Source: Paracoccaceae bacterium
GTDB taxonomy: Bacteria; Pseudomonadota; Alphaproteobacteria; Rhodobacterales; Rhodobacteraceae
Assembly: GCA_022823605.1 (NCBI GenBank)
Contig: JAJEHS010000008.1
Span: 248,001-312,000, forward strand
DNA length: 64,000 bases
Reading direction: 5' to 3'
Positions 1 through 64,000 of the stretch are shown here, piece after piece (position 1 is the first letter of the stretch; every line of letters begins with the position of its first letter). Made by a program: the position numbers and the translations under genes. Under the pieces are notes generated by a model. The model was not told where the DNA came from, did not search any database, and saw only the letters and a program-made list of their open reading frames with translations.

Positions 1-55
1 GCCCACATTCAAGCAGGATTTTTCTCAACAGTGCCGTTTCCTCCAACCTGGACAT
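1..55 (-). CDS. Possible 5' end of a truncated gene
   Basis: An ATG at 55 opens 18 codons on the minus strand without a stop before the window edge, beginning MSRLEETALLRK. It lies 27 bp downstream of the SRPBCC gene on the same strand. Its leader (ATTCCTAAAAGAACAG before the ATG) resembles the leader of the SRPBCC gene (ATTCCTAAAACGAAAG, 559-590), which weakly supports a real gene in the same operon. The product cannot be identified from so few residues, and chance is possible. Confidence 0.3.
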   Translation of the reverse strand, partial: MSRLEETALLRKILLECG

Positions 56-82
56 CTGTTCTTTTAGGAATACACCCTTTCG

Positions 83-559
83 TTAGGCCAGCATTTCCTC
101 AATGAGTTTCATTCCGGCACTCCAACCTTTCCCCATGTCCTCCTTGGCGTTCTCAAAACAGGCCAGTTCTGCTTCATTTGCTTCATGGGGTACCCAGGTC
201 AGAACTTGTGTTGTCACTCCATCGGATTCTTCAAGGGTCATGGTTGAATGCATTGTTCTTGGCCAGTTGTTGGGCATAGCCATGATGTTCCAGTTCGCAT
301 CCGTGGTTGAATGAAGCCAGACAAGTTTCTCGGGAGGAACGATTTCCAGATACTCACCACTTTGGTACATGGAATTATCTCCCCATTTCATTTCACAATA
401 CCAGAACCCGTTTGCCCTGAGATCAAGCTTGTGAATGATTGTTTCAACATTTGGCCCGAACCAGTGGGACAGCATTTCGGGTTGAGTCCAGGCCTTCCAG
501 ACCTGTTCACGTGGTTTGCTGAACTTATGCTCGAAAATATATGTTGGTAACTTGCTCAT
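83..559 (-). CDS. SRPBCC / AHSA1-like domain protein
   Basis: A 158-residue single-domain protein of the START/SRPBCC fold, activator-of-Hsp90-ATPase-1-like (AHSA1) branch. The N-terminal signature VWKAWTQPEMLSHWFGP (about residues 20-36) and the C-terminal helix GWSAGMKLIEEML are typical. These proteins form a hydrophobic cavity and are cytosolic. Their ligands are mostly unknown, and in bacteria they often sit beside ArsR regulators, none of which is complete here. A TATAAT hexamer on the minus strand near 653-658 could be its promoter. No signal peptide or membrane segment is seen. The family call is solid; the function is not known. Confidence 0.88.
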   Translation of the reverse strand: MSKLPTYIFEHKFSKPREQVWKAWTQPEMLSHWFGPNVETIIHKLDLRANGFWYCEMKWGDNSMYQSGEYLEIVPPEKLVWLHSTTDANWNIMAMPNNWPRTMHSTMTLEESDGVTTQVLTWVPHEANEAELACFENAKEDMGKGWSAGMKLIEEMLA

Positions 560-771
560 GGGCTTGGGTCCTTTCGTTTTAGGAATGTATCTGATTGATA
601 ATTCAATGGGTCAATACCTGATGTAATTCACATCACCAATTAACTAGATCAAGATTATAAAGTATCGTTGAGGAAAACAAAATAGAATTGCAAAATGTAT
701 TTTTCCAGAAAACTTTGTTGCAACCCGATCCATTGCAACATCTCGCAATCACTATGGTCCTAAGGAGTTTG

Positions 772-1866
772 TTATTTATCTGCCTTGGCTTTCTGACTAA
801 CAGCCTCTGAAATGGCATTTTCAGGTGAGAATTTATGGGGAATAAGGTTGTTTCCATTCAGAATCAACTCTGCCATTACCTCAGCTATTTTGGGTGCCAA
901 ACCAAACCCTATCTTGAATCCGCCATTGGCCAGGAAGGTATTTTTCCTGGTTGGGTGCGCACCAAGTACAGGAGCTCTCGTTACTGATCTGGGACGATCA
1001 TGGGCCCATTTTTCAACAATTCTGGAATTTGCGACTTCGGGTACCAATTCAATAGCCTTGGAATATAGCTCATTAAGCCTGTAGTCGGTCTTGTAGGGAT
1101 TCGTGAAATATCTCTCGGTTGTAGAACCAACAGCAGTCAATCCATTTGGTTGGGGAACTAAATTGATACCTCCACCTGTAATTATGGGTTGGTCTGATGC
1201 ATCGTAGTCTATCAACATGGCTTGGCCCTTTTCATGGGCAACCAATGGAAGACCGAGCTCGTTGCTGAGGGAAGTTAATCCGGCTGTACCTGTTGCAAGG
1301 ACACGGTATTCGCACCTCGTTTCTTCCTGTCCGTTTAGGATCATCAAAGGTACATTGTTGTTGATCAGTGCCTTGCGAAGAGATTTGATGGCCATTCTGG
1401 GGTTAATCCGTGCAGACAGGTTATCGGCTATCAACCAGCCGATTGGGCTTTTCGGCTTCCATCCGGCACAATCAACTGCACGTACAATTTTCCACTCGGC
1501 CTGTCTTTTCCAATTATTTTGAGCCTCATCAGATCGCAATTTGGCAAGTTCATAACCCTTTTCATCCATGATGGGTTGAAGGCGGCCACACCTGCAATAG
1601 TGTGGATATATATCACTGGTAAAATACACCTCCTTCCACCAGTCTTCAGCCATGAGCAAGCTGTCAAATTGAAACTGCTTTTTTGCCTCCCAGGGTTCTG
1701 GGACGTGGGGAGTCAAGGCACCAACTAGGCCATAGCTGGATGATCTTTGATAATGCTGATGATCGACGACACTAACTCGGGCTCCTCGCTTTGAACATTC
1801 CCAGGCAATTGAAAGCCCAAAGACTCCCATACCCACAATTTCCAGATCAAAAATTCCATTACTCAC
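772..1866 (-). CDS. FAD-dependent oxidoreductase (DAO family), probable MnmC2-like partner of MnmD
   Basis: A 364-residue protein of the glycine/D-amino-acid oxidase fold. The N-terminal Rossmann motif GMGVFG (residues 12-17) is followed by an acidic end of the second strand (VVD), as expected for FAD binding. The C-terminal segment GGFKIGFGLAPKIAE fits the FAD-closing part of this family. It is transcribed divergently from an MnmD methyltransferase gene 104 bp away. In E. coli MnmC the two activities are fused: this domain removes the carboxymethyl group of cmnm5(s2)U34 in tRNA, and MnmD then methylates. The pairing suggests a split MnmC, but a general amine or sarcosine-type oxidase is possible. 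Confidence 0.72.
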   Translation of the reverse strand: MSNGIFDLEIVGMGVFGLSIAWECSKRGARVSVVDHQHYQRSSSYGLVGALTPHVPEPWEAKKQFQFDSLLMAEDWWKEVYFTSDIYPHYCRCGRLQPIMDEKGYELAKLRSDEAQNNWKRQAEWKIVRAVDCAGWKPKSPIGWLIADNLSARINPRMAIKSLRKALINNNVPLMILNGQEETRCEYRVLATGTAGLTSLSNELGLPLVAHEKGQAMLIDYDASDQPIITGGGINLVPQPNGLTAVGSTTERYFTNPYKTDYRLNELYSKAIELVPEVANSRIVEKWAHDRPRSVTRAPVLGAHPTRKNTFLANGGFKIGFGLAPKIAEVMAELILNGNNLIPHKFSPENAISEAVSQKAKADK

Positions 1867-1970
1867 TGAAATTGGACAACTCCCGCTTGATCATTTTAAT
1901 GTAACTTCTTTGTAGTATTTGATAGAAACGATTGTAGAATAAAGGGAATTTGCCAAAAGAAAAGGTTACG

Positions 1971-2672
1971 ATGGGTTTGTCCAAAGAAAAAGGTGCTCCA
2001 CAATATTCTGATTATCTGGAATTGTTTTGGGGCAATGACAGGCAGTTGCGTTCAGCAAGATTTCAGGACATCTTTTTCAGCCCCAATGGTATTGAGGAAA
2101 CAAGACATGTCTTTATCGAGGGCAATGATCTCCCAGCCAACTTCAAAGAAAACTTTCATATTGGTGAACTTGGCTTTGGTACCGGTTTGAACCTGTTTGT
2201 TGCCCTTCAGCTTTGGCGAGAAAGATGTCCCGATAGTATATTGCAATACACCTCTTTTGAAATTGCCCCCTTACCAAGCAAGATAATAACTGAGGCACTT
2301 GAAGAGTTTGATGCAATCGGGGATATATGCAGGGAATTTCTTAGTGAATGGGAGAAAGGAAAAATCAAAATCGAAATTCCAAATCTTGCCTTTGAATTGA
2401 TTGTCGGTGATGTAAGGGAAACAATTCATACATTCAACAAAAAGGTGGATTGCTGGTTTCTGGATGGATTTTCACCAAGTACGAATCAGGAAATGTGGGA
2501 AGAGGACTTATTACAACATGTTGCTGACAGAACCAAATCAGGAGGTACATTTGCAACCTTTTCATCAGCATCATCGGTTCGGGAAAACATGATGAAAGCA
2601 GGATTTGAAATTTCCCGAGTGCCCGGATTTGGAAAGAAGAAACATATGTTGAAAGGGGTATTGTCCAAATAG
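1971..2672 (+). CDS. mnmD: tRNA (5-methylaminomethyl-2-thiouridine) methyltransferase MnmD-like
   Basis: About 233 residues, a SAM-dependent methyltransferase of the MnmC N-terminal (DUF752) type, proposed to form mnm5(s2)U34 in the tRNA wobble position. The SAM loop IGELGFGTGLNLFVALQLW (about residues 64-82) and the later DGFSPSTNQEMW motif are diagnostic. The C-terminal part (FATFSSASSVRENMMKAGF...PGFGKKKHML) matches the family. An in-frame TTG lies at 1950, but ATG 1971 has AAGG five bases upstream and is preferred. Unlike E. coli MnmC there is no fused FAD domain; a FAD oxidoreductase is encoded divergently upstream. Confidence 0.85.
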   Translation: MGLSKEKGAPQYSDYLELFWGNDRQLRSARFQDIFFSPNGIEETRHVFIEGNDLPANFKENFHIGELGFGTGLNLFVALQLWRERCPDSILQYTSFEIAPLPSKIITEALEEFDAIGDICREFLSEWEKGKIKIEIPNLAFELIVGDVRETIHTFNKKVDCWFLDGFSPSTNQEMWEEDLLQHVADRTKSGGTFATFSSASSVRENMMKAGFEISRVPGFGKKKHMLKGVLSK

Positions 2673-2689
2673 CAAAAGGAGGATTGGTA

Positions 2690-3628
2690 TTGGTTATACA
2701 TATTGAAGGGAAATCTGTTGAAACGGTTCTGAAATGGCCGGAATTGACAGTCTGCTTACAGGAAGGGCACCTATATCCCCAACCTCAATTGGAGGATAAC
2801 TTACTTGTCCAGGGCTCCAACCGTTTGCTGAACAGATTGGCATGGATTGAAGGTTTGGGGAGTGCAGTCAAGACCTGTACCATATATCCCGACAATGCCA
2901 AAAACGAAATCCCGACCATTAATGGTATGATGACCATCTTCTCGAATGATAGCGGCAGACCTGAAGCCGTCATCGACTTTCATCTAGTTACCAAGTGGAA
3001 GACTGCCGCAGACTCTCTTTTGGCTGCTTCCCTGCTGGCTCCCCACAACCCTCAGAAATATCTTATTATCGGGGCAGGAACCGTTGCCAGGTCATTGGTT
3101 GAGGCATACTTGACTCGGTTTCCGGAACTTGAGATTATGGTGTGGAACAGAACCAGAAGCAGGGCTATGGAGTTAATTGAAGATTACCAGGATTTCTGTG
3201 TCATAAACCATGCCAAAGATTTACCGAAAGCTGCAGGGATGTCCGATATCATCAGTTGTGCAACCATGTCCCAAGAACCAGTATTAAGGGGAGATTGGAT
3301 TTCTCCACGGACCCATATCGATCTTATTGGGGCATTTACACCTGAGATGCGAGAGGCTGATGACAAAATTCTTCAAATCGGGGATTTGTTTGTTGATTAC
3401 CGAGGAACCACGGTAGGTCATATCGGTGAACTGACAATTCCAATGGCCAACGGAATTCTGTCAGAGGGTGATGTAGTTGCAGATTTTTACGACATACAAG
3501 CAGGTAGATTTGCCAGAAAATCAGAAGAAAGTGTGACGGTTTTCAAGAATGGAGGAGGAGCACATTTGGATTTGATGACCGGAAAATACATTTACCAGAA
3601 ATGGCAACAATCCCAAGATCATGCGTGA
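2690..3628 (+). CDS. Ornithine cyclodeaminase / mu-crystallin family protein
   Basis: About 312 residues. The NAD(P)-binding motif LIIGAGTVARSL (near residues 125-136) and the upstream TKWKTAADSLLAASLL segment, which carries family lysine positions, place it in the ornithine cyclodeaminase/mu-crystallin family. Members include ornithine cyclodeaminase, alanine dehydrogenase and ketimine reductases, so the substrate is open. The start is probably TTG at 2690: a perfect AGGAGG (2677-2682) ends seven bases before it, whereas the in-frame TTG at 2684 is only one base away. It begins 17 bp after mnmD and probably shares its transcript. Confidence 0.82.
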   Translation: MVIHIEGKSVETVLKWPELTVCLQEGHLYPQPQLEDNLLVQGSNRLLNRLAWIEGLGSAVKTCTIYPDNAKNEIPTINGMMTIFSNDSGRPEAVIDFHLVTKWKTAADSLLAASLLAPHNPQKYLIIGAGTVARSLVEAYLTRFPELEIMVWNRTRSRAMELIEDYQDFCVINHAKDLPKAAGMSDIISCATMSQEPVLRGDWISPRTHIDLIGAFTPEMREADDKILQIGDLFVDYRGTTVGHIGELTIPMANGILSEGDVVADFYDIQAGRFARKSEESVTVFKNGGGAHLDLMTGKYIYQKWQQSQDHA

Positions 3629-3692
3629 TGAGTTTTGGTGATAACCATAACTTATAATTCCGAAGATTAATTCGGCAAGAGAGGAAAAGTAA

Positions 3693-4709
3693 ATGGAACC
3701 TTCTGCAAAACGAAAATTCGGGCGGGTTGATCTGGAAGTAACTGCTTTCGGGTTTGGAACTGCTCCAGTGGGAAATATTTTTCGTGAAATCGATGAACAA
3801 ACTTCTGAAGCTATGTTCCAAGAGGCTTGGGACCAGGGCGTGAGGTATTACGATACGGCACCCATGTATGGCCACGGATTGTCGGAACTTAGGACTGGTC
3901 ATTCGTTACGCTGGAAAAATCGTGATGATTTTGTCCTCTCTTCGAAAATTGGCCGCATCCTCAAGCCCAAAAGAAAATCCGAAATTGATTTTTTTCCTTG
4001 GAATAATGCAGCTGCAAATGTCATGGAATTTGACTACAGTTATGATGGTACAATGCGGTCGTTTGAGGATTCTCTCCAGAGAATGGCCTTGGAAAAGATG
4101 GATATTTGCTATATTCATGACATTGATGTGTTTACCCGAGGAGATCAACAACCGGAAGTGTTCAAGCAGGCTATGGATGGGGCATGGAAAGCACTGGAAC
4201 AGCTTCGGTCTGAAGGTGTTGTCAAGGCAATAGGAGTAGGGGTCAATGAATGGGAAGTCTGTCAGGCGGCATTGGAGGCAAGAGACTTTGACTGCTTCTT
4301 GTTGGCTGGTCGTTATACATTACTTGAGCAGGATTCGCTAAACACCTTCTTGCCATTATGTGAAAAAAGAAATGCTGCAGTCGTCGTGGGAGGAGGCTTT
4401 AATTCCGGTATTTTAGCAACCGGTGCGATAGAGGGGGCGAAGTATAATTATGCACCAGCACCACAGGAGATCATGCAAAAAGTCAGTAATATTGAAGATG
4501 TTTGTCGTGATTTCGAAATTCCACTTGCTGCCGCAGCACTTCAATTTGTAGTGGCTCATCCGGTAATTCCGAGCTTTATTGCGGGAACCCGAACCGTTGA
4601 GCAACTTGAAAACAACTTAAAGTGGTTTAGTTTTCCTATTCCGACTGAATTTTGGGCAGAACTCAAGCGAAAAGGCCTGCTTCGAGAAGACGCCCCAACT
4701 CCAGAATAA
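3693..4709 (+). CDS. Aldo/keto reductase (D-threo-aldose 1-dehydrogenase-like)
   Basis: A 338-residue cytosolic TIM-barrel oxidoreductase. The aldo/keto reductase tetrad can be read as Asp54 (YYDTAP), Tyr59 (MYG), Lys85 (LSSKIG) and His142 (YIHDID). The C-terminal IAGTRTVEQLENNLKWF is the usual NADP-binding end. The N-terminal GFGTAPVGN and the overall length match the branch containing L-fucose/D-galactose and D-threo-aldose 1-dehydrogenases and pyridoxal 4-dehydrogenase. The start has AGAGGA upstream. It follows the cyclodeaminase-like gene by 64 bp. The sugar or aldehyde substrate is not determined. Confidence 0.85.
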   Translation: MEPSAKRKFGRVDLEVTAFGFGTAPVGNIFREIDEQTSEAMFQEAWDQGVRYYDTAPMYGHGLSELRTGHSLRWKNRDDFVLSSKIGRILKPKRKSEIDFFPWNNAAANVMEFDYSYDGTMRSFEDSLQRMALEKMDICYIHDIDVFTRGDQQPEVFKQAMDGAWKALEQLRSEGVVKAIGVGVNEWEVCQAALEARDFDCFLLAGRYTLLEQDSLNTFLPLCEKRNAAVVVGGGFNSGILATGAIEGAKYNYAPAPQEIMQKVSNIEDVCRDFEIPLAAAALQFVVAHPVIPSFIAGTRTVEQLENNLKWFSFPIPTEFWAELKRKGLLREDAPTPE

Positions 4710-4865
4710 CTCTCCTGCCAGGTAATAGTCTTATTACATGGGAATTTTCTTTTGAAGTTCTGATTTATTTTATTCATTAAGGCATTTTTCTCTCTTTTTT
4801 TCTGTGGCAAATATACCTGCAACAGAATGTTATTTGATGTTTGTTTTAGATGGAGGTGGGGAGGA

Positions 4866-4885
4866 ATGTTACCGACTGGTAACAT
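4866..4885. repeat. Perfect inverted repeat, 8-bp arms
   Basis: ATGTTACC and GGTAACAT flank a GACT loop. The site lies between the convergent aldo/keto reductase and lytic transglycosylase genes (gap 4710-5006, no gene seen in it). There is no T-run on either side, so it is not a classical terminator. It could be a protein-binding site or a bidirectional transcript end. Confidence 0.4.
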
Positions 4886-5006
4886 GGATGATAGGTTACT
4901 TGGCTCTGGGAGGATAGCCTGAGATCTTTATAGAGACTATCTGGAAAAGGCGAAGATTCCAATGATTCAAGGCCGTTTGTTACCTTTTCGGCTTCTGTTA
5001 CAGGCT

Positions 5007-7055
5007 CTAGAGAAGTGAACTGATACGAATTGGTGAAACCCTTTTGCTGAATCGGTGTTGGTATACGGTTATGGATTCGAGCACCCTCATGACGTAGTTC
5101 CGTGTTTCAGAATAAGGTATGTGTTCTATCCAGTCAATTATGCTATGAGTGCTTTCACCTGGCTTTCCGAGTGTTTTCAACCAACTGTTCAATCTGCCGG
5201 GTCCCGCATTGTAAGCTGCAAAGACCAGTACATTGGCACCATCGAATTCCTCAAAAAGTACCTGCAGATAGGCTGATCCGATTTGCACGTTGTACTCCTT
5301 ATCAAGCAGTACTTCCTTGATTGGCCCCCGGATGCCCAAATCGTCAGCTATTTCCTCCCCGGTGTTGGGCAGGACCTGCATTAATCCCATGGCACCCTTG
5401 TGGCTAACCGCTTGGGGTCTGAATTCGGTTTCCTGTCGAATTATAGAAAGTGTAACTTCGGGTTTTGTAGGTAAATTTTGTGTGGACAGATCGGGAATTG
5501 GATAGAGGTAATCCAAAATCACATCGCCTTGTCTAGTGCCTTGCTTGGCTATTTTAACCGTTGAGAAGTTGGCTCCATGCGTTTGGGCTATTTGGGCAAG
5601 GGCAGCCAGTCCCTCCCGGTCAAGTTTTTCGGCCTGATGGGCAAGAAACCAACCTGCAAAAGGCTCTATGCCTGCCGAATGGAAAAGTATAGCAGCTCGT
5701 ACCACTTTTTCCCTTTTCAACATTTTGACTACTCGATTGTTGACAGGTTCTCGTGAAATTAGGGTTTTGCTGGTGGGATAGTTGATTTTTTCGGCCGATA
5801 ACTGACCGTAAAAGGAGGTTTGGAAGCGGGCTCCAAACTGGTAGGCAATCCTGGCATCTTCATTGTTGCCGGCTGATTCATGGGCAACTCCCAACCAATA
5901 TCCTGCCCTACCCAATCGTACGGGCGAATAGGAAGGATAGGAATAGGAAGGTCGGATTACCTCCTGATAATAATTGTAAAAGTGTCCCAATGCCCTTTGG
6001 GGATCATCGAGTTTTCGTAGTGCGATAAACCCGGCCAACCATTCAAGATCGAGGTAACTGTTTCGCTGTTTTTTCTCCCAGGCGGGTATGTCAGATTTGG
6101 AAAGCCAGTCGAGGGAGTGAAAACTATCGTTTTTGGTCAGGAAATGTTTTGATGCTATGTCATAGGCGAACTGGTTTTGTCCATTTCTCATTAACTCATG
6201 GGCAAGCCTGTATCTTTTGCTGGCCCAAAAAACAGGTTTCCCAAGGTCATTTACAGAAGAACTCTGTTCCAGCAACAATTGCAGGGCTGATAAATAGTGT
6301 CCATGATGATCTCGCCACAAGATACGGTCATAGGCTAATCCGGGATCGGAAATATACTCTTGGGGTATTCTGTTGATCAAGTCATTGACACCCTCTTTCA
6401 TTGCATCAAGCGAAATCCTGGCTTTATAAAGAGTCTGTTGATCCTGCTTGAGATAGGGCAGGAGAATTTCTGCTTCATCAATACGGTCCAACCAAAGCAG
6501 ATTGTCCAATCTACTTTCCAACAGTGGAATTGTTTCATCAGGATAATATTGGATTACGAATTTCAGGTCATCGTCCGAGAAAGGCAAGGAAAGAATTGCG
6601 TTTCTGATTACCCTGCTTGCTTCCCTTGGTCTTTGCAGATCTTTCAATGCTTCAGCATGCCGGATGGCACCGGAACCATCTTGTGGATAATAGTCACTAA
6701 AATAATCCACAATCTGGTTGGGATTCTCATCACCCGAGAATGATTTTTCACCAGATTTTCTCAGGATTTTCAAACCGGGCCAGTCACCATTTTCCCCAAG
6801 AAAGGTTTGATAGGCTTGCCAATCATCTATGCCAGCCCGCAAGTGTAACCATTTAACAACATCAACGGCAACCAAATCTGAAACCTGTATGGCATGTCCG
6901 TAGGCCTCATCCCATTTTCCCTTCGAAGCACTTTCAAAGGCAAGTTTGAAATTCCTTGTATCTTGTATGCTGGGACTGGCCAGGGATGAGGTACAAGCAA
7001 GGAGGAAAAACAGTCCTCCTCCAACAAGAATTCGCCAGAACTGTAAAGAAATCAT
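5007..7055 (-). CDS. Soluble-type lytic murein transglycosylase, probable lipoprotein
   Basis: About 682 residues with the Slt70 layout: a long alpha-helical superhelical region followed by a C-terminal SLT domain. The catalytic glutamate lies in IIRQETEF (about residue 542), followed by GAMGLMQVLPNTG and AAYNAGPGRLNSW, which are SLT motifs. It cleaves the MurNAc-GlcNAc bond of peptidoglycan with 1,6-anhydro formation in the periplasm. Starting at ATG 7055, the N-terminus (positive residue, hydrophobic stretch, then LLAC) looks like a lipoprotein signal. A GTG seven codons upstream (7076) is possible but adds a non-signal-like leader. It is divergent from dapA. Confidence 0.88.
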   Translation of the reverse strand: MISLQFWRILVGGGLFFLLACTSSLASPSIQDTRNFKLAFESASKGKWDEAYGHAIQVSDLVAVDVVKWLHLRAGIDDWQAYQTFLGENGDWPGLKILRKSGEKSFSGDENPNQIVDYFSDYYPQDGSGAIRHAEALKDLQRPREASRVIRNAILSLPFSDDDLKFVIQYYPDETIPLLESRLDNLLWLDRIDEAEILLPYLKQDQQTLYKARISLDAMKEGVNDLINRIPQEYISDPGLAYDRILWRDHHGHYLSALQLLLEQSSSVNDLGKPVFWASKRYRLAHELMRNGQNQFAYDIASKHFLTKNDSFHSLDWLSKSDIPAWEKKQRNSYLDLEWLAGFIALRKLDDPQRALGHFYNYYQEVIRPSYSYPSYSPVRLGRAGYWLGVAHESAGNNEDARIAYQFGARFQTSFYGQLSAEKINYPTSKTLISREPVNNRVVKMLKREKVVRAAILFHSAGIEPFAGWFLAHQAEKLDREGLAALAQIAQTHGANFSTVKIAKQGTRQGDVILDYLYPIPDLSTQNLPTKPEVTLSIIRQETEFRPQAVSHKGAMGLMQVLPNTGEEIADDLGIRGPIKEVLLDKEYNVQIGSAYLQVLFEEFDGANVLVFAAYNAGPGRLNSWLKTLGKPGESTHSIIDWIEHIPYSETRNYVMRVLESITVYQHRFSKRVSPIRISSLL

Positions 7056-7175
7056 GTAATTTACACTTATGTACACTGCTCTTTTTTGTTTTTCATTCTA
7101 TATTATCTTAGCTGATGCTTTGCAATTATTTTTGCCATGTCATTTATTTATTAATATCAAATTACGGATAGTATA

Positions 7176-8051
7176 ATGTTTTCTGGATCATTACCGGCAC
7201 TGGTCACCCCTTTTAATTCAAAAAAGGTTGATTGGAGTACGCTTGAAGCCTTGGTAAAATGGCATATCGCTGAAGGTTCCAATGGTATTGTTGCCGTTGG
7301 TACGACAGGTGAAAGCCCAACCTTGAGTCATCGGGAACACGAGGAAGTATTCAAGGCGGTTATCGAATACACGGGAGGCAGAATACCCGTAATTGCCGGT
7401 GCTGGTTCCAATTCAACGGAAGAGGCATTAGGACTTGTTCAAGCTGCAGAGGAAACAGGTGCGGATGCAGTGCTGGTTGTAACACCCTATTACAACAAAC
7501 CAACCCAAACTGGCTTGTATGAACACTATCGGTTACTGCATGACAACAGTAATATCCCTATCATCATCTATAACATACCGGGTCGTTCGGTCATTGACAT
7601 GAATCCATCAACCATGGGACAGTTGGCCAAACTGCCAAGGATAATTGGAGTAAAGGATGCAACGGGTGATATCGTAAGGGTCTCCCAACAAAGAGAAACC
7701 TGTGGCAAGGATTTTCTGCAACTTTCCGGCGAGGATGCTTCAGCCTTGGGTTTCAATGCCCATGGTGGCAGGGGTTGTATTTCCGTTACCGCCAATGTTG
7801 CGCCTGGGTTGTGCTCTACATTCCAGCAAGCCACCTTGCAAGGTGATTATCAAAAGGCTCTCCAGATCCAGGATAGACTGTTGCCATTGCACTCGGCCAT
7901 ATTTATTGAACCCGGACTGGTCGGTGCAAAATTTGGTCTATCTGTCCTGGGAAGGTGTTCCGAGGAAGTACGCTTGCCATTGACACCTCTTGCCGAATCG
8001 ACAAAGCAGAAGATTATTGAAGCCATGAAGTCAGCCGGAATTATTGACTAG
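7176..8051 (+). CDS. dapA: 4-hydroxy-tetrahydrodipicolinate synthase
   Basis: A 291-residue class I aldolase that condenses pyruvate with aspartate semialdehyde in lysine and diaminopimelate synthesis. Visible active-site features are GTTGES (42-47), [12 protein letters not shown] with Tyr106, Tyr132 in IIYNIPGR, and the Schiff-base lysine Lys160 in GVKDATGD. The length is standard. It starts after a 120-bp gap from the divergent lytic transglycosylase and is followed by smpB, a common order in Alphaproteobacteria. No lysine riboswitch is recognisable upstream. Confidence 0.96.
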
Positions 8052-8259
8052 ATTGTTAAAAGACGCATATCGAATAGATATAATTATCCCGATAATTGGC
8101 TGAATAAAATAAATTTACCGCAATACACCCATTCAGTAAGGTGTGGGTATTGTCGTCGATGAGAAAATCCCGAGAAATGAATACTCGGGGAGTATTTGAT
8201 GGAACTGGTTGTCTTGCAATCAGGAATATGATTTTGAAGCAAGAATTCCAAATTGAACA

Positions 8260-8739
8260 ATGTCCAAGTCCCCAGAAGAAAAAAACTACAAGATTCTTGC
8301 TGTGAATAGGCGTGCCAGGCACGATTATTTCATTGAAAGCGAATTGGAATGTGGCATTTTGCTTCATGGATCCGAAGTCAAATCGCTCCGTACTACCCAA
8401 TGCAACATAGCCGAAAGTTACGCCTCTGTCGAAAATCAGGAATTGTGGTTGATAAACAGTTACATAGCACCATACGAAAAGTCTCGCTATTTCCGCCACG
8501 AAGAACGACGCAATAGAAAACTTCTGGTTTCAAAAAAGGAATTGGCCAAGTTATGGTCGAATACCAAAAGAGAGGGAAAGACTTTGGTTCCACTGGTTCT
8601 GTATTTCAATCACAAGGGTCTGGCTAAGGTTAAAATTGGTATTGCCAAGGGAAAGAAACTCGTGGACAAACGTCAAACAGAGCAAAAAAGGGATTGGAAA
8701 CGCAATCAGCAAAGGTTGCTAAAGCAATCAAGCAAATAA
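8260..8739 (+). CDS. smpB: SsrA-binding protein SmpB
   Basis: A 159-residue RNA-binding protein that delivers tmRNA to stalled ribosomes for trans-translation. Typical features are [29 protein letters not shown] near the N-terminus, the INSYIAPY segment and the basic C-terminal tail ([20 protein letters not shown]). The length is normal. It lies 208 bp downstream of dapA. That gap holds two possible small hairpins (8110-8150 and 8170-8195) but no gene. The tmRNA gene itself is not in this window. Confidence 0.96.
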
Positions 8740-8801
8740 ATGTACGCAAGATCATTTTGCCAGTTCATTTTTTTTCATCTTTTACGTAATATGGTCGTCA
8801 T

Positions 8802-9653
8802 GTGAATAAAGAAGTGGATGCCGGTATGGAAAAAGATGAACCTACAAGATTGGTCTCAACTGATTGGTTGGCCAAACACAGCCTGGATCCTGATTTAAGG
8901 ATACTGGATGCTTCATGGTATTTGCCTGGAGAAAATCGCAACCCATTGGAGGAATATTCGAGGTCCCATATTCCCGGGGCACGGTTTTTTGACATTGACG
9001 AGATCGCTGACAAGGATTCCCATCTTCCACATATGGTACCTTCCCAGGAACTTTTTGCCACCAGGGTAAGGAAAATGGGTATTGGCAATGGTCACCAGAT
9101 AGTGGTCTATGATACGGCCGGTATTTTTTCATCACCCCGTGTCTGGTGGCTCTTCAAGTTGATGGGACACAAGGACATTGCCGTTTTGGATGGTGGATTC
9201 CCCAAATGGCTTGAGGAGGGAAGGGAAGTGGAAGATATACCTCCACAGGTCAATGAAAGACATTATTATTCAAGAAAACAAGCCCAATTGGTTAAATCCC
9301 GTGACGAAGTTCAAAAAGCCTCCAGTGAAGGATCCCCACAAATTCTCGATGCCCGTCCAAAGACAAGATTTATGGGTTTGTTACCTGAACCCCGTCCAGG
9401 CCTGAGATCTGGTAACATCCCAAATTCAATAAACCTGCCATATACCAATCTCCTGAATGAAAATGGTACCATGAAGGAAAAACAAGATTTACTGAAAGAG
9501 TTCGAATCTTCCGGCCTTGACCTGGAAAAGCCAGTTATAACTTCTTGTGGTTCAGGTATAACCGCTTCGATACTCTTTCTGGCACTTGACATGATAGGGC
9601 ATAGAAATATCTCCCTTTATGACGGTTCCTGGGTAGAATGGGGCAGTACATAA
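8802..9653 (+). CDS. sseA: Sulfurtransferase, 3-mercaptopyruvate/thiosulfate type (two rhodanese domains)
   Basis: A 283-residue tandem-rhodanese protein. The first, inactive domain contains RILDASWYLPGENRNP and HIPGARFFDIDEIAD. The second carries the catalytic loop SCGSGITA with Cys249, the form seen in mercaptopyruvate sulfurtransferases, and ends with YDGSWVEWG. It transfers sulfur from 3-mercaptopyruvate or a similar donor to thiols or cyanide. The start is GTG 8802; an internal ATG at 8826 is an alternative. No export signal is seen. Confidence 0.9.
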   Translation: MNKEVDAGMEKDEPTRLVSTDWLAKHSLDPDLRILDASWYLPGENRNPLEEYSRSHIPGARFFDIDEIADKDSHLPHMVPSQELFATRVRKMGIGNGHQIVVYDTAGIFSSPRVWWLFKLMGHKDIAVLDGGFPKWLEEGREVEDIPPQVNERHYYSRKQAQLVKSRDEVQKASSEGSPQILDARPKTRFMGLLPEPRPGLRSGNIPNSINLPYTNLLNENGTMKEKQDLLKEFESSGLDLEKPVITSCGSGITASILFLALDMIGHRNISLYDGSWVEWGST

Positions 9654-9711
9654 AAGGGTAACTTCCTGGATATGATTTCAGTAAAAAACTAATTGTTTAA
9701 TAGGATTAATC

Positions 9712-10896
9712 ATGTTTGAATCATTAACAGCCCCACCACCGGACAAAATCATTCAACTTATCCAGAAATTTCGTGAAGACCCAAGAGAACAGAAGATTGA
9801 TCTTGGCGTAGGGGTTTACAAAAATGCCAGTGGAATTACCCCTGTCATGGAAGCAGTGAAGGAGGCGGAATTACGTCTTTGGAATTCCCAGACAACCAAA
9901 ACCTATACATCACTGGTTGGTGAAATCGGTTTTCATGAGGTCATGATCAAACTCATTTTGGGTGGTTCCATTCCCAGAGACAACATAGCAGCAGCCCATA
10001 CCGCAGGTGGAACAGGTGCCGTTCGCATGGCTTTTGAAATCATCAAGTTGGCATCGCCAGAATCGTCAGTATGGATTTCCAATCCCAGCTGGCCCAATCA
10101 CAGGGCCATATTGAAGTTTATCAATATGAATATAAGGGAATATTCATATTTTGACCGGGACTCCAGATCGGTCGATTTTTCGGGAATGATGTCAGATTTG
10201 AAGGATGCCAGACCTGGTGATGCCATTGTGCTTCACGGATGTTGCCATAATCCGACGGGATCAGACCTTTCCTACTCACAGTGGGAAGAGTTGGCAGAGT
10301 TTCTGTTGGAGAGGAAGGTAATTCCCATAATTGATTTTGCCTATCAGGGGTTTGGTGATGGCTTGGACGAGGACGCTAAAAACCTGAGAATGATTGCTTC
10401 CAAATTTCCGGAAACGTTGATTGCAGGGAGCTGTTCGAAGAATTTTGGCATTTATCGCGAACGAACAGGAATCATGCTGGCGGTTGTTCAAGAAAACAAG
10501 ACCAAATCGGTTATCCAAAGTGTTCTGTCTTCGCTGAATAGATTGAGTTTATCCTTTCCACCTGATCATGGTGCCCGTTTGGTCACCATGATTTTGAATG
10601 ATGATGAATTGTCCGTTCTCTGGAGGGAGGAACTGGAGGCAACCCGTAAGAATCTGCAGGATTTAAGGGTTAGATTGGCTGGTGAATTGAGAGACCTGAC
10701 AGGATCCGACAGGTTTGGTTTCCTGGCTTCCCACAAGGGCATGTTCTCATTGACGGGATGTTCACCGGAACAGGTTGTGACCATGCGTGAAAAACATGGT
10801 ATTTACCTGGTTGGAGACAGTCGTATCAATGTTGCGGGTCTGAATGAGGACAGCATTCCCCAAATGGCAAGAGCAATGGTAAATTCAGGCATGTAA
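9712..10896 (+). CDS. Aspartate/tyrosine (aromatic amino acid) aminotransferase
   Basis: A 394-residue PLP-dependent class I aminotransferase of the subgroup Ia shared by AspC and TyrB. Features include KIDLGVGVYKNASG near the N-terminus, Trp127 (PSWPNH), HNPTG at 179-183, Asp208 and Tyr211 (IIDFAYQG), PLP lysine Lys243 in GSCSKNFG, and the C-terminal substrate arginine in SRINVAGL. It interconverts amino and 2-oxo acids with 2-oxoglutarate/glutamate. The AGGA seven bases before ATG supports the start. Whether aspartate or aromatic substrates are preferred cannot be read from the sequence. Confidence 0.92.
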   Translation: MFESLTAPPPDKIIQLIQKFREDPREQKIDLGVGVYKNASGITPVMEAVKEAELRLWNSQTTKTYTSLVGEIGFHEVMIKLILGGSIPRDNIAAAHTAGGTGAVRMAFEIIKLASPESSVWISNPSWPNHRAILKFINMNIREYSYFDRDSRSVDFSGMMSDLKDARPGDAIVLHGCCHNPTGSDLSYSQWEELAEFLLERKVIPIIDFAYQGFGDGLDEDAKNLRMIASKFPETLIAGSCSKNFGIYRERTGIMLAVVQENKTKSVIQSVLSSLNRLSLSFPPDHGARLVTMILNDDELSVLWREELEATRKNLQDLRVRLAGELRDLTGSDRFGFLASHKGMFSLTGCSPEQVVTMREKHGIYLVGDSRINVAGLNEDSIPQMARAMVNSGM

Positions 10897-10929
10897 CTTC
10901 ATGGTCATGATCTAATATTCTGATTCAAA

Positions 10930-10957
10930 GCAACTATATTGTTCTGGTTGCGTTTTT
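10930..10957 (+). terminator. Weak hairpin plus T-run after the aminotransferase gene
   Basis: GCAAC (10930-10934) and GTTGC (10947-10951) can pair and are followed by GTTTTT (10952-10957), 34 bp after the aminotransferase stop. The stem is only five pairs, so termination would be inefficient. Confidence 0.35.
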
Positions 10958-11001
10958 CGTTAATTGCCAAGGGATTGCAGTCTAATTCAATTGGATAAAT
11001 C

Positions 11002-11616
11002 ATGAATTTTCCCATTATGGTCGGTATTGCAGCGATGGCCTTGACCGTTGTTGCTTCCAACATCCTTGTACAGTTTCTGGTAGGCCAATGGTTGACCTGG
11101 GGTGCATTTGTATATCCCATTGCATTTCTGATCACGGATCTGATGAATAGGGTTTTTGGGCCCAACGCTGCAAGAAGGGTGATTCTTGCTGGATTCGTTG
11201 TGGGTATTCTCTGCTCCCTTGTCGGATCACAAATTGAGGGTGAATTCGGTCCATTGGTCACTCTCAGGATTGCCATCGGTTCCGGAACCGCTTTCCTGGT
11301 CGCACAACTCCTTGATGTATCAATATTTGACCGATTGAGAAAGGATGTGTGGTGGAAAGCTCCACTGGTTTCCACACTGATTGGTTCCACGGTTGACACT
11401 TTCCTGTTTTTCTTTATCGCCTTTTCCAGCCAATTGACTTTTCTGGAGCCAACAGTCGGTACGGAATGGGCAAATGAGCCAACGATGCTGTTGGGGTTCG
11501 GTCCAGAATTACCCTATTGGACAAGTCTTGCAACCGCCGATCTAGGAGTAAAATTGACTCTCGCGCTTTGGCTGTTAATTCCATTCAGGGTTATATCCAG
11601 GAAATTAATTTTGTAA
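11002..11616 (+). CDS. VUT-family membrane protein, probable queuosine precursor transporter
   Basis: A 204-residue integral membrane protein with about five to six hydrophobic segments. It belongs to the vitamin-uptake-transporter-like family (YhhQ/DUF165), members of which take up preQ0/preQ1 in E. coli. The segment YPIAFLITDLMNRVFGPNAARRV and the later STLIGSTVDTFLFFFIAF are characteristic. It is likely inner-membrane and energised without an ATPase. No preQ1 riboswitch is recognisable in the 105-bp gap upstream. It would feed tRNA wobble modification, in line with the mnmD pair elsewhere in the window. Confidence 0.85.
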   Translation: MNFPIMVGIAAMALTVVASNILVQFLVGQWLTWGAFVYPIAFLITDLMNRVFGPNAARRVILAGFVVGILCSLVGSQIEGEFGPLVTLRIAIGSGTAFLVAQLLDVSIFDRLRKDVWWKAPLVSTLIGSTVDTFLFFFIAFSSQLTFLEPTVGTEWANEPTMLLGFGPELPYWTSLATADLGVKLTLALWLLIPFRVISRKLIL

Positions 11617-11820
11617 TGACATTCATATTCCAGTTCTGAAGGCATTTTATTATCTGGTGATCATGAATTGGTTCCGATCGAGAATTCAGGAACACGAAAT
11701 GTCATTAGAAATATACCTGCAGATCAACTCTTCCCTGTACGAACAAATAAGGCTTGAACAGGAATAATTTTGCAGGCAGGTATCTCCAGCTTTTATCCTT
11801 GCCAATCGATAACTGGATAA

Positions 11821-12468
11821 TTACGAGCTCTTGTCAAGTTTTCCGGCGGCTGGTTGTACAGCTACATTCAGCATTTCAAGAAAGACGCGTCCAATCAATT
11901 CTATATTTCGCAAGAATTCAATTCGAGGTTTGGCGGCGGTCAGTTCTTCCCCAGACAGGATATAGTCTAAAAGCCCACACCCCTCAGCAAGTGTCACAAT
12001 CATGGTATCCTTCGGGTCGGGAATCGTATCGGTGATCAGAACCGACCTGATTCGCTGAATCAGCTCACCTTCGACTTTCTTTTCCTTGAGAAGGTAATTT
12101 CTAGTCCCGAATATCCACAAGTAACGATTATCCTTGAGTTCCAGAATCCCGTTGTCGATCAATCGTGACAATGCCTTGTCCCTTATTTCATCTGCATGCC
12201 TTGTGGCATGATCAAGCCAGTAAAGGGCATCGTGTGTTTGCTGCGATTGCACGATCTCAGCCAGTATCGGATCAAGCAACTCGTCTTCTACTGGTTTAGA
12301 GTCGGTTACAAACAACCGCTGGGCATCCGTATCAATGCGGTGTTCCAAGGCCAGATCCATTAAAACGGCACTGCCAAGAGCATATCTGGCAAACCATTCC
12401 GGTACACGATACAATGTTCCATCGTCGTCTCTGAGTAGAAGCAGTAACTCTTCGGCAAGTCTCATCAT
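11821..12468 (-). CDS. GPP34 (GOLPH3/Vps74-like) family protein
   Basis: A 215-residue protein whose opening LAEELLLLLRDDDGTLY and following hydrophobic GSAVLMDLAL helix match the GPP34 domain, known from Golgi phosphoprotein 3. The eukaryotic member binds phosphatidylinositol-4-phosphate on Golgi membranes. Bacterial members have no established role. Its start overlaps the stop of the PiT phosphate transporter gene by the ATGA arrangement (12465-12468), so the two are translationally coupled. In many bacteria a PhoU-like DUF47 protein occupies this position, which suggests a link to phosphate or lipid homeostasis; that is inference. Confidence 0.82.
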   Translation of the reverse strand: MMRLAEELLLLLRDDDGTLYRVPEWFARYALGSAVLMDLALEHRIDTDAQRLFVTDSKPVEDELLDPILAEIVQSQQTHDALYWLDHATRHADEIRDKALSRLIDNGILELKDNRYLWIFGTRNYLLKEKKVEGELIQRIRSVLITDTIPDPKDTMIVTLAEGCGLLDYILSGEELTAAKPRIEFLRNIELIGRVFLEMLNVAVQPAAGKLDKSS

Positions 12469-13739
12469 CCGATACCTCCAAGAAATACGGCCGACAGTAT
12501 GAAATAGAATATCACCGCGAATACCGCACCGATAGGTAGGGTTATCAACCAGGATATGAAGATTGTACGGACCACGCCGAAATCCAGCGCCTCCACACCA
12601 CGAGCGAGACCAACTCCCAACACCGCACCAACCAGAGTCTGGGTTGTTGAAACCGGTAATCCAGTACCACTCGCAATCACGACTGTCGATGCGGCCGCGA
12701 ATTCGGCAGCAAATCCACGGCTTGGTGTTAGTTCGGTGATCTTCCTGCCAATCGTAGCCATGACTTTATAACCAAAAGTTGCCAACCCAATTACTATTCC
12801 TACTGCCCCCAACAGCAAGACCCAGATCGGAATTGTTGATTTGGCAGCTACTCCACCTGTGGATACGACTCCCACAATAGCCGCTACAGGACCAATTGCA
12901 TTGGCGACATCATTGGATCCGTGGGCAAATGCCATGCCAGATGCGGTGATGATCATCAGAACACCGAACACACGTTCTACGTCATTAAAGCGTGATTGTC
13001 CTTCATTTGAAGACTCCAGCCGCTGAAATCGCAATCGATTGATTACCAATCGACTGACAAAGGCAACTATACCGGCGGTGAGTACGGAATAGAGGAGTGC
13101 CATGGGCAAGCTCAAATCTAGCCCGACATGTTTCAAACCCTTGACAAAAGTAACTGCTGCCGTCACGAAAACGGCAGCAAAGATATAGAAAGGCACATAA
13201 CGGCGTGCATAAAGGGCGGGATCACTTTTGTCAAAGATCAACCTCTGTACACTTAATACAAGCAAAAAGGAGATTACGCCGGCAAGAGCTGGGGTCACGA
13301 CCCAGCTTGCGGCAATCGCGGCAACATCCCACCAATGGACTGCTTCGATTCCGATTGCCACAATGGCAAATCCGATAATTGCCCCGATGATTGTGTGTGT
13401 AGTTGAAACCGGCCAGCCAAAAGCCGAGGCAATGGTTAACCAAACAGACGCGGCAAGAAGGGCTGACAGCATACCGACAACAAGAAGGTTCGGATCATGC
13501 TCCAAAACTTCGGAATCAATTATACCCTTGCGAATTGTCGAGGTTACTTCACCACCAGCAAGGAAAGCTCCCAGGAATTCGAAAACACCTGCGATCAATA
13601 TGGCGCCTCCAACAGTTATCGCACCAGATCCGACTGATGTACCCATCGAATTGGCCACATCGTTGGCACCAATCGCCCAAGCCATGTAAAGCCCAGCGAC
13701 AATCGCCGCAGCCAATATGATCAATAGGCTTACTTCCAC
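12465..13739 (-). CDS. Inorganic phosphate transporter, PiT/PHO4 family
   Basis: A 424-residue polytopic inner-membrane protein with about ten to eleven membrane segments in two inverted repeats. Each repeat carries a PHO4 signature: GANDVANSMGTSVGSGAI near residue 24 and GSNDVANAIGPVAAI in the second half. Each is matched by PVSTTHTIIGAIIG and PVSTTQTLVGAVLG. It takes up phosphate with a coupling cation. The gene ends inside the start of the GPP34 gene (ATGA overlap). A hydrophilic loop near VFG...ESSNEGQSRFND separates the halves. Confidence 0.93.
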   Translation of the reverse strand: MEVSLLIILAAAIVAGLYMAWAIGANDVANSMGTSVGSGAITVGGAILIAGVFEFLGAFLAGGEVTSTIRKGIIDSEVLEHDPNLLVVGMLSALLAASVWLTIASAFGWPVSTTHTIIGAIIGFAIVAIGIEAVHWWDVAAIAASWVVTPALAGVISFLLVLSVQRLIFDKSDPALYARRYVPFYIFAAVFVTAAVTFVKGLKHVGLDLSLPMALLYSVLTAGIVAFVSRLVINRLRFQRLESSNEGQSRFNDVERVFGVLMIITASGMAFAHGSNDVANAIGPVAAIVGVVSTGGVAAKSTIPIWVLLLGAVGIVIGLATFGYKVMATIGRKITELTPSRGFAAEFAAASTVVIASGTGLPVSTTQTLVGAVLGVGLARGVEALDFGVVRTIFISWLITLPIGAVFAVIFYFILSAVFLGGIG

Positions 13740-14265
13740 TGAAAGATACTCTTGGTATAAACCATGGAATTAACAAAGTACGATTGCAGATTTGGAATAG
13801 AGAGTTTCAAAGGGAAATAGGGTGCCCACAACCATTCAAGGGCTGAGTGCAAACCCTGATGTTGAAGATCCCGATATCGGTAATTTTTTCGATACATTTG
13901 TATTGATGTTTTATGGCAAGTATTGCCAAAAAATGAATATAATTTTACCTAGCTGAATTATCGGAAACCATACATTGTTAGCGATATCGAGTCAATTTCA
14001 TATTATGGTCCCAACCTCTGATTAGAGAGTGGAATTAATTTCAAGTTACATTAGCCAGTGCATGTCATTCCACAAATTCCGGAAATGAGCAAAACTGCCG
14101 GAGAAGTCGAGACCTGTCAAGATGTAGATTTGATCTTGACTGAACTGATGTTTTGACTAACTTTTGTTAACCCGCTTGGTCAGGTTAAGGATGTTGTGGT
14201 GAAAGCATGAAAGCACCTTAACCATTGTAATCTACAGGTTTTTTTGAGGAGTGATCAGGAATATC
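13740..14265 (+). promoter_or_regulatory. 526-bp gap with structured leader before the peroxiredoxin gene
   Basis: No gene is seen. Near the peroxiredoxin end there are two inverted repeats: GTCAAGAT/ATCTTGAC (14116-14123, 14133-14140) and GGTTAAGG/CCTTAACC (14183-14190, 14216-14223). TTAACC at 14167-14172 could pair with the same GGTTAA, making the two stems mutually exclusive. TTGACT (14136-14141) and TAACTT (14158-14163), 16 bp apart, could form a promoter. In that case the first repeat overlaps the -35 as an operator. Confidence 0.4.
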
Positions 14266-14838
14266 ATGTTAAATCTTCAGGAAGTTGACTGGAGTTCGTT
14301 ACCCGAGCCAGGTGATGATGGGGCAGCGAATCATCTATCCGGGACAGTTATGCCAAATGTGGAATTGCTTTCAACGGATAATGAAATAGTAAATCTTGGC
14401 AAACTTGAGGGCTGGTCTGTCCTCTTTTTCTATCCAATGACAGGTCAGCCTGGTACACCATTACCTGATGGATGGGACGAGATACCCGGTGCAAGGGGAT
14501 GTACTCCACAAGCCTGTGCATTCAGGGATTTGGTCAAGGAACTAACCTCGAAGGGGGTCAGGGCAGTTTATGGGATTTCCACTCAAACCACCGCATATCA
14601 GGTGGAAGCAGTCAAGAGGCTTCACCTTCCATTCCCATTGCTCTCTGATTCTGATCTGATTCTGACAAAAAGATTGCAACTGCCGACCTTCAGAGTCAAG
14701 GACATGGTACTCATCAAAAGATTAACGCTGGTTCTAAAAAATTCGGAAGTGAAGCGGTTATTTTATCCGGTATTTCCACCTGATCAGAATCCAGCGGACG
14801 TGATCAAATTCCTCGATTCAAGTCATATTGAGTCATGA
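14266..14838 (+). CDS. Peroxiredoxin / AhpC-TSA family protein (PrxQ-like)
   Basis: About 190 residues of the thioredoxin-fold peroxiredoxin family. The motif GARGCTPQACAFRD carries a likely peroxidatic cysteine (Cys79) and a second cysteine five residues later (Cys84), the GCTxxAC pattern of PrxQ/BCP-type two-cysteine enzymes. Before it, WSVLFFYPMTGQPGTPLPDGWDEI has an inserted loop compared with canonical PrxQ. It would reduce hydroperoxides using a thioredoxin-type donor. ATG 14266 is preferred over the in-frame GTG at 14251, because AGGA lies five bases before it while the GTG abuts GAGGA. The leader contains inverted repeats. Confidence 0.82.
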   Translation: MLNLQEVDWSSLPEPGDDGAANHLSGTVMPNVELLSTDNEIVNLGKLEGWSVLFFYPMTGQPGTPLPDGWDEIPGARGCTPQACAFRDLVKELTSKGVRAVYGISTQTTAYQVEAVKRLHLPFPLLSDSDLILTKRLQLPTFRVKDMVLIKRLTLVLKNSEVKRLFYPVFPPDQNPADVIKFLDSSHIES

Positions 14839-15034
14839 ATATATGACAATTCTTTGCAGGAATGAAAATTCCAAGCAAAAAATTGCCAAATGTTGATTTC
14901 TGCACTTGATTTATTGCCCAAAAAAATATAGAGATAATTTGCAAACGCGTTCGAGAGGAACAACTGCTTTTGGATAGCAAGTGCCTTATCGGTTCCTTTA
15001 CTCGCCTTTGCACAAAAAAAGGATCGAGGAACGT

Positions 15035-16249
15035 ATGAATAGTAAATCAACATCTTCCCTAAGCAGCAATGGCTCGGGTTCTTCCAAGGAGGGCACCCCT
15101 GTACGGTATAACGATGTAAGTACCCTTGTTTCAAGAGACATTAAACTTGATTATGGCAATGTACTATTGGTACCGGGTAAAATGACAAGTGTTACCAGCC
15201 GAAAACTCGTGAACCTGATTTGCCGGATGGATTTTGAGCGAACCGATGATTCGTATTATGAAGGTATTCCGATCATGGCTGCCAACATGGATGGCGTCGG
15301 TTCATTTGACATGGCTGATGCCTTGATCAGTCATCGGATATTTACCTGTCTTGCAAAAATGCATTCCGAGGAAAATCTCGTCAAATTCTTTTCAGGAGAT
15401 TCCCAGCGTCGTAATTATTGTGCGGTCACGGTAGGATTAAGACACCAGGACAGGGAAAAGTTCAGACATGTGCATGAACGTTCCGGTCCAATCAAGTTTG
15501 CATGCCTGGACGTGGCCAATGGTCATACCCAACGGTTTGTGAGTTTCCTGAAGGACTTCAGAAGCGAATTTCCCGATGTTGTCATCATTGCCGGAAATGT
15601 GGTCACTCCGGAACAGACCGAAATACTTGCCAAGGCTGGTGCCGATCTCGTGAAAGTGGGTATTGGCGGTGGCAGTGTTTGTGAAACCAGAATCAAGACC
15701 GGAGTAGGCTACCCACAGTTTTCAGCCGTGCTGGAATGTGGCCAGGCAGCCCGTGAGGCTGGTGCCAGAATAGTAGCTGACGGTGGTTGTACTTGTCCCG
15801 GTGATGTAGCCAAGGCATTGGCCGCGGGCTCATCTTTCGTTATGCTGGGTGGTATGTTCGCCGGTCACGAAGAAGGGGGTGGCCGGATCATCACCAGGAG
15901 ATTCAATACTGGTGAAATCAATGGCGATGGCAAACCGATATTGAAGGAATCCAGATTCGTGGAGTTCTACGGCATGAGTTCCCAAATTGCCAATGACAAG
16001 CATTTTGATGGTTTGCAACCCTGGAAGACAAGTGAAGGTCGTGAGGTTCTCCTTCCTTTCAAACCATCCATTAATGAAACCGTACAGGATTTGCTCGGTG
16101 GTTTGCGGAGTACCTGCACCTATCTTGGAGCAGAAAATCTGGTTGATCTTCCCCAACAGGCAAGGTTTGTACAATGCCACGATACCCACAATCGGGTCTT
16201 CGAGGATTCCCCGATTTCCGATCACTCCATAAGTTCGATGCTTATCTAG
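15035..16249 (+). CDS. guaC: GMP reductase
   Basis: About 404 residues, a TIM-barrel enzyme of the IMPDH/GMPR family. Catalytic Cys216 lies in GGGSVCETRIKTGVGYPQ, and VADGGCTCPGDVAKAL followed by FVMLGGMFAGHEEGGG is the GMP-reductase version of the phosphate-binding part. No CBS domains are present, unlike most IMP dehydrogenases. It converts GMP to IMP with NADPH for purine salvage. GAGGA sits four bases before ATG 15035. The first 20 residues are a Ser/Gly-rich tail absent from compact GMP reductases. It is convergent with adk. Confidence 0.9.
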   Translation: MNSKSTSSLSSNGSGSSKEGTPVRYNDVSTLVSRDIKLDYGNVLLVPGKMTSVTSRKLVNLICRMDFERTDDSYYEGIPIMAANMDGVGSFDMADALISHRIFTCLAKMHSEENLVKFFSGDSQRRNYCAVTVGLRHQDREKFRHVHERSGPIKFACLDVANGHTQRFVSFLKDFRSEFPDVVIIAGNVVTPEQTEILAKAGADLVKVGIGGGSVCETRIKTGVGYPQFSAVLECGQAAREAGARIVADGGCTCPGDVAKALAAGSSFVMLGGMFAGHEEGGGRIITRRFNTGEINGDGKPILKESRFVEFYGMSSQIANDKHFDGLQPWKTSEGREVLLPFKPSINETVQDLLGGLRSTCTYLGAENLVDLPQQARFVQCHDTHNRVFEDSPISDHSISSMLI

Positions 16250-16349
16250 GAAAGGTTATTGGTACCAAGGCACTTTTTTGTCTGCCTAAACACCCTGTCA
16301 AGTGAATATTGCGGGCTATCGTGATTTGCTACCGACAGGGATAGCTGGT

Positions 16350-16991
16350 TCAGCTAGCCTGAATTGTTGCTTCAATTCGTTCTGAAATTTCCTCAATCGA
16401 ACCGACGCTTGAAACATATTGCAACAATCCCGAACGGTGGTAATAACCGGTGAGGGGAGCTGTTTTCTGATAATATTCCAATAACCTCGTTCGGAAGGAT
16501 TCCTCATTGTCATCCTTCCTTTGTATCAAATCACTACCACAGACATCACAGATACCCTCAACCTTTGGTGGTTGATTGTTTTTGTGGAACATTGCTCCAC
16601 AGTTGATACAGGAAAGCCTGCCGACAATTCGGTCAATCAATCGATCGACATCAACCGTAAGCTCAATGACCATGTCAACCTTGGCACCTGCCTGGTCAAG
16701 TTGTTCCTCCAGTGAATCAGCCTGATTCAGGGTACGGGGATATCCATCAAAAATAAAACCGGAATTCTTTGATTTTAATTTTTCCCTGATCAGGGAATTG
16801 ATGATCTCGTCGGTTACCAGCTCGCCAGCATCCATGATTTTGGCAACTTTTTGACCTATGTCGGAACCCGACTTGACGGCTTCCCTGAGCATGTCACCGG
16901 TGGAAAGTTGAACCAAGCCCAGGTTTTTGACAAGTATCTTGGCCTGGGTTCCCTTTCCGGAGCCGGGAGGACCAAGTAAGATCAGGTTCAT
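16350..16991 (-). CDS. adk: Adenylate kinase (zinc-binding lid)
   Basis: A 213-residue nucleotide kinase catalysing ATP + AMP to 2 ADP. It has the P-loop GPPGSGKGTQ at residues 7-16, the GYPRTLNQADSLE AMP-binding segment, and a long LID domain. The LID carries two Cys pairs, SCINCG and ICDVCG, forming a structural zinc site as in Gram-positive and many alphaproteobacterial enzymes. The start overlaps the secY stop by four bases (ATGA). It is the last gene of the ribosomal supercluster here: rpsM, rpsK, rpoA and rplQ, which usually follow, are missing. Confidence 0.97.
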   Translation of the reverse strand: MNLILLGPPGSGKGTQAKILVKNLGLVQLSTGDMLREAVKSGSDIGQKVAKIMDAGELVTDEIINSLIREKLKSKNSGFIFDGYPRTLNQADSLEEQLDQAGAKVDMVIELTVDVDRLIDRIVGRLSCINCGAMFHKNNQPPKVEGICDVCGSDLIQRKDDNEESFRTRLLEYYQKTAPLTGYYHRSGLLQYVSSVGSIEEISERIEATIQAS

Positions 16992-18337
16992 CTTAAACGG
17001 GCCTTTTTCTTCCGTTTACCCCGAAGCCGAGACTTATCAATCAAACCCTCGTATTGATGTGCCATCAAATGCGACTGGACTTGGCTTATGGTATCCATCG
17101 TTACCGAAACGACGATGAGTACCGATGTCCCGCCAAAGTAAAACGGTACTGCCAACTGGGCCCTGAGGATTTCGGGCAGGAGACAGACGGCTGAAAGATA
17201 GGCTGATCCCAATACAAGAATTCTGATAACAATGTGTTCAAGTAAATCAGCCGTGTTCTGCCCCGGGCGAACCCCCTTGATGAAACCATTCTGGTTCTTG
17301 AGGTTCTCGGCCACATCCTCGACCTTGAAGGACACATTCAAGGTGTAGAAATAGGCAAAGAAAACGATCATGGCCACAAAGAAGGTCAGGTAGAGTGGTT
17401 GACCAGGGCCAAAATAGGCCAGCAGAACCGACATGAAGGTATTCGTGGAATTACCCGAAAATGTGGAAACGGTGGTTGGCAGCAACAGCAGCGAAGAAGC
17501 AAAAATCGGTGGTATGACTCCCGAAGGGTTGATCTTGATCGGCAGATAGGAAGAACCACCCTGGAACACCCTGTTGCCCTGCTGACGTCTCGGGTAGTGA
17601 ATCTGTATGCGCCTCAAAGCCCGTTCGATGAAGACCACGAAGGTAATGGTCGCTATGACCATGAGTATGACACCGATGATGACCAGGGGTGAAAGGGAAC
17701 CGGATCGCCCCTGACTGAAGAATTGGGCAAGGGCCGAGGGGATTTCGGCAATGATGCCGGTGAAAATGATCAATGAAATGCCATTTCCGATTCCTCTGGA
17801 GGTAATTTGCTCGCCCAACCACATCAGGAACATTGTACCCCCGACCAGGGTAATGACACAGGCAATACGGAAATACCAGCCCGGATCCAAGGCCAACTCA
17901 CCGGTTTCGAGGCTAATGGCCAAACCATAGGCTTGGAATGTGGCAAGAAACACCGTCCCATAACGGGTATATTGGTTGATTTTCTTACGCCCCTGCTCAC
18001 CTTCCTTTTTCAATTGCTCAAGGCGGGGAACCATGGCCACCATCAGTTGCATGATGATGGAGGCTGATATGTAGGGCATGATGCCAAGGGCAAAGATACC
18101 CATTCTGCCGATCGCACCACCTGTAAACATGTTGAGCATGCCCCCCAGGCCGGTGGAGGCGGCATCGACAAATTCACGAAGAGCAACCGTATCGATACCC
18201 GGTACCGGTATGTAGGTACCAATTCGATAGACTATCAGGAGCCCAAGGGCAAACAGTATTCTTTGCTTTAGTTCAGTAGCCTTGCTGAAAGAACTCCAAC
18301 TTAGATTCGAGGCCATCTGTTCAGCAGCGGAAACCAT
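16988..18337 (-). CDS. secY: Preprotein translocase subunit SecY
   Basis: A 449-residue channel subunit with ten membrane segments. It forms the SecYEG protein-conducting pore with SecE, encoded at the far end of the supercluster. Recognisable parts are the N-terminal KATELKQRILFALGLLIVYRIGTYIPVPG, the plug region, the cytosolic loops QLKKEGEQGRKKINQYTRYG and RRIQIHYPRRQQG, and a basic C-terminus. It follows rplO, as in the spc operon, with a 111-bp gap. The gap is a little long but holds no gene. Confidence 0.97.
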   Translation of the reverse strand: MVSAAEQMASNLSWSSFSKATELKQRILFALGLLIVYRIGTYIPVPGIDTVALREFVDAASTGLGGMLNMFTGGAIGRMGIFALGIMPYISASIIMQLMVAMVPRLEQLKKEGEQGRKKINQYTRYGTVFLATFQAYGLAISLETGELALDPGWYFRIACVITLVGGTMFLMWLGEQITSRGIGNGISLIIFTGIIAEIPSALAQFFSQGRSGSLSPLVIIGVILMVIATITFVVFIERALRRIQIHYPRRQQGNRVFQGGSSYLPIKINPSGVIPPIFASSLLLLPTTVSTFSGNSTNTFMSVLLAYFGPGQPLYLTFFVAMIVFFAYFYTLNVSFKVEDVAENLKNQNGFIKGVRPGQNTADLLEHIVIRILVLGSAYLSAVCLLPEILRAQLAVPFYFGGTSVLIVVSVTMDTISQVQSHLMAHQYEGLIDKSRLRGKRKKKARLR

Positions 18338-18448
18338 TTAACCATCCTTTTGTTTCATGGGTAGGGGATATATCTTTCCTCAATAGGAAGTAAATCAGAA
18401 CCATAGTAATACTAATACTTATAATTTAGATTCCAAGTCAACAGGGGA

Positions 18449-18904
18449 TCAGGAAGTTGTCAAGGATCCGCCGGTTTTGTTTATTGCCTCGATGGCGGCC
18501 TTGGATGCACCGGCAACCTCAATGTTTACCTTTGAGGTAATCTCCCCCTTGGCCAGTACTCTTATGCCATCGAGTGGACGCCTGACCAAACCACTTTTGA
18601 TCAGGGCATCACTGTTGATCACTTCATCAGGATTCAGCTTGCCATTATCAATAAAGGCCTGAAGATTTCCCAGATTCACAACGGAATAACTTTTTCGTGA
18701 AGGATTGTTGAAACCTCTTTTGGGCAATCTTTGATAAATGGGCATCTGCCCGCCTTCAAATGATCCAAGTGCTACCCCGGACCTTGATTTCTGACCCTTG
18801 TGCCCACGCCCACAGGTCTTGCCCTTGCCGGAGCCGGGACCACGCCCCACCCTTTTGCGAGCCTTGGGGGTGAATGTGTCGTCTTGCAACTCATGTAATT
18901 TCAT
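18449..18904 (-). CDS. rplO: 50S ribosomal protein L15
   Basis: About 151 residues. The glycine- and lysine-rich N-terminus [28 protein letters not shown] wraps 23S rRNA, and the C-terminal domain ends [17 protein letters not shown] 18904 is the likely start, with AAGGAG six bases upstream. Codons extending the frame to 18931 lie in the gap after rpmD. It is part of the spc-type run between rpmD and secY. Confidence 0.95.
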
Positions 18905-18947
18905 CATCTTCTCCTTGCAGGCCCGTACCATCCAGTATGCTCACCAA

Positions 18948-19151
18948 TTATTTTGATGCCTGTTTTGTTTTTTCTTCAACGATTTCCACCATGTGGGAAA
19001 TCTTGCGAACCATTCCCCTGATTGACGGAGTATCCTCAAGTTCCCTGACCCGATGCATCTTGTTCAATCCCAGCCCCTTGAGAATGGCTTTTTGCTTGGC
19101 CTGGCGTCTGATCGGCGACCCGATCTGCTTGACTACAATTACTTTATTCAT
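18948..19151 (-). CDS. rpmD: 50S ribosomal protein L30
   Basis: A 67-residue small ribosomal protein. It has the typical N-terminal [24 protein letters not shown] and a central arginine-valine element ([18 protein letters not shown]). It lies nine bases after rpsE and before rplO, the usual spc order. L30 is lost in some reduced lineages, so its presence argues against strong genome reduction here. Confidence 0.95.
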
Positions 19152-19160
19152 GATAGACTC

Positions 19161-19706
19161 CTAGCCACCATAAGATTGAAGTTCGGGCTTGCGATTGATC
19201 TGGGATACTTTCAAATCCCTTCTACGGGCTACCTGCCTTGGACTGGAGATCTTCAGCAGGGCATCAATTGTTGCCCGTATCATGTTGTAGGGATTTTGAG
19301 ATCCGATTGATTTGGCAACCACATCCTGAACACCCAGCATTTCAAATACGGCACGCATTGGACCACCGGCAATAATACCCGTACCCGGGGGAGCGGTCCT
19401 GAGAACAACCTTGCCGGCACCATGAGATCCCTCCATGTCGTGAAAAAGGGTTCTGCCCTGTTTCAGGGGTATCCGATGAAGGCTCCTCTTGGCATTTTCA
19501 GTGGCTTTTCTGATTGCTTCTGGTACTTCCTTGGCCTTGCCCTTGCCAAAACCTACACGCCCATTCTGGTCGCCGACAACAACCAGTGCTGAAAAACCAA
19601 AGCGCTTACCACCCTTGACGGTCTTGGAAACACGATTGATTGCTACCAACCGTTCCCCAAAATCGGGACTGTCTTCCTTGGAACGCCTTTTTTCTTCTCG
19701 TGCCAT
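19161..19706 (-). CDS. rpsE: 30S ribosomal protein S5
   Basis: A 181-residue protein with the S5 double-stranded-RNA-binding N-domain ([29 protein letters not shown]) and the C-terminal domain with [23 protein letters not shown]. It takes part in decoding accuracy and helix 34/18 contacts near the mRNA entry. It is a little longer than the E. coli protein because of N- and C-terminal extensions, which is common in Alphaproteobacteria. Confidence 0.97.
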
Positions 19707-19716
19707 CCATAGTCTC

Positions 19717-20076
19717 CTAAATCTGCAATCCGTTTGTTCGGGCGGAATCGGCCAACGCCTTTACCCGGCCATGATACATGTATCCGCCCCGATCAAAATA
19801 GCATTTGTCAATGCCAGCCTTGAGGGCCCTTTCCGCAATGGCCACACCGATTTTTTCAGCTGCTGCCATGTTGTAACCCTTGTCAATGCCAAGGTCCTTT
19901 TCCAGGGTTGATGCCGATGCCAGGGTTACTCCCTTCGAATCATCAATTACCTGAACACTGATATTCTTGTTCGAACGAAATACGGAAAGTCGGGGACGAC
20001 CGGTACTGACAGTTTTCAATTGATGCCGTGTCCTTGATTTCCTTCGCTTGAAAAGTTCTTTCTTGCTGGTAGCCAT
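19717..20076 (-). CDS. rplR: 50S ribosomal protein L18
   Basis: A 119-residue 5S rRNA-binding protein. The signature [29 protein letters not shown] and the C-terminal [24 protein letters not shown] are typical. ATG 20076 is seven bases from an AGG; an in-frame TTG two codons upstream (20082) is possible. It lies between rplF and rpsE. Confidence 0.96.
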
Positions 20077-20084
20077 TTTCAAAC

Positions 20085-20618
20085 CTACTTCTTCTTGCCT
20101 ACCTTGCGGTATACATATTCGTTGAGATACCTAATACCCTTGCCCTTGTATGGTTCGGGTGGCCGCCATTTGCGGATGTCTGCAGCAATCTTCCCAACAG
20201 CCTGGGGATCATTGCCCTCAATCACGATTCTGGTGTTGGACGGTGTGGTGATGGTGATTTCCTTGGGAACATCAATATTGACTTCATGACTAAGTCCCAG
20301 GGTCAGGTTCAATGAATTGCCCTTCATCTGGGCTCGATAGCCAACACCGTTGATTTGCAATTCCTTGGTGAAACCTTCGGTTACACCCTTTATGCAATTG
20401 GCAATCATGGTTCTCGACATGCCCCATTTCTGGCGACTCTTGATGTTATTCTGCCTGGGTTTGACCTTGATCTGCTGGTTGTCAATTTCCACCGAGATTT
20501 CATTCGGTATGTTGAAACTCAGGGTTCCCCTGGGTCCCTTGACAATGATCTCCTGATCATCCAGCCTTGGCTCGACGCCGGCAGGTATGTTTATCGGTAA
20601 TTTCCCAATCCGGGACAT
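20085..20618 (-). CDS. rplF: 50S ribosomal protein L6
   Basis: A 177-residue protein starting [16 protein letters not shown], with the two repeated L6 domains and the C-terminal rRNA-binding signature [21 protein letters not shown] lies seven bases before ATG 20618, fixing the start. The open frame runs further upstream into rpsH and is not coding there. It binds 23S rRNA helix 97 near the factor-binding site. Confidence 0.97.
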
Positions 20619-20628
20619 TTTAGTTCTC

Positions 20629-21027
20629 CTAGAAAACCGTACAAAGAATTTCCCCGCCAACATTCTGTTCGCGGGCCTTGGCGTCCGACATGACCCCTTT
20701 GGCGGTAGAGACGATGGCAACACCCAATCCCTGCCTGACATAGGGCAGGTTTTTCACACTCGTATAGACTCTTCGTCCCGGCTTGGAAATACGCTTGAGT
20801 TCCCTGATGGCAGGATCTCCGGAAAAGTATTTCAATTTGATTTCAAGCTCCTTGAAACCCTTTTCATTGTCAATCTGCGTATAGCCCCGGATGTATCCGT
20901 CTTCCTTCAGAACATCAAGCACCCAAATCCGCAATTTGGAAGAGGGGGACTTGATTGATCCCTTCTTGCGCATTTGCCCGTTCCTGATACGGGTCAGCAT
21001 ATCTCCGACTGGGTCACTAAATGACAT
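20629..21027 (-). CDS. rpsH: 30S ribosomal protein S8
   Basis: A 132-residue rRNA-binding protein starting [18 protein letters not shown] and ending with the family pattern [31 protein letters not shown]. It contacts 16S rRNA helix 21, and in E. coli it is the translational repressor of the spc operon. No clear S8 target was recognised near rplE in this sequence. Confidence 0.97.
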
Positions 21028-21039
21028 AACTGTAATCTC

Positions 21040-21345
21040 CTACCAACTTGACTTTACCATGCCGGGGATCTGGCCAAATCCCCCATACTCGCGCAGAGCA
21101 ATACGGGAAATCCTCAGCTTGCGGTAATATCCCTTGGGTCGCCCGGTCAATTGACACCGATTATGCAATCTCGTTGCCGATGAGTTTCGCGGTAATTTGG
21201 CCAATTTCAGATTGGCCGTGAAACGCTCTTCCAAGGGAAGCTCCTTGTTATTGATGATTGCCTTCAGTTCAGCCCTTCTGTTCTCGTACTTCTTGACCAG
21301 CCTTTGCCGCTTCAGTTCTCTTTCCACCATTGCCTTTTTTGCCAT
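21040..21345 (-). CDS. rpsN: 30S ribosomal protein S14 (zinc-independent type)
   Basis: A 101-residue protein of the long S14 form. It has no CxxC zinc motif and carries a basic N-terminal helix ([21 protein letters not shown]), then the C-terminal [25 protein letters not shown]. The zinc-free long form is the usual one in Alphaproteobacteria. It sits between rplE and rpsH. Confidence 0.96.
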
Positions 21346-21362
21346 TGTGGTAATCTCCGTAA

Positions 21363-21914
21363 TTAATTCCTGAAAGGAAGGTTCAGTCTTGCCAGAAGAC
21401 TTTTCGCTTCCTTGTCAGATTTGGCTGTTGTACAGATGGTAACATCCAGTCCCCTGATATCATCCACCTTGTCATAATCGATTTCGGGAAACACGATGTG
21501 CTCCCTCAAGCCCAGGGAAAAATTGCCGTTACCGTCAAAGGATTTGTCCGATACGCCACGAAAGTCCCGTACCCGGGGAAGGGCTATGACAACCAGCCTG
21601 TCCAGAAACTCGTACATGCGGTTGCCCCTGAGTGTTACCTTGGCTCCAATGACCATGCCCTCCCGAAGCCGAAACCCAGAAAGTGACTTGCGGGCCCTGG
21701 TCGGAACAGCTTTCTGTCCTGCTATGGCGGTAAGTTCGGCTTCTGCCGATTTGGCCTTTTTGGAATCCTTGGCTGCTTCTCCAACGCCCATGTTGAGTAC
21801 AATCTTGTCGAGCTTGGGAACCATCAGGTCATTCTTGTAACCAAATTCCTCCATCAATGCAGGCTTGATCTGGTCCTGATAGATATTCTTTAAACGAGGT
21901 GTCGAACTAGCCAT
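21363..21914 (-). CDS. rplE: 50S ribosomal protein L5
   Basis: A 183-residue 5S rRNA-binding protein. The hallmark [18 protein letters not shown] and the region [28 protein letters not shown] are visible. It overlaps the end of rplX by eight bases, so translation is probably coupled. It is involved in the central protuberance and P-site tRNA contact. Confidence 0.97.
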
Positions 21915-22221
21915 TGATCAATACTCCGGTTCGCTTGGAAAACCTTACCTTCTTGTCATCTTCCATTCGAAAACCCACTCTTGTCGGTTTGTCGTCCGAT
22001 GGATCAACAATCGCCAGATTGGAAAGCTCAATCGGCATGAATTTGGGAATCTTGCCCCCTTCCTGGTTTTGTGTCTGCTTACGGTGGGTAATCGAGAGGT
22101 TGATGCCTTCAACCACTGCCTTGCCCATTTTGGGATCGACACTATTGATGACTCCACGCGCACCTCTATCCTTACCGGCAATCACAATCACCTGATCGCC
22201 CTTTTTCAACTTGGCAGCCAT
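21907..22221 (-). CDS. rplX: 50S ribosomal protein L24
   Basis: A 104-residue KOW-domain protein starting [25 protein letters not shown], an assembly initiator of the large subunit. Its start shares one base with the rplN stop (TAATG), and its end overlaps rplE by eight bases. The C-terminal [20 protein letters not shown] is typical. Confidence 0.96.
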
Positions 22222-22589
22222 TACAATACCTCCGGAGCCAGCGAGACGATCTTCATGAAGCGAAGTGCCCTTAGCTCTCTTACAACCGGCCCGAAAATCC
22301 TGGTACCGATGGGTTCATTATTGTTGTTGATGAGTACAGCGGCATTCTTGTCAAACCTGATAACGGTACCATCATCGCGGCGAACCTCCTTGGCGGTTCT
22401 GACAATGACCGCTCGTCTGACTTCGCCCTTCTTGACCCGGGCCCTGGGTATGGCTTCCTTGACTGAAACCACAATAACATCACCAACGGATGCAAACCTT
22501 CGTTTGGAGCCGCCGAGAACCTTGATGCATTGGACTTTTCGGGCACCCGAATTGTCCGCGACATCCAGATTTGTCTGCATCTGAATCAT
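22221..22589 (-). CDS. rplN: 50S ribosomal protein L14
   Basis: A 122-residue protein with [22 protein letters not shown] at the start and the conserved [20 protein letters not shown] segment. It forms part of the intersubunit bridge with 16S rRNA and binds silencing factor RsfS in other bacteria. A 67-bp gap after rpsQ holds a possible hairpin. Confidence 0.97.
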
Positions 22590-22603
22590 GTTAATACTCC
22601 CGA

Positions 22604-22631
22604 CCTGTGGGGACTAGCCTGTAGCCCCAGG
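22604..22631 (-). repeat. Hairpin in the rpsQ-rplN gap
   Basis: CCTGTGGGG (22604-22612) and CCCCAGG (22625-22631) can pair with one bulged base around a 12-base loop. It lies in the 67-bp gap between rpsQ and rplN, the longest inside the S10-spc run apart from the secY-rplO gap. There is no T-run, so an RNA-processing or regulatory role is more likely than termination. Confidence 0.4.
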
Positions 22632-22656
22632 GTTTCGATAAAATATTTATCCTGGT

Positions 22657-22890
22657 TCAACTTGTCTCGATTACTTCCCAGGATTTGGTTTTAGAAATAG
22701 GTGAACATTCCCTGATTTGAACCTTGTCACCCAAATTTACTGAATTGTTGGCATCATGTGCCCGATATTTCTTGGATTTCCTTACGGTTTTCTTCATGAC
22801 CGGATGCATGAACCGCCTTTCCACCAGTACGGTAACCGTCTGGTCACATGAATTGCTGATGACCTTACCGGCCAGAACTCTTTTGGGCAT
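22657..22890 (-). CDS. rpsQ: 30S ribosomal protein S17
   Basis: A 77-residue OB-fold protein starting [19 protein letters not shown], with [20 protein letters not shown] and a C-terminal [19 protein letters not shown]. It is a primary 16S rRNA binder. It starts two bases after the rpmC stop. Confidence 0.96.
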
Positions 22891-22892
22891 GA

Positions 22893-23084
22893 CTAAGCCT
22901 TCTCCTTTTCGCGGATCACGGTTTTGATACGCGCCACATCTCTTTTTATCGTTCGAATCCTGGACGTATTGGGGAAGTCCCCTTCCGCCAATCGAAAACG
23001 AATATTGAATGCTTCCCTTTTCAACTCAAGCAGCTTGTCGTTCAATTCGTCAGCTGTTTTTTCTCGCAACTCTGATGCATCCAT
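22893..23084 (-). CDS. rpmC: 50S ribosomal protein L29
   Basis: A 63-residue two-helix protein ([27 protein letters not shown]...). It sits at the tunnel exit and contacts signal recognition particle and trigger factor in other bacteria. Position between rplP and rpsQ is canonical. Confidence 0.96.
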
Positions 23085-23125
23085 GACTATAATCCTATTA
23101 CGGGGTTCTCATATCCAATGGTAAT

Positions 23126-23539
23126 TTACCAATCGTCCCGCTGTACGATTCTGGTTTTTACAGGCAGTTTCATGGCAGCCAAACGAAGTGCCTCGCGGGC
23201 GGTTCCATCGGCAACCCCATCAATTTCAAACATGACCCGACCTGGCTTGACCCGGGCAGCCCAGTATTCAACGGATCCCTTGCCCTTCCCCATGCGAACC
23301 TCGGTCGGTTTCTTGGAAACGGGAACATCCGGAAAAATCCTGATCCAGACTCTTCCCTGCCTTTTCATTTTCCTGGTCATCGCCCTACGGGCAGCCTCGA
23401 TCTGGCGGGCGGTTACCCGTTCAGGTTCAATGGCCTTGAGGCCATAGGAGCCGAAATTCAAGGCAGTCCCACCCTTGGAATTACCATGAATGCGTCCCTT
23501 GTGCTGTTTCCGGTAACGTGGTTTCTTTGGTTGTAACAT
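23126..23539 (-). CDS. rplP: 50S ribosomal protein L16
   Basis: A 137-residue protein starting [19 protein letters not shown], with the L16 signatures [27 protein letters not shown] and [19 protein letters not shown]. It organises the A-site and peptidyl-transferase region. The arginine hydroxylated in E. coli L16 (near R81) falls in the conserved region, though modification cannot be judged. Confidence 0.97.
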
Positions 23540-23554
23540 AACTTGATCCTCGGA

Positions 23555-24259
23555 CTATGACTTACCACCACGGGGGGCCAAACCGCCTTCCCTCAGAACC
23601 TGATCCCGACGGTCTCTTGCCGAGGGATCATGTTCCAGAATCTCACCCTTGAAGATCCAGATCTTGATTCCGATGACACCATAAGGGGTCGATGCCGTTG
23701 AACGGGCATAATCAACGTCTGCCCTCAGGGTATGCAAGGGTACGCGTCCCTCCCGATACCATTCGGTTCTGGCAATCTCTGCTCCGCCTAGACGCCCGGC
23801 TACATTAATTCTGACACCAAGTGCTCCCATGCGCATGGCGCTTTGTACGGAGCGCTTCATGGCCCGTCGGAAAGAAACCCGGTTTTCAATTTGCTGGGCA
23901 ACCGAATCGGCGGCCAGTTGGGCATCTATTTCAGGTCTTTTTACTTCAACGATATTGAAAAACAGCTCTGAATCGGTCAGTTTGCGCAAGGATGTCTTCA
24001 GGGTTTCAACATCAGCCCCCTTCCGTCCGACAATCACACCCGGCCTGGCCGAATGGACCGTAATACGGCATTTCTTGTAGGGACGTTCAATAATCACCCT
24101 GCTGATACCGGCCTGGGCACACTCCTTCTTGATGAATGCCCTGATTTTCAAATCTTCCTGGAGAAGATCCCCGTAGTCCCGCTTGTTGGCATACCATCTG
24201 CTGTCCCAGGTCCGGTTGACCTGAAGCCTCATGGCAATTGGGTTAACTTTCTGACCCAT
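23555..24259 (-). CDS. rpsC: 30S ribosomal protein S3
   Basis: A 234-residue protein with the N-terminal [20 protein letters not shown], the KH domain with [15 protein letters not shown], and the C-domain [14 protein letters not shown]-type segment. It lines the mRNA entry channel and has helicase activity with S4 and S5. It lies between rplV and rplP as in the S10 operon. Confidence 0.97.
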
Positions 24260-24264
24260 AAGTT

Positions 24265-24633
24265 CTAATCCGCTGTTTCCTGTACGATGATTGTAATTTG
24301 TGAAAAAGGTTTGACAATTCTGTTGGCTCTACCCCTTGCCCTGGCCCGAAACCTTTTCATGCTGAGATTCTTGCCGACATAGGCTTCAACAACCCGCAGG
24401 CTTGAACCATCCATGCCGAAATTGTTCTCGGCGTTATGCAGGGCCGTTCGCAAAACCTTCAGGACATCCTTGGCAATTCGCTTTTCGGAAAAAGCCAGGA
24501 TATTGGAAGCCTCCGCTATGCTCTTGCCGCGTATCAGAGCTGCCACCTGATTGAGTTTCTGGGGCGAAATCCGAAGCATCTTGCCCGTAGCTACCACCTG
24601 ATCAGGGGGTAATGTTTTCTGTAAATTTGCCAT
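24265..24633 (-). CDS. rplV: 50S ribosomal protein L22
   Basis: A 122-residue protein with [26 protein letters not shown] and the extended beta-hairpin region ([26 protein letters not shown]) that lines the exit tunnel. The N-terminus [18 protein letters not shown] is longer than in E. coli. Confidence 0.96.
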
Positions 24634-24642
24634 GATCGATCC

Positions 24643-24921
24643 CTATTTCCTTTTGGCCTTCTTGTCGGCAGCATGTCCGTAATAGGTTCTGGTTGGCGAA
24701 TATTCTCCAAACTTCTGACCGATCATTTCCTCGGAAACCATAACGGGTATGTGCTTTCTGCCATTATGAACACCAAAGGTAAGACCAACAAATTGAGGAA
24801 GGATGGTAGATCGGCGGGACCATATCTTGATAACGTCCCTGCGACCCGACTCCTTGGCCTTCTCGGCTTTCTTCAAAACATAGGAATCCACAAAGGGACC
24901 CTTCCATGTAGATCGTGCCAT
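24643..24921 (-). CDS. rpsS: 30S ribosomal protein S19
   Basis: A 92-residue protein, [22 protein letters not shown] at the start and the family pattern [17 protein letters not shown] followed by [12 protein letters not shown]. It forms the head of the small subunit with S13. The S13 gene (rpsM) is not in this cluster. Confidence 0.97.
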
Positions 24922-24922
24922 G

Positions 24923-25762
24923 TTAACGTCCTTTCTTTCGCACTGAACGACGCCGCAGAATATATTTGTCGGTCGCCTTGTTCTTGCGCGTTTTCATGCC
25001 CCTGGTCGGTTTGCCCCAGGGTGTAACCGGATGACGACCGCCGCTGGATTTACCTTCACCACCACCATGGGGATGATCCACGGGATTCATGACGACACCT
25101 CTTACGGTGGGTCTGATACCCATATTGCGAACCCGGCCGGCCTTGCCGAGATTGATATTGGAATTATCCGGATTCGAAACAGCTCCAACCGTAGCCCGGC
25201 AGTTTTGATGAACAACCCGCAACTCGCCGGACGACAGACGTAACTGGGCATAACCACCATCACGACCGACAAATTGGGCATAGGTCCCGGCAGCACGCGC
25301 TATCTGACCACCCTTGCCGGGTTTCATCTCGATATTGTGTACAATTGTTCCTATGGGCATGCCGGCAAAGGGCATGGCGTTGCCAGGCTTGATATCGGCC
25401 CGGTCGGAGGAAACAATCTTGTCACCGACGGCAAGACGCTGGGGAGCGACAATGTAGGACATTTCACCGTCCTCGTATTTGATCAGGGCTATGAAGGCCG
25501 AACGGTTGGGATCATACTCGAATCTTTCAACGGTGCCCGTGACATCTAGTTTCTTGCGCTTGAAATCAATCTTGCGGTAAAGACGCTTGGCACCCCCACC
25601 CCGATGGCGAACGGTGATGCGTCCCAAATTGTTGCGACCACCCTTGGAGTTAAGTCCCTCACTCAGGGATTTGACCGGTTTGCCTTTCCATAGATGGGAA
25701 CGATCAACCAGAACGAGACCGCGTCGTCCCGGAGTAATCGGTTTATAGGACTTTAATGCCAT
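24923..25762 (-). CDS. rplB: 50S ribosomal protein L2
   Basis: A 279-residue primary 23S rRNA binder. Visible signatures are [15 protein letters not shown], the OB/SH3 core, and the C-terminal catalytic-loop region [28 protein letters not shown] with the conserved histidine (HPHGGGEG). Its start shares one base with the rplW stop (TAATG). Confidence 0.98.
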
Positions 25763-26058
25763 TATCGTGATCCACCAGTATCTATCGAATAACCTTCCTC
25801 CAATCGGACAAAGGCCTTCTTGATATCCTTTCGCCTACCGGGTCGGCCCCTGAAGCGCGTTGTTTTACCTTTCTGAACAGTGGTGTTGACGGCCTTGACC
25901 TTAACCTTGAAAATGGCCTCAACGGCTTCCTTGATCTTGGGCTTGGTCGCATCCATCGAAACTTCAAAAACCACTGTATTGATCTGTGACGCCAGGGTGG
26001 ATTTTTCGGTAATCCTGGGTCGAATGATCATGTCGTAATGTTCAGCTACAGGTTTCAT
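25762..26058 (-). CDS. rplW: 50S ribosomal protein L23
   Basis: About 98 residues: [24 protein letters not shown], central [19 protein letters not shown], then [16 protein letters not shown]. It is the trigger factor and SRP docking site at the tunnel exit. ATG 26058 overlaps the rplD stop (ATGA) and has AGGAG a few bases upstream. The frame is open further upstream but belongs to rplD there. Confidence 0.96.
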
Positions 26059-26675
26059 GACATTCTCTCCTGCAAGGCTTTCAATCCGTCCAGAGTGATA
26101 ACCAGGGTGGAACATTTCAAAATGTCATAGACATTTGCTCCCTGTTGGGGCAAAACATCCAGATCGGGTATGTTCCGTGCAGCCCTGGCAAAATTTTCAT
26201 CAACCTGAGATCCGTCGATGACCAGGGTCTTTTTCCATCCCAGGTTTCTTATTTTTTCATTCAACTCGGATGTCTTAGGATTTTTCATCCGGGCATTGGA
26301 CAGGATCACCAACTCGCTGTTTTGCAACTTCGAGGAGAGAGCCATTTTCAAACCCAGCTGACGAACCTTCTTGGGCAAGCCATGGCTGTGATCCCGGGGT
26401 GTTGGTCCCTTGTAAACACCACCTTTGGAGAAAATCGGTGCATTACGGTCACCATGGCGGGCATTGCCCGTGCCCTTTTGCCTAAAGATCTTTCGCTTGG
26501 AATAACTTGTTTCGGATCGGGTTTTAGCCTTGTGGGTTCCCTGCTGCTTGCGGGCTCTCTGCCAGCGTACCACACGATTCAAGATATCGGATCGGCATTC
26601 CACACCAAATATGTTTTCGGCCAGATCTACTGATTTCGACTTTTTGCCATTAATACTGATCACTTGGGTCTTCAT
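26055..26675 (-). CDS. rplD: 50S ribosomal protein L4
   Basis: A 206-residue protein with the extended tunnel loop ([20 protein letters not shown]...[19 protein letters not shown]) and a globular domain ending [11 protein letters not shown]-like. In E. coli L4 also represses the S10 operon. It overlaps rplC upstream and rplW downstream by four bases each (ATGA). Confidence 0.97.
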
Positions 26676-27409
26676 GATTCAGCCTCCCCGGATTCCTCTA
26701 CCTGACTGTCATCGGCATTTTCAACAACCGGCTCGGCTTTTCTGATCGCCCCAGGCATTGGCAAATTGTCGGGAACCTTTTTCTTACAGGCATCCCTGAT
26801 GGTTACCCAGCCACCCTTGGAACCGGGCACGGAACCCTTGACGAGGATCAAGCCGTTTTCGGCATCCGTTTGAACCACCTCAAGGTTTTGGGTGGTAACC
26901 CTGGAATTGCCGAGATGGCCAGCCATCTTCTTGCCCTTGAAGACCTTGCCGGGGTCCTGACACTGTCCGGTTGATCCATGGGAACGGTGACTTACCGATA
27001 CACCATGGGTTGCCCTCAAGCCGGCAAAGTTGTGCCTTTTCATGGCACCGGCAAAACCCTTGCCGATTGAAGTTCCCGAAACATCGACCTTCTGACCGGG
27101 CAAAAAGTGGTCAGCGGTAATTTCAGCTCCGACATCTATTAAATTTTCCGGTGAAACCCGGAACTCAGTCAATTTTCGCTTAGGTGCCACCTGAGCCATG
27201 GCAAAATGACCACGCATGGCCTTGGACACCCGCTTGGCCTTGGCCGAACCAGAACCCAGCTGGACGGCGGTATAACCATCACGGTTGATCGTTCGCTGGG
27301 CCAGGACCTGCAGATTGTCCAGATGGAGAACGGTAACAGGTATCTGCTTACCATCATCCTGGAACAAACGTGTCATTCCCAATTTTTTGGCAATCACTCC
27401 AGAACGCAT
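26672..27409 (-). CDS. rplC: 50S ribosomal protein L3
   Basis: A 245-residue protein with [20 protein letters not shown], the central loop [27 protein letters not shown] that reaches the peptidyl-transferase centre, and [18 protein letters not shown]. The last 20 or so residues form an acidic tail ([14 protein letters not shown]) beyond the usual L3 end. It overlaps rplD by four bases. Confidence 0.97.
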
Positions 27410-27424
27410 TCCGGAATCTCCCTT

Positions 27425-27736
27425 CTAAAGTTTCAATTCCACGGCAACTCCTGCCGCGAGCTCAAGTTTCATTAGTGCATCTACTGTTTGCGGAGTTGGA
27501 TCAATGATATCAATCACACGCTTGTGTGTTCTGATTTCCATTTGTTCACGAGACTTCTTGTCAATGTGAGGTCCCCGCAAAACAGTAAACTTCTCAATCT
27601 TGTTCGGTAACGGTATGGGTCCCCGCCAACGTGCACCAGTTCTCCTGACGGTATCAATCAGTTCCGATGCACAGGCATCCAGAACCCTGTAATCAAAAGC
27701 CTTCAACTGAATGCGTATATTTTGATGTTGACTCAT
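27425..27736 (-). CDS. rpsJ: 30S ribosomal protein S10 (NusE)
   Basis: A 103-residue protein: [22 protein letters not shown], then [35 protein letters not shown] with the long 16S-contacting loop. It also acts in transcription antitermination with NusB and NusG (encoded in this window). A hairpin separates it from tuf, 53 bp upstream. Confidence 0.97.
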
Positions 27737-27758
27737 ACTCTAGCTCCGAAAGCAAAGA

Positions 27759-27782
27759 GGGCACGAACCTCCGTTCATGCCC
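27759..27782 (-). terminator. Hairpin between tuf and rpsJ
   Basis: On the minus strand GGGCATGAAC and GTTCGTGCCC form a ten-pair stem around a GGAG loop, followed by TCTTTGCTTT. One pair is G-U on the minus strand but a mismatch on the plus strand, so the structure belongs to the minus transcript. It would be a partial terminator or attenuator at the end of the str operon. Confidence 0.6.
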
Positions 27783-27788
27783 TGCAAA

Positions 27789-28964
27789 TTACTTGATTAT
27801 CTTGGTTACAACACCTGCACCAACGGTACGCCCACCTTCACGAATAGCAAAACGCAGTTGCTCTTCCATGGCGATGGGGTTGATTAGTTTGACCGTGAAC
27901 CTGACGTTGTCACCAGGCATAACCATGTCAATGTTGCCAGGCAGTTCGACCGAACCGGTTACGTCAGTGGTACGGAAATAGAACTGGGGTCGATAATTGG
28001 TAAAGAATGGTGTATGTCGCCCACCTTCTGACTTGTCGAGAATGTAGGCTTCAGCTTCAAATTCCGTATGAGGTGTTACCGAACCCGGTTTACAAAGCAC
28101 CTGGCCCCTTTCAACACCATCACGACCAACACCTCTCAGAAGTGCTCCGATATTGTCACCGGCCTCACCTCGGTCAAGCAGCTTGCGGAACATTTCAACA
28201 CCGGTACAGGTGGTCTTGGAAGTTTCCCTGATGCCGACGACCTCGATCTCGTCACCTACCTTGACCACACCTCTTTCAACCCTTCCGGTTACAACGGTAC
28301 CTCGTCCGGAAATCGAGAACACGTCCTCGATCGGCATGAGGAAGGGTTGGTCAATCGGACGTTCCGGCGTGGGGATGTTGGCATCGACGGCTTCCATGAG
28401 CGCCCTGATGCTGTTTTCACCAATTTCCTCGTTGGTTCCATCCATTGCGGCAAGGGCGGAACCCTGGATCACGGCAATATCATCACCGGGGAATTCATAC
28501 TCGTTGAGAAGTTCACGAATTTCCAATTCAACCAGTTCAAGAAGTTCCTCGTCATCGACCTGATCGACCTTGTTCATGTAAACCACCAGTGACGGAACAC
28601 CTACCTGACGGGCAAGCAGAATATGTTCACGGGTCTGGGGCATGGGGCCGTCAGCAGCACTCACCACCAGAATGGCCCCATCCATCTGGGCAGCACCGGT
28701 AATCATGTTCTTGACATAGTCGGCGTGACCGGGACAGTCGACGTGGGCATAGTGACGGTTTTCGGTTTCATATTCAACGTGGGCCGTTGAAATGGTAATA
28801 CCACGATCCTTTTCCTCGGGAGCACCATCAATCTTGTCATAAGGTGTAAACTCGCCGAAATACTTGGTAATCGCAGCTGTTAGAGTTGTTTTACCATGGT
28901 CAACATGGCCAATAGTACCGACGTTGACATGCGGTTTGTTCCTGACAAATGTTTCCTTAGCCAT
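27789..28964 (-). CDS. tuf: Elongation factor Tu
   Basis: A 391-residue GTPase delivering aminoacyl-tRNA. The G1 motif GHVDHGKTT (near residues 18-26), G3 [12 protein letters not shown]4 NKVDQ (usually NKCD) and domains 2-3 are clear. It lies 42 bp after fusA, the usual str operon order. No second tuf gene is present near secE in this window. Confidence 0.98.
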
Positions 28965-29006
28965 TTGATAATCCTTTCTGGTTATTACGAACCTATTAAA
29001 TGTGCC

Positions 29007-31124
29007 TTAGGCATATTTAGATTGAATCTCTTCCGAGATATTTTGTGGAACAGCCTCGTAGTGCGAGAACTGCATGGTGAAATTTGCCCGTCCCGAAGTC
29101 ATGGAACGAAGATTGTTGATGTATCCGAACATGTTGGCCAGTGGTACCGTTCCGGCAATTGCCGTCGAGTTGCCCCTTGGTTCCTGCCCCTGGACCTGTC
29201 CACGTCGCTTGGTCAAATCGCCATTGACCGTACCGGTATATTCCTCGGGTGTCACGACCTCCACCTTCATGACAGGCTCCAGAAGTTTGACACCAGCCTT
29301 TTTCAAACCTTCCCGCATGGCAGCACGTGCACAGAGTTCAAAGGCCATGACCGATGAGTCAACATCATGGAAGGCACCATCAATAAGGGTTACCTTGAAG
29401 TCAATGACCGGAAAGCCAGCCAAGGGGCCGGAATCCATCACTGACTGAATGCCCTTTTCAACACCGGGAATGTATTCCTTCGGAATGGCACCCCCAACGA
29501 TCTTGGATTCGAAACTGAATCCCTTGCCGATTTCTTCAGGCTCAATGATCATCTTGACTCGGGCGAACTGACCGGCACCACCTGTCTGTTTCTTATGGGT
29601 ATAGTCGATTTCGGCCATATGTGACACCGTTTCGCGATAAGCAACCTGCGGGGCACCGATATTGGCCTCGACCTTGAATTCCCTCTTCATCCTGTCGATC
29701 AGAATATCAAGATGAAGTTCCCCCATGCCCTTCATGATGGTTTGACCGGATTCAAAATCCGTTTCAACCCGGAAGGAAGGATCCTCGGCAGCCAGTCTTT
29801 GCAAGGCCTGGGCCATCTTTTCCTGGTCAGACTTTGTTCTCGGCTCGACTGCGATCTCGATAACCGGATCAGGGAAAGTCATGGTTTCAAGAACAACCGG
29901 CTCACTTGAACTGCAAAGTGTATCACCGGTAGTCGTTTCCTTCAAGCCAGCCAAGGCAATGATGTCACCTGCATAAGCTTCAGTGATTTCTTCACGGTTG
30001 TTGGAATGCATCATCATCATTCGTCCGACCCGTTCCTTCTTGCCCTTGGTCGAATTCAACATCTGGTCACCTTTCTGGATGGTTCCGGAATAGATGCGTG
30101 TAAAGGTCAGGGAACCGACAAATGGGTCATTCATCACCTTGAATGCCAGGCCGGAAAATGGATCGGCATCGTCGGCATTCCTTTCGATGTTTCGAATCTC
30201 GTCCTTGTCACCTGGTGCAAATCCAACATAGGAGGGCACATCAAGTGGTCCGGGCAAGTAATCAATGACTGAATTCAGCATTGGTTGGACACCCTTGTTC
30301 TTGAAGGCCGACCCAGCAAGAACGGGTACGAAAGCCATTTCCAGAGTACCCTTGCGGATCAGTTTGCGCAAGGTTCCCTCGTCAGGCTCGTCACCTTCCA
30401 GATAGGCTTCCATGACATCGTCATCCATTTCAACGGCTGTTTCAATAAGAGTGCTTCGCCATTCCTCGGCCAGTTCCTGAAGTTCGGGCCGGATGTCCTG
30501 AAGGGTCCAGGTTGCGCCAAGCGCCTCACCGGTCCAGGTCCATTCCTTCATGGTTACCAAATCAACAACGCCACTGAATTTGTCCTCGGCCCCGATGGGA
30601 ATCTGAATGGGGAGAGGGGTGGCACCAGTTCTGGCCTTGATCATTCTTACGCAATTGAAGAAATCGGCCCCGATCTTGTCCATCTTGTTGACAAAAACAA
30701 ACCGCGGAACCTTGTAGCGGTCGGCCTGACGCCAAACGGTTTCCGTTTGTGGTTCGATACCAGCATTGGCATCAAGCACACAAATGGCCCCATCAAGTAC
30801 GGCCAGGGATCTCTCGACCTCAATGGTAAAATCCACATGACCCGGAGTATCTATGATATTGAAACGATACTTGTCTGAAAGAGGTGTTTCACCATCCTCG
30901 GTTCGTTCCCAAAAGGTGGTGGTGGCAGCGGAGGTTATGGTAATTCCCCTTTCCTGCTCCTGTTCCATCCAGTCCATGGTGGCGGCACCATCATGCACCT
31001 CACCTATCTTGTGAGACTTTCCGGTATAATATAGAACCCGTTCAGTTGTGGTTGTTTTCCCGGCGTCAATATGAGCCATGATGCCAAAATTGCGGTAGTG
31101 GGATAGTGGATATTGACGTGTCAT
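29007..31124 (-). CDS. fusA: Elongation factor G
   Basis: A 705-residue translocase GTPase. G1 [13 protein letters not shown] (near residue 17), the switch element [12 protein letters not shown]3 DTPGHVDF and G4 [10 protein letters not shown] are intact, and the C-terminal domains IV-V include GSYHDVDSS-type (here [13 protein letters not shown]) elements. It catalyses translocation and, with RRF, ribosome recycling. Order rpsL-rpsG-fusA-tuf is canonical. Confidence 0.98.
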
Positions 31125-31147
31125 GAGTAAACTACCCTGTTAATTCT

Positions 31148-31618
31148 TTACCATCTATAATGGCTGAAGGCCCTGTTGGCTTCGGCCATCTTGTGTGTAT
31201 CTTCCCGTTTTTTCACGGCCCGACCACGGAAATTGATGGCATCAATCAATTCACCAGCCAATCTTTCTTCCATCGTATGTTCGGGTCTTTTGCGTGCCGC
31301 ATCTATCAACCAGCGAATGGCCAAGGCATTTCTTCTTTCCGGTCGAACCTCGACGGGAATCTGGTAGGTAGAACCCCCGACCCGTCTGGAGCGAACCTCA
31401 ATTGAGGGTCGGACATTGCCGATGGCCTCATGAAATACTTCCAGTGGATCTCGCTGGATCTGGCTCTGGATTCGGTCAAGCGCATTGTAGACGATACCTT
31501 CAGCTACGGCTTTCTTGCCATCCTTCATCAGATTGTTCATAAACTTGGTAAGGTTCCGATCACCAAATTTGGCGTCAGGCAGTACTTCTCTTACATCGGC
31601 TCGACGGCGGCGGGACAT
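31148..31618 (-). CDS. rpsG: 30S ribosomal protein S7
   Basis: A 156-residue helical protein, [20 protein letters not shown] at the start and the motifs [19 protein letters not shown] and [20 protein letters not shown]. It nucleates assembly of the 30S head and contacts E-site tRNA. It starts 12 bp after rpsL. Confidence 0.97.
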
Positions 31619-31630
31619 ATATAAAGCTCC

Positions 31631-32002
31631 TTACTTAGGTCTCTTGGCACCGTATTTGGAACGTCTTTGCCGTCGTTCCGTGACACCAGTTGTATCAAGC
31701 GTTCCCCGTAGGATATGGTATCTAACCCCTGGCAGATCCTTGACCCTTCCTCCCCTGATCAGAACCACCGAGTGTTCCTGCAGGGTATGGGTTTCTCCCG
31801 GAATATAGGAGATGACCTCAAAACCACTTGTCAGCCTGACTTTGGCAACCTTACGCAAAGCCGAGTTCGGCTTCTTGGGTGTTGTCGTATAAACTCGGGT
31901 ACAAACCCCGCGACGTTGGGGACAACCCAAAAGGTGCATGGACTTTTGTCGCCGTACCTTTGGCTTCCTTGGCTTGCGAATCAATTGTTGTATCGTTGGC
32001 AT
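31631..32002 (-). CDS. rpsL: 30S ribosomal protein S12
   Basis: A 123-residue decoding-centre protein: [45 protein letters not shown] and [19 protein letters not shown]. The lysines at the positions known for streptomycin resistance (42/43 in TTPKKPNS and 87/88 in GRVKDLP) are the sensitive type. Asp and neighbours around RVKDLPG are intact. It opens the str operon after a 556-bp gap from rpoC. Confidence 0.97.
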
Positions 32003-32558
32003 ATCGTTCCTAAAAGTTCATCTTCCCTTGTTTGACCATGGCCTCAAATTATAAAGCATAAAGAAACCGCTTCGTTTTCCTCAGCGGCCTGTATTTTCAG
32101 AGGAACACCGGTTCGGCGTTCATGCACCCCAAATCTCAATGGCTATTTCACTTCCAAAGGCAATGGTCTTTTGAAAGTTTGTGCCAAGTAATGATTACCT
32201 GCCACAATGTCAACTCTTTAAGGCTAAAAAAATATGTAAAGTTAAAAAAAGGTTGATTTCGGGTATATTAGGGCTGTTTTTGTAAACTTTTAGATATTTT
32301 CGTTTTTAACTTTCTGAACGATTGCTTTCCATTAACATTGGATAAGGGGGAAAGTAAATTCGATTGTGATTAGGGTTAACCAAGAGATTTTGATATCAAG
32401 ATGTTCATATTTTCATGGTTGGTATCAGTTTGCTTTCCTCTAAAAAACGAAAGGGGTAGCTAGCCACCCCTTCGCATCAGATTCCTGCTTGTACAGGCAG
32501 TGGATCAAGAAACATGCCCATTTCACAAACAACAAAATCAAAACAAAATATCAAGGAA
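32003..32558 (-). promoter_or_regulatory. rpoC-rpsL gap with str operon promoter candidate
   Basis: No gene is seen. On the minus strand TTGACA (32209-32214) and TTACTT (32186-32191), separated by 17 bp, could be the str operon promoter about 185 bp before rpsL. The rpoC terminator hairpin is at 32443-32472. A small stem CCGCT/AGCGG (about 32068-32090) lies in the putative rpsL leader. Confidence 0.4.
32442..32472 (-). terminator. Rho-independent terminator of the rpoBC unit
   Basis: Minus strand: AAGGGGT (complement of 32466-32472) and ACCCCTT (complement of 32451-32457) flank an eight-base loop. They are followed by TCG and then TTTTTT (complement of 32442-32447). It lies about 87 bp after the rpoC stop. 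Confidence 0.75.
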
Positions 32559-37095
<4,537 letters not shown>

Positions 37096-37106
<11 letters not shown>

Positions 37107-40100
37107 GTTTTTCCCTCTGGATCATCTTTTTTGTACGGTTCATTTGTCTAAGTTCCATGTTCAGTCCCAGGCCTCTAACCTCCTTGACCAAAACATTGAA
37201 ACTTTCCGGTATACCCGATTCAAACTCGTTTTCACCCTTGACGATGGCTTCATAAACCTTCGTTCGTCCGGTAACATCATCGGCCTTGACCGTCAGGATT
37301 TCCTGCAGTACATGGGCAGCCCCATATGCCTCAAGAGCCCAGACTTCCATTTCACCAAATCGTTGACCACCAAACTGGGCTTTACCACCCAACGGCTGCT
37401 GGGTTACAAGACTGTAAGGTCCGGTTGACCGGGCGTGGATTTTGTCATCCACAAGGTGATGGAGTTTCAGCATGTACTTGATGCCAACGGTTACGGGTCT
37501 GGCAAACTTTTCACCGGTAATCCCGTCATAAAGTTCGGATTGTCCCGATTTATCAAAGCCGGCTCTTTCCAAAGCATCATCTATATCAAGCTCCTTGGCC
37601 CCATCAAACACAGGTGTTGCAATGGGAACCCCATTGGACACAACCCTGGCCGAAGCAATCAATTCCTGATCATTGAGATTAGCCAATTCGGAATTATAGA
37701 TTTCAGGACCATAGGCATATTCCATGGCGGATTTGACCTTTTCGATACTGGCGGGATCTTCCTGATTGCCATCGTGATATTTCAGCGATTCATCAATAAC
37801 CTTGCCCAAGCCTCTCGATGCCCAACCCATATGGGTTTCAAGAATCTGGCCCACATTCATCCTGGAGGGTACCCCCAATGGATTCAGGACAATATCGACT
37901 GGTGTTCCATCCTCAAGGAAAGGCATATCCTCCATGGGCACAACCTTGGAAACAACTCCCTTGTTGCCATGTCGGCCGGCCATCTTGTCCCCGGATTGAA
38001 GTTTTCGCTTGACGGCGACAAAGACCTTGACGACCTTGAGAACTCCAGGAGAAAGGTCATCACCTCGCCTGACCTTGGCCACTTTGTCCTCGTATCTTTG
38101 CTCAAGGGCCTTTAGTTGGAGCTGGTATTGTTTCTCAAGCCCTTCGCGGTTCTTGGAGGTTTCCTCATCATCGAGAGCCAGTTTCCACCATTTGAATTGC
38201 TCGATCTGGCCAAGCAATTCCTCGGTAATGATGTCTCCCTTCTTGAAGGGTTTGGGACCCTTGGCAACAACCTTGCCGATAATCAAACTGTGCAACCGCT
38301 CAAAAATGGTTCGTCTCAGAATGGCCTTCTCATCCTCGTGATCCCTGGTAAGCCTGTTTATCGCCTCTCGTTCGATCTGGATCGTCCGCTCATCCTTCTC
38401 TATTCCATGTCGATTGAAGACCCTGACTTCCACGACAGTACCAAAATCGCCTGGAGGCAGTTTCAGGGAGGTATCCCGAACATCTGATGCCTTTTCACCA
38501 AAAATGGCCCGCAAAAGCTTTTCCTCCGGTGTGATAGGGGTTTCACCCTTGGGGGTAATTTTACCGACAAGAATGTCACCGCCCTTGACCTCGGCACCGA
38601 CATAGATAATTCCGGCCTCATCGAGATTCCGCAGGGATTCCTCACCAACATTGGGAATATCTCTGGTGATTTCCTCCGGACCCAATTTTGTATCCCTAGC
38701 CAAAACAGAAAATTCCTCAATGTGAACCGAAGTGAACACATCATCCTTGACGATCCGTTCGGATACAAGGATGGAATCCTCAAAGTTATAGCCATTCCAG
38801 GGCATGAAGGCGACCAGAACGTTTCGACCCAGGGCCAACTCACCCAAATCGGTGGAGGGGCCATCGGCAATGACATCTCCCTTCAGGACATAGTCCCCAA
38901 CATTGACCAGAGGTTTCTGGTTGATGCAGGTATTTTGGTTGGAGCGTTGGAATTTCCTCAAGCGGTAGGTATCAACTCCCGGATCGGTCGGATCATCGGC
39001 CACGGCATTGATAACAATCCTGGTCGCATCAACCTGGTCGATAACTCCTTCCCGCTTGGCAACAATGGCAGCACCTGAATCAACAGCCACCTTTTCTTCG
39101 ATACCGGTACCAACAAAGGGTGCCTCGGCATTCAACAGTGGAACAGCCTGACGTTGCATGTTCGAACCCATAAGGGCCCGGTTGGCATCATCATTTTCAA
39201 GGAAGGGGATCAATGAGGCCGCAACCGATACAAGTTGCATGGGAGATACGTCAATCATGTTGACGGACTCCTTGAGACTCATCTTGAATTCGCCATCAAT
39301 CCTGGTGGAAACCAGATCATTTATGAAACGATTTTCATCATCCAACCTGGCATTGGCCTGTGCAATGATCTTTTGGGATTCATCCGTAGCGGAAACATAC
39401 TCATAATCGTCGGTAACCTGGCCATCCTTCACGACCCGATAGGGTGTTTCAAGGAAGCCGTACTTGTTGACCTTGGAATAGGAAGCCAAAGAGTTGATCA
39501 GTCCGATATTCTGACCTTCAGGTGTTTCCACCGGACAAATTCGCCCGTAATGTGTGGGATGCACATCCCGTACCTCAAAGCCGGCACGTTCCCTGGTCAG
39601 ACCGCCGGGCCCCAAGGCTGAAAGACGCCTTTTGTGGGTGATTTCCGAAAGGGGATTGGTCTGGTCCATGAATTGGGACAATTGCGATGACCCAAAAAAC
39701 TCCCTTATGGCTCCTGAAAGCGGTCGAGGATTGACAAGGTCCTGGGGTATCTTCTTGTCAATTTCAACCGAACCCATCCGTTCGCGAATGGCTCTTTCCA
39801 TTCGTATCAGGCCAATGCGGCACTGATTCTCCATGAGTTCACCGACGGACCTTACCCGCCTGTTGCCCAAGTGGTCAATATCATCTATTTCACCCTTGCC
39901 ATCTCGCAAATCGACCAATCTTTTCAAACAGGCAATGATGTCACTCTTTTGAAGAGTTCGAACATTTTCGTTTTCGTTAAGATTCAGCCGCATGTTCAGT
40001 TTGGCTCGACCGACCGCTGACAGGTCATATCGTTCGGAATCACTGAAAAGCTGATCAAAAAGCGCTTCGGCATTTTCCGGTGTTGGCGGTTCGCCGGGAC

Positions 40101-42333
40101 GGAGTGAACGGTAGATTTCCAGAAGCCCTGTCTTGCGGTCATAACATTTGTCCAGGAACATGGTATTCCGGATGTAGGGACCTACGGATAGGTGGTCTAT
40201 TTCCAGCAGCGACAATTCTTCAAAACCCTCATCAAGGAGGACTCGAAGCAATCCTCCCGAGGGATTTCCATTCTCATCGAATTGACAGGACAATTCATCA
40301 CCGGCTTCAGCCAACACGATACCGGTTTCCTCGTCGATCATGTCCCTGCCGATATATCGATCCGTGATGCGGTCGCTTGCAACCGCAACTTCAAGCTTTC
40401 TATCCTGTTCTTCAAATCCCTTGACCATTTTTCTGGTAATACGGGATCCGATCGGTACAACAACCTCACCGGTTTCACTGTCAAGAATATTGTCCTCGAC
40501 ATTGACCCCGATCTTTTCCTGATAGGCAAAATCGGTTACCCATTTCAATTCCTCGGGAATGAAGTTCACCACCGTTTCACCCTGATTGGTGCCAAGTTTG
40601 ATCGGAACGCTGTAACCCCCAATCAGGGCTCCGTCCTCGCTACTGGCAGGAATATCCGGAGTTTGGTCTGTTTCCTCGCTCTTCAGCTTATCGGCTTTCC
40701 GCTTGATCGTTTCCTCAAGTTCAACAAGTCCATACAGGAGTTCATCGGCATTGAGTTCGAACTTGTTGTTGTCCAGATGAATGCCCAACTCCTTGGAGAC
40801 AACCAGATTAACTTCATTGCCGGAACGATTGGAAACCATACCCGAATCGGCATTATAGATATTGAAGGTCGGTACCCTGAAGCGCCAGACTTTCTTGAGC
40901 ATGGTTACCAGCAGTTTACGACCACCGTCAGAAAATTCACTGGCCAGATTGTCGGTACCCACCAACTCGGGACCGGATTCCTTCTTTTTGATGGAATTTC
41001 TTTCACTCTTGGAGGCCAGGGAATCATTGTAAACATACAGGTTGATCTCTTGGGTGGAGGGGTCTTCCTTTTTCTTCGGGGCAAAATAGGCAAGTATCTG
41101 ATTCAACGGTATCAGAAGGGACCAATCCTCAAGGTCCTGGATATGCTTGTATTTTGCAGGGGTCAATTTAACTCCTGCCTTGGCCAATACTTCATCGGTA
41201 TGATAATTTACAATGTTGAAGTTTGGTGTGACCCTTTGCCACCTTTGGGGATTGAAGTCCTCGATGAGATAGTGACCACTGGGACTTACTTTCCGGCTTT
41301 TGGGAGTTGACTGCTGTCGAAAGCTGCTTTCCAGGTACTCAAGGTAGTCCTCATCGATTTCATCGGCTTCACCGGCTCTTTCCAAGGCAGTGGAGAGATT
41401 CCCCTGATCAAGGCTGTCATGCATGATCCTGAGTTTGGCACCACCAAATTCATCACTCAACTTTTTAAGTCGATAGGGTGAAATCTTTTCACCGGCAGGA
41501 GCTACGATTTCCCCTGTTTCAGGTGAAATCAGATCGTAATTGGGTACGACATTACGCCAATTGTCCCTTTGAAAGGTAAATTCCCAGGTTGCGGGTTTTC
41601 TCCGCAATCTGAAACTGGTGGAATCATAGAAGGATTCCATGATACTTTCCTGGTCCATGCCAAGGGCAAAGAGGAGGGTTGAAACGGGAAGTCTCCTCTT
41701 GCGGTCAACCCGGGCATTGATCAACTCCAATTCGCCGAGTGCCTTGTCTTTTTTCAAGCCGAACTCAAACTCGATCCAGGAACCTCTTCCTGGAAGAATC
41801 TGACAGGTATAAAGACGTTTGCCGGTTGCATGGGTGGAATAATTGAAAAAGACACCGGGGGAACGGTGCATCTGGGAAACCACGACTCGTTCGGTACCAT
41901 TTACAATAAAGGTTCCGTTGTCAGTCATGAGGGGGATATCACCCATATAGACCTTTTGTTCCTTGCTGTTCCGGAAGGTTTGGTTGCCGGTTTCATTGTC
42001 AACATCATAAATGTTCAGAAGGAGCTTGACCTTCAATGCACCGGCATAGGTCATGTCCCTTTGCTGACATTCCTCGACGTCAAACTTGGGTTCTTCGATT
42101 TCGTAACCCTCGAAGTACATTTCGGTCATCCCGGAGGCATCCCTGATCGGAAATACAGATTGGAACACGCCCTGAAGTCCCATACCATCTGTGTGCTCGG
42201 GTCCTTCACCGGAATTCAGGAACAGGTCATAGGATTGTTTCTGAATTTCAATCAGATTTGGGAGAGGGGCGACAGCGTTGATTTTTTTGTAGGACCTTCG
42301 GTATCGGTTGCCACTAGACTTCATCTGCTTCAT
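37096..42333 (-). CDS. rpoB: DNA-directed RNA polymerase subunit beta (strongly enlarged)
   Basis: About 1745 residues from ATG 42333 (AAGGG eight bases upstream; a longer open frame to 42507 covers the rplL gap and is not expected to be translated). The E. coli subunit has 1342. Core motifs are normal: the rifampicin pocket [11 protein letters not shown]...[13 protein letters not shown] carries sensitive-type residues, and the C-terminal region [17 protein letters not shown] and [24 protein letters not shown] is intact. The excess sits between about residues 222 and 720 (498 residues versus about 115 in E. coli). There the usual two copies of a D-TGE-V--AG--I-type unit appear as about five. 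Confidence 0.97.
40198..41547 (-). repeat. Amplified protein repeat unit inside rpoB
   Basis: About five diverged copies of a roughly 40-residue unit are encoded at 41547-41422, 41232-41107, 40875-40750, 40506-40378 and 40356-40198. Their openings read [80 protein letters not shown] and [20 protein letters not shown]. The first three are preceded by W-R/Q spacing elements (NWRNV, RWQRV, VWRFR). The copies are too diverged for recent slippage. Confidence 0.8.
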
Positions 42334-42463
42334 TGAGTTTACCCTTAATATGATCGGCAAATTTAAAATATGCTCGGAACCAACCAATTCCTTCCAGAAA
42401 CTATGTTGGTTTTCATGTGCAATCCTGTTTTCACCAATTGGTCTTTTGACTTCTTGATTTTCT

Positions 42464-42492
42464 GCTGAGAACCATGAAGCATGGCCCTCAGC
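42464..42492 (-). promoter_or_regulatory. Strong hairpin in the rplL-rpoB gap
   Basis: On the minus strand GCTGAGGGCCATG and CATGGTTCTCAGC form a 13-pair stem with a CTT loop. The two central pairs are G-U on this strand but mismatches on the other, so it is an RNA structure of the minus transcript. No T-run follows. An attenuator or RNase III site in this position is known from E. coli rplL-rpoB. Confidence 0.6.
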
Positions 42493-42525
42493 AAATTGTT
42501 TGTTCATTATCCGATTGAATACGGA

Positions 42526-42912
42526 TTATTTTATTTCTACCACAGCTCCTGCAGCTTCGATTTTGGCCTTGATTTCTTCAGCCTCTTCCTTGGAAACACC
42601 CTCTTTCAGAGGTTTGCTTCCTTCTTCAACAAGGGCTTTGGCCTCTTTCAGTCCCAAGCCGGTTATGGCTCGAACTTCCTTGATGACTGCAATTTTTTGT
42701 CCACCTACATCCTGAAGGAATACATCAAATTCAGTCTTTTCCTCTTCTTGGGCAGGTCCGTCTCCGGCTTCGGCCGGACCGCCAGCAACAACTACGGCGC
42801 CACCACTTGCTGGCTCAATACCGTATTTGTCCTTGAGAATTGTTTTCAGTTGTTGTGCTTCCATAAGGGTAAGTCCAACAATCTGTTCGGCTAGTTTATC
42901 TAGATCAGTCAT
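42526..42912 (-). CDS. rplL: 50S ribosomal protein L7/L12
   Basis: About 128 residues from ATG 42912 (a GTG at 42924 is also in frame). It has the N-terminal dimerisation helix [22 protein letters not shown], the alanine/glycine-rich hinge, and the C-terminal domain [39 protein letters not shown]. It recruits translation factors to the stalk. It lies between rplJ and rpoB as usual. Confidence 0.96.
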
Positions 42913-42975
42913 TTTAGATTCCACTTCTTTAATTGTGTCTCAATGCATGTTAAAGTCTTCAACATACGCGTATGC

Positions 42976-43491
42976 CTATGCAGCCTCCCTCTCTTCCAAT
43001 GTTGTAAGCACGGAAGCAAGGGATGAAGCAGGTGCGCCAATTGCACCCAGCAAGGTTGCTCCCGGGGATCCAATACACGATACTACCGATGCAATCAGAT
43101 CCTCTCTTGATGGCATGCTTGCCACCGCCTCGATGCCCTTGGGATCAAGGATGGAAGAACCGACAGCACCTCCAAGAACGACAAAGTTCTTGTTATTGGA
43201 AGCAAAGTCTTTTGAAACCTTGGAAGCCACCGTTGGATCTTCCGAGTAAGCGAGAAGGGTCATTCCAGTCAGAAGTGAACCAACCTTTTCACACGGGGAT
43301 CCCTGCAGGGCTATTTTTGACAACCTGTTCTTGGCAACACGAACAAAACCGCCGGCTTCACGCATCAGAGAACGGAGATTCTCCATTTCTGGTACGGTCA
43401 TGCCTTCGTATTTGGCGACTACCACCACACCTGAGCTCTCGAAGATTTGGCCGATTTCGGCGACCACTTTTTCCTTTCGGGCTCTATCCAC
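42976..43491 (-). CDS. rplJ: 50S ribosomal protein L10
   Basis: A 171-residue stalk base protein (GTG start). Features: [42 protein letters not shown], and a C-terminal helix that anchors L7/L12 dimers. L10 (with L7/L12) represses its own translation in E. coli through a leader RNA; a 253-bp leader-like gap lies upstream here. Confidence 0.95.
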
Positions 43492-43744
43492 AGGTTTGCT
43501 CCAAGTTTAGAAAGAAAAAATCTTTCCGGTTAAAGTTGACCGAGCAATGCTCGATAGATTAGTCCTTGACTTCCAGGAACCAACAGCTTCCTTCACGCCG
43601 AAACACGCGAAGTGAATCCATTTTTTCCCATCTCAGGCAGGATTTGCATGCGTCGTTTCCTCTGCACAACCCACCGTCTCGGACGGTTACACGGATACAA
43701 GTACCCGTGATCTCGGGTCTTAATCTTAAGACCAAAGAATCTCT
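43492..43744 (-). promoter_or_regulatory. rplA-rplJ gap, probable L10 autoregulatory leader
   Basis: A gene-free 253-bp gap exactly where L10 leaders are found. On the minus strand it contains CCGTCCGAGACGG (a small stem-loop) and several G-rich and A-rich unpaired stretches that fit the L10 leader architecture. A covariance-model match could not be run, so this is inference from position and appearance. Confidence 0.5.
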
Positions 43745-44443
43745 TTAATTTCCCCCGGCGGAAGCAATTTCAACTTCCACCCCAGGCCCCATGGTGGAGC
43801 TGAGGGAAATGCGTTTGACATATTTTCCCTTGGCGCCGGCAGGTTTTGCCCTGTTTACAGCACCAACGAAGGCAGTTACATTTTCCACCAATTGTTCTTC
43901 ATTGAATGACGCCTTGCCAATTCCGGCATGAATGATACCCGTTTTATCAACACGAAACTGAATTTCGCCTCCCTTGGCATTGGTGATGGCTTCCTTGAGG
44001 TTGGGAGTAACCGTTCCAACCCGGGGGTTGGGCATCAGGTTGCGAGGTCCCAGTATCTTGCCCAGACGACCGACCAAGGGCATCATGTCCGGGGTTGCTA
44101 TACAACGGTCAAAATCAATATTGCCACCCTGAATGGATTCCACCAGATCTTCGGCACCAACCACATCGGCACCGGCATCCCTGGCTTCCTCAGCCTTTTG
44201 ATCTCTCGCGAAAACGGCAATCCTTATCTTTTTCCCAGTACCATTTGGCAGATTGACGGTTCCCCGAACCATTTGATCCGCATGACGGGGATCCACACCG
44301 AGATTGATGGCGATTTCCAGAGTTTCGTCAAACTTGGCCGTAGCACTTTCCCGAACGAGTTTAACTGCGTCCTGAACTGAATTGGCCTGAAGGCCGGTTA
44401 CTTTTTTCCGTGCTTCCTTTATACGTTTTCCAGTACGAGCCAT
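43745..44443 (-). CDS. rplA: 50S ribosomal protein L1
   Basis: A 232-residue two-domain protein of the L1 stalk: [35 protein letters not shown] near the N-terminus and the conserved [23 protein letters not shown]. It binds 23S helices 76-78 and moves deacylated tRNA from the E site. Three bases separate it from rplK. Confidence 0.97.
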
Positions 44444-44446
44444 TTG

Positions 44447-44875
44447 TTAGCCTTTCACTTCGATACCAAGGGATTTTGCTGATCCCATAATAATATTCAT
44501 TGCACCTTCAACTGAGACGGCGTTCAAATCCTTCATTTTCAACTCGGCAATTTCCCTGAGTTGCTTGGTCGTAATTGATCCAATGGTTTCCCTGCCTGGT
44601 GTACTTGCACCCGAATCCAAATTGGCAGCCTTTTTCAGATAATATGAGGCTGGAGCAGTCTTGACTTGGATGGAAAGGGATTTATCCTGATAATAGGAAA
44701 TTATGGTAGGACAGGGTACTCCAGGTTCCAAATCTGCCGTCTGAGCATTGAAGGACTTGCAAAAGGCCATGATGTTCAATCCTCTCTGACCCAGTACCGG
44801 TCCAACGGGTGGTGCGGGCGAGGCCTTGCCTGCGGGCACCTGGATTTTAATTTGACCTGCTAATTTTTTTGCCAT
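44447..44875 (-). CDS. rplK: 50S ribosomal protein L11
   Basis: A 142-residue protein, [36 protein letters not shown] at the start with the proline-rich linker and GTPase-centre C-domain. It is a target of thiostrepton-class antibiotics and a stringent response component. It is 20 bp after nusG. Confidence 0.97.
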
Positions 44876-44894
44876 GGTGATACTCTAAATTAAA

Positions 44895-45428
44895 TTAATT
44901 ATCCTTGGTTACCTGATCAAAACTCAATTCGGTCTGCGTAACCCGACCGAAAATTGACACACCGATAATGACTCTGGAATTATCATTATCAACATCCTCA
45001 ACCATACCGTTCCAGCCTTCAAACGGTCCATCCGTTACCAAAACCTTGTCACCCACTTCAAAGGTAATCAGGGCCCTTGGCTGAATTTGTCCCTCACTGG
45101 CCCGGTTAAGTATGTCATTGACCTCGTTTTCATTGAGGGCTGAAGGATTTCCCCGTGGTCCCAGAAAACCCGCAACACGGTTAATTTCATTGATGAGATG
45201 ATAGGCTTCATGCGACATTTCCATCCTGATCAGGACATAACCCGGCATGAATCTTCGTTCCCGCTCCGCCCTTTTTCCCCGTCGAATTTCGACAACATTT
45301 TCGACCGGTACCACAATTTCCTGTATGGAATCGGACAAGCCAGCTTTATCAGCATTTGCCCTGATCGTTTCGGCGACCTTCTTTTCATAGTTGGAGGCTA
45401 CACTTATTGAATACCAACGGTGAGTCAC
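44895..45428 (-). CDS. nusG: Transcription termination/antitermination protein NusG
   Basis: A 177-residue protein with the NGN domain (MTHRWYSISVASNYEKKVAETI, FMPGYVLIRMEMSHEAYHLI) and a C-terminal KOW domain (FEVGDKVLVTDGPFEGWNGMVEDVD). It binds RNA polymerase and couples transcription with translation or Rho. It sits between secE and rplK, but a hairpin with a T-run lies in the 162-bp gap before it, so it may also have its own promoter. Confidence 0.97.
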   Translation of the reverse strand: MTHRWYSISVASNYEKKVAETIRANADKAGLSDSIQEIVVPVENVVEIRRGKRAERERRFMPGYVLIRMEMSHEAYHLINEINRVAGFLGPRGNPSALNENEVNDILNRASEGQIQPRALITFEVGDKVLVTDGPFEGWNGMVEDVDNDNSRVIIGVSIFGRVTQTELSFDQVTKDN

Positions 45429-45478
45429 GAGATTTGTCTTTCTGGAATATTGCCTAATGGTTATTCAATGTTACAAAC

Positions 45479-45507
45479 AAAAAAAGACGCACCTTGCGAG
45501 GATGCGC
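45479..45507 (-). terminator. Terminator-like hairpin between secE and nusG
   Basis: On the minus strand GCGCA and TGCGT pair (one G-U), with a bulged T and CC/GG, around TCGCAA, followed by C and seven T residues. The stem is moderately stable. It lies 84 bp after secE and 51 bp before nusG. A weak TTGTAA-18-CAATAT element follows (45447-45476). Confidence 0.5.
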
Positions 45508-45590
45508 TTATTTTTTCAGTGGGAGGATTCCCATATAGAATTCTATATATAAAGTCAAGAGAAAAAATAAACCAATCAATTCACTTTCTA

Positions 45591-45788
45591 TTAAAACAAG
45601 CCCAACAATCCCGTCAAACCCAAACGAATGACCTGATCCACTAGGAAAAAAAACAAGGAAGCCACGGTGGCCATAAGAAATACCATTCCCGTCGTAACAA
45701 GCAAATCACGTCGACTAGTCCAGACAATTTTCGAAACCTCGGTTCTAACCTGTTGAGCAAACAGGAGGATATATTTAATAAAGGCCAT
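45591..45788 (-). CDS. secE: Preprotein translocase subunit SecE
   Basis: A 65-residue single-membrane-spanning protein: the N-terminal amphipathic part YILLFAQQVRTEVSKIVWTSRRDLLVTTGMV contains the family V-x-K-x-x-W motif, and one hydrophobic helix follows. It stabilises SecY. The short form with a single membrane segment is the common one outside enterobacteria. No tRNA-Trp gene or second tuf gene, which often precede secE, is present upstream. Confidence 0.94.
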   Translation of the reverse strand: MAFIKYILLFAQQVRTEVSKIVWTSRRDLLVTTGMVFLMATVASLFFFLVDQVIRLGLTGLLGLF

Positions 45789-46017
45789 TCTCTAAATCCT
45801 CATAATTTCCGGGCATAATCATGTAGTTTTACAGGATTATTTCTTCAAGTTTCAGGGATTCTACCGATATTGGGTGAAGAATAAGTAAGTTAGTGCTGCA
45901 GAATCGAAATTCAATACAGGCCGGCTAATTTTTACAGGTATTACAAATTGTCATTTGATAAATTAAGATAAGGGAAAATAAATCTGGTTCCACTGAGGAA
46001 GAATTTTAGGTGTAGTT

Positions 46018-46938
46018 ATGGGTTCGATTCTTGTATTGTTGATTGCCCTAATACTTGATGCAATTTTTGGTGATCCCGAAGACCTTTGGAAAAAAATCCC
46101 CCATCCAGTCGTGTTGATGGGGAAATTAATCAAGTACTTTGATCAGGAATTCAATCTCAAGTCTGGCAACAACAGGAAACAGACAGGTCTCATTGGACTG
46201 CTTGTCGGTTCAGTAGCATTTGCAATTCTGGGTCTGATCCTGGAAATGCTACCTTTTATTATAATTGACGTGATCATTGTTACCATATTACTGGCCCACA
46301 AAAGCCTGATACAGCATGCGGAAGAGATAATGGAGACCTTGGGTCTAAGTCTGATGGAAGGGCGACTTGCTGTAGCCAAGATAGTTGGCAGGGATACGTC
46401 CCATCTTAATGAATCAGAAGTGGTGAGAGCAACTGTAGAGAGTACGGCCGAAGGATTTCTAGACGGTGTTCTTGCCCCGATATTCTGGTATCTCGTTGCC
46501 GGATTGCCAGGATTATTGGTTTACAAATTTGTCAACACTGCTGACAGCATGATTGGTTACAAGAACGAACGATATGAAGAATTCGGATGGTCAACGGCAA
46601 AATTTGATGACATATTAAACTATATTCCAGCCAGAATTGTTCCTTTCATAATTGGTATAACCCAACTATCCCTTTCACCAATCAAATTGGCATTTGAGGA
46701 TGGTTCAAACCACCGTTCGGTTAACGCTGGATGGCCCGAGGCGGCATTTGCTTCAGCTCTCGGTATAGCACTATCCGGTCCGAGATCATATGATGGAGTG
46801 TTGCGACAATATCCTTTCATTAACCAAACAGGTCGTATGGAGTTGATTCCAGACGATATCAAGAATTGTATCAAGGTAGCCTGGAAGGGGTGGGCTACGT
46901 CTCTAGCATTCCTTGTTGCACTTTGGGTTATATTTTAA
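46018..46938 (+). CDS. cobD: Adenosylcobinamide-phosphate synthase CobD/CbiB
   Basis: A 306-residue integral membrane enzyme that joins adenosylcobyric acid with aminopropanol phosphate or ethanolamine phosphate in cobalamin synthesis. Typical features are the first helix with LDAIFGDPEDLWKKIPHPVVLMGK, the SLMEGRLAVAKIVGRDTSHLNESEV region, and the motif EDGSNHRSVNAGWPEAAFASALG. It is divergent from secE. No other cobalamin genes are in the window. The gene is called cbiB in enterobacteria. Confidence 0.93.
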   Translation: MGSILVLLIALILDAIFGDPEDLWKKIPHPVVLMGKLIKYFDQEFNLKSGNNRKQTGLIGLLVGSVAFAILGLILEMLPFIIIDVIIVTILLAHKSLIQHAEEIMETLGLSLMEGRLAVAKIVGRDTSHLNESEVVRATVESTAEGFLDGVLAPIFWYLVAGLPGLLVYKFVNTADSMIGYKNERYEEFGWSTAKFDDILNYIPARIVPFIIGITQLSLSPIKLAFEDGSNHRSVNAGWPEAAFASALGIALSGPRSYDGVLRQYPFINQTGRMELIPDDIKNCIKVAWKGWATSLAFLVALWVIF

Positions 46939-47050
46939 GAACCCATGGGTATAACCGATTCCAGTTAATGGCCCGAGCGATTAATGTTGATTAGTTGTCG
47001 TTTTCTTGAAGTTTAATGGACTTGGCTAGATTTTGCTGATGAGCAGAAAT

Positions 47051-47998
47051 TCAAAACAAAACTCGATCCCCGCCCTTTAAGTCCAGGATTTCCCTCGCTT
47101 CGTCGGGAGATGCAATTTCATGGCCCAGATCCTCTACCATACGCCTGATTTTCTTCACCTGTTGGGCATTAGATTCAGCAAGTCTGCCACGTGAGATATA
47201 TAAACTGTCTTCCAAACCAACTCGCAGATTCCCACCCATTTGACTGGCGGTTGTGGCCAGAGGTATCTGTGCTTTCCCCGCTCCAAGAACTGACCAACGA
47301 TAATCTTTGCCAAAAAGGCGATCTGCGGTATTTTTCATGAAGATCAGGTTTTCTACTTCAGGTCCAATCCCTCCTAAAATCCCAAAAATGAACTGAATGA
47401 ATATGGGGGCCTTGAACAATCCCATGTCCATGCAAAACCTCAGGTTATAAAGATGACCAACATCATAACATTCATGCTCGAACTTGATATTGTTTTCCGC
47501 CAAGTTTTCAGCAGCAATTCTAATATCTTCAAAGGTGTTTCGAAATATATTCCCTTCTGAGCTTTTGACGTATTCCTCTTCCCAATCAAATTTCCAGGAG
47601 GGGTACCGGCTGGCAATAGGATGGAAAGCAAAATTCAGACTTCCCATGTTCAGGGAACACATTTCTGGAGAAAATGTTTTTGCCGGCTTGATTCGATCTT
47701 GAATGGATAGCTTAAGGGATCCGCCTGTTGAAATATTAACAACCGAATCAGTGGATTGCTTGATACGGGTTAAAAATGGTCGAAAATCTTCAGGATCAAC
47801 AGAAGGATAGCCATTTTTTTGGTTTCGAGCATGTAGATGTAATATTGATGCACCGGCCTCATAGGCTGCAATTGACTGACTTGCTATGTCATCATAGGTG
47901 TACGGTAAAGCATCGGACATTGTCGGTGTATGTATAGCACCTGTTATGGCACAGGTGATCACTATCTTCTTTTGTTTGGCCACTTTCATTACTTTCAT
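47051..47998 (-). CDS. BKACE family (DUF849) enzyme, 3-keto-5-aminohexanoate cleavage-like
   Basis: A 315-residue TIM-barrel protein of the beta-keto acid cleavage enzyme family. VITCAITGAIHTPTMSDALPYT and SILHLHARNQKNGYPSVDPEDF contain the zinc-binding histidines of the family, and IVVNISTGGS-like VNISTGGSL follows. Members split beta-keto acids with acetyl-CoA. The lysine-fermentation member is Kce, but the family covers many substrates, so the reaction here is open. It stands alone on the minus strand, divergent from the Fic gene region. Confidence 0.85.
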   Translation of the reverse strand: MKVMKVAKQKKIVITCAITGAIHTPTMSDALPYTYDDIASQSIAAYEAGASILHLHARNQKNGYPSVDPEDFRPFLTRIKQSTDSVVNISTGGSLKLSIQDRIKPAKTFSPEMCSLNMGSLNFAFHPIASRYPSWKFDWEEEYVKSSEGNIFRNTFEDIRIAAENLAENNIKFEHECYDVGHLYNLRFCMDMGLFKAPIFIQFIFGILGGIGPEVENLIFMKNTADRLFGKDYRWSVLGAGKAQIPLATTASQMGGNLRVGLEDSLYISRGRLAESNAQQVKKIRRMVEDLGHEIASPDEAREILDLKGGDRVLF

Positions 47999-48471
47999 TT
48001 TTATCGATTAAACTAATACGGGCAGGAATTTTGTAGAAAATATTATTTGTTACTTACATTTAGGCCAAATTTTATGGCTTCAGTATGGATGCGGGATTCA
48101 AAATAGTGCCTATCCAAAATAATCAAACAGTATTATACACCTCGGGAATAAGGCTATTGGAGAGACAATAAAATACTGGAGAGCGAGTTTGTACCTGGTA
48201 TGTTTGCTAGGAAGTTTTGAATTTATCCAAGATTGTCAGAATAAGGTATTAAAAAAATAGGGGATTCTTATGGGCCAAAAAAATACATATCATGTCCTTT
48301 AAAACCATCATTTGAGGAAATAAAGGACAATTATGGCCTAGATAGAGACAAAAAATGATTTTGTGTCCTTTAAATTACCCAATATGGTAACTACGTTACA
48401 TGTTTATGTCCTTTAAATGCTATAATATAAATTATAGTTAACCAAATACCAATTACATACTGGGATTCACA
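47999..48471 (+). promoter_or_regulatory. AT-rich 473-bp upstream region with TGTCCTTTAAA sites
   Basis: There is no gene. The repeat TGTCCTTTAAAN occurs at 48293-48304, 48364-48375 and 48407-48418, with an inverted copy TAAAGGACAA at 48321-48330. A TATAAT hexamer sits at 48421-48426, directly after the third copy. The arrangement looks like a multi-site operator around the promoter of the following Fic gene. Confidence 0.6.
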
Positions 48472-49854
48472 GTGGAAAGCACAATAGACTCACAGAAAGT
48501 AGGCATTCTGGAGCTCATTAGTAAGCACCCAAATGGCCTTTCCAGAGGAGAAATAAAAAAACAATTACCGTTCTCGATAAATTATAAAACCCTTCAAAGA
48601 CGCTTGTCTGACCTGATAGAAGAAGGAAAGGTAAATAGGACTGGAAATAGAAAATCTACCAGATATTATCCCTTAAAAGCAGCAAGTATTAACAATATAG
48701 GACAAATTGTCCCTAAAAATGAAGAAATCTTTAGTCAAAATAGCTTAAACAAACTTAAATTCCTAGATAGACCTGTACATACTCGTAAATTTGTGTCCTA
48801 TAAAAGAGAATTTATTGAAAGTTATGAGCCAAATGTATCATTTTATGTCCCAAAAGATATCCAGGTGTCTCTGTCATCAAAAGGAAAATTACTTAAAAAT
48901 AACCTAGAAGTTAGTACATACAGACGGATTTTTGATTACGAACGATTATTAATTGATCTTTCTTTTAACTCTAGTCGATTGGAAGGTAATACCTATTCAT
49001 TACTGGATACGGAAAAATTATTGAATGCAGGTATCTTCGCTGTTGGAAAAATGTCAGAAGAAACTGTTATGGTAATTAACCACAAGGAAGCAATTTCATT
49101 TCTGTTGGAAAACGTTCAAGAAATTGATTTGAATAATTACACAATTTATAATCTTCATAACTTGCTTTCGGCAGATTTGATCAAGAATCCTGATGCTAGG
49201 GGAAAAATTCGACAAATTGAAGTTTCAATAAGACAATCCACCTACCAACCTATAGATAATCAATTTCAATTGAAGGAATTATTTGAACTTGTTCTTATTA
49301 AGGCTAGGAAAATCAAAGACCCATTTGAACAAAGTTTCTTTATTCTAATTCATTTATCTTATTTGCAAGCTTTTGAGGATGTAAACAAACGGACCTCCCG
49401 GCTTGCTTGTAACATACCATTTATCAAGAATAATTTTTGCGCAATGAGTTTTACCGATGTACCTCGTGACGGATATATCAGGGCACTTTTGGCTATCTAT
49501 GAGAAAAACGAAATTGAACCAATGCTGGATCTATTTTGTTGGGCCTATTCACGTTCTTGCCAAAAATTACGAGTATTGATAGAGACAACGAACGAAATTG
49601 ATCCCTACAGGATCAAAACGCGTATACATAGGAGGAGGGTGATGGGGGAAATTATTTTATATGGCTGTCATGGCCAGAGCTTAGAAGCACATATAGAAAG
49701 CTACTGTAGATCTATGAAGCTTGAAGAATCTGATAAATTTATGGCAATCACCTTGACGGAATTAGATTCCCTGCATGAAGGAAATATAGTTGGACTTGGT
49801 GTTTCACCAGAGGAGTTTAATTCCTGGTTGGAAATGGAGAAAATGAATAGGTAG
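48472..49854 (+). CDS. Fic-domain protein with N-terminal winged helix, catalytic His missing
   Basis: A 460-residue protein (GTG start). Residues 1-65 form a winged-helix-like domain (GILELISKHPNGLSRGEIKK...). A class-II-type Fic inhibition motif SSRLEG lies at 167-172. The Fic core motif at 299-310 reads QAFEDVNKRTSR, so the catalytic His of HPFxDGN(G/K)RxxR is Gln and the first Gly is Val. The subfamily with FEDVNKR sequences is widespread. AMP transfer by the usual mechanism would be impaired; a sensing or DNA-binding regulatory role is inferred. The gene is much more AT-rich than its neighbours, suggesting transfer. Confidence 0.85.
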   Translation: MESTIDSQKVGILELISKHPNGLSRGEIKKQLPFSINYKTLQRRLSDLIEEGKVNRTGNRKSTRYYPLKAASINNIGQIVPKNEEIFSQNSLNKLKFLDRPVHTRKFVSYKREFIESYEPNVSFYVPKDIQVSLSSKGKLLKNNLEVSTYRRIFDYERLLIDLSFNSSRLEGNTYSLLDTEKLLNAGIFAVGKMSEETVMVINHKEAISFLLENVQEIDLNNYTIYNLHNLLSADLIKNPDARGKIRQIEVSIRQSTYQPIDNQFQLKELFELVLIKARKIKDPFEQSFFILIHLSYLQAFEDVNKRTSRLACNIPFIKNNFCAMSFTDVPRDGYIRALLAIYEKNEIEPMLDLFCWAYSRSCQKLRVLIETTNEIDPYRIKTRIHRRRVMGEIILYGCHGQSLEAHIESYCRSMKLEESDKFMAITLTELDSLHEGNIVGLGVSPEEFNSWLEMEKMNR

Positions 49855-49886
49855 TGCCACTCAAAAGTGCTGACCAATGACAGTCT

Positions 49887-50660
49887 TCAACCAACCGATT
49901 CAGAAATAACACTGGTGGTTATGTAATTGACATCAAAATCCCTGTCCGAAATCGACCATTCCGAGAAAAAGGGATTGTATACAAACCCTTTCAAATCAAC
50001 CATATCAAGTCCTGCAGTATCAAGCATCGTCTTCAATTCTTCAGGTTTGACAAATTTGCCCCAATCATGAGTTCCAACAGGGAGCATTCGAAGAAAATAC
50101 TCTGCTCCAACAATCGCCATCATGAAACTCTTGGCGTTCCTGTTCAGCGTTGAACAAATAAACATGCCCCCACTGGTTAGGAGTTTGCTACAGGAAAAAA
50201 GAAATTCCTGCGGGTCATGAACATGCTCAATAACCTCCAGGCAAAGCACAACATCGAATTTAACATCAGTTTCGGCAAGTTCCTCGGAGGATGTTTTCTC
50301 GTACTTGATATCCAGACCAAGGTTTCTGGCATGTTCTTTGGCAACAAGAACATTTTTTTCAGCCACGTCAATTCCATGCACATTGGCTCCCAATCGTGCC
50401 ATGGGTTCTGTAAGCAGCCCTCCGCCACAACCGATATCCAGTATACTTAATCCCTTGAAAGGAAAGGTCTCAGTTAAATCCCTGTCGAATTCCAGCATGA
50501 TTTGGCTGTTGATATAATCCAGACGGGTTGGATTCATCTGATGAAGCGGTTTGAATTTTCCTTTGGGATTCCACCATTCTTCGGCCAAGGAATCGAATTT
50601 CCGAACCTCATATTCATCAACCGATTTCAAAATCGGGGCTTTCTGTTTGTTGGTTGTCAT
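49887..50660 (-). CDS. ubiG: Ubiquinone biosynthesis O-methyltransferase UbiG
   Basis: About 257 residues from ATG 50660; an in-frame TTG at 50690 would add ten residues. The SAM motif ILDIGCGGGLLTEPMARLGA, the preceding KFDSLAEEWWNPKGKFKPLHQMNPTRLDYI and the later CSTLNRNAKSF...GTHDWGKFV are characteristic of UbiG. It methylates two hydroxyls in ubiquinone synthesis, cytosolic face of the membrane. It is convergent with the Fic gene, and no terminator is seen in the 32-bp gap between them. Confidence 0.93.
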   Translation of the reverse strand: MTTNKQKAPILKSVDEYEVRKFDSLAEEWWNPKGKFKPLHQMNPTRLDYINSQIMLEFDRDLTETFPFKGLSILDIGCGGGLLTEPMARLGANVHGIDVAEKNVLVAKEHARNLGLDIKYEKTSSEELAETDVKFDVVLCLEVIEHVHDPQEFLFSCSKLLTSGGMFICSTLNRNAKSFMMAIVGAEYFLRMLPVGTHDWGKFVKPEELKTMLDTAGLDMVDLKGFVYNPFFSEWSISDRDFDVNYITTSVISESVG

Positions 50661-50793
50661 ATGAAAACGTGTTGCAAGCCTTAAGTTCAAAGTTTGAAAT
50701 CACCAAAGTGAATGGTTCAATACCTAAATATACCATTCGGTTAGGCAAATTTCCTTACAAAAATTCATTGGTAAGTTGTGCATCTTTCGAGGA

Positions 50794-51534
50794 CTAGATT
50801 TGATCGTCGTTTAAATAATCCTTGACCTGATTCCAGGCATAGGTCAGGTGTTCACATAATCTCTCCTCGGCAGCGTCCGGGTCTCTCATCAGTATGGCTT
50901 CATAAATCTTTCGATGAGCCTCAAAATTGGTTTGGTTTTTTTCTTCGTTTGATGGCATCAATAACCATCGTGGTGATAACCATGCTGTGTAGGCTCTGTG
51001 AATGGCGGGCAATACCGGATTTTGGGGGATTTGATACAATATGGAATGGAATGCCATATCCGTTTGATAAAATGATTCACTATCCCCAATTGCTTCGCTA
51101 TTGTTTGCCAAAGCCTGCTTTAAGGCAAGGATATCTTCCTTTGTAGCATCTGTTGCGGCTCTGCGTACGAGTATTGACTCAATCAAAACTCTTGTATCAT
51201 AAAGGTACTTGACACTTCCAGGCTCAACCAGGATACGTGAAACTACATCATTGATAGTGTCAAAGGCAGCATCAAAGTCGGATTTGCGTACAACGGGACG
51301 ATAACGGTGGCGAGCTTCAACAAGTCCCTTGTTAGCCAAAGAAAGTATGGCTTCCCTAACAACCGTACGGCTGACTCCAAGAGTCTCAACAATCTTGCGT
51401 TCGGTAGGTAGGGGCTCACCTTCCTTCAACTGTCCGGTATTGATCAATTCAACAAAATGGCGGATGAGTTCATCCGCAGCCCTGCTGTTGTTCATATTTT
51501 CATCGGGACAATCAAAACTGGTTGAATTTTTCAT
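50794..51534 (-). CDS. GntR-family regulator, FadR (FCD) subfamily
   Basis: A 246-residue repressor-type protein. The winged helix LPTERKIVETLGVSRTVVREA (about residues 42-62) is the GntR signature. The C-terminal FCD domain shows VLIESILVRRAA, FHSILYQ, EAHRKIYEAI and HLTYAWNQ, with the Asp/His positions that usually bind a metal next to the effector. It is divergent from an enolase-superfamily gene and probably controls the sugar-acid island through TTTGGTCATACTAAA-like sites (51570-51584 and 54676-54690). The effector is probably a carboxylate, as in related regulators. Confidence 0.9.
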   Translation of the reverse strand: MKNSTSFDCPDENMNNSRAADELIRHFVELINTGQLKEGEPLPTERKIVETLGVSRTVVREAILSLANKGLVEARHRYRPVVRKSDFDAAFDTINDVVSRILVEPGSVKYLYDTRVLIESILVRRAATDATKEDILALKQALANNSEAIGDSESFYQTDMAFHSILYQIPQNPVLPAIHRAYTAWLSPRWLLMPSNEEKNQTNFEAHRKIYEAILMRDPDAAEERLCEHLTYAWNQVKDYLNDDQI

Positions 51535-51569
51535 CGATAATTTCTAAGATATAATTACAATTTGAGTAG

Positions 51570-51584
51570 TTTGGTCATACTAAA
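51570..51584. promoter_or_regulatory. Candidate GntR operator, site 1
   Basis: TTTGGTCATACTAAA, an imperfect palindrome with the FadR-subfamily core TNGTNNNACNA, in the divergent gap between the GntR gene and the enolase-superfamily gene. It differs at two positions from the site before the TRAP operon. Confidence 0.6.
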
Positions 51585-51638
51585 AGACACATTACACTTA
51601 ATTGATACAATTGAAATCAACTAGATAATTATAGGAAT

Positions 51639-52727
51639 ATGTCAATCATAACGCAATTCGAAACCAACCTTTTCAGGGTACCACTTGCCGAGGTGTTAAC
51701 TGATGCCAAGCATGGGGATCATACTCATTTTGAATTGATAACGGTTACCTTGCGATTGCAGGACGGCTCTGAAGGTACCGGTTATACCTATACAGGTGGT
51801 AGGGGTGGACTGGCGATAAAAGCCCTGCTTGAACATGATTTGAAACCCTTTTTGATGGGAAAGAATGCCACTGATGTTGAAGACCTCCATGATGAAATGC
51901 AATGGTATCTTCATTACGTGGGACGGGGTGGAATCGTTTCATTCGCAATTTCTGCCGTCGATATTGCATTGTGGGATATCAGGTGCAGGAAGGCTGGCCA
52001 GCCACTTTGGAAACTGGCTGGTGGGAATTCTGACAGGTGCCGGACTTATGCCGGGGGAATCGATTTGAATTTTTCCCTGCCAAGACTTCTTGATTCGATT
52101 CGAGGGTATATTGACAGGGGCTTCAACGGAGTCAAAATAAAGGTGGGTCAACCAACCCTGGAAGAGGATATACAGAGGGTCAGGGCGGTCCGGGAGATGA
52201 TTGGGCCAGATTTAACCTTTATGGTGGATGCCAACTATTCCTTGAGCGAAAGTGAGGCAATGACAGCAGCCGAGGCTTTCAAACCTTACAATATCCTTTG
52301 GTTTGAAGAACCAATTATACCGGATGATTATATGGGATATGGCCGTTTGGCCGAAAACTCCGGGGTTCCTTTGGCAATGGGGGAAAATCTCCACACCATT
52401 CATGAATTCGAATATGCCTTCAGAGATTCGAAACTAAGTTTCATCCAACCCGATGCCTCAAATTGTGGAGGGATAACTGGGTGGCTAAGGGTTGCTGAAC
52501 TTTCCCGACAAAATGACGTTTCAATTTGTAGTCATGGGATGCAGGAATTACATGTAAGCTTGGTTTCGGGACAAACCAATGCCGGTTGGCTTGAGGCACA
52601 TTCCTTTCCCATAGATCAATATACGATTTGCCCATTGAAGTTGGAGAATCACCTGGCGGTAGCACCCAATGCACCCGGTATCGGGGTGACCTTCGACTGG
52701 GACAAGCTTTATCCCACATCAGTATGA
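51639..52727 (+). CDS. Enolase-superfamily (mandelate racemase/MLE) sugar-acid dehydratase
   Basis: A 362-residue protein of the mandelate racemase subgroup. Visible catalytic positions are KxK in GVKIKVG, metal ligands in MVDANYS, WFEEPI and AMGENLH, and the Asp-His dyad in QPDASNCGG and CSHGMQELH. Such enzymes abstract a proton alpha to a carboxylate and dehydrate or racemise acid sugars. Substrate is not assignable by eye; talarate/galactarate-type dehydratases have similar motifs. It is the first gene of a plus-strand run with an alcohol dehydrogenase and an SDR. Confidence 0.87.
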
Positions 52728-52736
52728 GAAAACCTT

Positions 52737-53768
52737 ATGAATGAAACTTACACAGCAGCCTTTTACCGTGGCAATCGTACCTTCACCATTGAAAAGCGTT
52801 CAATGTCTAGTCCAAGACCCGAAGAGGTATCGATTCGGGTCAATTATTGTGGAATTTGTGGTACAGATATGCATGTATTCCATGGAAATATGGATGAAAG
52901 AATAGGTTTTGAACGGGTTATCGGTCACGAAATGTCAGGTACTGTCGTGGCGGTTGGAAAAGATTGCTACAATATAGAACCGGGGAACAAAGTCGTAGTC
53001 CGGCCACTTGATCATTGCGGAGATTGTCCAGCCTGTCATGCCGGGCTCAATCATATTTGCCACAAGCTGAAATGCCTCGGACTCGATACCCACGGTGCTA
53101 TGCAGGAAATTTGGACGGTACCAGCCCATACGGTCCATGTATTACCTGATGATATTCAAATGGACCTTGCTGCCCTGATTGAACCACTTGCCGTAGCCTG
53201 TCATGATGTAAGATTATCGGCACTTCAAAAGGGCGAAGATGTTCTGGTCATTGGTGGAGGTCCTATTGGAGCCTTGGTTGCTCTGATGGCAAGAAATGCA
53301 GGTGGTAAGGTAGTGATATCCGAAATCAATCCCCATCGTTCCGAGGTTTTGAAAAAATTGAATTTCGATATTGTTAATCCTTCCGAACATGATCTTGTGG
53401 CCGAAATAAATAAGCGAACTTCCGGAAAAGGCATTGATGTTGTATTTGAGGTATCAGGTTCCCAAGCTGGAGTTGATGCCATGACGGCTGTTGCAGCCAC
53501 TCGGGCACGATTGGTTTTGGTTGCCATTCATGCCAAGAAACCGAAAATTGATCTATTTCAATTTTTCTGGCGTGAATTGGAATTGATGGGGGTCAGGGTT
53601 TATGAACCGGAAGATTATGAAAAGGCAATTGACATAATAGCCAACGGCAAGGTTGATGTTGATTCGCTGATAACCGATATTAGGCCCTTGTCGGAAATCC
53701 AGTCGGCATTTGAAGATTTGGATCAGAATCCTTCGGCAATGAAAACACTTATAACTATGGGAAATTAA
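52737..53768 (+). CDS. Zinc-dependent alcohol dehydrogenase (threonine/sorbitol dehydrogenase-like)
   Basis: A 343-residue MDR oxidoreductase. The catalytic zinc site is CGICGTDMHVFHG plus GHEMSGTVVAVG, and the structural zinc lobe has four cysteines in CGDCPACHAGLNHIC. NAD-binding GGGPIGALVALMARNAGG follows. This type oxidises secondary alcohols such as threonine, sorbitol or idonate. It lies nine bases after the first enolase-superfamily gene and three before the SDR gene, so all three are in one operon and probably one pathway. Confidence 0.9.
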   Translation: MNETYTAAFYRGNRTFTIEKRSMSSPRPEEVSIRVNYCGICGTDMHVFHGNMDERIGFERVIGHEMSGTVVAVGKDCYNIEPGNKVVVRPLDHCGDCPACHAGLNHICHKLKCLGLDTHGAMQEIWTVPAHTVHVLPDDIQMDLAALIEPLAVACHDVRLSALQKGEDVLVIGGGPIGALVALMARNAGGKVVISEINPHRSEVLKKLNFDIVNPSEHDLVAEINKRTSGKGIDVVFEVSGSQAGVDAMTAVAATRARLVLVAIHAKKPKIDLFQFFWRELELMGVRVYEPEDYEKAIDIIANGKVDVDSLITDIRPLSEIQSAFEDLDQNPSAMKTLITMGN

Positions 53769-53770
53769 TT

Positions 53771-54541
53771 ATGAAGGCATCGTCCCTGTTTGATTTATCC
53801 GGCAAAATTGCTCTGGTTACCGGCTGTCGCCGAGGTATTGGTCGTGGTATGGCCGTGGCATTGGCAAGTGCTGGTGCAGACATAATCGGTGTCAGTGCTT
53901 CCCTTGAGGAATCGGGGAGTGATATCGAGAAAGCCGTTTTGGATTATGGTCAAAAATTCACAGGTTACCGATGCGATTTTGGACAGCGAAAATCACTTTA
54001 TGGATTTCTGGATCAGCTTAACAATAACAATGAAATTCCTGATATACTGGTAAACAATGCCGGTACCATTAGGCGGGAACCAGCTGCCCTGCATCCTGAC
54101 GACTGGTGGGATGAGGTATTGGAAGTCAACCTGACGGCACAATTCATTCTGAGTCGTGCAATTGGAAAGAAAATGGTGGAAAAGGGAAGTGGAAAAATCA
54201 TTTTTACTGCTTCACTGCTAACCTTCCAGGGGGGAATTAACGTACCGGGGTATTCAGCTTCCAAGGGTGGTGTTGGACAATTAACCAAGGCTCTTGCCAA
54301 CGAATGGGCCGGTAAAGGTGTTAATGTCAATGCAATTGCTCCGGGTTATATTGAAACCGACAATACCATGGCCTTGCGAAATGATAACGACCGTTACAAT
54401 GCAATATTGGAACGAATACCTGCCGGTAGATGGGGTAAACCCGAGGATTTTGCAGGTCCGATCGTTTTTCTTGCTTCATCCGCATCGAATTATGTAAATG
54501 GTGAGATTCTTACGGTTGATGGCGGTTGGATGGGCCGATAA
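53771..54541 (+). CDS. Short-chain dehydrogenase, KduD/gluconate 5-dehydrogenase-like
   Basis: A 256-residue SDR. It has TGCRRGIGRGMAVALASAGAD (cofactor motif TGxxxGxG), NNAGTIRRE, a catalytic serine region (IIFTASLLTFQGG) and YSASKGG with the Tyr-x-x-x-Lys pair, then PGYIETD and a C-terminal DGGWMGR. The opening closely resembles 2-dehydro-3-deoxy-D-gluconate 5-dehydrogenase KduD. In a pathway with a sugar-acid dehydratase such an enzyme would reduce or oxidise a keto-deoxy sugar acid. Confidence 0.9.
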   Translation: MKASSLFDLSGKIALVTGCRRGIGRGMAVALASAGADIIGVSASLEESGSDIEKAVLDYGQKFTGYRCDFGQRKSLYGFLDQLNNNNEIPDILVNNAGTIRREPAALHPDDWWDEVLEVNLTAQFILSRAIGKKMVEKGSGKIIFTASLLTFQGGINVPGYSASKGGVGQLTKALANEWAGKGVNVNAIAPGYIETDNTMALRNDNDRYNAILERIPAGRWGKPEDFAGPIVFLASSASNYVNGEILTVDGGWMGR

Positions 54542-54649
54542 GGTTTTTTATTCAATGGACGATACCCTTTCCAAAAGGATCTTTATGCCGACTAAAAAAC
54601 AGGGTTTTTCCAGATAAATTTACATGAAATTTTTTCTGCATTAAATTTA

Positions 54650-54690
54650 TTGCACTTTTCTTGCATATAAATTATTTTGATCATACCAAA
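54650..54690 (+). promoter_or_regulatory. TRAP operon promoter with GntR operator, site 2
   Basis: TTGCAC (54650-54655) and TATTTT (54673-54678), 17 bp apart, could be a promoter. The palindrome-like TTTGATCATACCAAA (54676-54690) overlaps the -10 and +1 region, as expected for a repressor site. It matches the site beside the GntR gene at 13 of 15 positions. Confidence 0.5.
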
Positions 54691-54752
54691 ACACCAATAT
54701 TCGCAAGAAAGTGTCTGGTGTCTTATCAATTAATCTATCTACGGAGGAAAAA

Positions 54753-55775
54753 ATGAATCCCACAAAAATTATGGGTATTATTGCATCAGTATTGCTGATG
54801 ATTGTCGGATCGGCGATGTCGACTTCGGCACAAACCTTTCTGAGAATTCAAACACACTTTTCACCTGAAACCCTTTCCGGCCAAATGGCAGCAGAGTTCA
54901 TTGAAGACATCTCCGCCATGTCGAATGGTGAAATTGAAGTCGAGATGTTTTATTCATCGGCCGTTGTCAAATCGGCTGAAACCTTTGATGCTGCGGCAAC
55001 GGGGATTCTTGACTGTGACATGACTGGTGGTTCCTACCAGACCGGTAAGAATCCGGCTTTCCAGTTTGCCGGTGACCTGGCAGGGGGTTATACCAACCCT
55101 TATCAGCAGATGGCATGGCTACTGCATGGCGGTGGGTATGACAAGCTCAATGACCTCTACAATGCCCACAACATGGAATTCATCGGTTGGTGGATCCCCG
55201 GTCCCGAATCACTCTCCTCCACCCGACCGATTCGAGGTGTTGATGATTTCAAGGATTGGAAGTTCCGTTCACCTCCGGGCATGATGACCCTGGTGTTCAA
55301 GAATCTTGGTGCCTCACCGATCGTCATGGACTTCAACGAAATCTTCACAGCCCTTGAAACCGGTATTATTGACGGTGCAGATGCCGCCAACCTGACGAAC
55401 AATGTTGGACTTGGTCTCTATGACATCGTCGAGCATACCAATTATCCCGGGTTCCACTCAATGCCGGCCGACCACCTTACTTGTCGCAAGGATGTCTGGG
55501 ATGCCATGCCAGCCCACCATCAGGCAATTCTGAAGGTTGCCATGCAGGCCTTGGCTCTTCGCAACGCAACAGCCAACGAAGTCAACAATGCCAGAACGGC
55601 CAAGGAACTTCGTGCCAAGGGTATCAACCTCTACGAATGGTCTGAGGAAGAACTCAACAAGTACCGGGCAGCCGTTAAATCAGGATGGACCGAATTTGCA
55701 ACCACACCGGAAGCACAGGACCTTCTCGGCAGTCACATCGACTTCCTGGTTGAACTGGGCTTGATGCAACGATAA
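54753..55775 (+). CDS. TRAP transporter solute-binding protein (DctP family)
   Basis: About 340 residues with an N-terminal signal peptide (MNPTKIMGIIASVLLMIVGSAMSTSAQ, cleavage after Ala-Gln). It binds a carboxylate in the periplasm: FRSPPGMMTLVFKNLGASPIVMDFNEIFTALETGIIDGAD carries the usual arginine region for carboxylate binding. ATG 54753 is fixed by GGAGG five bases upstream. It is followed by a strong hairpin and, after one enolase gene, by the two TRAP membrane genes. Confidence 0.9.
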   Translation: MNPTKIMGIIASVLLMIVGSAMSTSAQTFLRIQTHFSPETLSGQMAAEFIEDISAMSNGEIEVEMFYSSAVVKSAETFDAAATGILDCDMTGGSYQTGKNPAFQFAGDLAGGYTNPYQQMAWLLHGGGYDKLNDLYNAHNMEFIGWWIPGPESLSSTRPIRGVDDFKDWKFRSPPGMMTLVFKNLGASPIVMDFNEIFTALETGIIDGADAANLTNNVGLGLYDIVEHTNYPGFHSMPADHLTCRKDVWDAMPAHHQAILKVAMQALALRNATANEVNNARTAKELRAKGINLYEWSEEELNKYRAAVKSGWTEFATTPEAQDLLGSHIDFLVELGLMQR

Positions 55776-55802
55776 GCATTAAAGTTATTTAACATGATTA
55801 GG

Positions 55803-55831
55803 GGCGGCAGGAGCGATTTGTTTCTGCCGCC
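55803..55831 (+). repeat. Strong hairpin after the TRAP solute-binding gene
   Basis: GGCGGCAG (55803-55810) and CTGCCGCC (55824-55831) form an eight-pair GC-rich stem with a 13-base loop. There is no T-run, so it is more likely a 3' stabiliser or partial attenuator giving more binding protein than permease. Confidence 0.6.
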
Positions 55832-55865
55832 ATGATTGTACTGGATTTTCCTTGGGTTATGGTTG

Positions 55866-57032
55866 ATGCAAATTACAAGGGTAAGAAGTCATGTACTCCA
55901 GTATGATCTATCGGAAAAATTAGGTTACTCCCAGCAATATTATACGAAGCGATCAGCACATCTGGTCAGGATTGATACAGATGAGGGGATAACCGGTTGG
56001 GGAGAATGCTTTGGCCCCGGAAACATCGCGATTGCCAACAAGAGTATCGTGGAAAGGGTCATCCAGCCACTCGTTTTGGGTGAAGATCCACTGGACCGGG
56101 ATGTAATTTGGCACAAATGCTACAATCTACTGCGAGATCATGGACAAAAGGGAATGCCCCTGCAGGCCCTTTCGGGCATAGATATTGCCTTATGGGATAT
56201 AGCCGGCAAGATTGCCGGTCTACCCATTCACAAGTTGATCGGTGGATCGCATCGCAGCGAAGTGTCGGTTTACGGTTATGGCATGATGTTGCGTCCCGAA
56301 CATCCCCGGGAACTTGCTGCCCGATTCAGGGATGAGGCCAAAGCATTACAGGAGAAGGGTTTTACAGCCATCAAGATGAAAGTGGGTGCCGGTCAAAAAA
56401 ATGATATATCTCTGGTCGAGGCCGTTCGAGATGGAATTGGCGATGATCTCACCCTCATGGTTGATGCCAATCACTGCTATACAACCAGTGAGGCATTTTA
56501 TGTGGGTCATGCCCTGGAAGACCTTGATGTGTACTGGTTTGAGGAGCCGGTGGCACCTGAGGATCACAGGGGTTATCGCGAATTGAGGGAAGGATTGAGG
56601 GTCAACATTGCCGGTGGAGAAGCCGAATACAGTCGTTGGGGTTGGTTGCAATTGCTGGAATCACGTGGCTTGGATATTGCCCAACCAGAAGTTTGTGCCC
56701 TGGGAGGCATAACGGAATATCTTCGGGTACTTGCCTTGTGTCATGCTCATTTTACACCGGTGGTAAACCATGTCTGGGGTTCAGCAGTCGCCTTGGCTGC
56801 AAATTTGCAATTGCTCGCCTCAATACCCCCACTGCCAGGAGGTTTGTATCCCTGGGAACCAATGCTCGAATTTGATACCACAGACAACAGATTTATTGAG
56901 GATTTGCCTTTAACCCCACTTGATATTAAAGAACAGGTCAGGGTGAATGGGGGAAAAGTGAATATTCCTACCAAACCGGGTTTGGGTATGGAACCCGATC
57001 AGGAAGTTATTGAACAATATGAAATCACTTAA
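55866..57032 (+). CDS. Second enolase-superfamily protein (mandelate racemase/MLE family)
   Basis: About 388 residues from ATG 55866; an in-frame TTG at 55836 would add a hydrophobic stretch unlikely to be real. Catalytic landmarks are KMKVG, LMVDANH, WFEEPV and AGGEAEYSRWG, and the His in VNHVWGSA. In the dyad position the sequence reads QPEVCALGG, with Glu where the first gene has Asp. The reaction may be sugar-acid dehydration or racemisation. It lies between the TRAP binding-protein and membrane genes, so it probably acts on the imported compound. Confidence 0.86.
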   Translation: MQITRVRSHVLQYDLSEKLGYSQQYYTKRSAHLVRIDTDEGITGWGECFGPGNIAIANKSIVERVIQPLVLGEDPLDRDVIWHKCYNLLRDHGQKGMPLQALSGIDIALWDIAGKIAGLPIHKLIGGSHRSEVSVYGYGMMLRPEHPRELAARFRDEAKALQEKGFTAIKMKVGAGQKNDISLVEAVRDGIGDDLTLMVDANHCYTTSEAFYVGHALEDLDVYWFEEPVAPEDHRGYRELREGLRVNIAGGEAEYSRWGWLQLLESRGLDIAQPEVCALGGITEYLRVLALCHAHFTPVVNHVWGSAVALAANLQLLASIPPLPGGLYPWEPMLEFDTTDNRFIEDLPLTPLDIKEQVRVNGGKVNIPTKPGLGMEPDQEVIEQYEIT

Positions 57033-57048
57033 GGATTCAGGAGGAAAA

Positions 57049-57897
57049 TTGGCAAAGGTACTTGAAGTTTTATGGGATTGGTTAATACCGATTGCCTTTA
57101 TAGTTAGTGTTGGATGGTGTATCTGGCATACCCCCGGTTTTCTTCTGGATTTTCTTCCACCGGAAAATCAAAGCCTGTTCGATCAAATGAGCGAACTCCA
57201 TCAGCGCAAGGATTTCATACCCTGGGCTGGCGGATTGTTTGGTGGTTACACCGATGTGTTCGACTGGGTTGCAATAATCATGATTCCCATTCTGTTCGGC
57301 ATTGGAATCACAAACATCAGGGTTGAACCGATGGAATATCAGGAATGGCGACAGGTAGATAGGGTCGCCCTGTTCCTGGGACGGGTTACGATGGTTCTGA
57401 TCATTTCCATGACGCTGGTTATGCTATATGAGGTCTTTCTAAGATATGCACTGGAGAGACCTACCCTGTGGGCCAATGAACTGACTCTCTGGATTGCCGG
57501 CTTTGTCTTCCTCCTTTCGGGACTGTATGCCATGCAGCAACGTTGTCATATCCGCATATTCCTGATCTATGACATGGTGCCCAGATGGGCCCAGCGGCTG
57601 TGCGATTCTTTCTGGACACTCCTGATCGTCATTTTTACCTTCTTCTTGATTTACGGCAGTTTCCAGCAGGTGTTCGTCGTCAAGTTCTACAAGTGGGAAA
57701 TGTTCGGTACGGCCTTTGATCCTCCCATCCCGGCAACCGTTCAGCCAGCCATTCTCATCATCATGACCCTGATTGCCATCCAGTCGATTCTGAACCTGAT
57801 TTCCGACTGGAACAAGCAACCGACGGTTCACAGTGCCGCGGATGATATCGACATGGATGAAATTGAAACCATTAAACGCAGTTTGGAGACCAAGTAA
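57049..57897 (+). CDS. TRAP transporter small permease (DctQ)
   Basis: About 282 residues from TTG 57049, which has a perfect AGGAGG four bases upstream. Starts at ATG 57019 or TTG 57010 would overlap the upstream gene and have no such site. Hydrophobic segments near LIPIAFIVSVGWCIW, VFDWVAIIMIPILFG, MVLIISMTLVMLYEVF, ELTLWIAGFVFLLSG and CDSFWTLLIVIFTFF show the membrane topology, longer than the usual four-helix DctQ. It is the small subunit partner of DctM. Confidence 0.84.
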   Translation: MAKVLEVLWDWLIPIAFIVSVGWCIWHTPGFLLDFLPPENQSLFDQMSELHQRKDFIPWAGGLFGGYTDVFDWVAIIMIPILFGIGITNIRVEPMEYQEWRQVDRVALFLGRVTMVLIISMTLVMLYEVFLRYALERPTLWANELTLWIAGFVFLLSGLYAMQQRCHIRIFLIYDMVPRWAQRLCDSFWTLLIVIFTFFLIYGSFQQVFVVKFYKWEMFGTAFDPPIPATVQPAILIIMTLIAIQSILNLISDWNKQPTVHSAADDIDMDEIETIKRSLETK

Positions 57898-59526
57898 ATG
57901 GATGTAGGTACAATATCAATCGTTCTGGTCTTCGGACTGATCACCCTTCTCGCCATTGGCATGCCTCTGGGGTTTGCCTCGGCCGTCCTGGCTCTCCTGG
58001 TGATGGTCATGAAATTCGAACCCAACCTGCTGTTGAATCCCTTCAGTTTCGGTGATGGATTCCTGACGGGAAGGCCCGGTACGGGTCCGCTCTATCTCCT
58101 GACCCAGAAAATATTCGATCTCATGACGGAGTATGTGCTCATATCGGTGCCGTTATTCATATTCATGGCCGCTCTCCTGGAGCGGTCGGGCATTGCCAAG
58201 GAGATGTATGATTCCCTTGATTTCTGGTTATCAAGGGTTCGTGGAGGCATTGCCATCATCACGTCATTGATGGCTGTCATCATGGCGGCCATGTCGGGTA
58301 TCATTGGAGGTGAGGTTGTCCTGCTGGGGCTCATCGCCTTGCCCCAGATGCTTCGTCTGGGTTACAACCAAAATCTTGCCATCGGTACCATCTGTGCGTC
58401 AGGCAGTCTGGGAACAATGATTCCGCCATCCATCGTACTCATCATCTACGGCCTGATAACGGAAACATCAATCAAGGCCCTGTTTACCGGCGCCTTCATA
58501 CCCGGTTTCATGCTGGCCAGTTTCATCATCATCTACATTGTCCTGAGAACCCAGCTCAACCCCACACTGGCACCATTGCCGGAACCGAGGGAAGGTGATC
58601 CGACCAGTGTACAGAAACTCGGTTTGTTTGGTGCCTTTCTGTCCATTCTTCTAACCGGCGTATCCACCCTCCTGTTGTTGCGTGCCCTGTTTTTTACAGT
58701 AACAGGTCAGAACTCCACACCAGATGTGTTGGAAGAGCCCATTTTCCTGGGCATGACCGCCCATCTACCCTATCTTGCCGGCTATCTCGTTTTCGGTCTG
58801 GTATTGGCCTTTCTCGTCTTTGGCCGAGAACGCTGTCGTATCGGCTGGACGCATGGCAAGGGTCTGGTTCCACCATTTACGGTCATCGGTGTTGTTCTGG
58901 GTTCCATCTACGGTGGCATATCCGGCATAACCGAAGCGGCAGGAATGGGAGCCCTGGCCGTGTTCGTGATTGCCGCCTTCAGGGGTGAAGCCACGATAGG
59001 CCTGTTGTGGGACAGTCTCATGCGAACCCTGCGATCGACTGGTACGATTATTTGGGTAACCATTGGTGCCGCAGCCCTGGCTGGAGCCTATACGCTGGCC
59101 GGTGGTCCCGTTTACATTGCCAACCTTATCGTTGGCAGTGAAATGCCGACCATGCTGGTCCTGTTGACGATGATGGTCATTCTCCTCTTCATGGGGGCTT
59201 TCATGGATTGGGTCGGTATCGTTCTGTTGATTATTCCGGTGTTCCTGCCGATTGTCCAGCGTTTGCCCATTGAAGAGATCGGTTTCATCGGTCAATTGGA
59301 ACCCAAGCATGTGGCCGTCTGGTTCGGTGTCCTGTTCTGTATGAACATGCAGGTCAGTTTCTTGTCACCACCCTTTGGACCGGCAGCATTCTATCTCAAG
59401 TCCGTTGCCCCGCCGCACATTTCTCTGACTGATATTTTCAAGGGATTTTTGCCATTTATCTGTATACAATTGTTGGCACTTGCCGTTATGCTAATTTGGC
59501 CATCGATTGTTGAGATTCTTTTGTAA
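57898..59526 (+). CDS. TRAP transporter large permease (DctM)
   Basis: A 542-residue polytopic protein with about twelve or more membrane segments (RGGIAIITSLMAVIMAAMSGIIGGEVVL, GSLGTMIPPSIVLIIYGL, TEAAGMGALAVFVIAAF). It is the ion-coupled transport subunit of a TRAP system. The start directly follows the dctQ stop. It is longer than typical DctM (about 430) because of an extra middle region (about residues 215-330) with more membrane segments. Confidence 0.9.
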   Translation: MDVGTISIVLVFGLITLLAIGMPLGFASAVLALLVMVMKFEPNLLLNPFSFGDGFLTGRPGTGPLYLLTQKIFDLMTEYVLISVPLFIFMAALLERSGIAKEMYDSLDFWLSRVRGGIAIITSLMAVIMAAMSGIIGGEVVLLGLIALPQMLRLGYNQNLAIGTICASGSLGTMIPPSIVLIIYGLITETSIKALFTGAFIPGFMLASFIIIYIVLRTQLNPTLAPLPEPREGDPTSVQKLGLFGAFLSILLTGVSTLLLLRALFFTVTGQNSTPDVLEEPIFLGMTAHLPYLAGYLVFGLVLAFLVFGRERCRIGWTHGKGLVPPFTVIGVVLGSIYGGISGITEAAGMGALAVFVIAAFRGEATIGLLWDSLMRTLRSTGTIIWVTIGAAALAGAYTLAGGPVYIANLIVGSEMPTMLVLLTMMVILLFMGAFMDWVGIVLLIIPVFLPIVQRLPIEEIGFIGQLEPKHVAVWFGVLFCMNMQVSFLSPPFGPAAFYLKSVAPPHISLTDIFKGFLPFICIQLLALAVMLIWPSIVEILL

Positions 59527-59541
59527 GTTGAGGTAATTGCC

Positions 59542-60489
59542 ATGCTCCAGCCAGACCAGTTGAAGTTCTTCGCCGAAAAGGGATATCTCGTAGTTCCCGA
59601 TGTCATTGACAAGGTAAAAATTGAAGCCGTAAAGGCGGAATACACCCATCTTCTGGACGACCTGTACCGGGATTGGCATGCCCGGGGTATGGTAACGGTT
59701 CCTCCGGAGGGTCTTTCCTTCTGGGACAAAATCGGGGAATGCAACATGCATGGGATCGATTGGTTCCAACCCCTTGATATCAGCCTGCCCCACAATGATA
59801 TTGAGGAAAGCACGCCGATGCATTTCGGACCGGCGATTTTTGATATAGTTACCCACAAGCGGTTGATTGATATCGTAGAACAGCTGATCGGGCCGGAGAT
59901 CACCTCCAACCCCATCCAGCACGTCAGGATAAAGCCACCGGCCAGAACCGTTCCAAAAGATGAAACCCGGGCACATATTACCGTTACCGACTGGCATCAG
60001 GATATGGGTGTTACCCTGGAAGAGGCCGATCATACCAAAATGATTACCGTCTGGTTGGCCGTAACCGATGCAACCGTCGAGAACGGCTGCCTTCAGGTCG
60101 CACTTGGGAAACATAAGGGATTGCTCCCCCACTGTCAAAAGACACAGGTAGGTATTGCCGACAGTTTTCTTCCCACCGAGCAAATCATCCCAACACCCGT
60201 AACGGCAGGTGGAATTGTTGTTTTCCATCCCTTTACACCCCATTCGTCCCTGCCGAATGTAAGCGACGATTTCCGCTGGTCCTTTGATCTTCGTTACAAT
60301 GTCACCGGTCAACCCACCGGCCGTAGCCAGTTTCCCGAATTTATCGTCCGTTCCAAATCAAATCCGAAACGGGAGCTGAAGGACTGGAAAATCTGGCGGG
60401 GACTTTGGGAGGATACACGCAAACACCTATCAAGCGTACCACATATACCCCAACATCGCTGGTCCAGCGATGGGCCCTATTGTGCCTGA
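59542..60489 (+). CDS. Phytanoyl-CoA dioxygenase (PhyH) family protein
   Basis: A 315-residue iron(II)/2-oxoglutarate-dependent dioxygenase. The HxD iron site is in WHQDMG (VTDWHQDMGVTLEEADHTK). The distal His is in VFHPFTPHSS, and a C-terminal arginine segment follows (RWSFDLRYNVTGQPTGR). It starts 15 bp after the TRAP genes, so it is part of the catabolic operon. PhyH members hydroxylate small molecules; the substrate here is unknown. It is convergent with the Gfo/Idh/MocA gene. Confidence 0.86.
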   Translation: MLQPDQLKFFAEKGYLVVPDVIDKVKIEAVKAEYTHLLDDLYRDWHARGMVTVPPEGLSFWDKIGECNMHGIDWFQPLDISLPHNDIEESTPMHFGPAIFDIVTHKRLIDIVEQLIGPEITSNPIQHVRIKPPARTVPKDETRAHITVTDWHQDMGVTLEEADHTKMITVWLAVTDATVENGCLQVALGKHKGLLPHCQKTQVGIADSFLPTEQIIPTPVTAGGIVVFHPFTPHSSLPNVSDDFRWSFDLRYNVTGQPTGRSQFPEFIVRSKSNPKRELKDWKIWRGLWEDTRKHLSSVPHIPQHRWSSDGPYCA

Positions 60490-60609
60490 ATTATAGCAAG
60501 CTCCCTTGTAACTTTCCATTTCCCGATGCAGCAATCCTGTTTAGAAGGTTGATTTATTCCAACGGGAGCCTGAGCAAGTCCCATTCAAGGGACAACTTGT
60601 CAGTAGGAT

Positions 60610-61677
60610 TTACAAATAAATTGTTTTTCCTTCCCGGTTGGATTGTTCGGCCGCTGAGGCAAACCTCAGTATCTCCCTTGCCCCCCTGGTGGTCAATACC
60701 GGGTCACCACCATTACACACCTTGTTGATAAAATCCCGGGTGGAAAGGATAAAACTCTGTTCCCAACCTGTGGGTATGTTGGAATATTCTGTAAAACGGC
60801 CCCCCTCATAAAGGATTACCGGAGGTGAATCACCCAATTTTCCATGCCCACCATTAATCCAGATAATTCCCTTTTCACCCGATATTTCAACCCGATCATC
60901 CTGGGCATAATAGACCGTATTTATCAGGAGTTCCGGCGAATAGACTATTTCCAGATTTCCAACCCTGTTTCCTGGAAAGAGGAAAGAAACCATTGCCGGG
61001 GCATCAAAAACGAACCCGTCTTCACGGGTTGTTTCCCTGATGAAGGAATGAACTGCTTCCGGGTTTCCCATAAAGGACCAGGCCAGGGCAAATTTGTGAT
61101 GACCATCATCAAATACCAAGGGACCACCGCCAGATCTTTCTACCCTTTGTCGCCAATCCTGGGCACTTTTGGGAACTTCCCATTCGGTTTCACTGTATCC
61201 TGCATGGCTTTTTATCCTGATGGAAATGGGCTTGCCAATAGCCCCTTGTTCAATCAGTTCCCTGGCCTTGATTACGGGTGGATAAAAAATGAAATTTTCA
61301 AAAACCTTGAATGGTCGGTCGTAACCATCGACAGCCTCAACAAGAGCATCCGCCTCTTCCAGGGTACTGCACATGGGCTTTTGCAAGGAAATGATCTTGC
61401 CTGCCTCCATTGCCCCAAGGGCAGCACGCAGGTGAATATCATGGGGTAACAGGATTTCCACGAGATCAATTTCCGAATCACTGAAAATGGCATCCATATC
61501 ATCCGTGATCAACTTGACATCCTGCAGCCCCCAAGCCAAGGCCTTCTGGCGTGCAAGATCAACATTCCGGTCACAAAGTCCCCTGATTTCGGTTGCCGGA
61601 TTGGCAATGTATTCCAGGACATGTAGGTCGGAAATCCTTCCTGTTCCCACTATTCCCACACCAATACTTGCCATCAT
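60610..61677 (-). CDS. Gfo/Idh/MocA family oxidoreductase
   Basis: A 355-residue NAD(P)-dependent sugar or inositol dehydrogenase-like protein. The Rossmann motif VGTGRISDLH (residues 10-19) and the catalytic region SLQKPM (98-103) with Lys100 are visible. The usual EKP motif is QKP here. The C-terminal domain contains DDGHHKFALAWSF. It is divergent from an ABC sugar-transport operon with a 364-bp gap, so its substrate may be that sugar. Confidence 0.85.
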   Translation of the reverse strand: MMASIGVGIVGTGRISDLHVLEYIANPATEIRGLCDRNVDLARQKALAWGLQDVKLITDDMDAIFSDSEIDLVEILLPHDIHLRAALGAMEAGKIISLQKPMCSTLEEADALVEAVDGYDRPFKVFENFIFYPPVIKARELIEQGAIGKPISIRIKSHAGYSETEWEVPKSAQDWRQRVERSGGGPLVFDDGHHKFALAWSFMGNPEAVHSFIRETTREDGFVFDAPAMVSFLFPGNRVGNLEIVYSPELLINTVYYAQDDRVEISGEKGIIWINGGHGKLGDSPPVILYEGGRFTEYSNIPTGWEQSFILSTRDFINKVCNGGDPVLTTRGAREILRFASAAEQSNREGKTIYL

Positions 61678-62041
61678 TTTGCCAAATCAACCATCAAAAT
61701 ATCAAATTGTACCTCGCGTTGTTCATCCCCCTCTTAATGTCAAAAAGAACGAGGAACTGTCAAGCCCCAACCGTCAGGTGATGGGGCCACATCATGGCTG
61801 TTCATGAGTGGTTTCCACCCAATTGACTCAGGAGTTGCTTTCACAACCTCCATTTAATGAAGGGTAAAAGCCACCTCGGTTTGCTTGATTGAATGGGGCA
61901 AACCGATAAATCCCTTCGGGATTGTTTATTGCGGAGTGCCAATATGGCGACGATTAAATTTTCCTTTGAGATATGCATGATTTGGTGTAGGATTTCCTTC
62001 TCAGTTAAGGAAAACACAGTATCAATTTGGGAGAAATTACA
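61678..62041. promoter_or_regulatory. Divergent gap with two inverted repeats
   Basis: No gene. CGGTTTGC (61877-61884) and GCAAACCG (61898-61905) form an eight-pair inverted repeat with a 13-base loop. Next to it AATCCC-TTC-GGGATT (61909-61923) forms a second hairpin. Together they lie about 120 bp before the ABC solute-binding gene and may be operators or leader structures for the divergent promoters. Confidence 0.4.
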
Positions 62042-63304
62042 ATGCTTTGTTTAAGATTCAGCAAAATAGTTCTGATTTCATTATTGGGATTTTTTGGTTT
62101 TGTTTCCGCCTCATCTGCAAGTGAGGTTACCATTTCCCATTATTTTTCCGACGAGTTCGGCAAGGAGAACATGGGTAAGGTCTTCAGTAGGTTTGAAGCC
62201 GCAACTGGAAACACAATGAAGGAAAGTCCAGTCGGGCATGAGGACTTCAAGACCGATATTCTTGTGCGGGGGGCAAGTGACAGCCTGCCGGATGTATTCA
62301 GTTATTGGGCCGGGGCTCGAGTTCAGTTTGTCGTGGATTCTGGCGATTTATCCCCCATTGATGACATGTGGGCCAGAGATGGTCTTGACGGGATAGTGGC
62401 CAAGGCTGTGGCTGACAGTGCGACCCTCTACAATGGTGCAAGATATCTCATTCCGATGCAATATCATTATGCGGGAATGTTCTATAACAAAAAGGTAATG
62501 GCTGATGCCGGAATAACCGAGATGCCAACCGATTGGGAAGGATTCATGGAACTTTGTGAAACACTCAAGGGTATGGGGATAGCTCCCATTGCCTTGGGGT
62601 CAAAATTCAGATGGCCGGCCCAGTTCTGGTTTGATTACCTTATCCTGAATACGGCAGGTCCCGAAATAAGGGCTGGTGTAATGGATGGTTCAATAGCCTA
62701 TGACAGCGATGAAGTCATGGCTGCCGTGGGTATTTGGATGGACATGGTGAATAACGGCTATTTTGCTGCCAATTCCAATGCCGATACCTGGACAGATGCC
62801 TCCGACAAGGTCTCCAATGGCGAAGCTGCCATGACCCTTATGGGTACCTGGATAACGGGTTATTGGAATGGCAATGGATTGACCCCGGGAGAGGATTATG
62901 ATTTCTTCCCATTCCCGACCATCAATGCCGATGCACCTGTTTCAGTTGTCGGTCCCATTGATGGGCTGGTTGTTTCGGCCAATGTTCAAAACAAGGAGGG
63001 TGCCGAGGCTTTTCTTTCCTTCTTTGTCTCGGATGTCGATAACCAGATTGAGTGGACCAAGGCGGTCGGGGCGGTTTCAGCCAATGTCAATGTTGATCCC
63101 TCGGTCTACAACGAGCTGATTCAGCGAGTGATCTCCACTGTTGATGGAGCGAGCAACTTTGCCTTCAACTATGACTTGGCAACTCCCCCACCGGTGGCCG
63201 AAGTCGGATTGTCCATGTTTCAGGAACTCATGGAAAGTCCGGATGATTATGGAGCCATTCTGAGTCGGGCTCAGGATAGTGCCCAAAGTGCATTTGCCCA
63301 ATAG
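62042..63304 (+). CDS. ABC transporter solute-binding protein, sugar type (family 1)
   Basis: About 420 residues from ATG 62042 (GGGAGA eight bases upstream; an in-frame TTG at 62027 is unlikely). The signal peptide (MLCLRFSKIVLISLLGFFGFVSASSAS) ends before SEVTISHYF. The FEAATGN...VGHEDFKTDILVRGASDSLPDVFSYW layout and MQYHYAGMFYNKKVMADAGI fit extracellular solute-binding proteins of the maltose/sugar group. A strong hairpin follows, and then the permease gene. Confidence 0.9.
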   Translation: MLCLRFSKIVLISLLGFFGFVSASSASEVTISHYFSDEFGKENMGKVFSRFEAATGNTMKESPVGHEDFKTDILVRGASDSLPDVFSYWAGARVQFVVDSGDLSPIDDMWARDGLDGIVAKAVADSATLYNGARYLIPMQYHYAGMFYNKKVMADAGITEMPTDWEGFMELCETLKGMGIAPIALGSKFRWPAQFWFDYLILNTAGPEIRAGVMDGSIAYDSDEVMAAVGIWMDMVNNGYFAANSNADTWTDASDKVSNGEAAMTLMGTWITGYWNGNGLTPGEDYDFFPFPTINADAPVSVVGPIDGLVVSANVQNKEGAEAFLSFFVSDVDNQIEWTKAVGAVSANVNVDPSVYNELIQRVISTVDGASNFAFNYDLATPPPVAEVGLSMFQELMESPDDYGAILSRAQDSAQSAFAQ

Positions 63305-63318
63305 GCGAATTTGAAATT

Positions 63319-63347
63319 CCAGTTCCCGGATAAATTCCGGGAACTGG
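63319..63347 (+). repeat. Very strong hairpin between the ABC binding-protein and permease genes
   Basis: CCAGTTCCCGG (63319-63329) and CCGGGAACTGG (63337-63347) form a perfect 11-pair stem with the loop ATAAATT. There is no T-run. It is the same arrangement as after the TRAP binding-protein gene and probably shields the upstream mRNA from 3' exonucleases. Confidence 0.7.
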
Positions 63348-63364
63348 ATTGTCCATAGCATTTT

Positions 63365-64000
63365 ATGGAAAAAACTGCATGGATCTGGCGGGTTGTATTT
63401 CTGGCAGCCCCAATTACGGTGTTTTCCATTCTTGTTCTATGGCCTCTGTTCAGTTCGTTTTTCTACAGCTTTACCAACTGGAACGGTTTCAACCCCAATT
63501 ACAGGTTTGTCGGTTTTGACAACTATGTCAAGATTTGGACCGACCGGCTGTTTCTGAACGCCATTATAAACACGTTTGTCTGGATGGTGGCCGCCATTCT
63601 GTTGCCTACCCTTCTTGGTCTGGGCTTCGCCTTGCTGATTGACAGCAATGTTCCCGGGGGCAAGGTATTCAAATCAATCTTCTATCTTCCCATCTGCCTA
63701 TCGGCCGTGGTTGTCGGCCAAATCTGGACATGGATATATCAACCCGATTGGGGGTTGCTCAATACCCTGATCAATTTTTTTCTTGCCGAACCGATAAATT
63801 ATCCCTGGCTGGCAAAGCCGGATACTTCACTTGGTTCGGTGATTATTGCCTGGTCCTGGCAACAAACCGGCCTGTCCATGGTCATTTATCTGGCCGGACT
63901 TACCTCAATATCAGAGGAATTGCTGGAGGTCTGCGAAATCGAAGGAACCAGTACCTGGCAGAAAATCCGATTGGTTCTGGTTCCTCTCCTCACACCTGCC
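63365..64000 (+). CDS. ABC sugar transporter permease (MalF-like), truncated by the window edge
   Basis: ATG 63365 opens a frame without a stop to the window end (212 codons). The first segments (WIWRVVFLAAPITVFSILVLWPLF, FVWMVAAILLPTLLGLGFALL) are hydrophobic, and YSFTNWNGF follows the first. The last part reads EVCEIEGTSTWQKIRLVLVPLL, the EAA loop of binding-protein-dependent permeases that contacts the ATPase. It belongs with the preceding binding protein; the second permease and ATPase would lie outside the window. Confidence 0.9.
   Translation, partial: MEKTAWIWRVVFLAAPITVFSILVLWPLFSSFFYSFTNWNGFNPNYRFVGFDNYVKIWTDRLFLNAIINTFVWMVAAILLPTLLGLGFALLIDSNVPGGKVFKSIFYLPICLSAVVVGQIWTWIYQPDWGLLNTLINFFLAEPINYPWLAKPDTSLGSVIIAWSWQQTGLSMVIYLAGLTSISEELLEVCEIEGTSTWQKIRLVLVPLLTPA

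Follow-up and report, generated by a model that had tools for sequence, protein, structure and literature searches.

Enlarged SI1 and SI3 inserts in the RNA polymerase of a Rhodobacteraceae clade in which no DksA was detected

The role of lineage-specific RNA polymerase inserts is a long-standing question, and the 64,000-nucleotide stretch of DNA analysed here (the window) raises it for a beta subunit of unusual length: what are the additional residues, which genomes share them, and what else has changed in the same polymerase? As originally predicted, RpoB was about 1745 residues long; the frame 42333-37096 (-) translated to 1745 aa, whereas the 20 ordinary relatives aligned with it, with starts assigned by script, had RpoBs of 1360-1393 aa. 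The segment from GMDQ to YIRNT spanned 500 aa in the window RpoB and 139-152 aa in 20/20 ordinary RpoBs in the alignment. With a typical insert of 151 and a typical RpoB of 1378 residues as the reference, ~349 of the ~367 surplus residues fell in betai4. The further claim that the excess lies in one segment held nearly in full, as the alignment with the 20 relatives placed almost all of it in residues 225-724. This alignment and the PDB matches, which fell on the RpoB inserts of 7ye1 and 3lti, located the insert between shared regions at the position of betai4 (SI1) in the beta2/lobe domain. The insert had a net charge of -17 over residues 225-656 and of -12 in unit B, and an acidic surface is likewise reported for betai4 of E. 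coli (PMC2939025). The coordinates of all features are listed in Table 1.

Table 1. Features of the RpoB and RpoC genes in the window, with protein residues and window coordinates.
Feature	Residues	Coordinates	Strand	Support
rpoB, beta subunit	1745 aa	37096..42333	(-)	Pfam RNA_pol_Rpb2 domains, TIGR02013
RpoB lobe cluster of clade-specific changes, before the insert	150-209	41707-41886	(-)	
Expanded betai4 / SI1 insert	225-724	40162..41661	(-)	alignment with 20 ordinary relatives
BBM2-like unit A1	244-304	41422..41604	(-)	43.8 bits; hhalign 98.6% to ancestral A
Acidic linker A1-A2, net charge -9	305-343	41305..41421	(-)	
Unit A2	353-422	41068..41277	(-)	24.4 bits; hhalign 98.1% to ancestral A
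Unit A3, most diverged copy	471-552	40678..40923	(-)	hhalign 91-93% to ancestral A
Unit A4	595-655	40369..40551	(-)	26.2 bits; hhalign 98.2% to ancestral A
Unit B, second ancestral BBM2 unit	656-717	40183..40368	(-)	60.5 bits; hhalign 99.7% to ancestral B
rpoC, beta-prime	1515 aa	32559..37106	(-)	
Beta-prime rim-helix stretch, densest clade-specific changes	668-703	34998..35105	(-)	
Beta-prime SI3, first SBHM	956-1034	34005..34241	(-)	
Beta-prime SI3, extra SBHM	1093-1158	33633..33830	(-)	hhalign 99.1% to ordinary SBHMa
Beta-prime SI3, last SBHM	1182-1233	33408..33563	(-)	

The ordinary alphaproteobacterial betai4 consists of two units, A and B, and an HMM was built for each from 13/20 ordinary RpoBs, the other 7 being missed by the cutting pattern. 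The unit A model recognised A1, A2 and A4 with the scores given in Table 1, against 9.0 bits for the best of 1000 shuffled inserts, and the unit B model recognised B, against 5.7 bits for the best of the same number of shuffled inserts. At 2.7 bits with the unit A model, A3 did no better than chance (1000 shuffled inserts). In profile-profile comparisons, the probability that linked A3 to ancestral A varied with the direction of the comparison, as listed, and that to A1 was 92.5-94%; the real scores of 35-41 in these two comparisons exceeded the best of 40 column shuffles each, which was 16. A2 and A4 scored 65-73 and A3 scored 35-38 with ancestral A, and no column shuffle (40 per controlled pair) rose above 18. 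Some copy-to-copy pairs were weak (A2-A3, 31%; A3-A4, 22%, by hhalign), so the case for A3 stands on A1 and ancestral A. When profiles were searched against 177,635 PDB sequences, the RpoB insert of 7ye1 was the top match for the A2 group (E 4.9e-7), followed by three designed proteins that matched via a 12-residue motif, and was also the top match for A4 (E 1.3e-5); A3 gave no relevant match in this search.

In the window insert, A4 was joined to B as ancestral A is to B. These sequence comparisons indicate that the insert is made of four copies of unit A, with A3 weakly supported, and one copy of unit B, and its anatomy, A3 excepted, is secure. The original prediction had read about five diverged copies of one unit here; the number of five stood, but the copies are not equal, being four of A and one of B. 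A TGE motif was found in A1 and A4, and the corresponding positions were TDE in A2, SGM in A3 and TGI in B. One to six tandem BBM2 units are the predicted range for betai4 (PMC2939025), and the five units of the window insert, with the weakly supported A3 among them, lie inside it.

To what extent is this architecture shared? A sample of 41 genomes was searched for RpoB, nine of which belong to the genus of the window, and all six full-length RpoBs seen in the genus were expanded. Five of these (G000, G002, G008, G006 and G004) measured 1742-1752 aa and contained five units. The sixth, that of G007, measured 1911 aa and contained seven, with A2 in three copies; here A2c scored 9.1 bits and A3 4.4 bits, against a shuffle best of 9.0, and A2 and A2c were linked at 95.5% by hhalign. 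G003 had the seven-unit pattern by motif, again with A2 three times, and by score A2, A2b, A4 and B were clear, A1 was marginal, and A2c and A3 were not clear. Seven units in G007, and in G003 by motif and partly by score, would exceed the published range. In G001, rpoB was split across two contigs with a 97-99% match to the five-unit form, and in G005 contig C197 (L040) ended where the RpoB insert begins.

Beyond the genus, 261/295 family genomes matched the RpoB core, and among the matches listed frames of 1809 aa came from two genomes of the window's own genus only. The A-unit model found a match in 269/289 class genomes, among the matches listed mostly in one to three places; among those listed, G385 and G522 had four each and G404 had five, in a frame of 1368. 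Two candidates for a long RpoB elsewhere were rejected: G022, with a frame of 1550, has a protein of 1377 aa from its start, and the RpoB of G357, with a frame of 1734, is ordinary, the length being due to an upstream in-frame stretch. The other long frames among the matches listed were those of G275 (1602) and G273 (1508), which are frame lengths alone. A scan of named genomes with short exact peptides returned four loci in three metagenome bins, all called Rhodobacteraceae; a sponge habitat for the clade found no confirmation in a search.

In the tree, the 8 genus RpoCs fell on one side of a branch with a support of 100/100, and G005 took the deepest position within the genus (94/87, subject to a long-branch warning). 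DNA repeats of unit length were found neither in the window rpoB insert nor in that of G007; what repetition was left at the DNA level was, in the window, a 9-base triplet array (41351-41377) and, in G007, a single 20-base pair at 75%. Because no unit-length DNA repeat remains, the duplication is old, and a recent duplication was rejected on the same ground. In one genus-level Rhodobacteraceae clade, betai4 grew from A-B to A1-A2-A3-A4-B by old in-frame duplication of its first BBM2 unit, and a subclade (G007, and G003 by motif) has a seven-unit betai4. The units, the alignment, the distribution and the tree all support the proposal, made from the sequence of the window, that the E. coli betai4/SI1 unit was amplified long ago and specifically in this lineage.

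For G000 compared with the two relatives nearest to it, dN/dS was 0.13-0.16 for A1-A4 and 0.03-0.04 for the core, and in wider comparisons dS was saturated or nearly so. Single units gave dN/dS values of 0.03 to 0.52, with few substitutions each. These ratios point to arrays that evolve under purifying selection, in an insert that evolves ~4x faster than the RpoB core; the RNA polymerase of the clade evolves fast overall.

A second insert, SI3 of beta-prime, was also found to be enlarged. Its span was 189-199 aa in 22/22 ordinary RpoCs; six genus RpoCs reached 300-307 aa, and those of G007 and G003 reached 376-379 aa. G001 was left out of the comparison as its RpoC is split. The extra SBHM of the window RpoC (residues 1093-1158) had no aligned residue in 22/22 ordinary relatives. 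Two extra segments, termed ex and ex2, were compared with the ordinary SBHMa by hhalign; the match of ex is that given in Table 1 for the extra SBHM, and ex2 matched at 96.1%. Against the genus SBHMa, ex scored 87.3 compared with 19.8 for the best of 40 column shuffles, and ex2 scored 49.6 compared with 20.1, which identifies the extra segments as homologues of SBHM. In this clade SI3 contains three or four SBHM units, compared with the usual two. Counting beta and beta-prime together, the relatives had 2+2 units, whereas the number was 5+3 for G004 and the window's group and 7+4 for G007 and G003; the RpoC of G005 had three SBHM units. The RpoC expansion sits in the same window as the RpoB expansion and was absent from the original prediction. 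With the first ATG taken as the start of rpoC, its frame shares 11 bases with that of rpoB (37096-37106), and by coordinates the overlap is equal in G002 and G008.

We also found that the beta-prime rim helix was changed in the clade at otherwise invariant positions. By alignment, residues 668-703 of the window RpoC correspond to the rim-helix region of E. coli (666-701), with residue 682 at the position of N680. A change was called clade-specific when the residue was invariant in 22 ordinary relatives and different in the genus proteins, with at most one exception among them, and 35 of 635 invariant RpoC columns contained such a change. Seven of the 35, N680 among them, lay within the 15 invariant columns of the rim-helix stretch (hypergeometric 3.9e-6; 0/1000 scan permutations). 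In an odd-one-out control, this stretch had 0-2 changes per ordinary genome (n=22) and 7-9 per genus member (n=8); the ordinary genomes included the long-branched G022 (1/22) and G028 (2/16). The control is low in power because the ordinary genomes offer so few changes overall, the totals being 55-80 per genus member, which are not independent of one another, and 0-22 per ordinary genome. At the N680 position, the 8 genus RpoCs had Q in four, K in two, R in one and N in one (G005), and K681 was kept in 7/8, with M in G004. N680 and K681 are part of ppGpp site 2, and the N680A K681A double change is reported to abolish ppGpp binding but not DksA binding (PMC6488371). In RpoB, 12/45 clade-specific changes were clustered in residues 150-209 of the lobe (1/500 permutations).

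In E. coli, DksA is described with its globular domain on the rim helix, its coiled coil on the SI3 linkers and its C-terminal helix on the lobe/SI1 (PMC7822876), and TraR is described as contacting SI1 and SI3 (PMC6970531). The DksA/TraR zinc finger (PF01258) was found in 0/9 genus genomes, compared with 16/16 other family genera sampled, and a full-length DksA profile had no match in 9/9 genus genomes at E 0.001. A match of E 0.10 in G003 was rejected as a DksA remnant, as it runs antisense to a 432-aa frame that we take to be a transporter permease. Among 296 family genomes drawn at a completeness of at least 95%, the DksA profile was positive in 291, those without a match being G000, G002, G053, G232 and G602; outside the genus, G053, G232 and G602 were the 3/294 family genomes without one. 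At E 1e-10, 255/289 class genomes had a match and 34/289, the window's own included, did not. G040 (93% complete) likewise had no DksA match, yet it had an ordinary RpoB frame of 1401 and an unchanged rim helix; DksA loss is therefore not sufficient. Losses of two other components were considered and rejected: GreA_N was present in 41/41 genomes, which speaks against a loss of Gre factors, and RelA_SpoT was present in 39/41, including 9/9 genus genomes, so a ppGpp synthetase has been retained. Francisella is also reported to be without DksA (PMC9304144).

From these observations we infer, with a probability of roughly 55%, that the DksA/ppGpp face of the polymerase was remodelled in co-ordination after the loss of DksA. 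DksA loss would have released the surfaces that DksA bridges, namely the rim helix, the SI3 linkers and SI1, and the lobe insert, the trigger-loop insert and the rim helix would then have been remodelled together, in one clade. The released surfaces may have been re-used: the longer SI1 and SI3 arms may by themselves position the beta lobe, which is the DNA loading gate, or alternatively they may carry a lineage-specific factor. A release of joined surfaces by DksA loss is the most economical account. The link between the inserts, the rim helix and DksA is a correlation from one lineage, and it amounts to one evolutionary event, however many genomes represent it. A counter-point to the DksA-loss reading is the N680 kept in G005, the deepest-placed member of the genus. 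A stronger form, in which the SI1 and SI3 arrays would act in cis as a replacement for the trans-acting DksA and move the lobe and the trigger loop, is in our judgement doubtful. If true, initiation control would be DksA-independent, and the stringent response would have been redirected to ppGpp site 1 or to different targets.

Co-ordinated remodelling has to be weighed against three other explanations. That an assembly or annotation artefact accounts for the enlarged rpoB is extremely improbable: several genus assemblies are fragmented, contigs of G005 and G001 end at or within the insert and rpoB of G003 is spread across two contigs, but separate assemblies have a like architecture and the frames are unbroken across 1742-1911 aa. 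Assembly error is unlikely because five further genomes have full-length expanded genes, that of G007 on a single contig. A non-adaptive accretion, in which DksA loss left the rim helix and the SI1 and SI3 surfaces unconstrained and these insertion-tolerant inserts kept tandem duplicates that have no specific role and stay folded only to avoid harm, has a modest chance of being correct. E. coli polymerases with deletions or insertions in betai4 are reported to support growth (PMC2939025), the rate of the insert relative to the core fits such a process, and so does the enlargement of both inserts in one clade. The dN/dS of the A units is nevertheless still low, none of the six full-length genes has a broken frame, and E. 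coli without betai4 is reported not to grow at 42 C and to grow slowly at 30 C (PMC2939025).

A docking site for regulators at this region is plausible by analogy, as SI1 is a known docking surface (PMC7822876, PMC6970531); DksA, the factor known to dock there, was not found in this clade. We consider it unlikely that the arrays are a docking arm for a lineage-specific regulator, or a phage-escape surface, and that the loss of DksA is coincidental. Such a coincidence could occur, given the family genomes outside the genus and the class genomes that also lack a DksA match, but the changes sit in the very parts that DksA and TraR touch, namely lobe/SI1, SI3 and the rim helix. The idea that DksA-type factors use such inserts for docking and as lever arms is testable via unit number, DksA and the rim helix across close relatives, and this clade and its relatives offer natural polymerases with 2, 5 and 7 units.

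Upon comparison with known systems, parts of this architecture were found to have precedents. E. coli betai4/SI1, which is dispensable region 1 and contains two BBM2 units (PMC2939025), lies at the same beta2/lobe site with A and B recognisable by sequence; in contrast, the clade has five or seven units with only A multiplied, and its insert exceeds that of ordinary relatives by ~350 to 520 aa. The BEAN domains of RNAP-beta type 4, and of type 4* with its additional multidomain insertions (PMC11515920), resemble the clade insert in sequence by the type 4 site and by the TGE of A1 and A4, whereas clade units A2, A3 and B are without the TGD/E motif. In that source, type 4* is named in Armatimonadetes, and the word "Alphaproteobacteria" is absent from its main text. 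Cyanobacterial SI3, with nine added HABAS domains (PMC11515920), also grows by units of its own fold, but the clade adds one or two units, enlarges SI1 too and has beta-prime as one chain. The lobe/SI1, SI3 and rim helix of the E. coli face that binds DksA and TraR (PMC7822876, PMC6970531) were all identifiable in the clade; unlike E. coli, the clade has no detected DksA, a changed rim helix with N680 replaced in 7/8, and enlarged SI1 and SI3. Tandem BBM2 units in betai4 (PMC2939025), type 4* insertions and SI3 growth (both PMC11515920) were thus already known separately. A literature search, which covered Iyer 2004 and Lane and Darst 2010 via citing papers, returned no report of this expansion, nor of both inserts enlarged in a DksA-less clade.

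The surroundings of the rpo cluster were also inspected. A general inflation of proteins was not apparent by eye in the neighbouring translation genes; the proteins that we take, by eye, to be EF-G, S7, S12, L1, L11, L7/L12 and NusG measured 705, 156, 123, 232, 142, 132 and 177 aa, respectively. Inspection by eye of the frames of at least 200 aa in 1-29500 turned up none that resembled rpoA. Near 13740-16350, there are what we assume to be adk and secY-like genes, followed by a presumed IMP dehydrogenase/GMP reductase-like gene in place of rpoA. A 460-aa protein at 48472-49854 (+) adjoins the ribosomal/rpo cluster and contains the stretch FEDVNKRTSR, which is presumably Fic-like.
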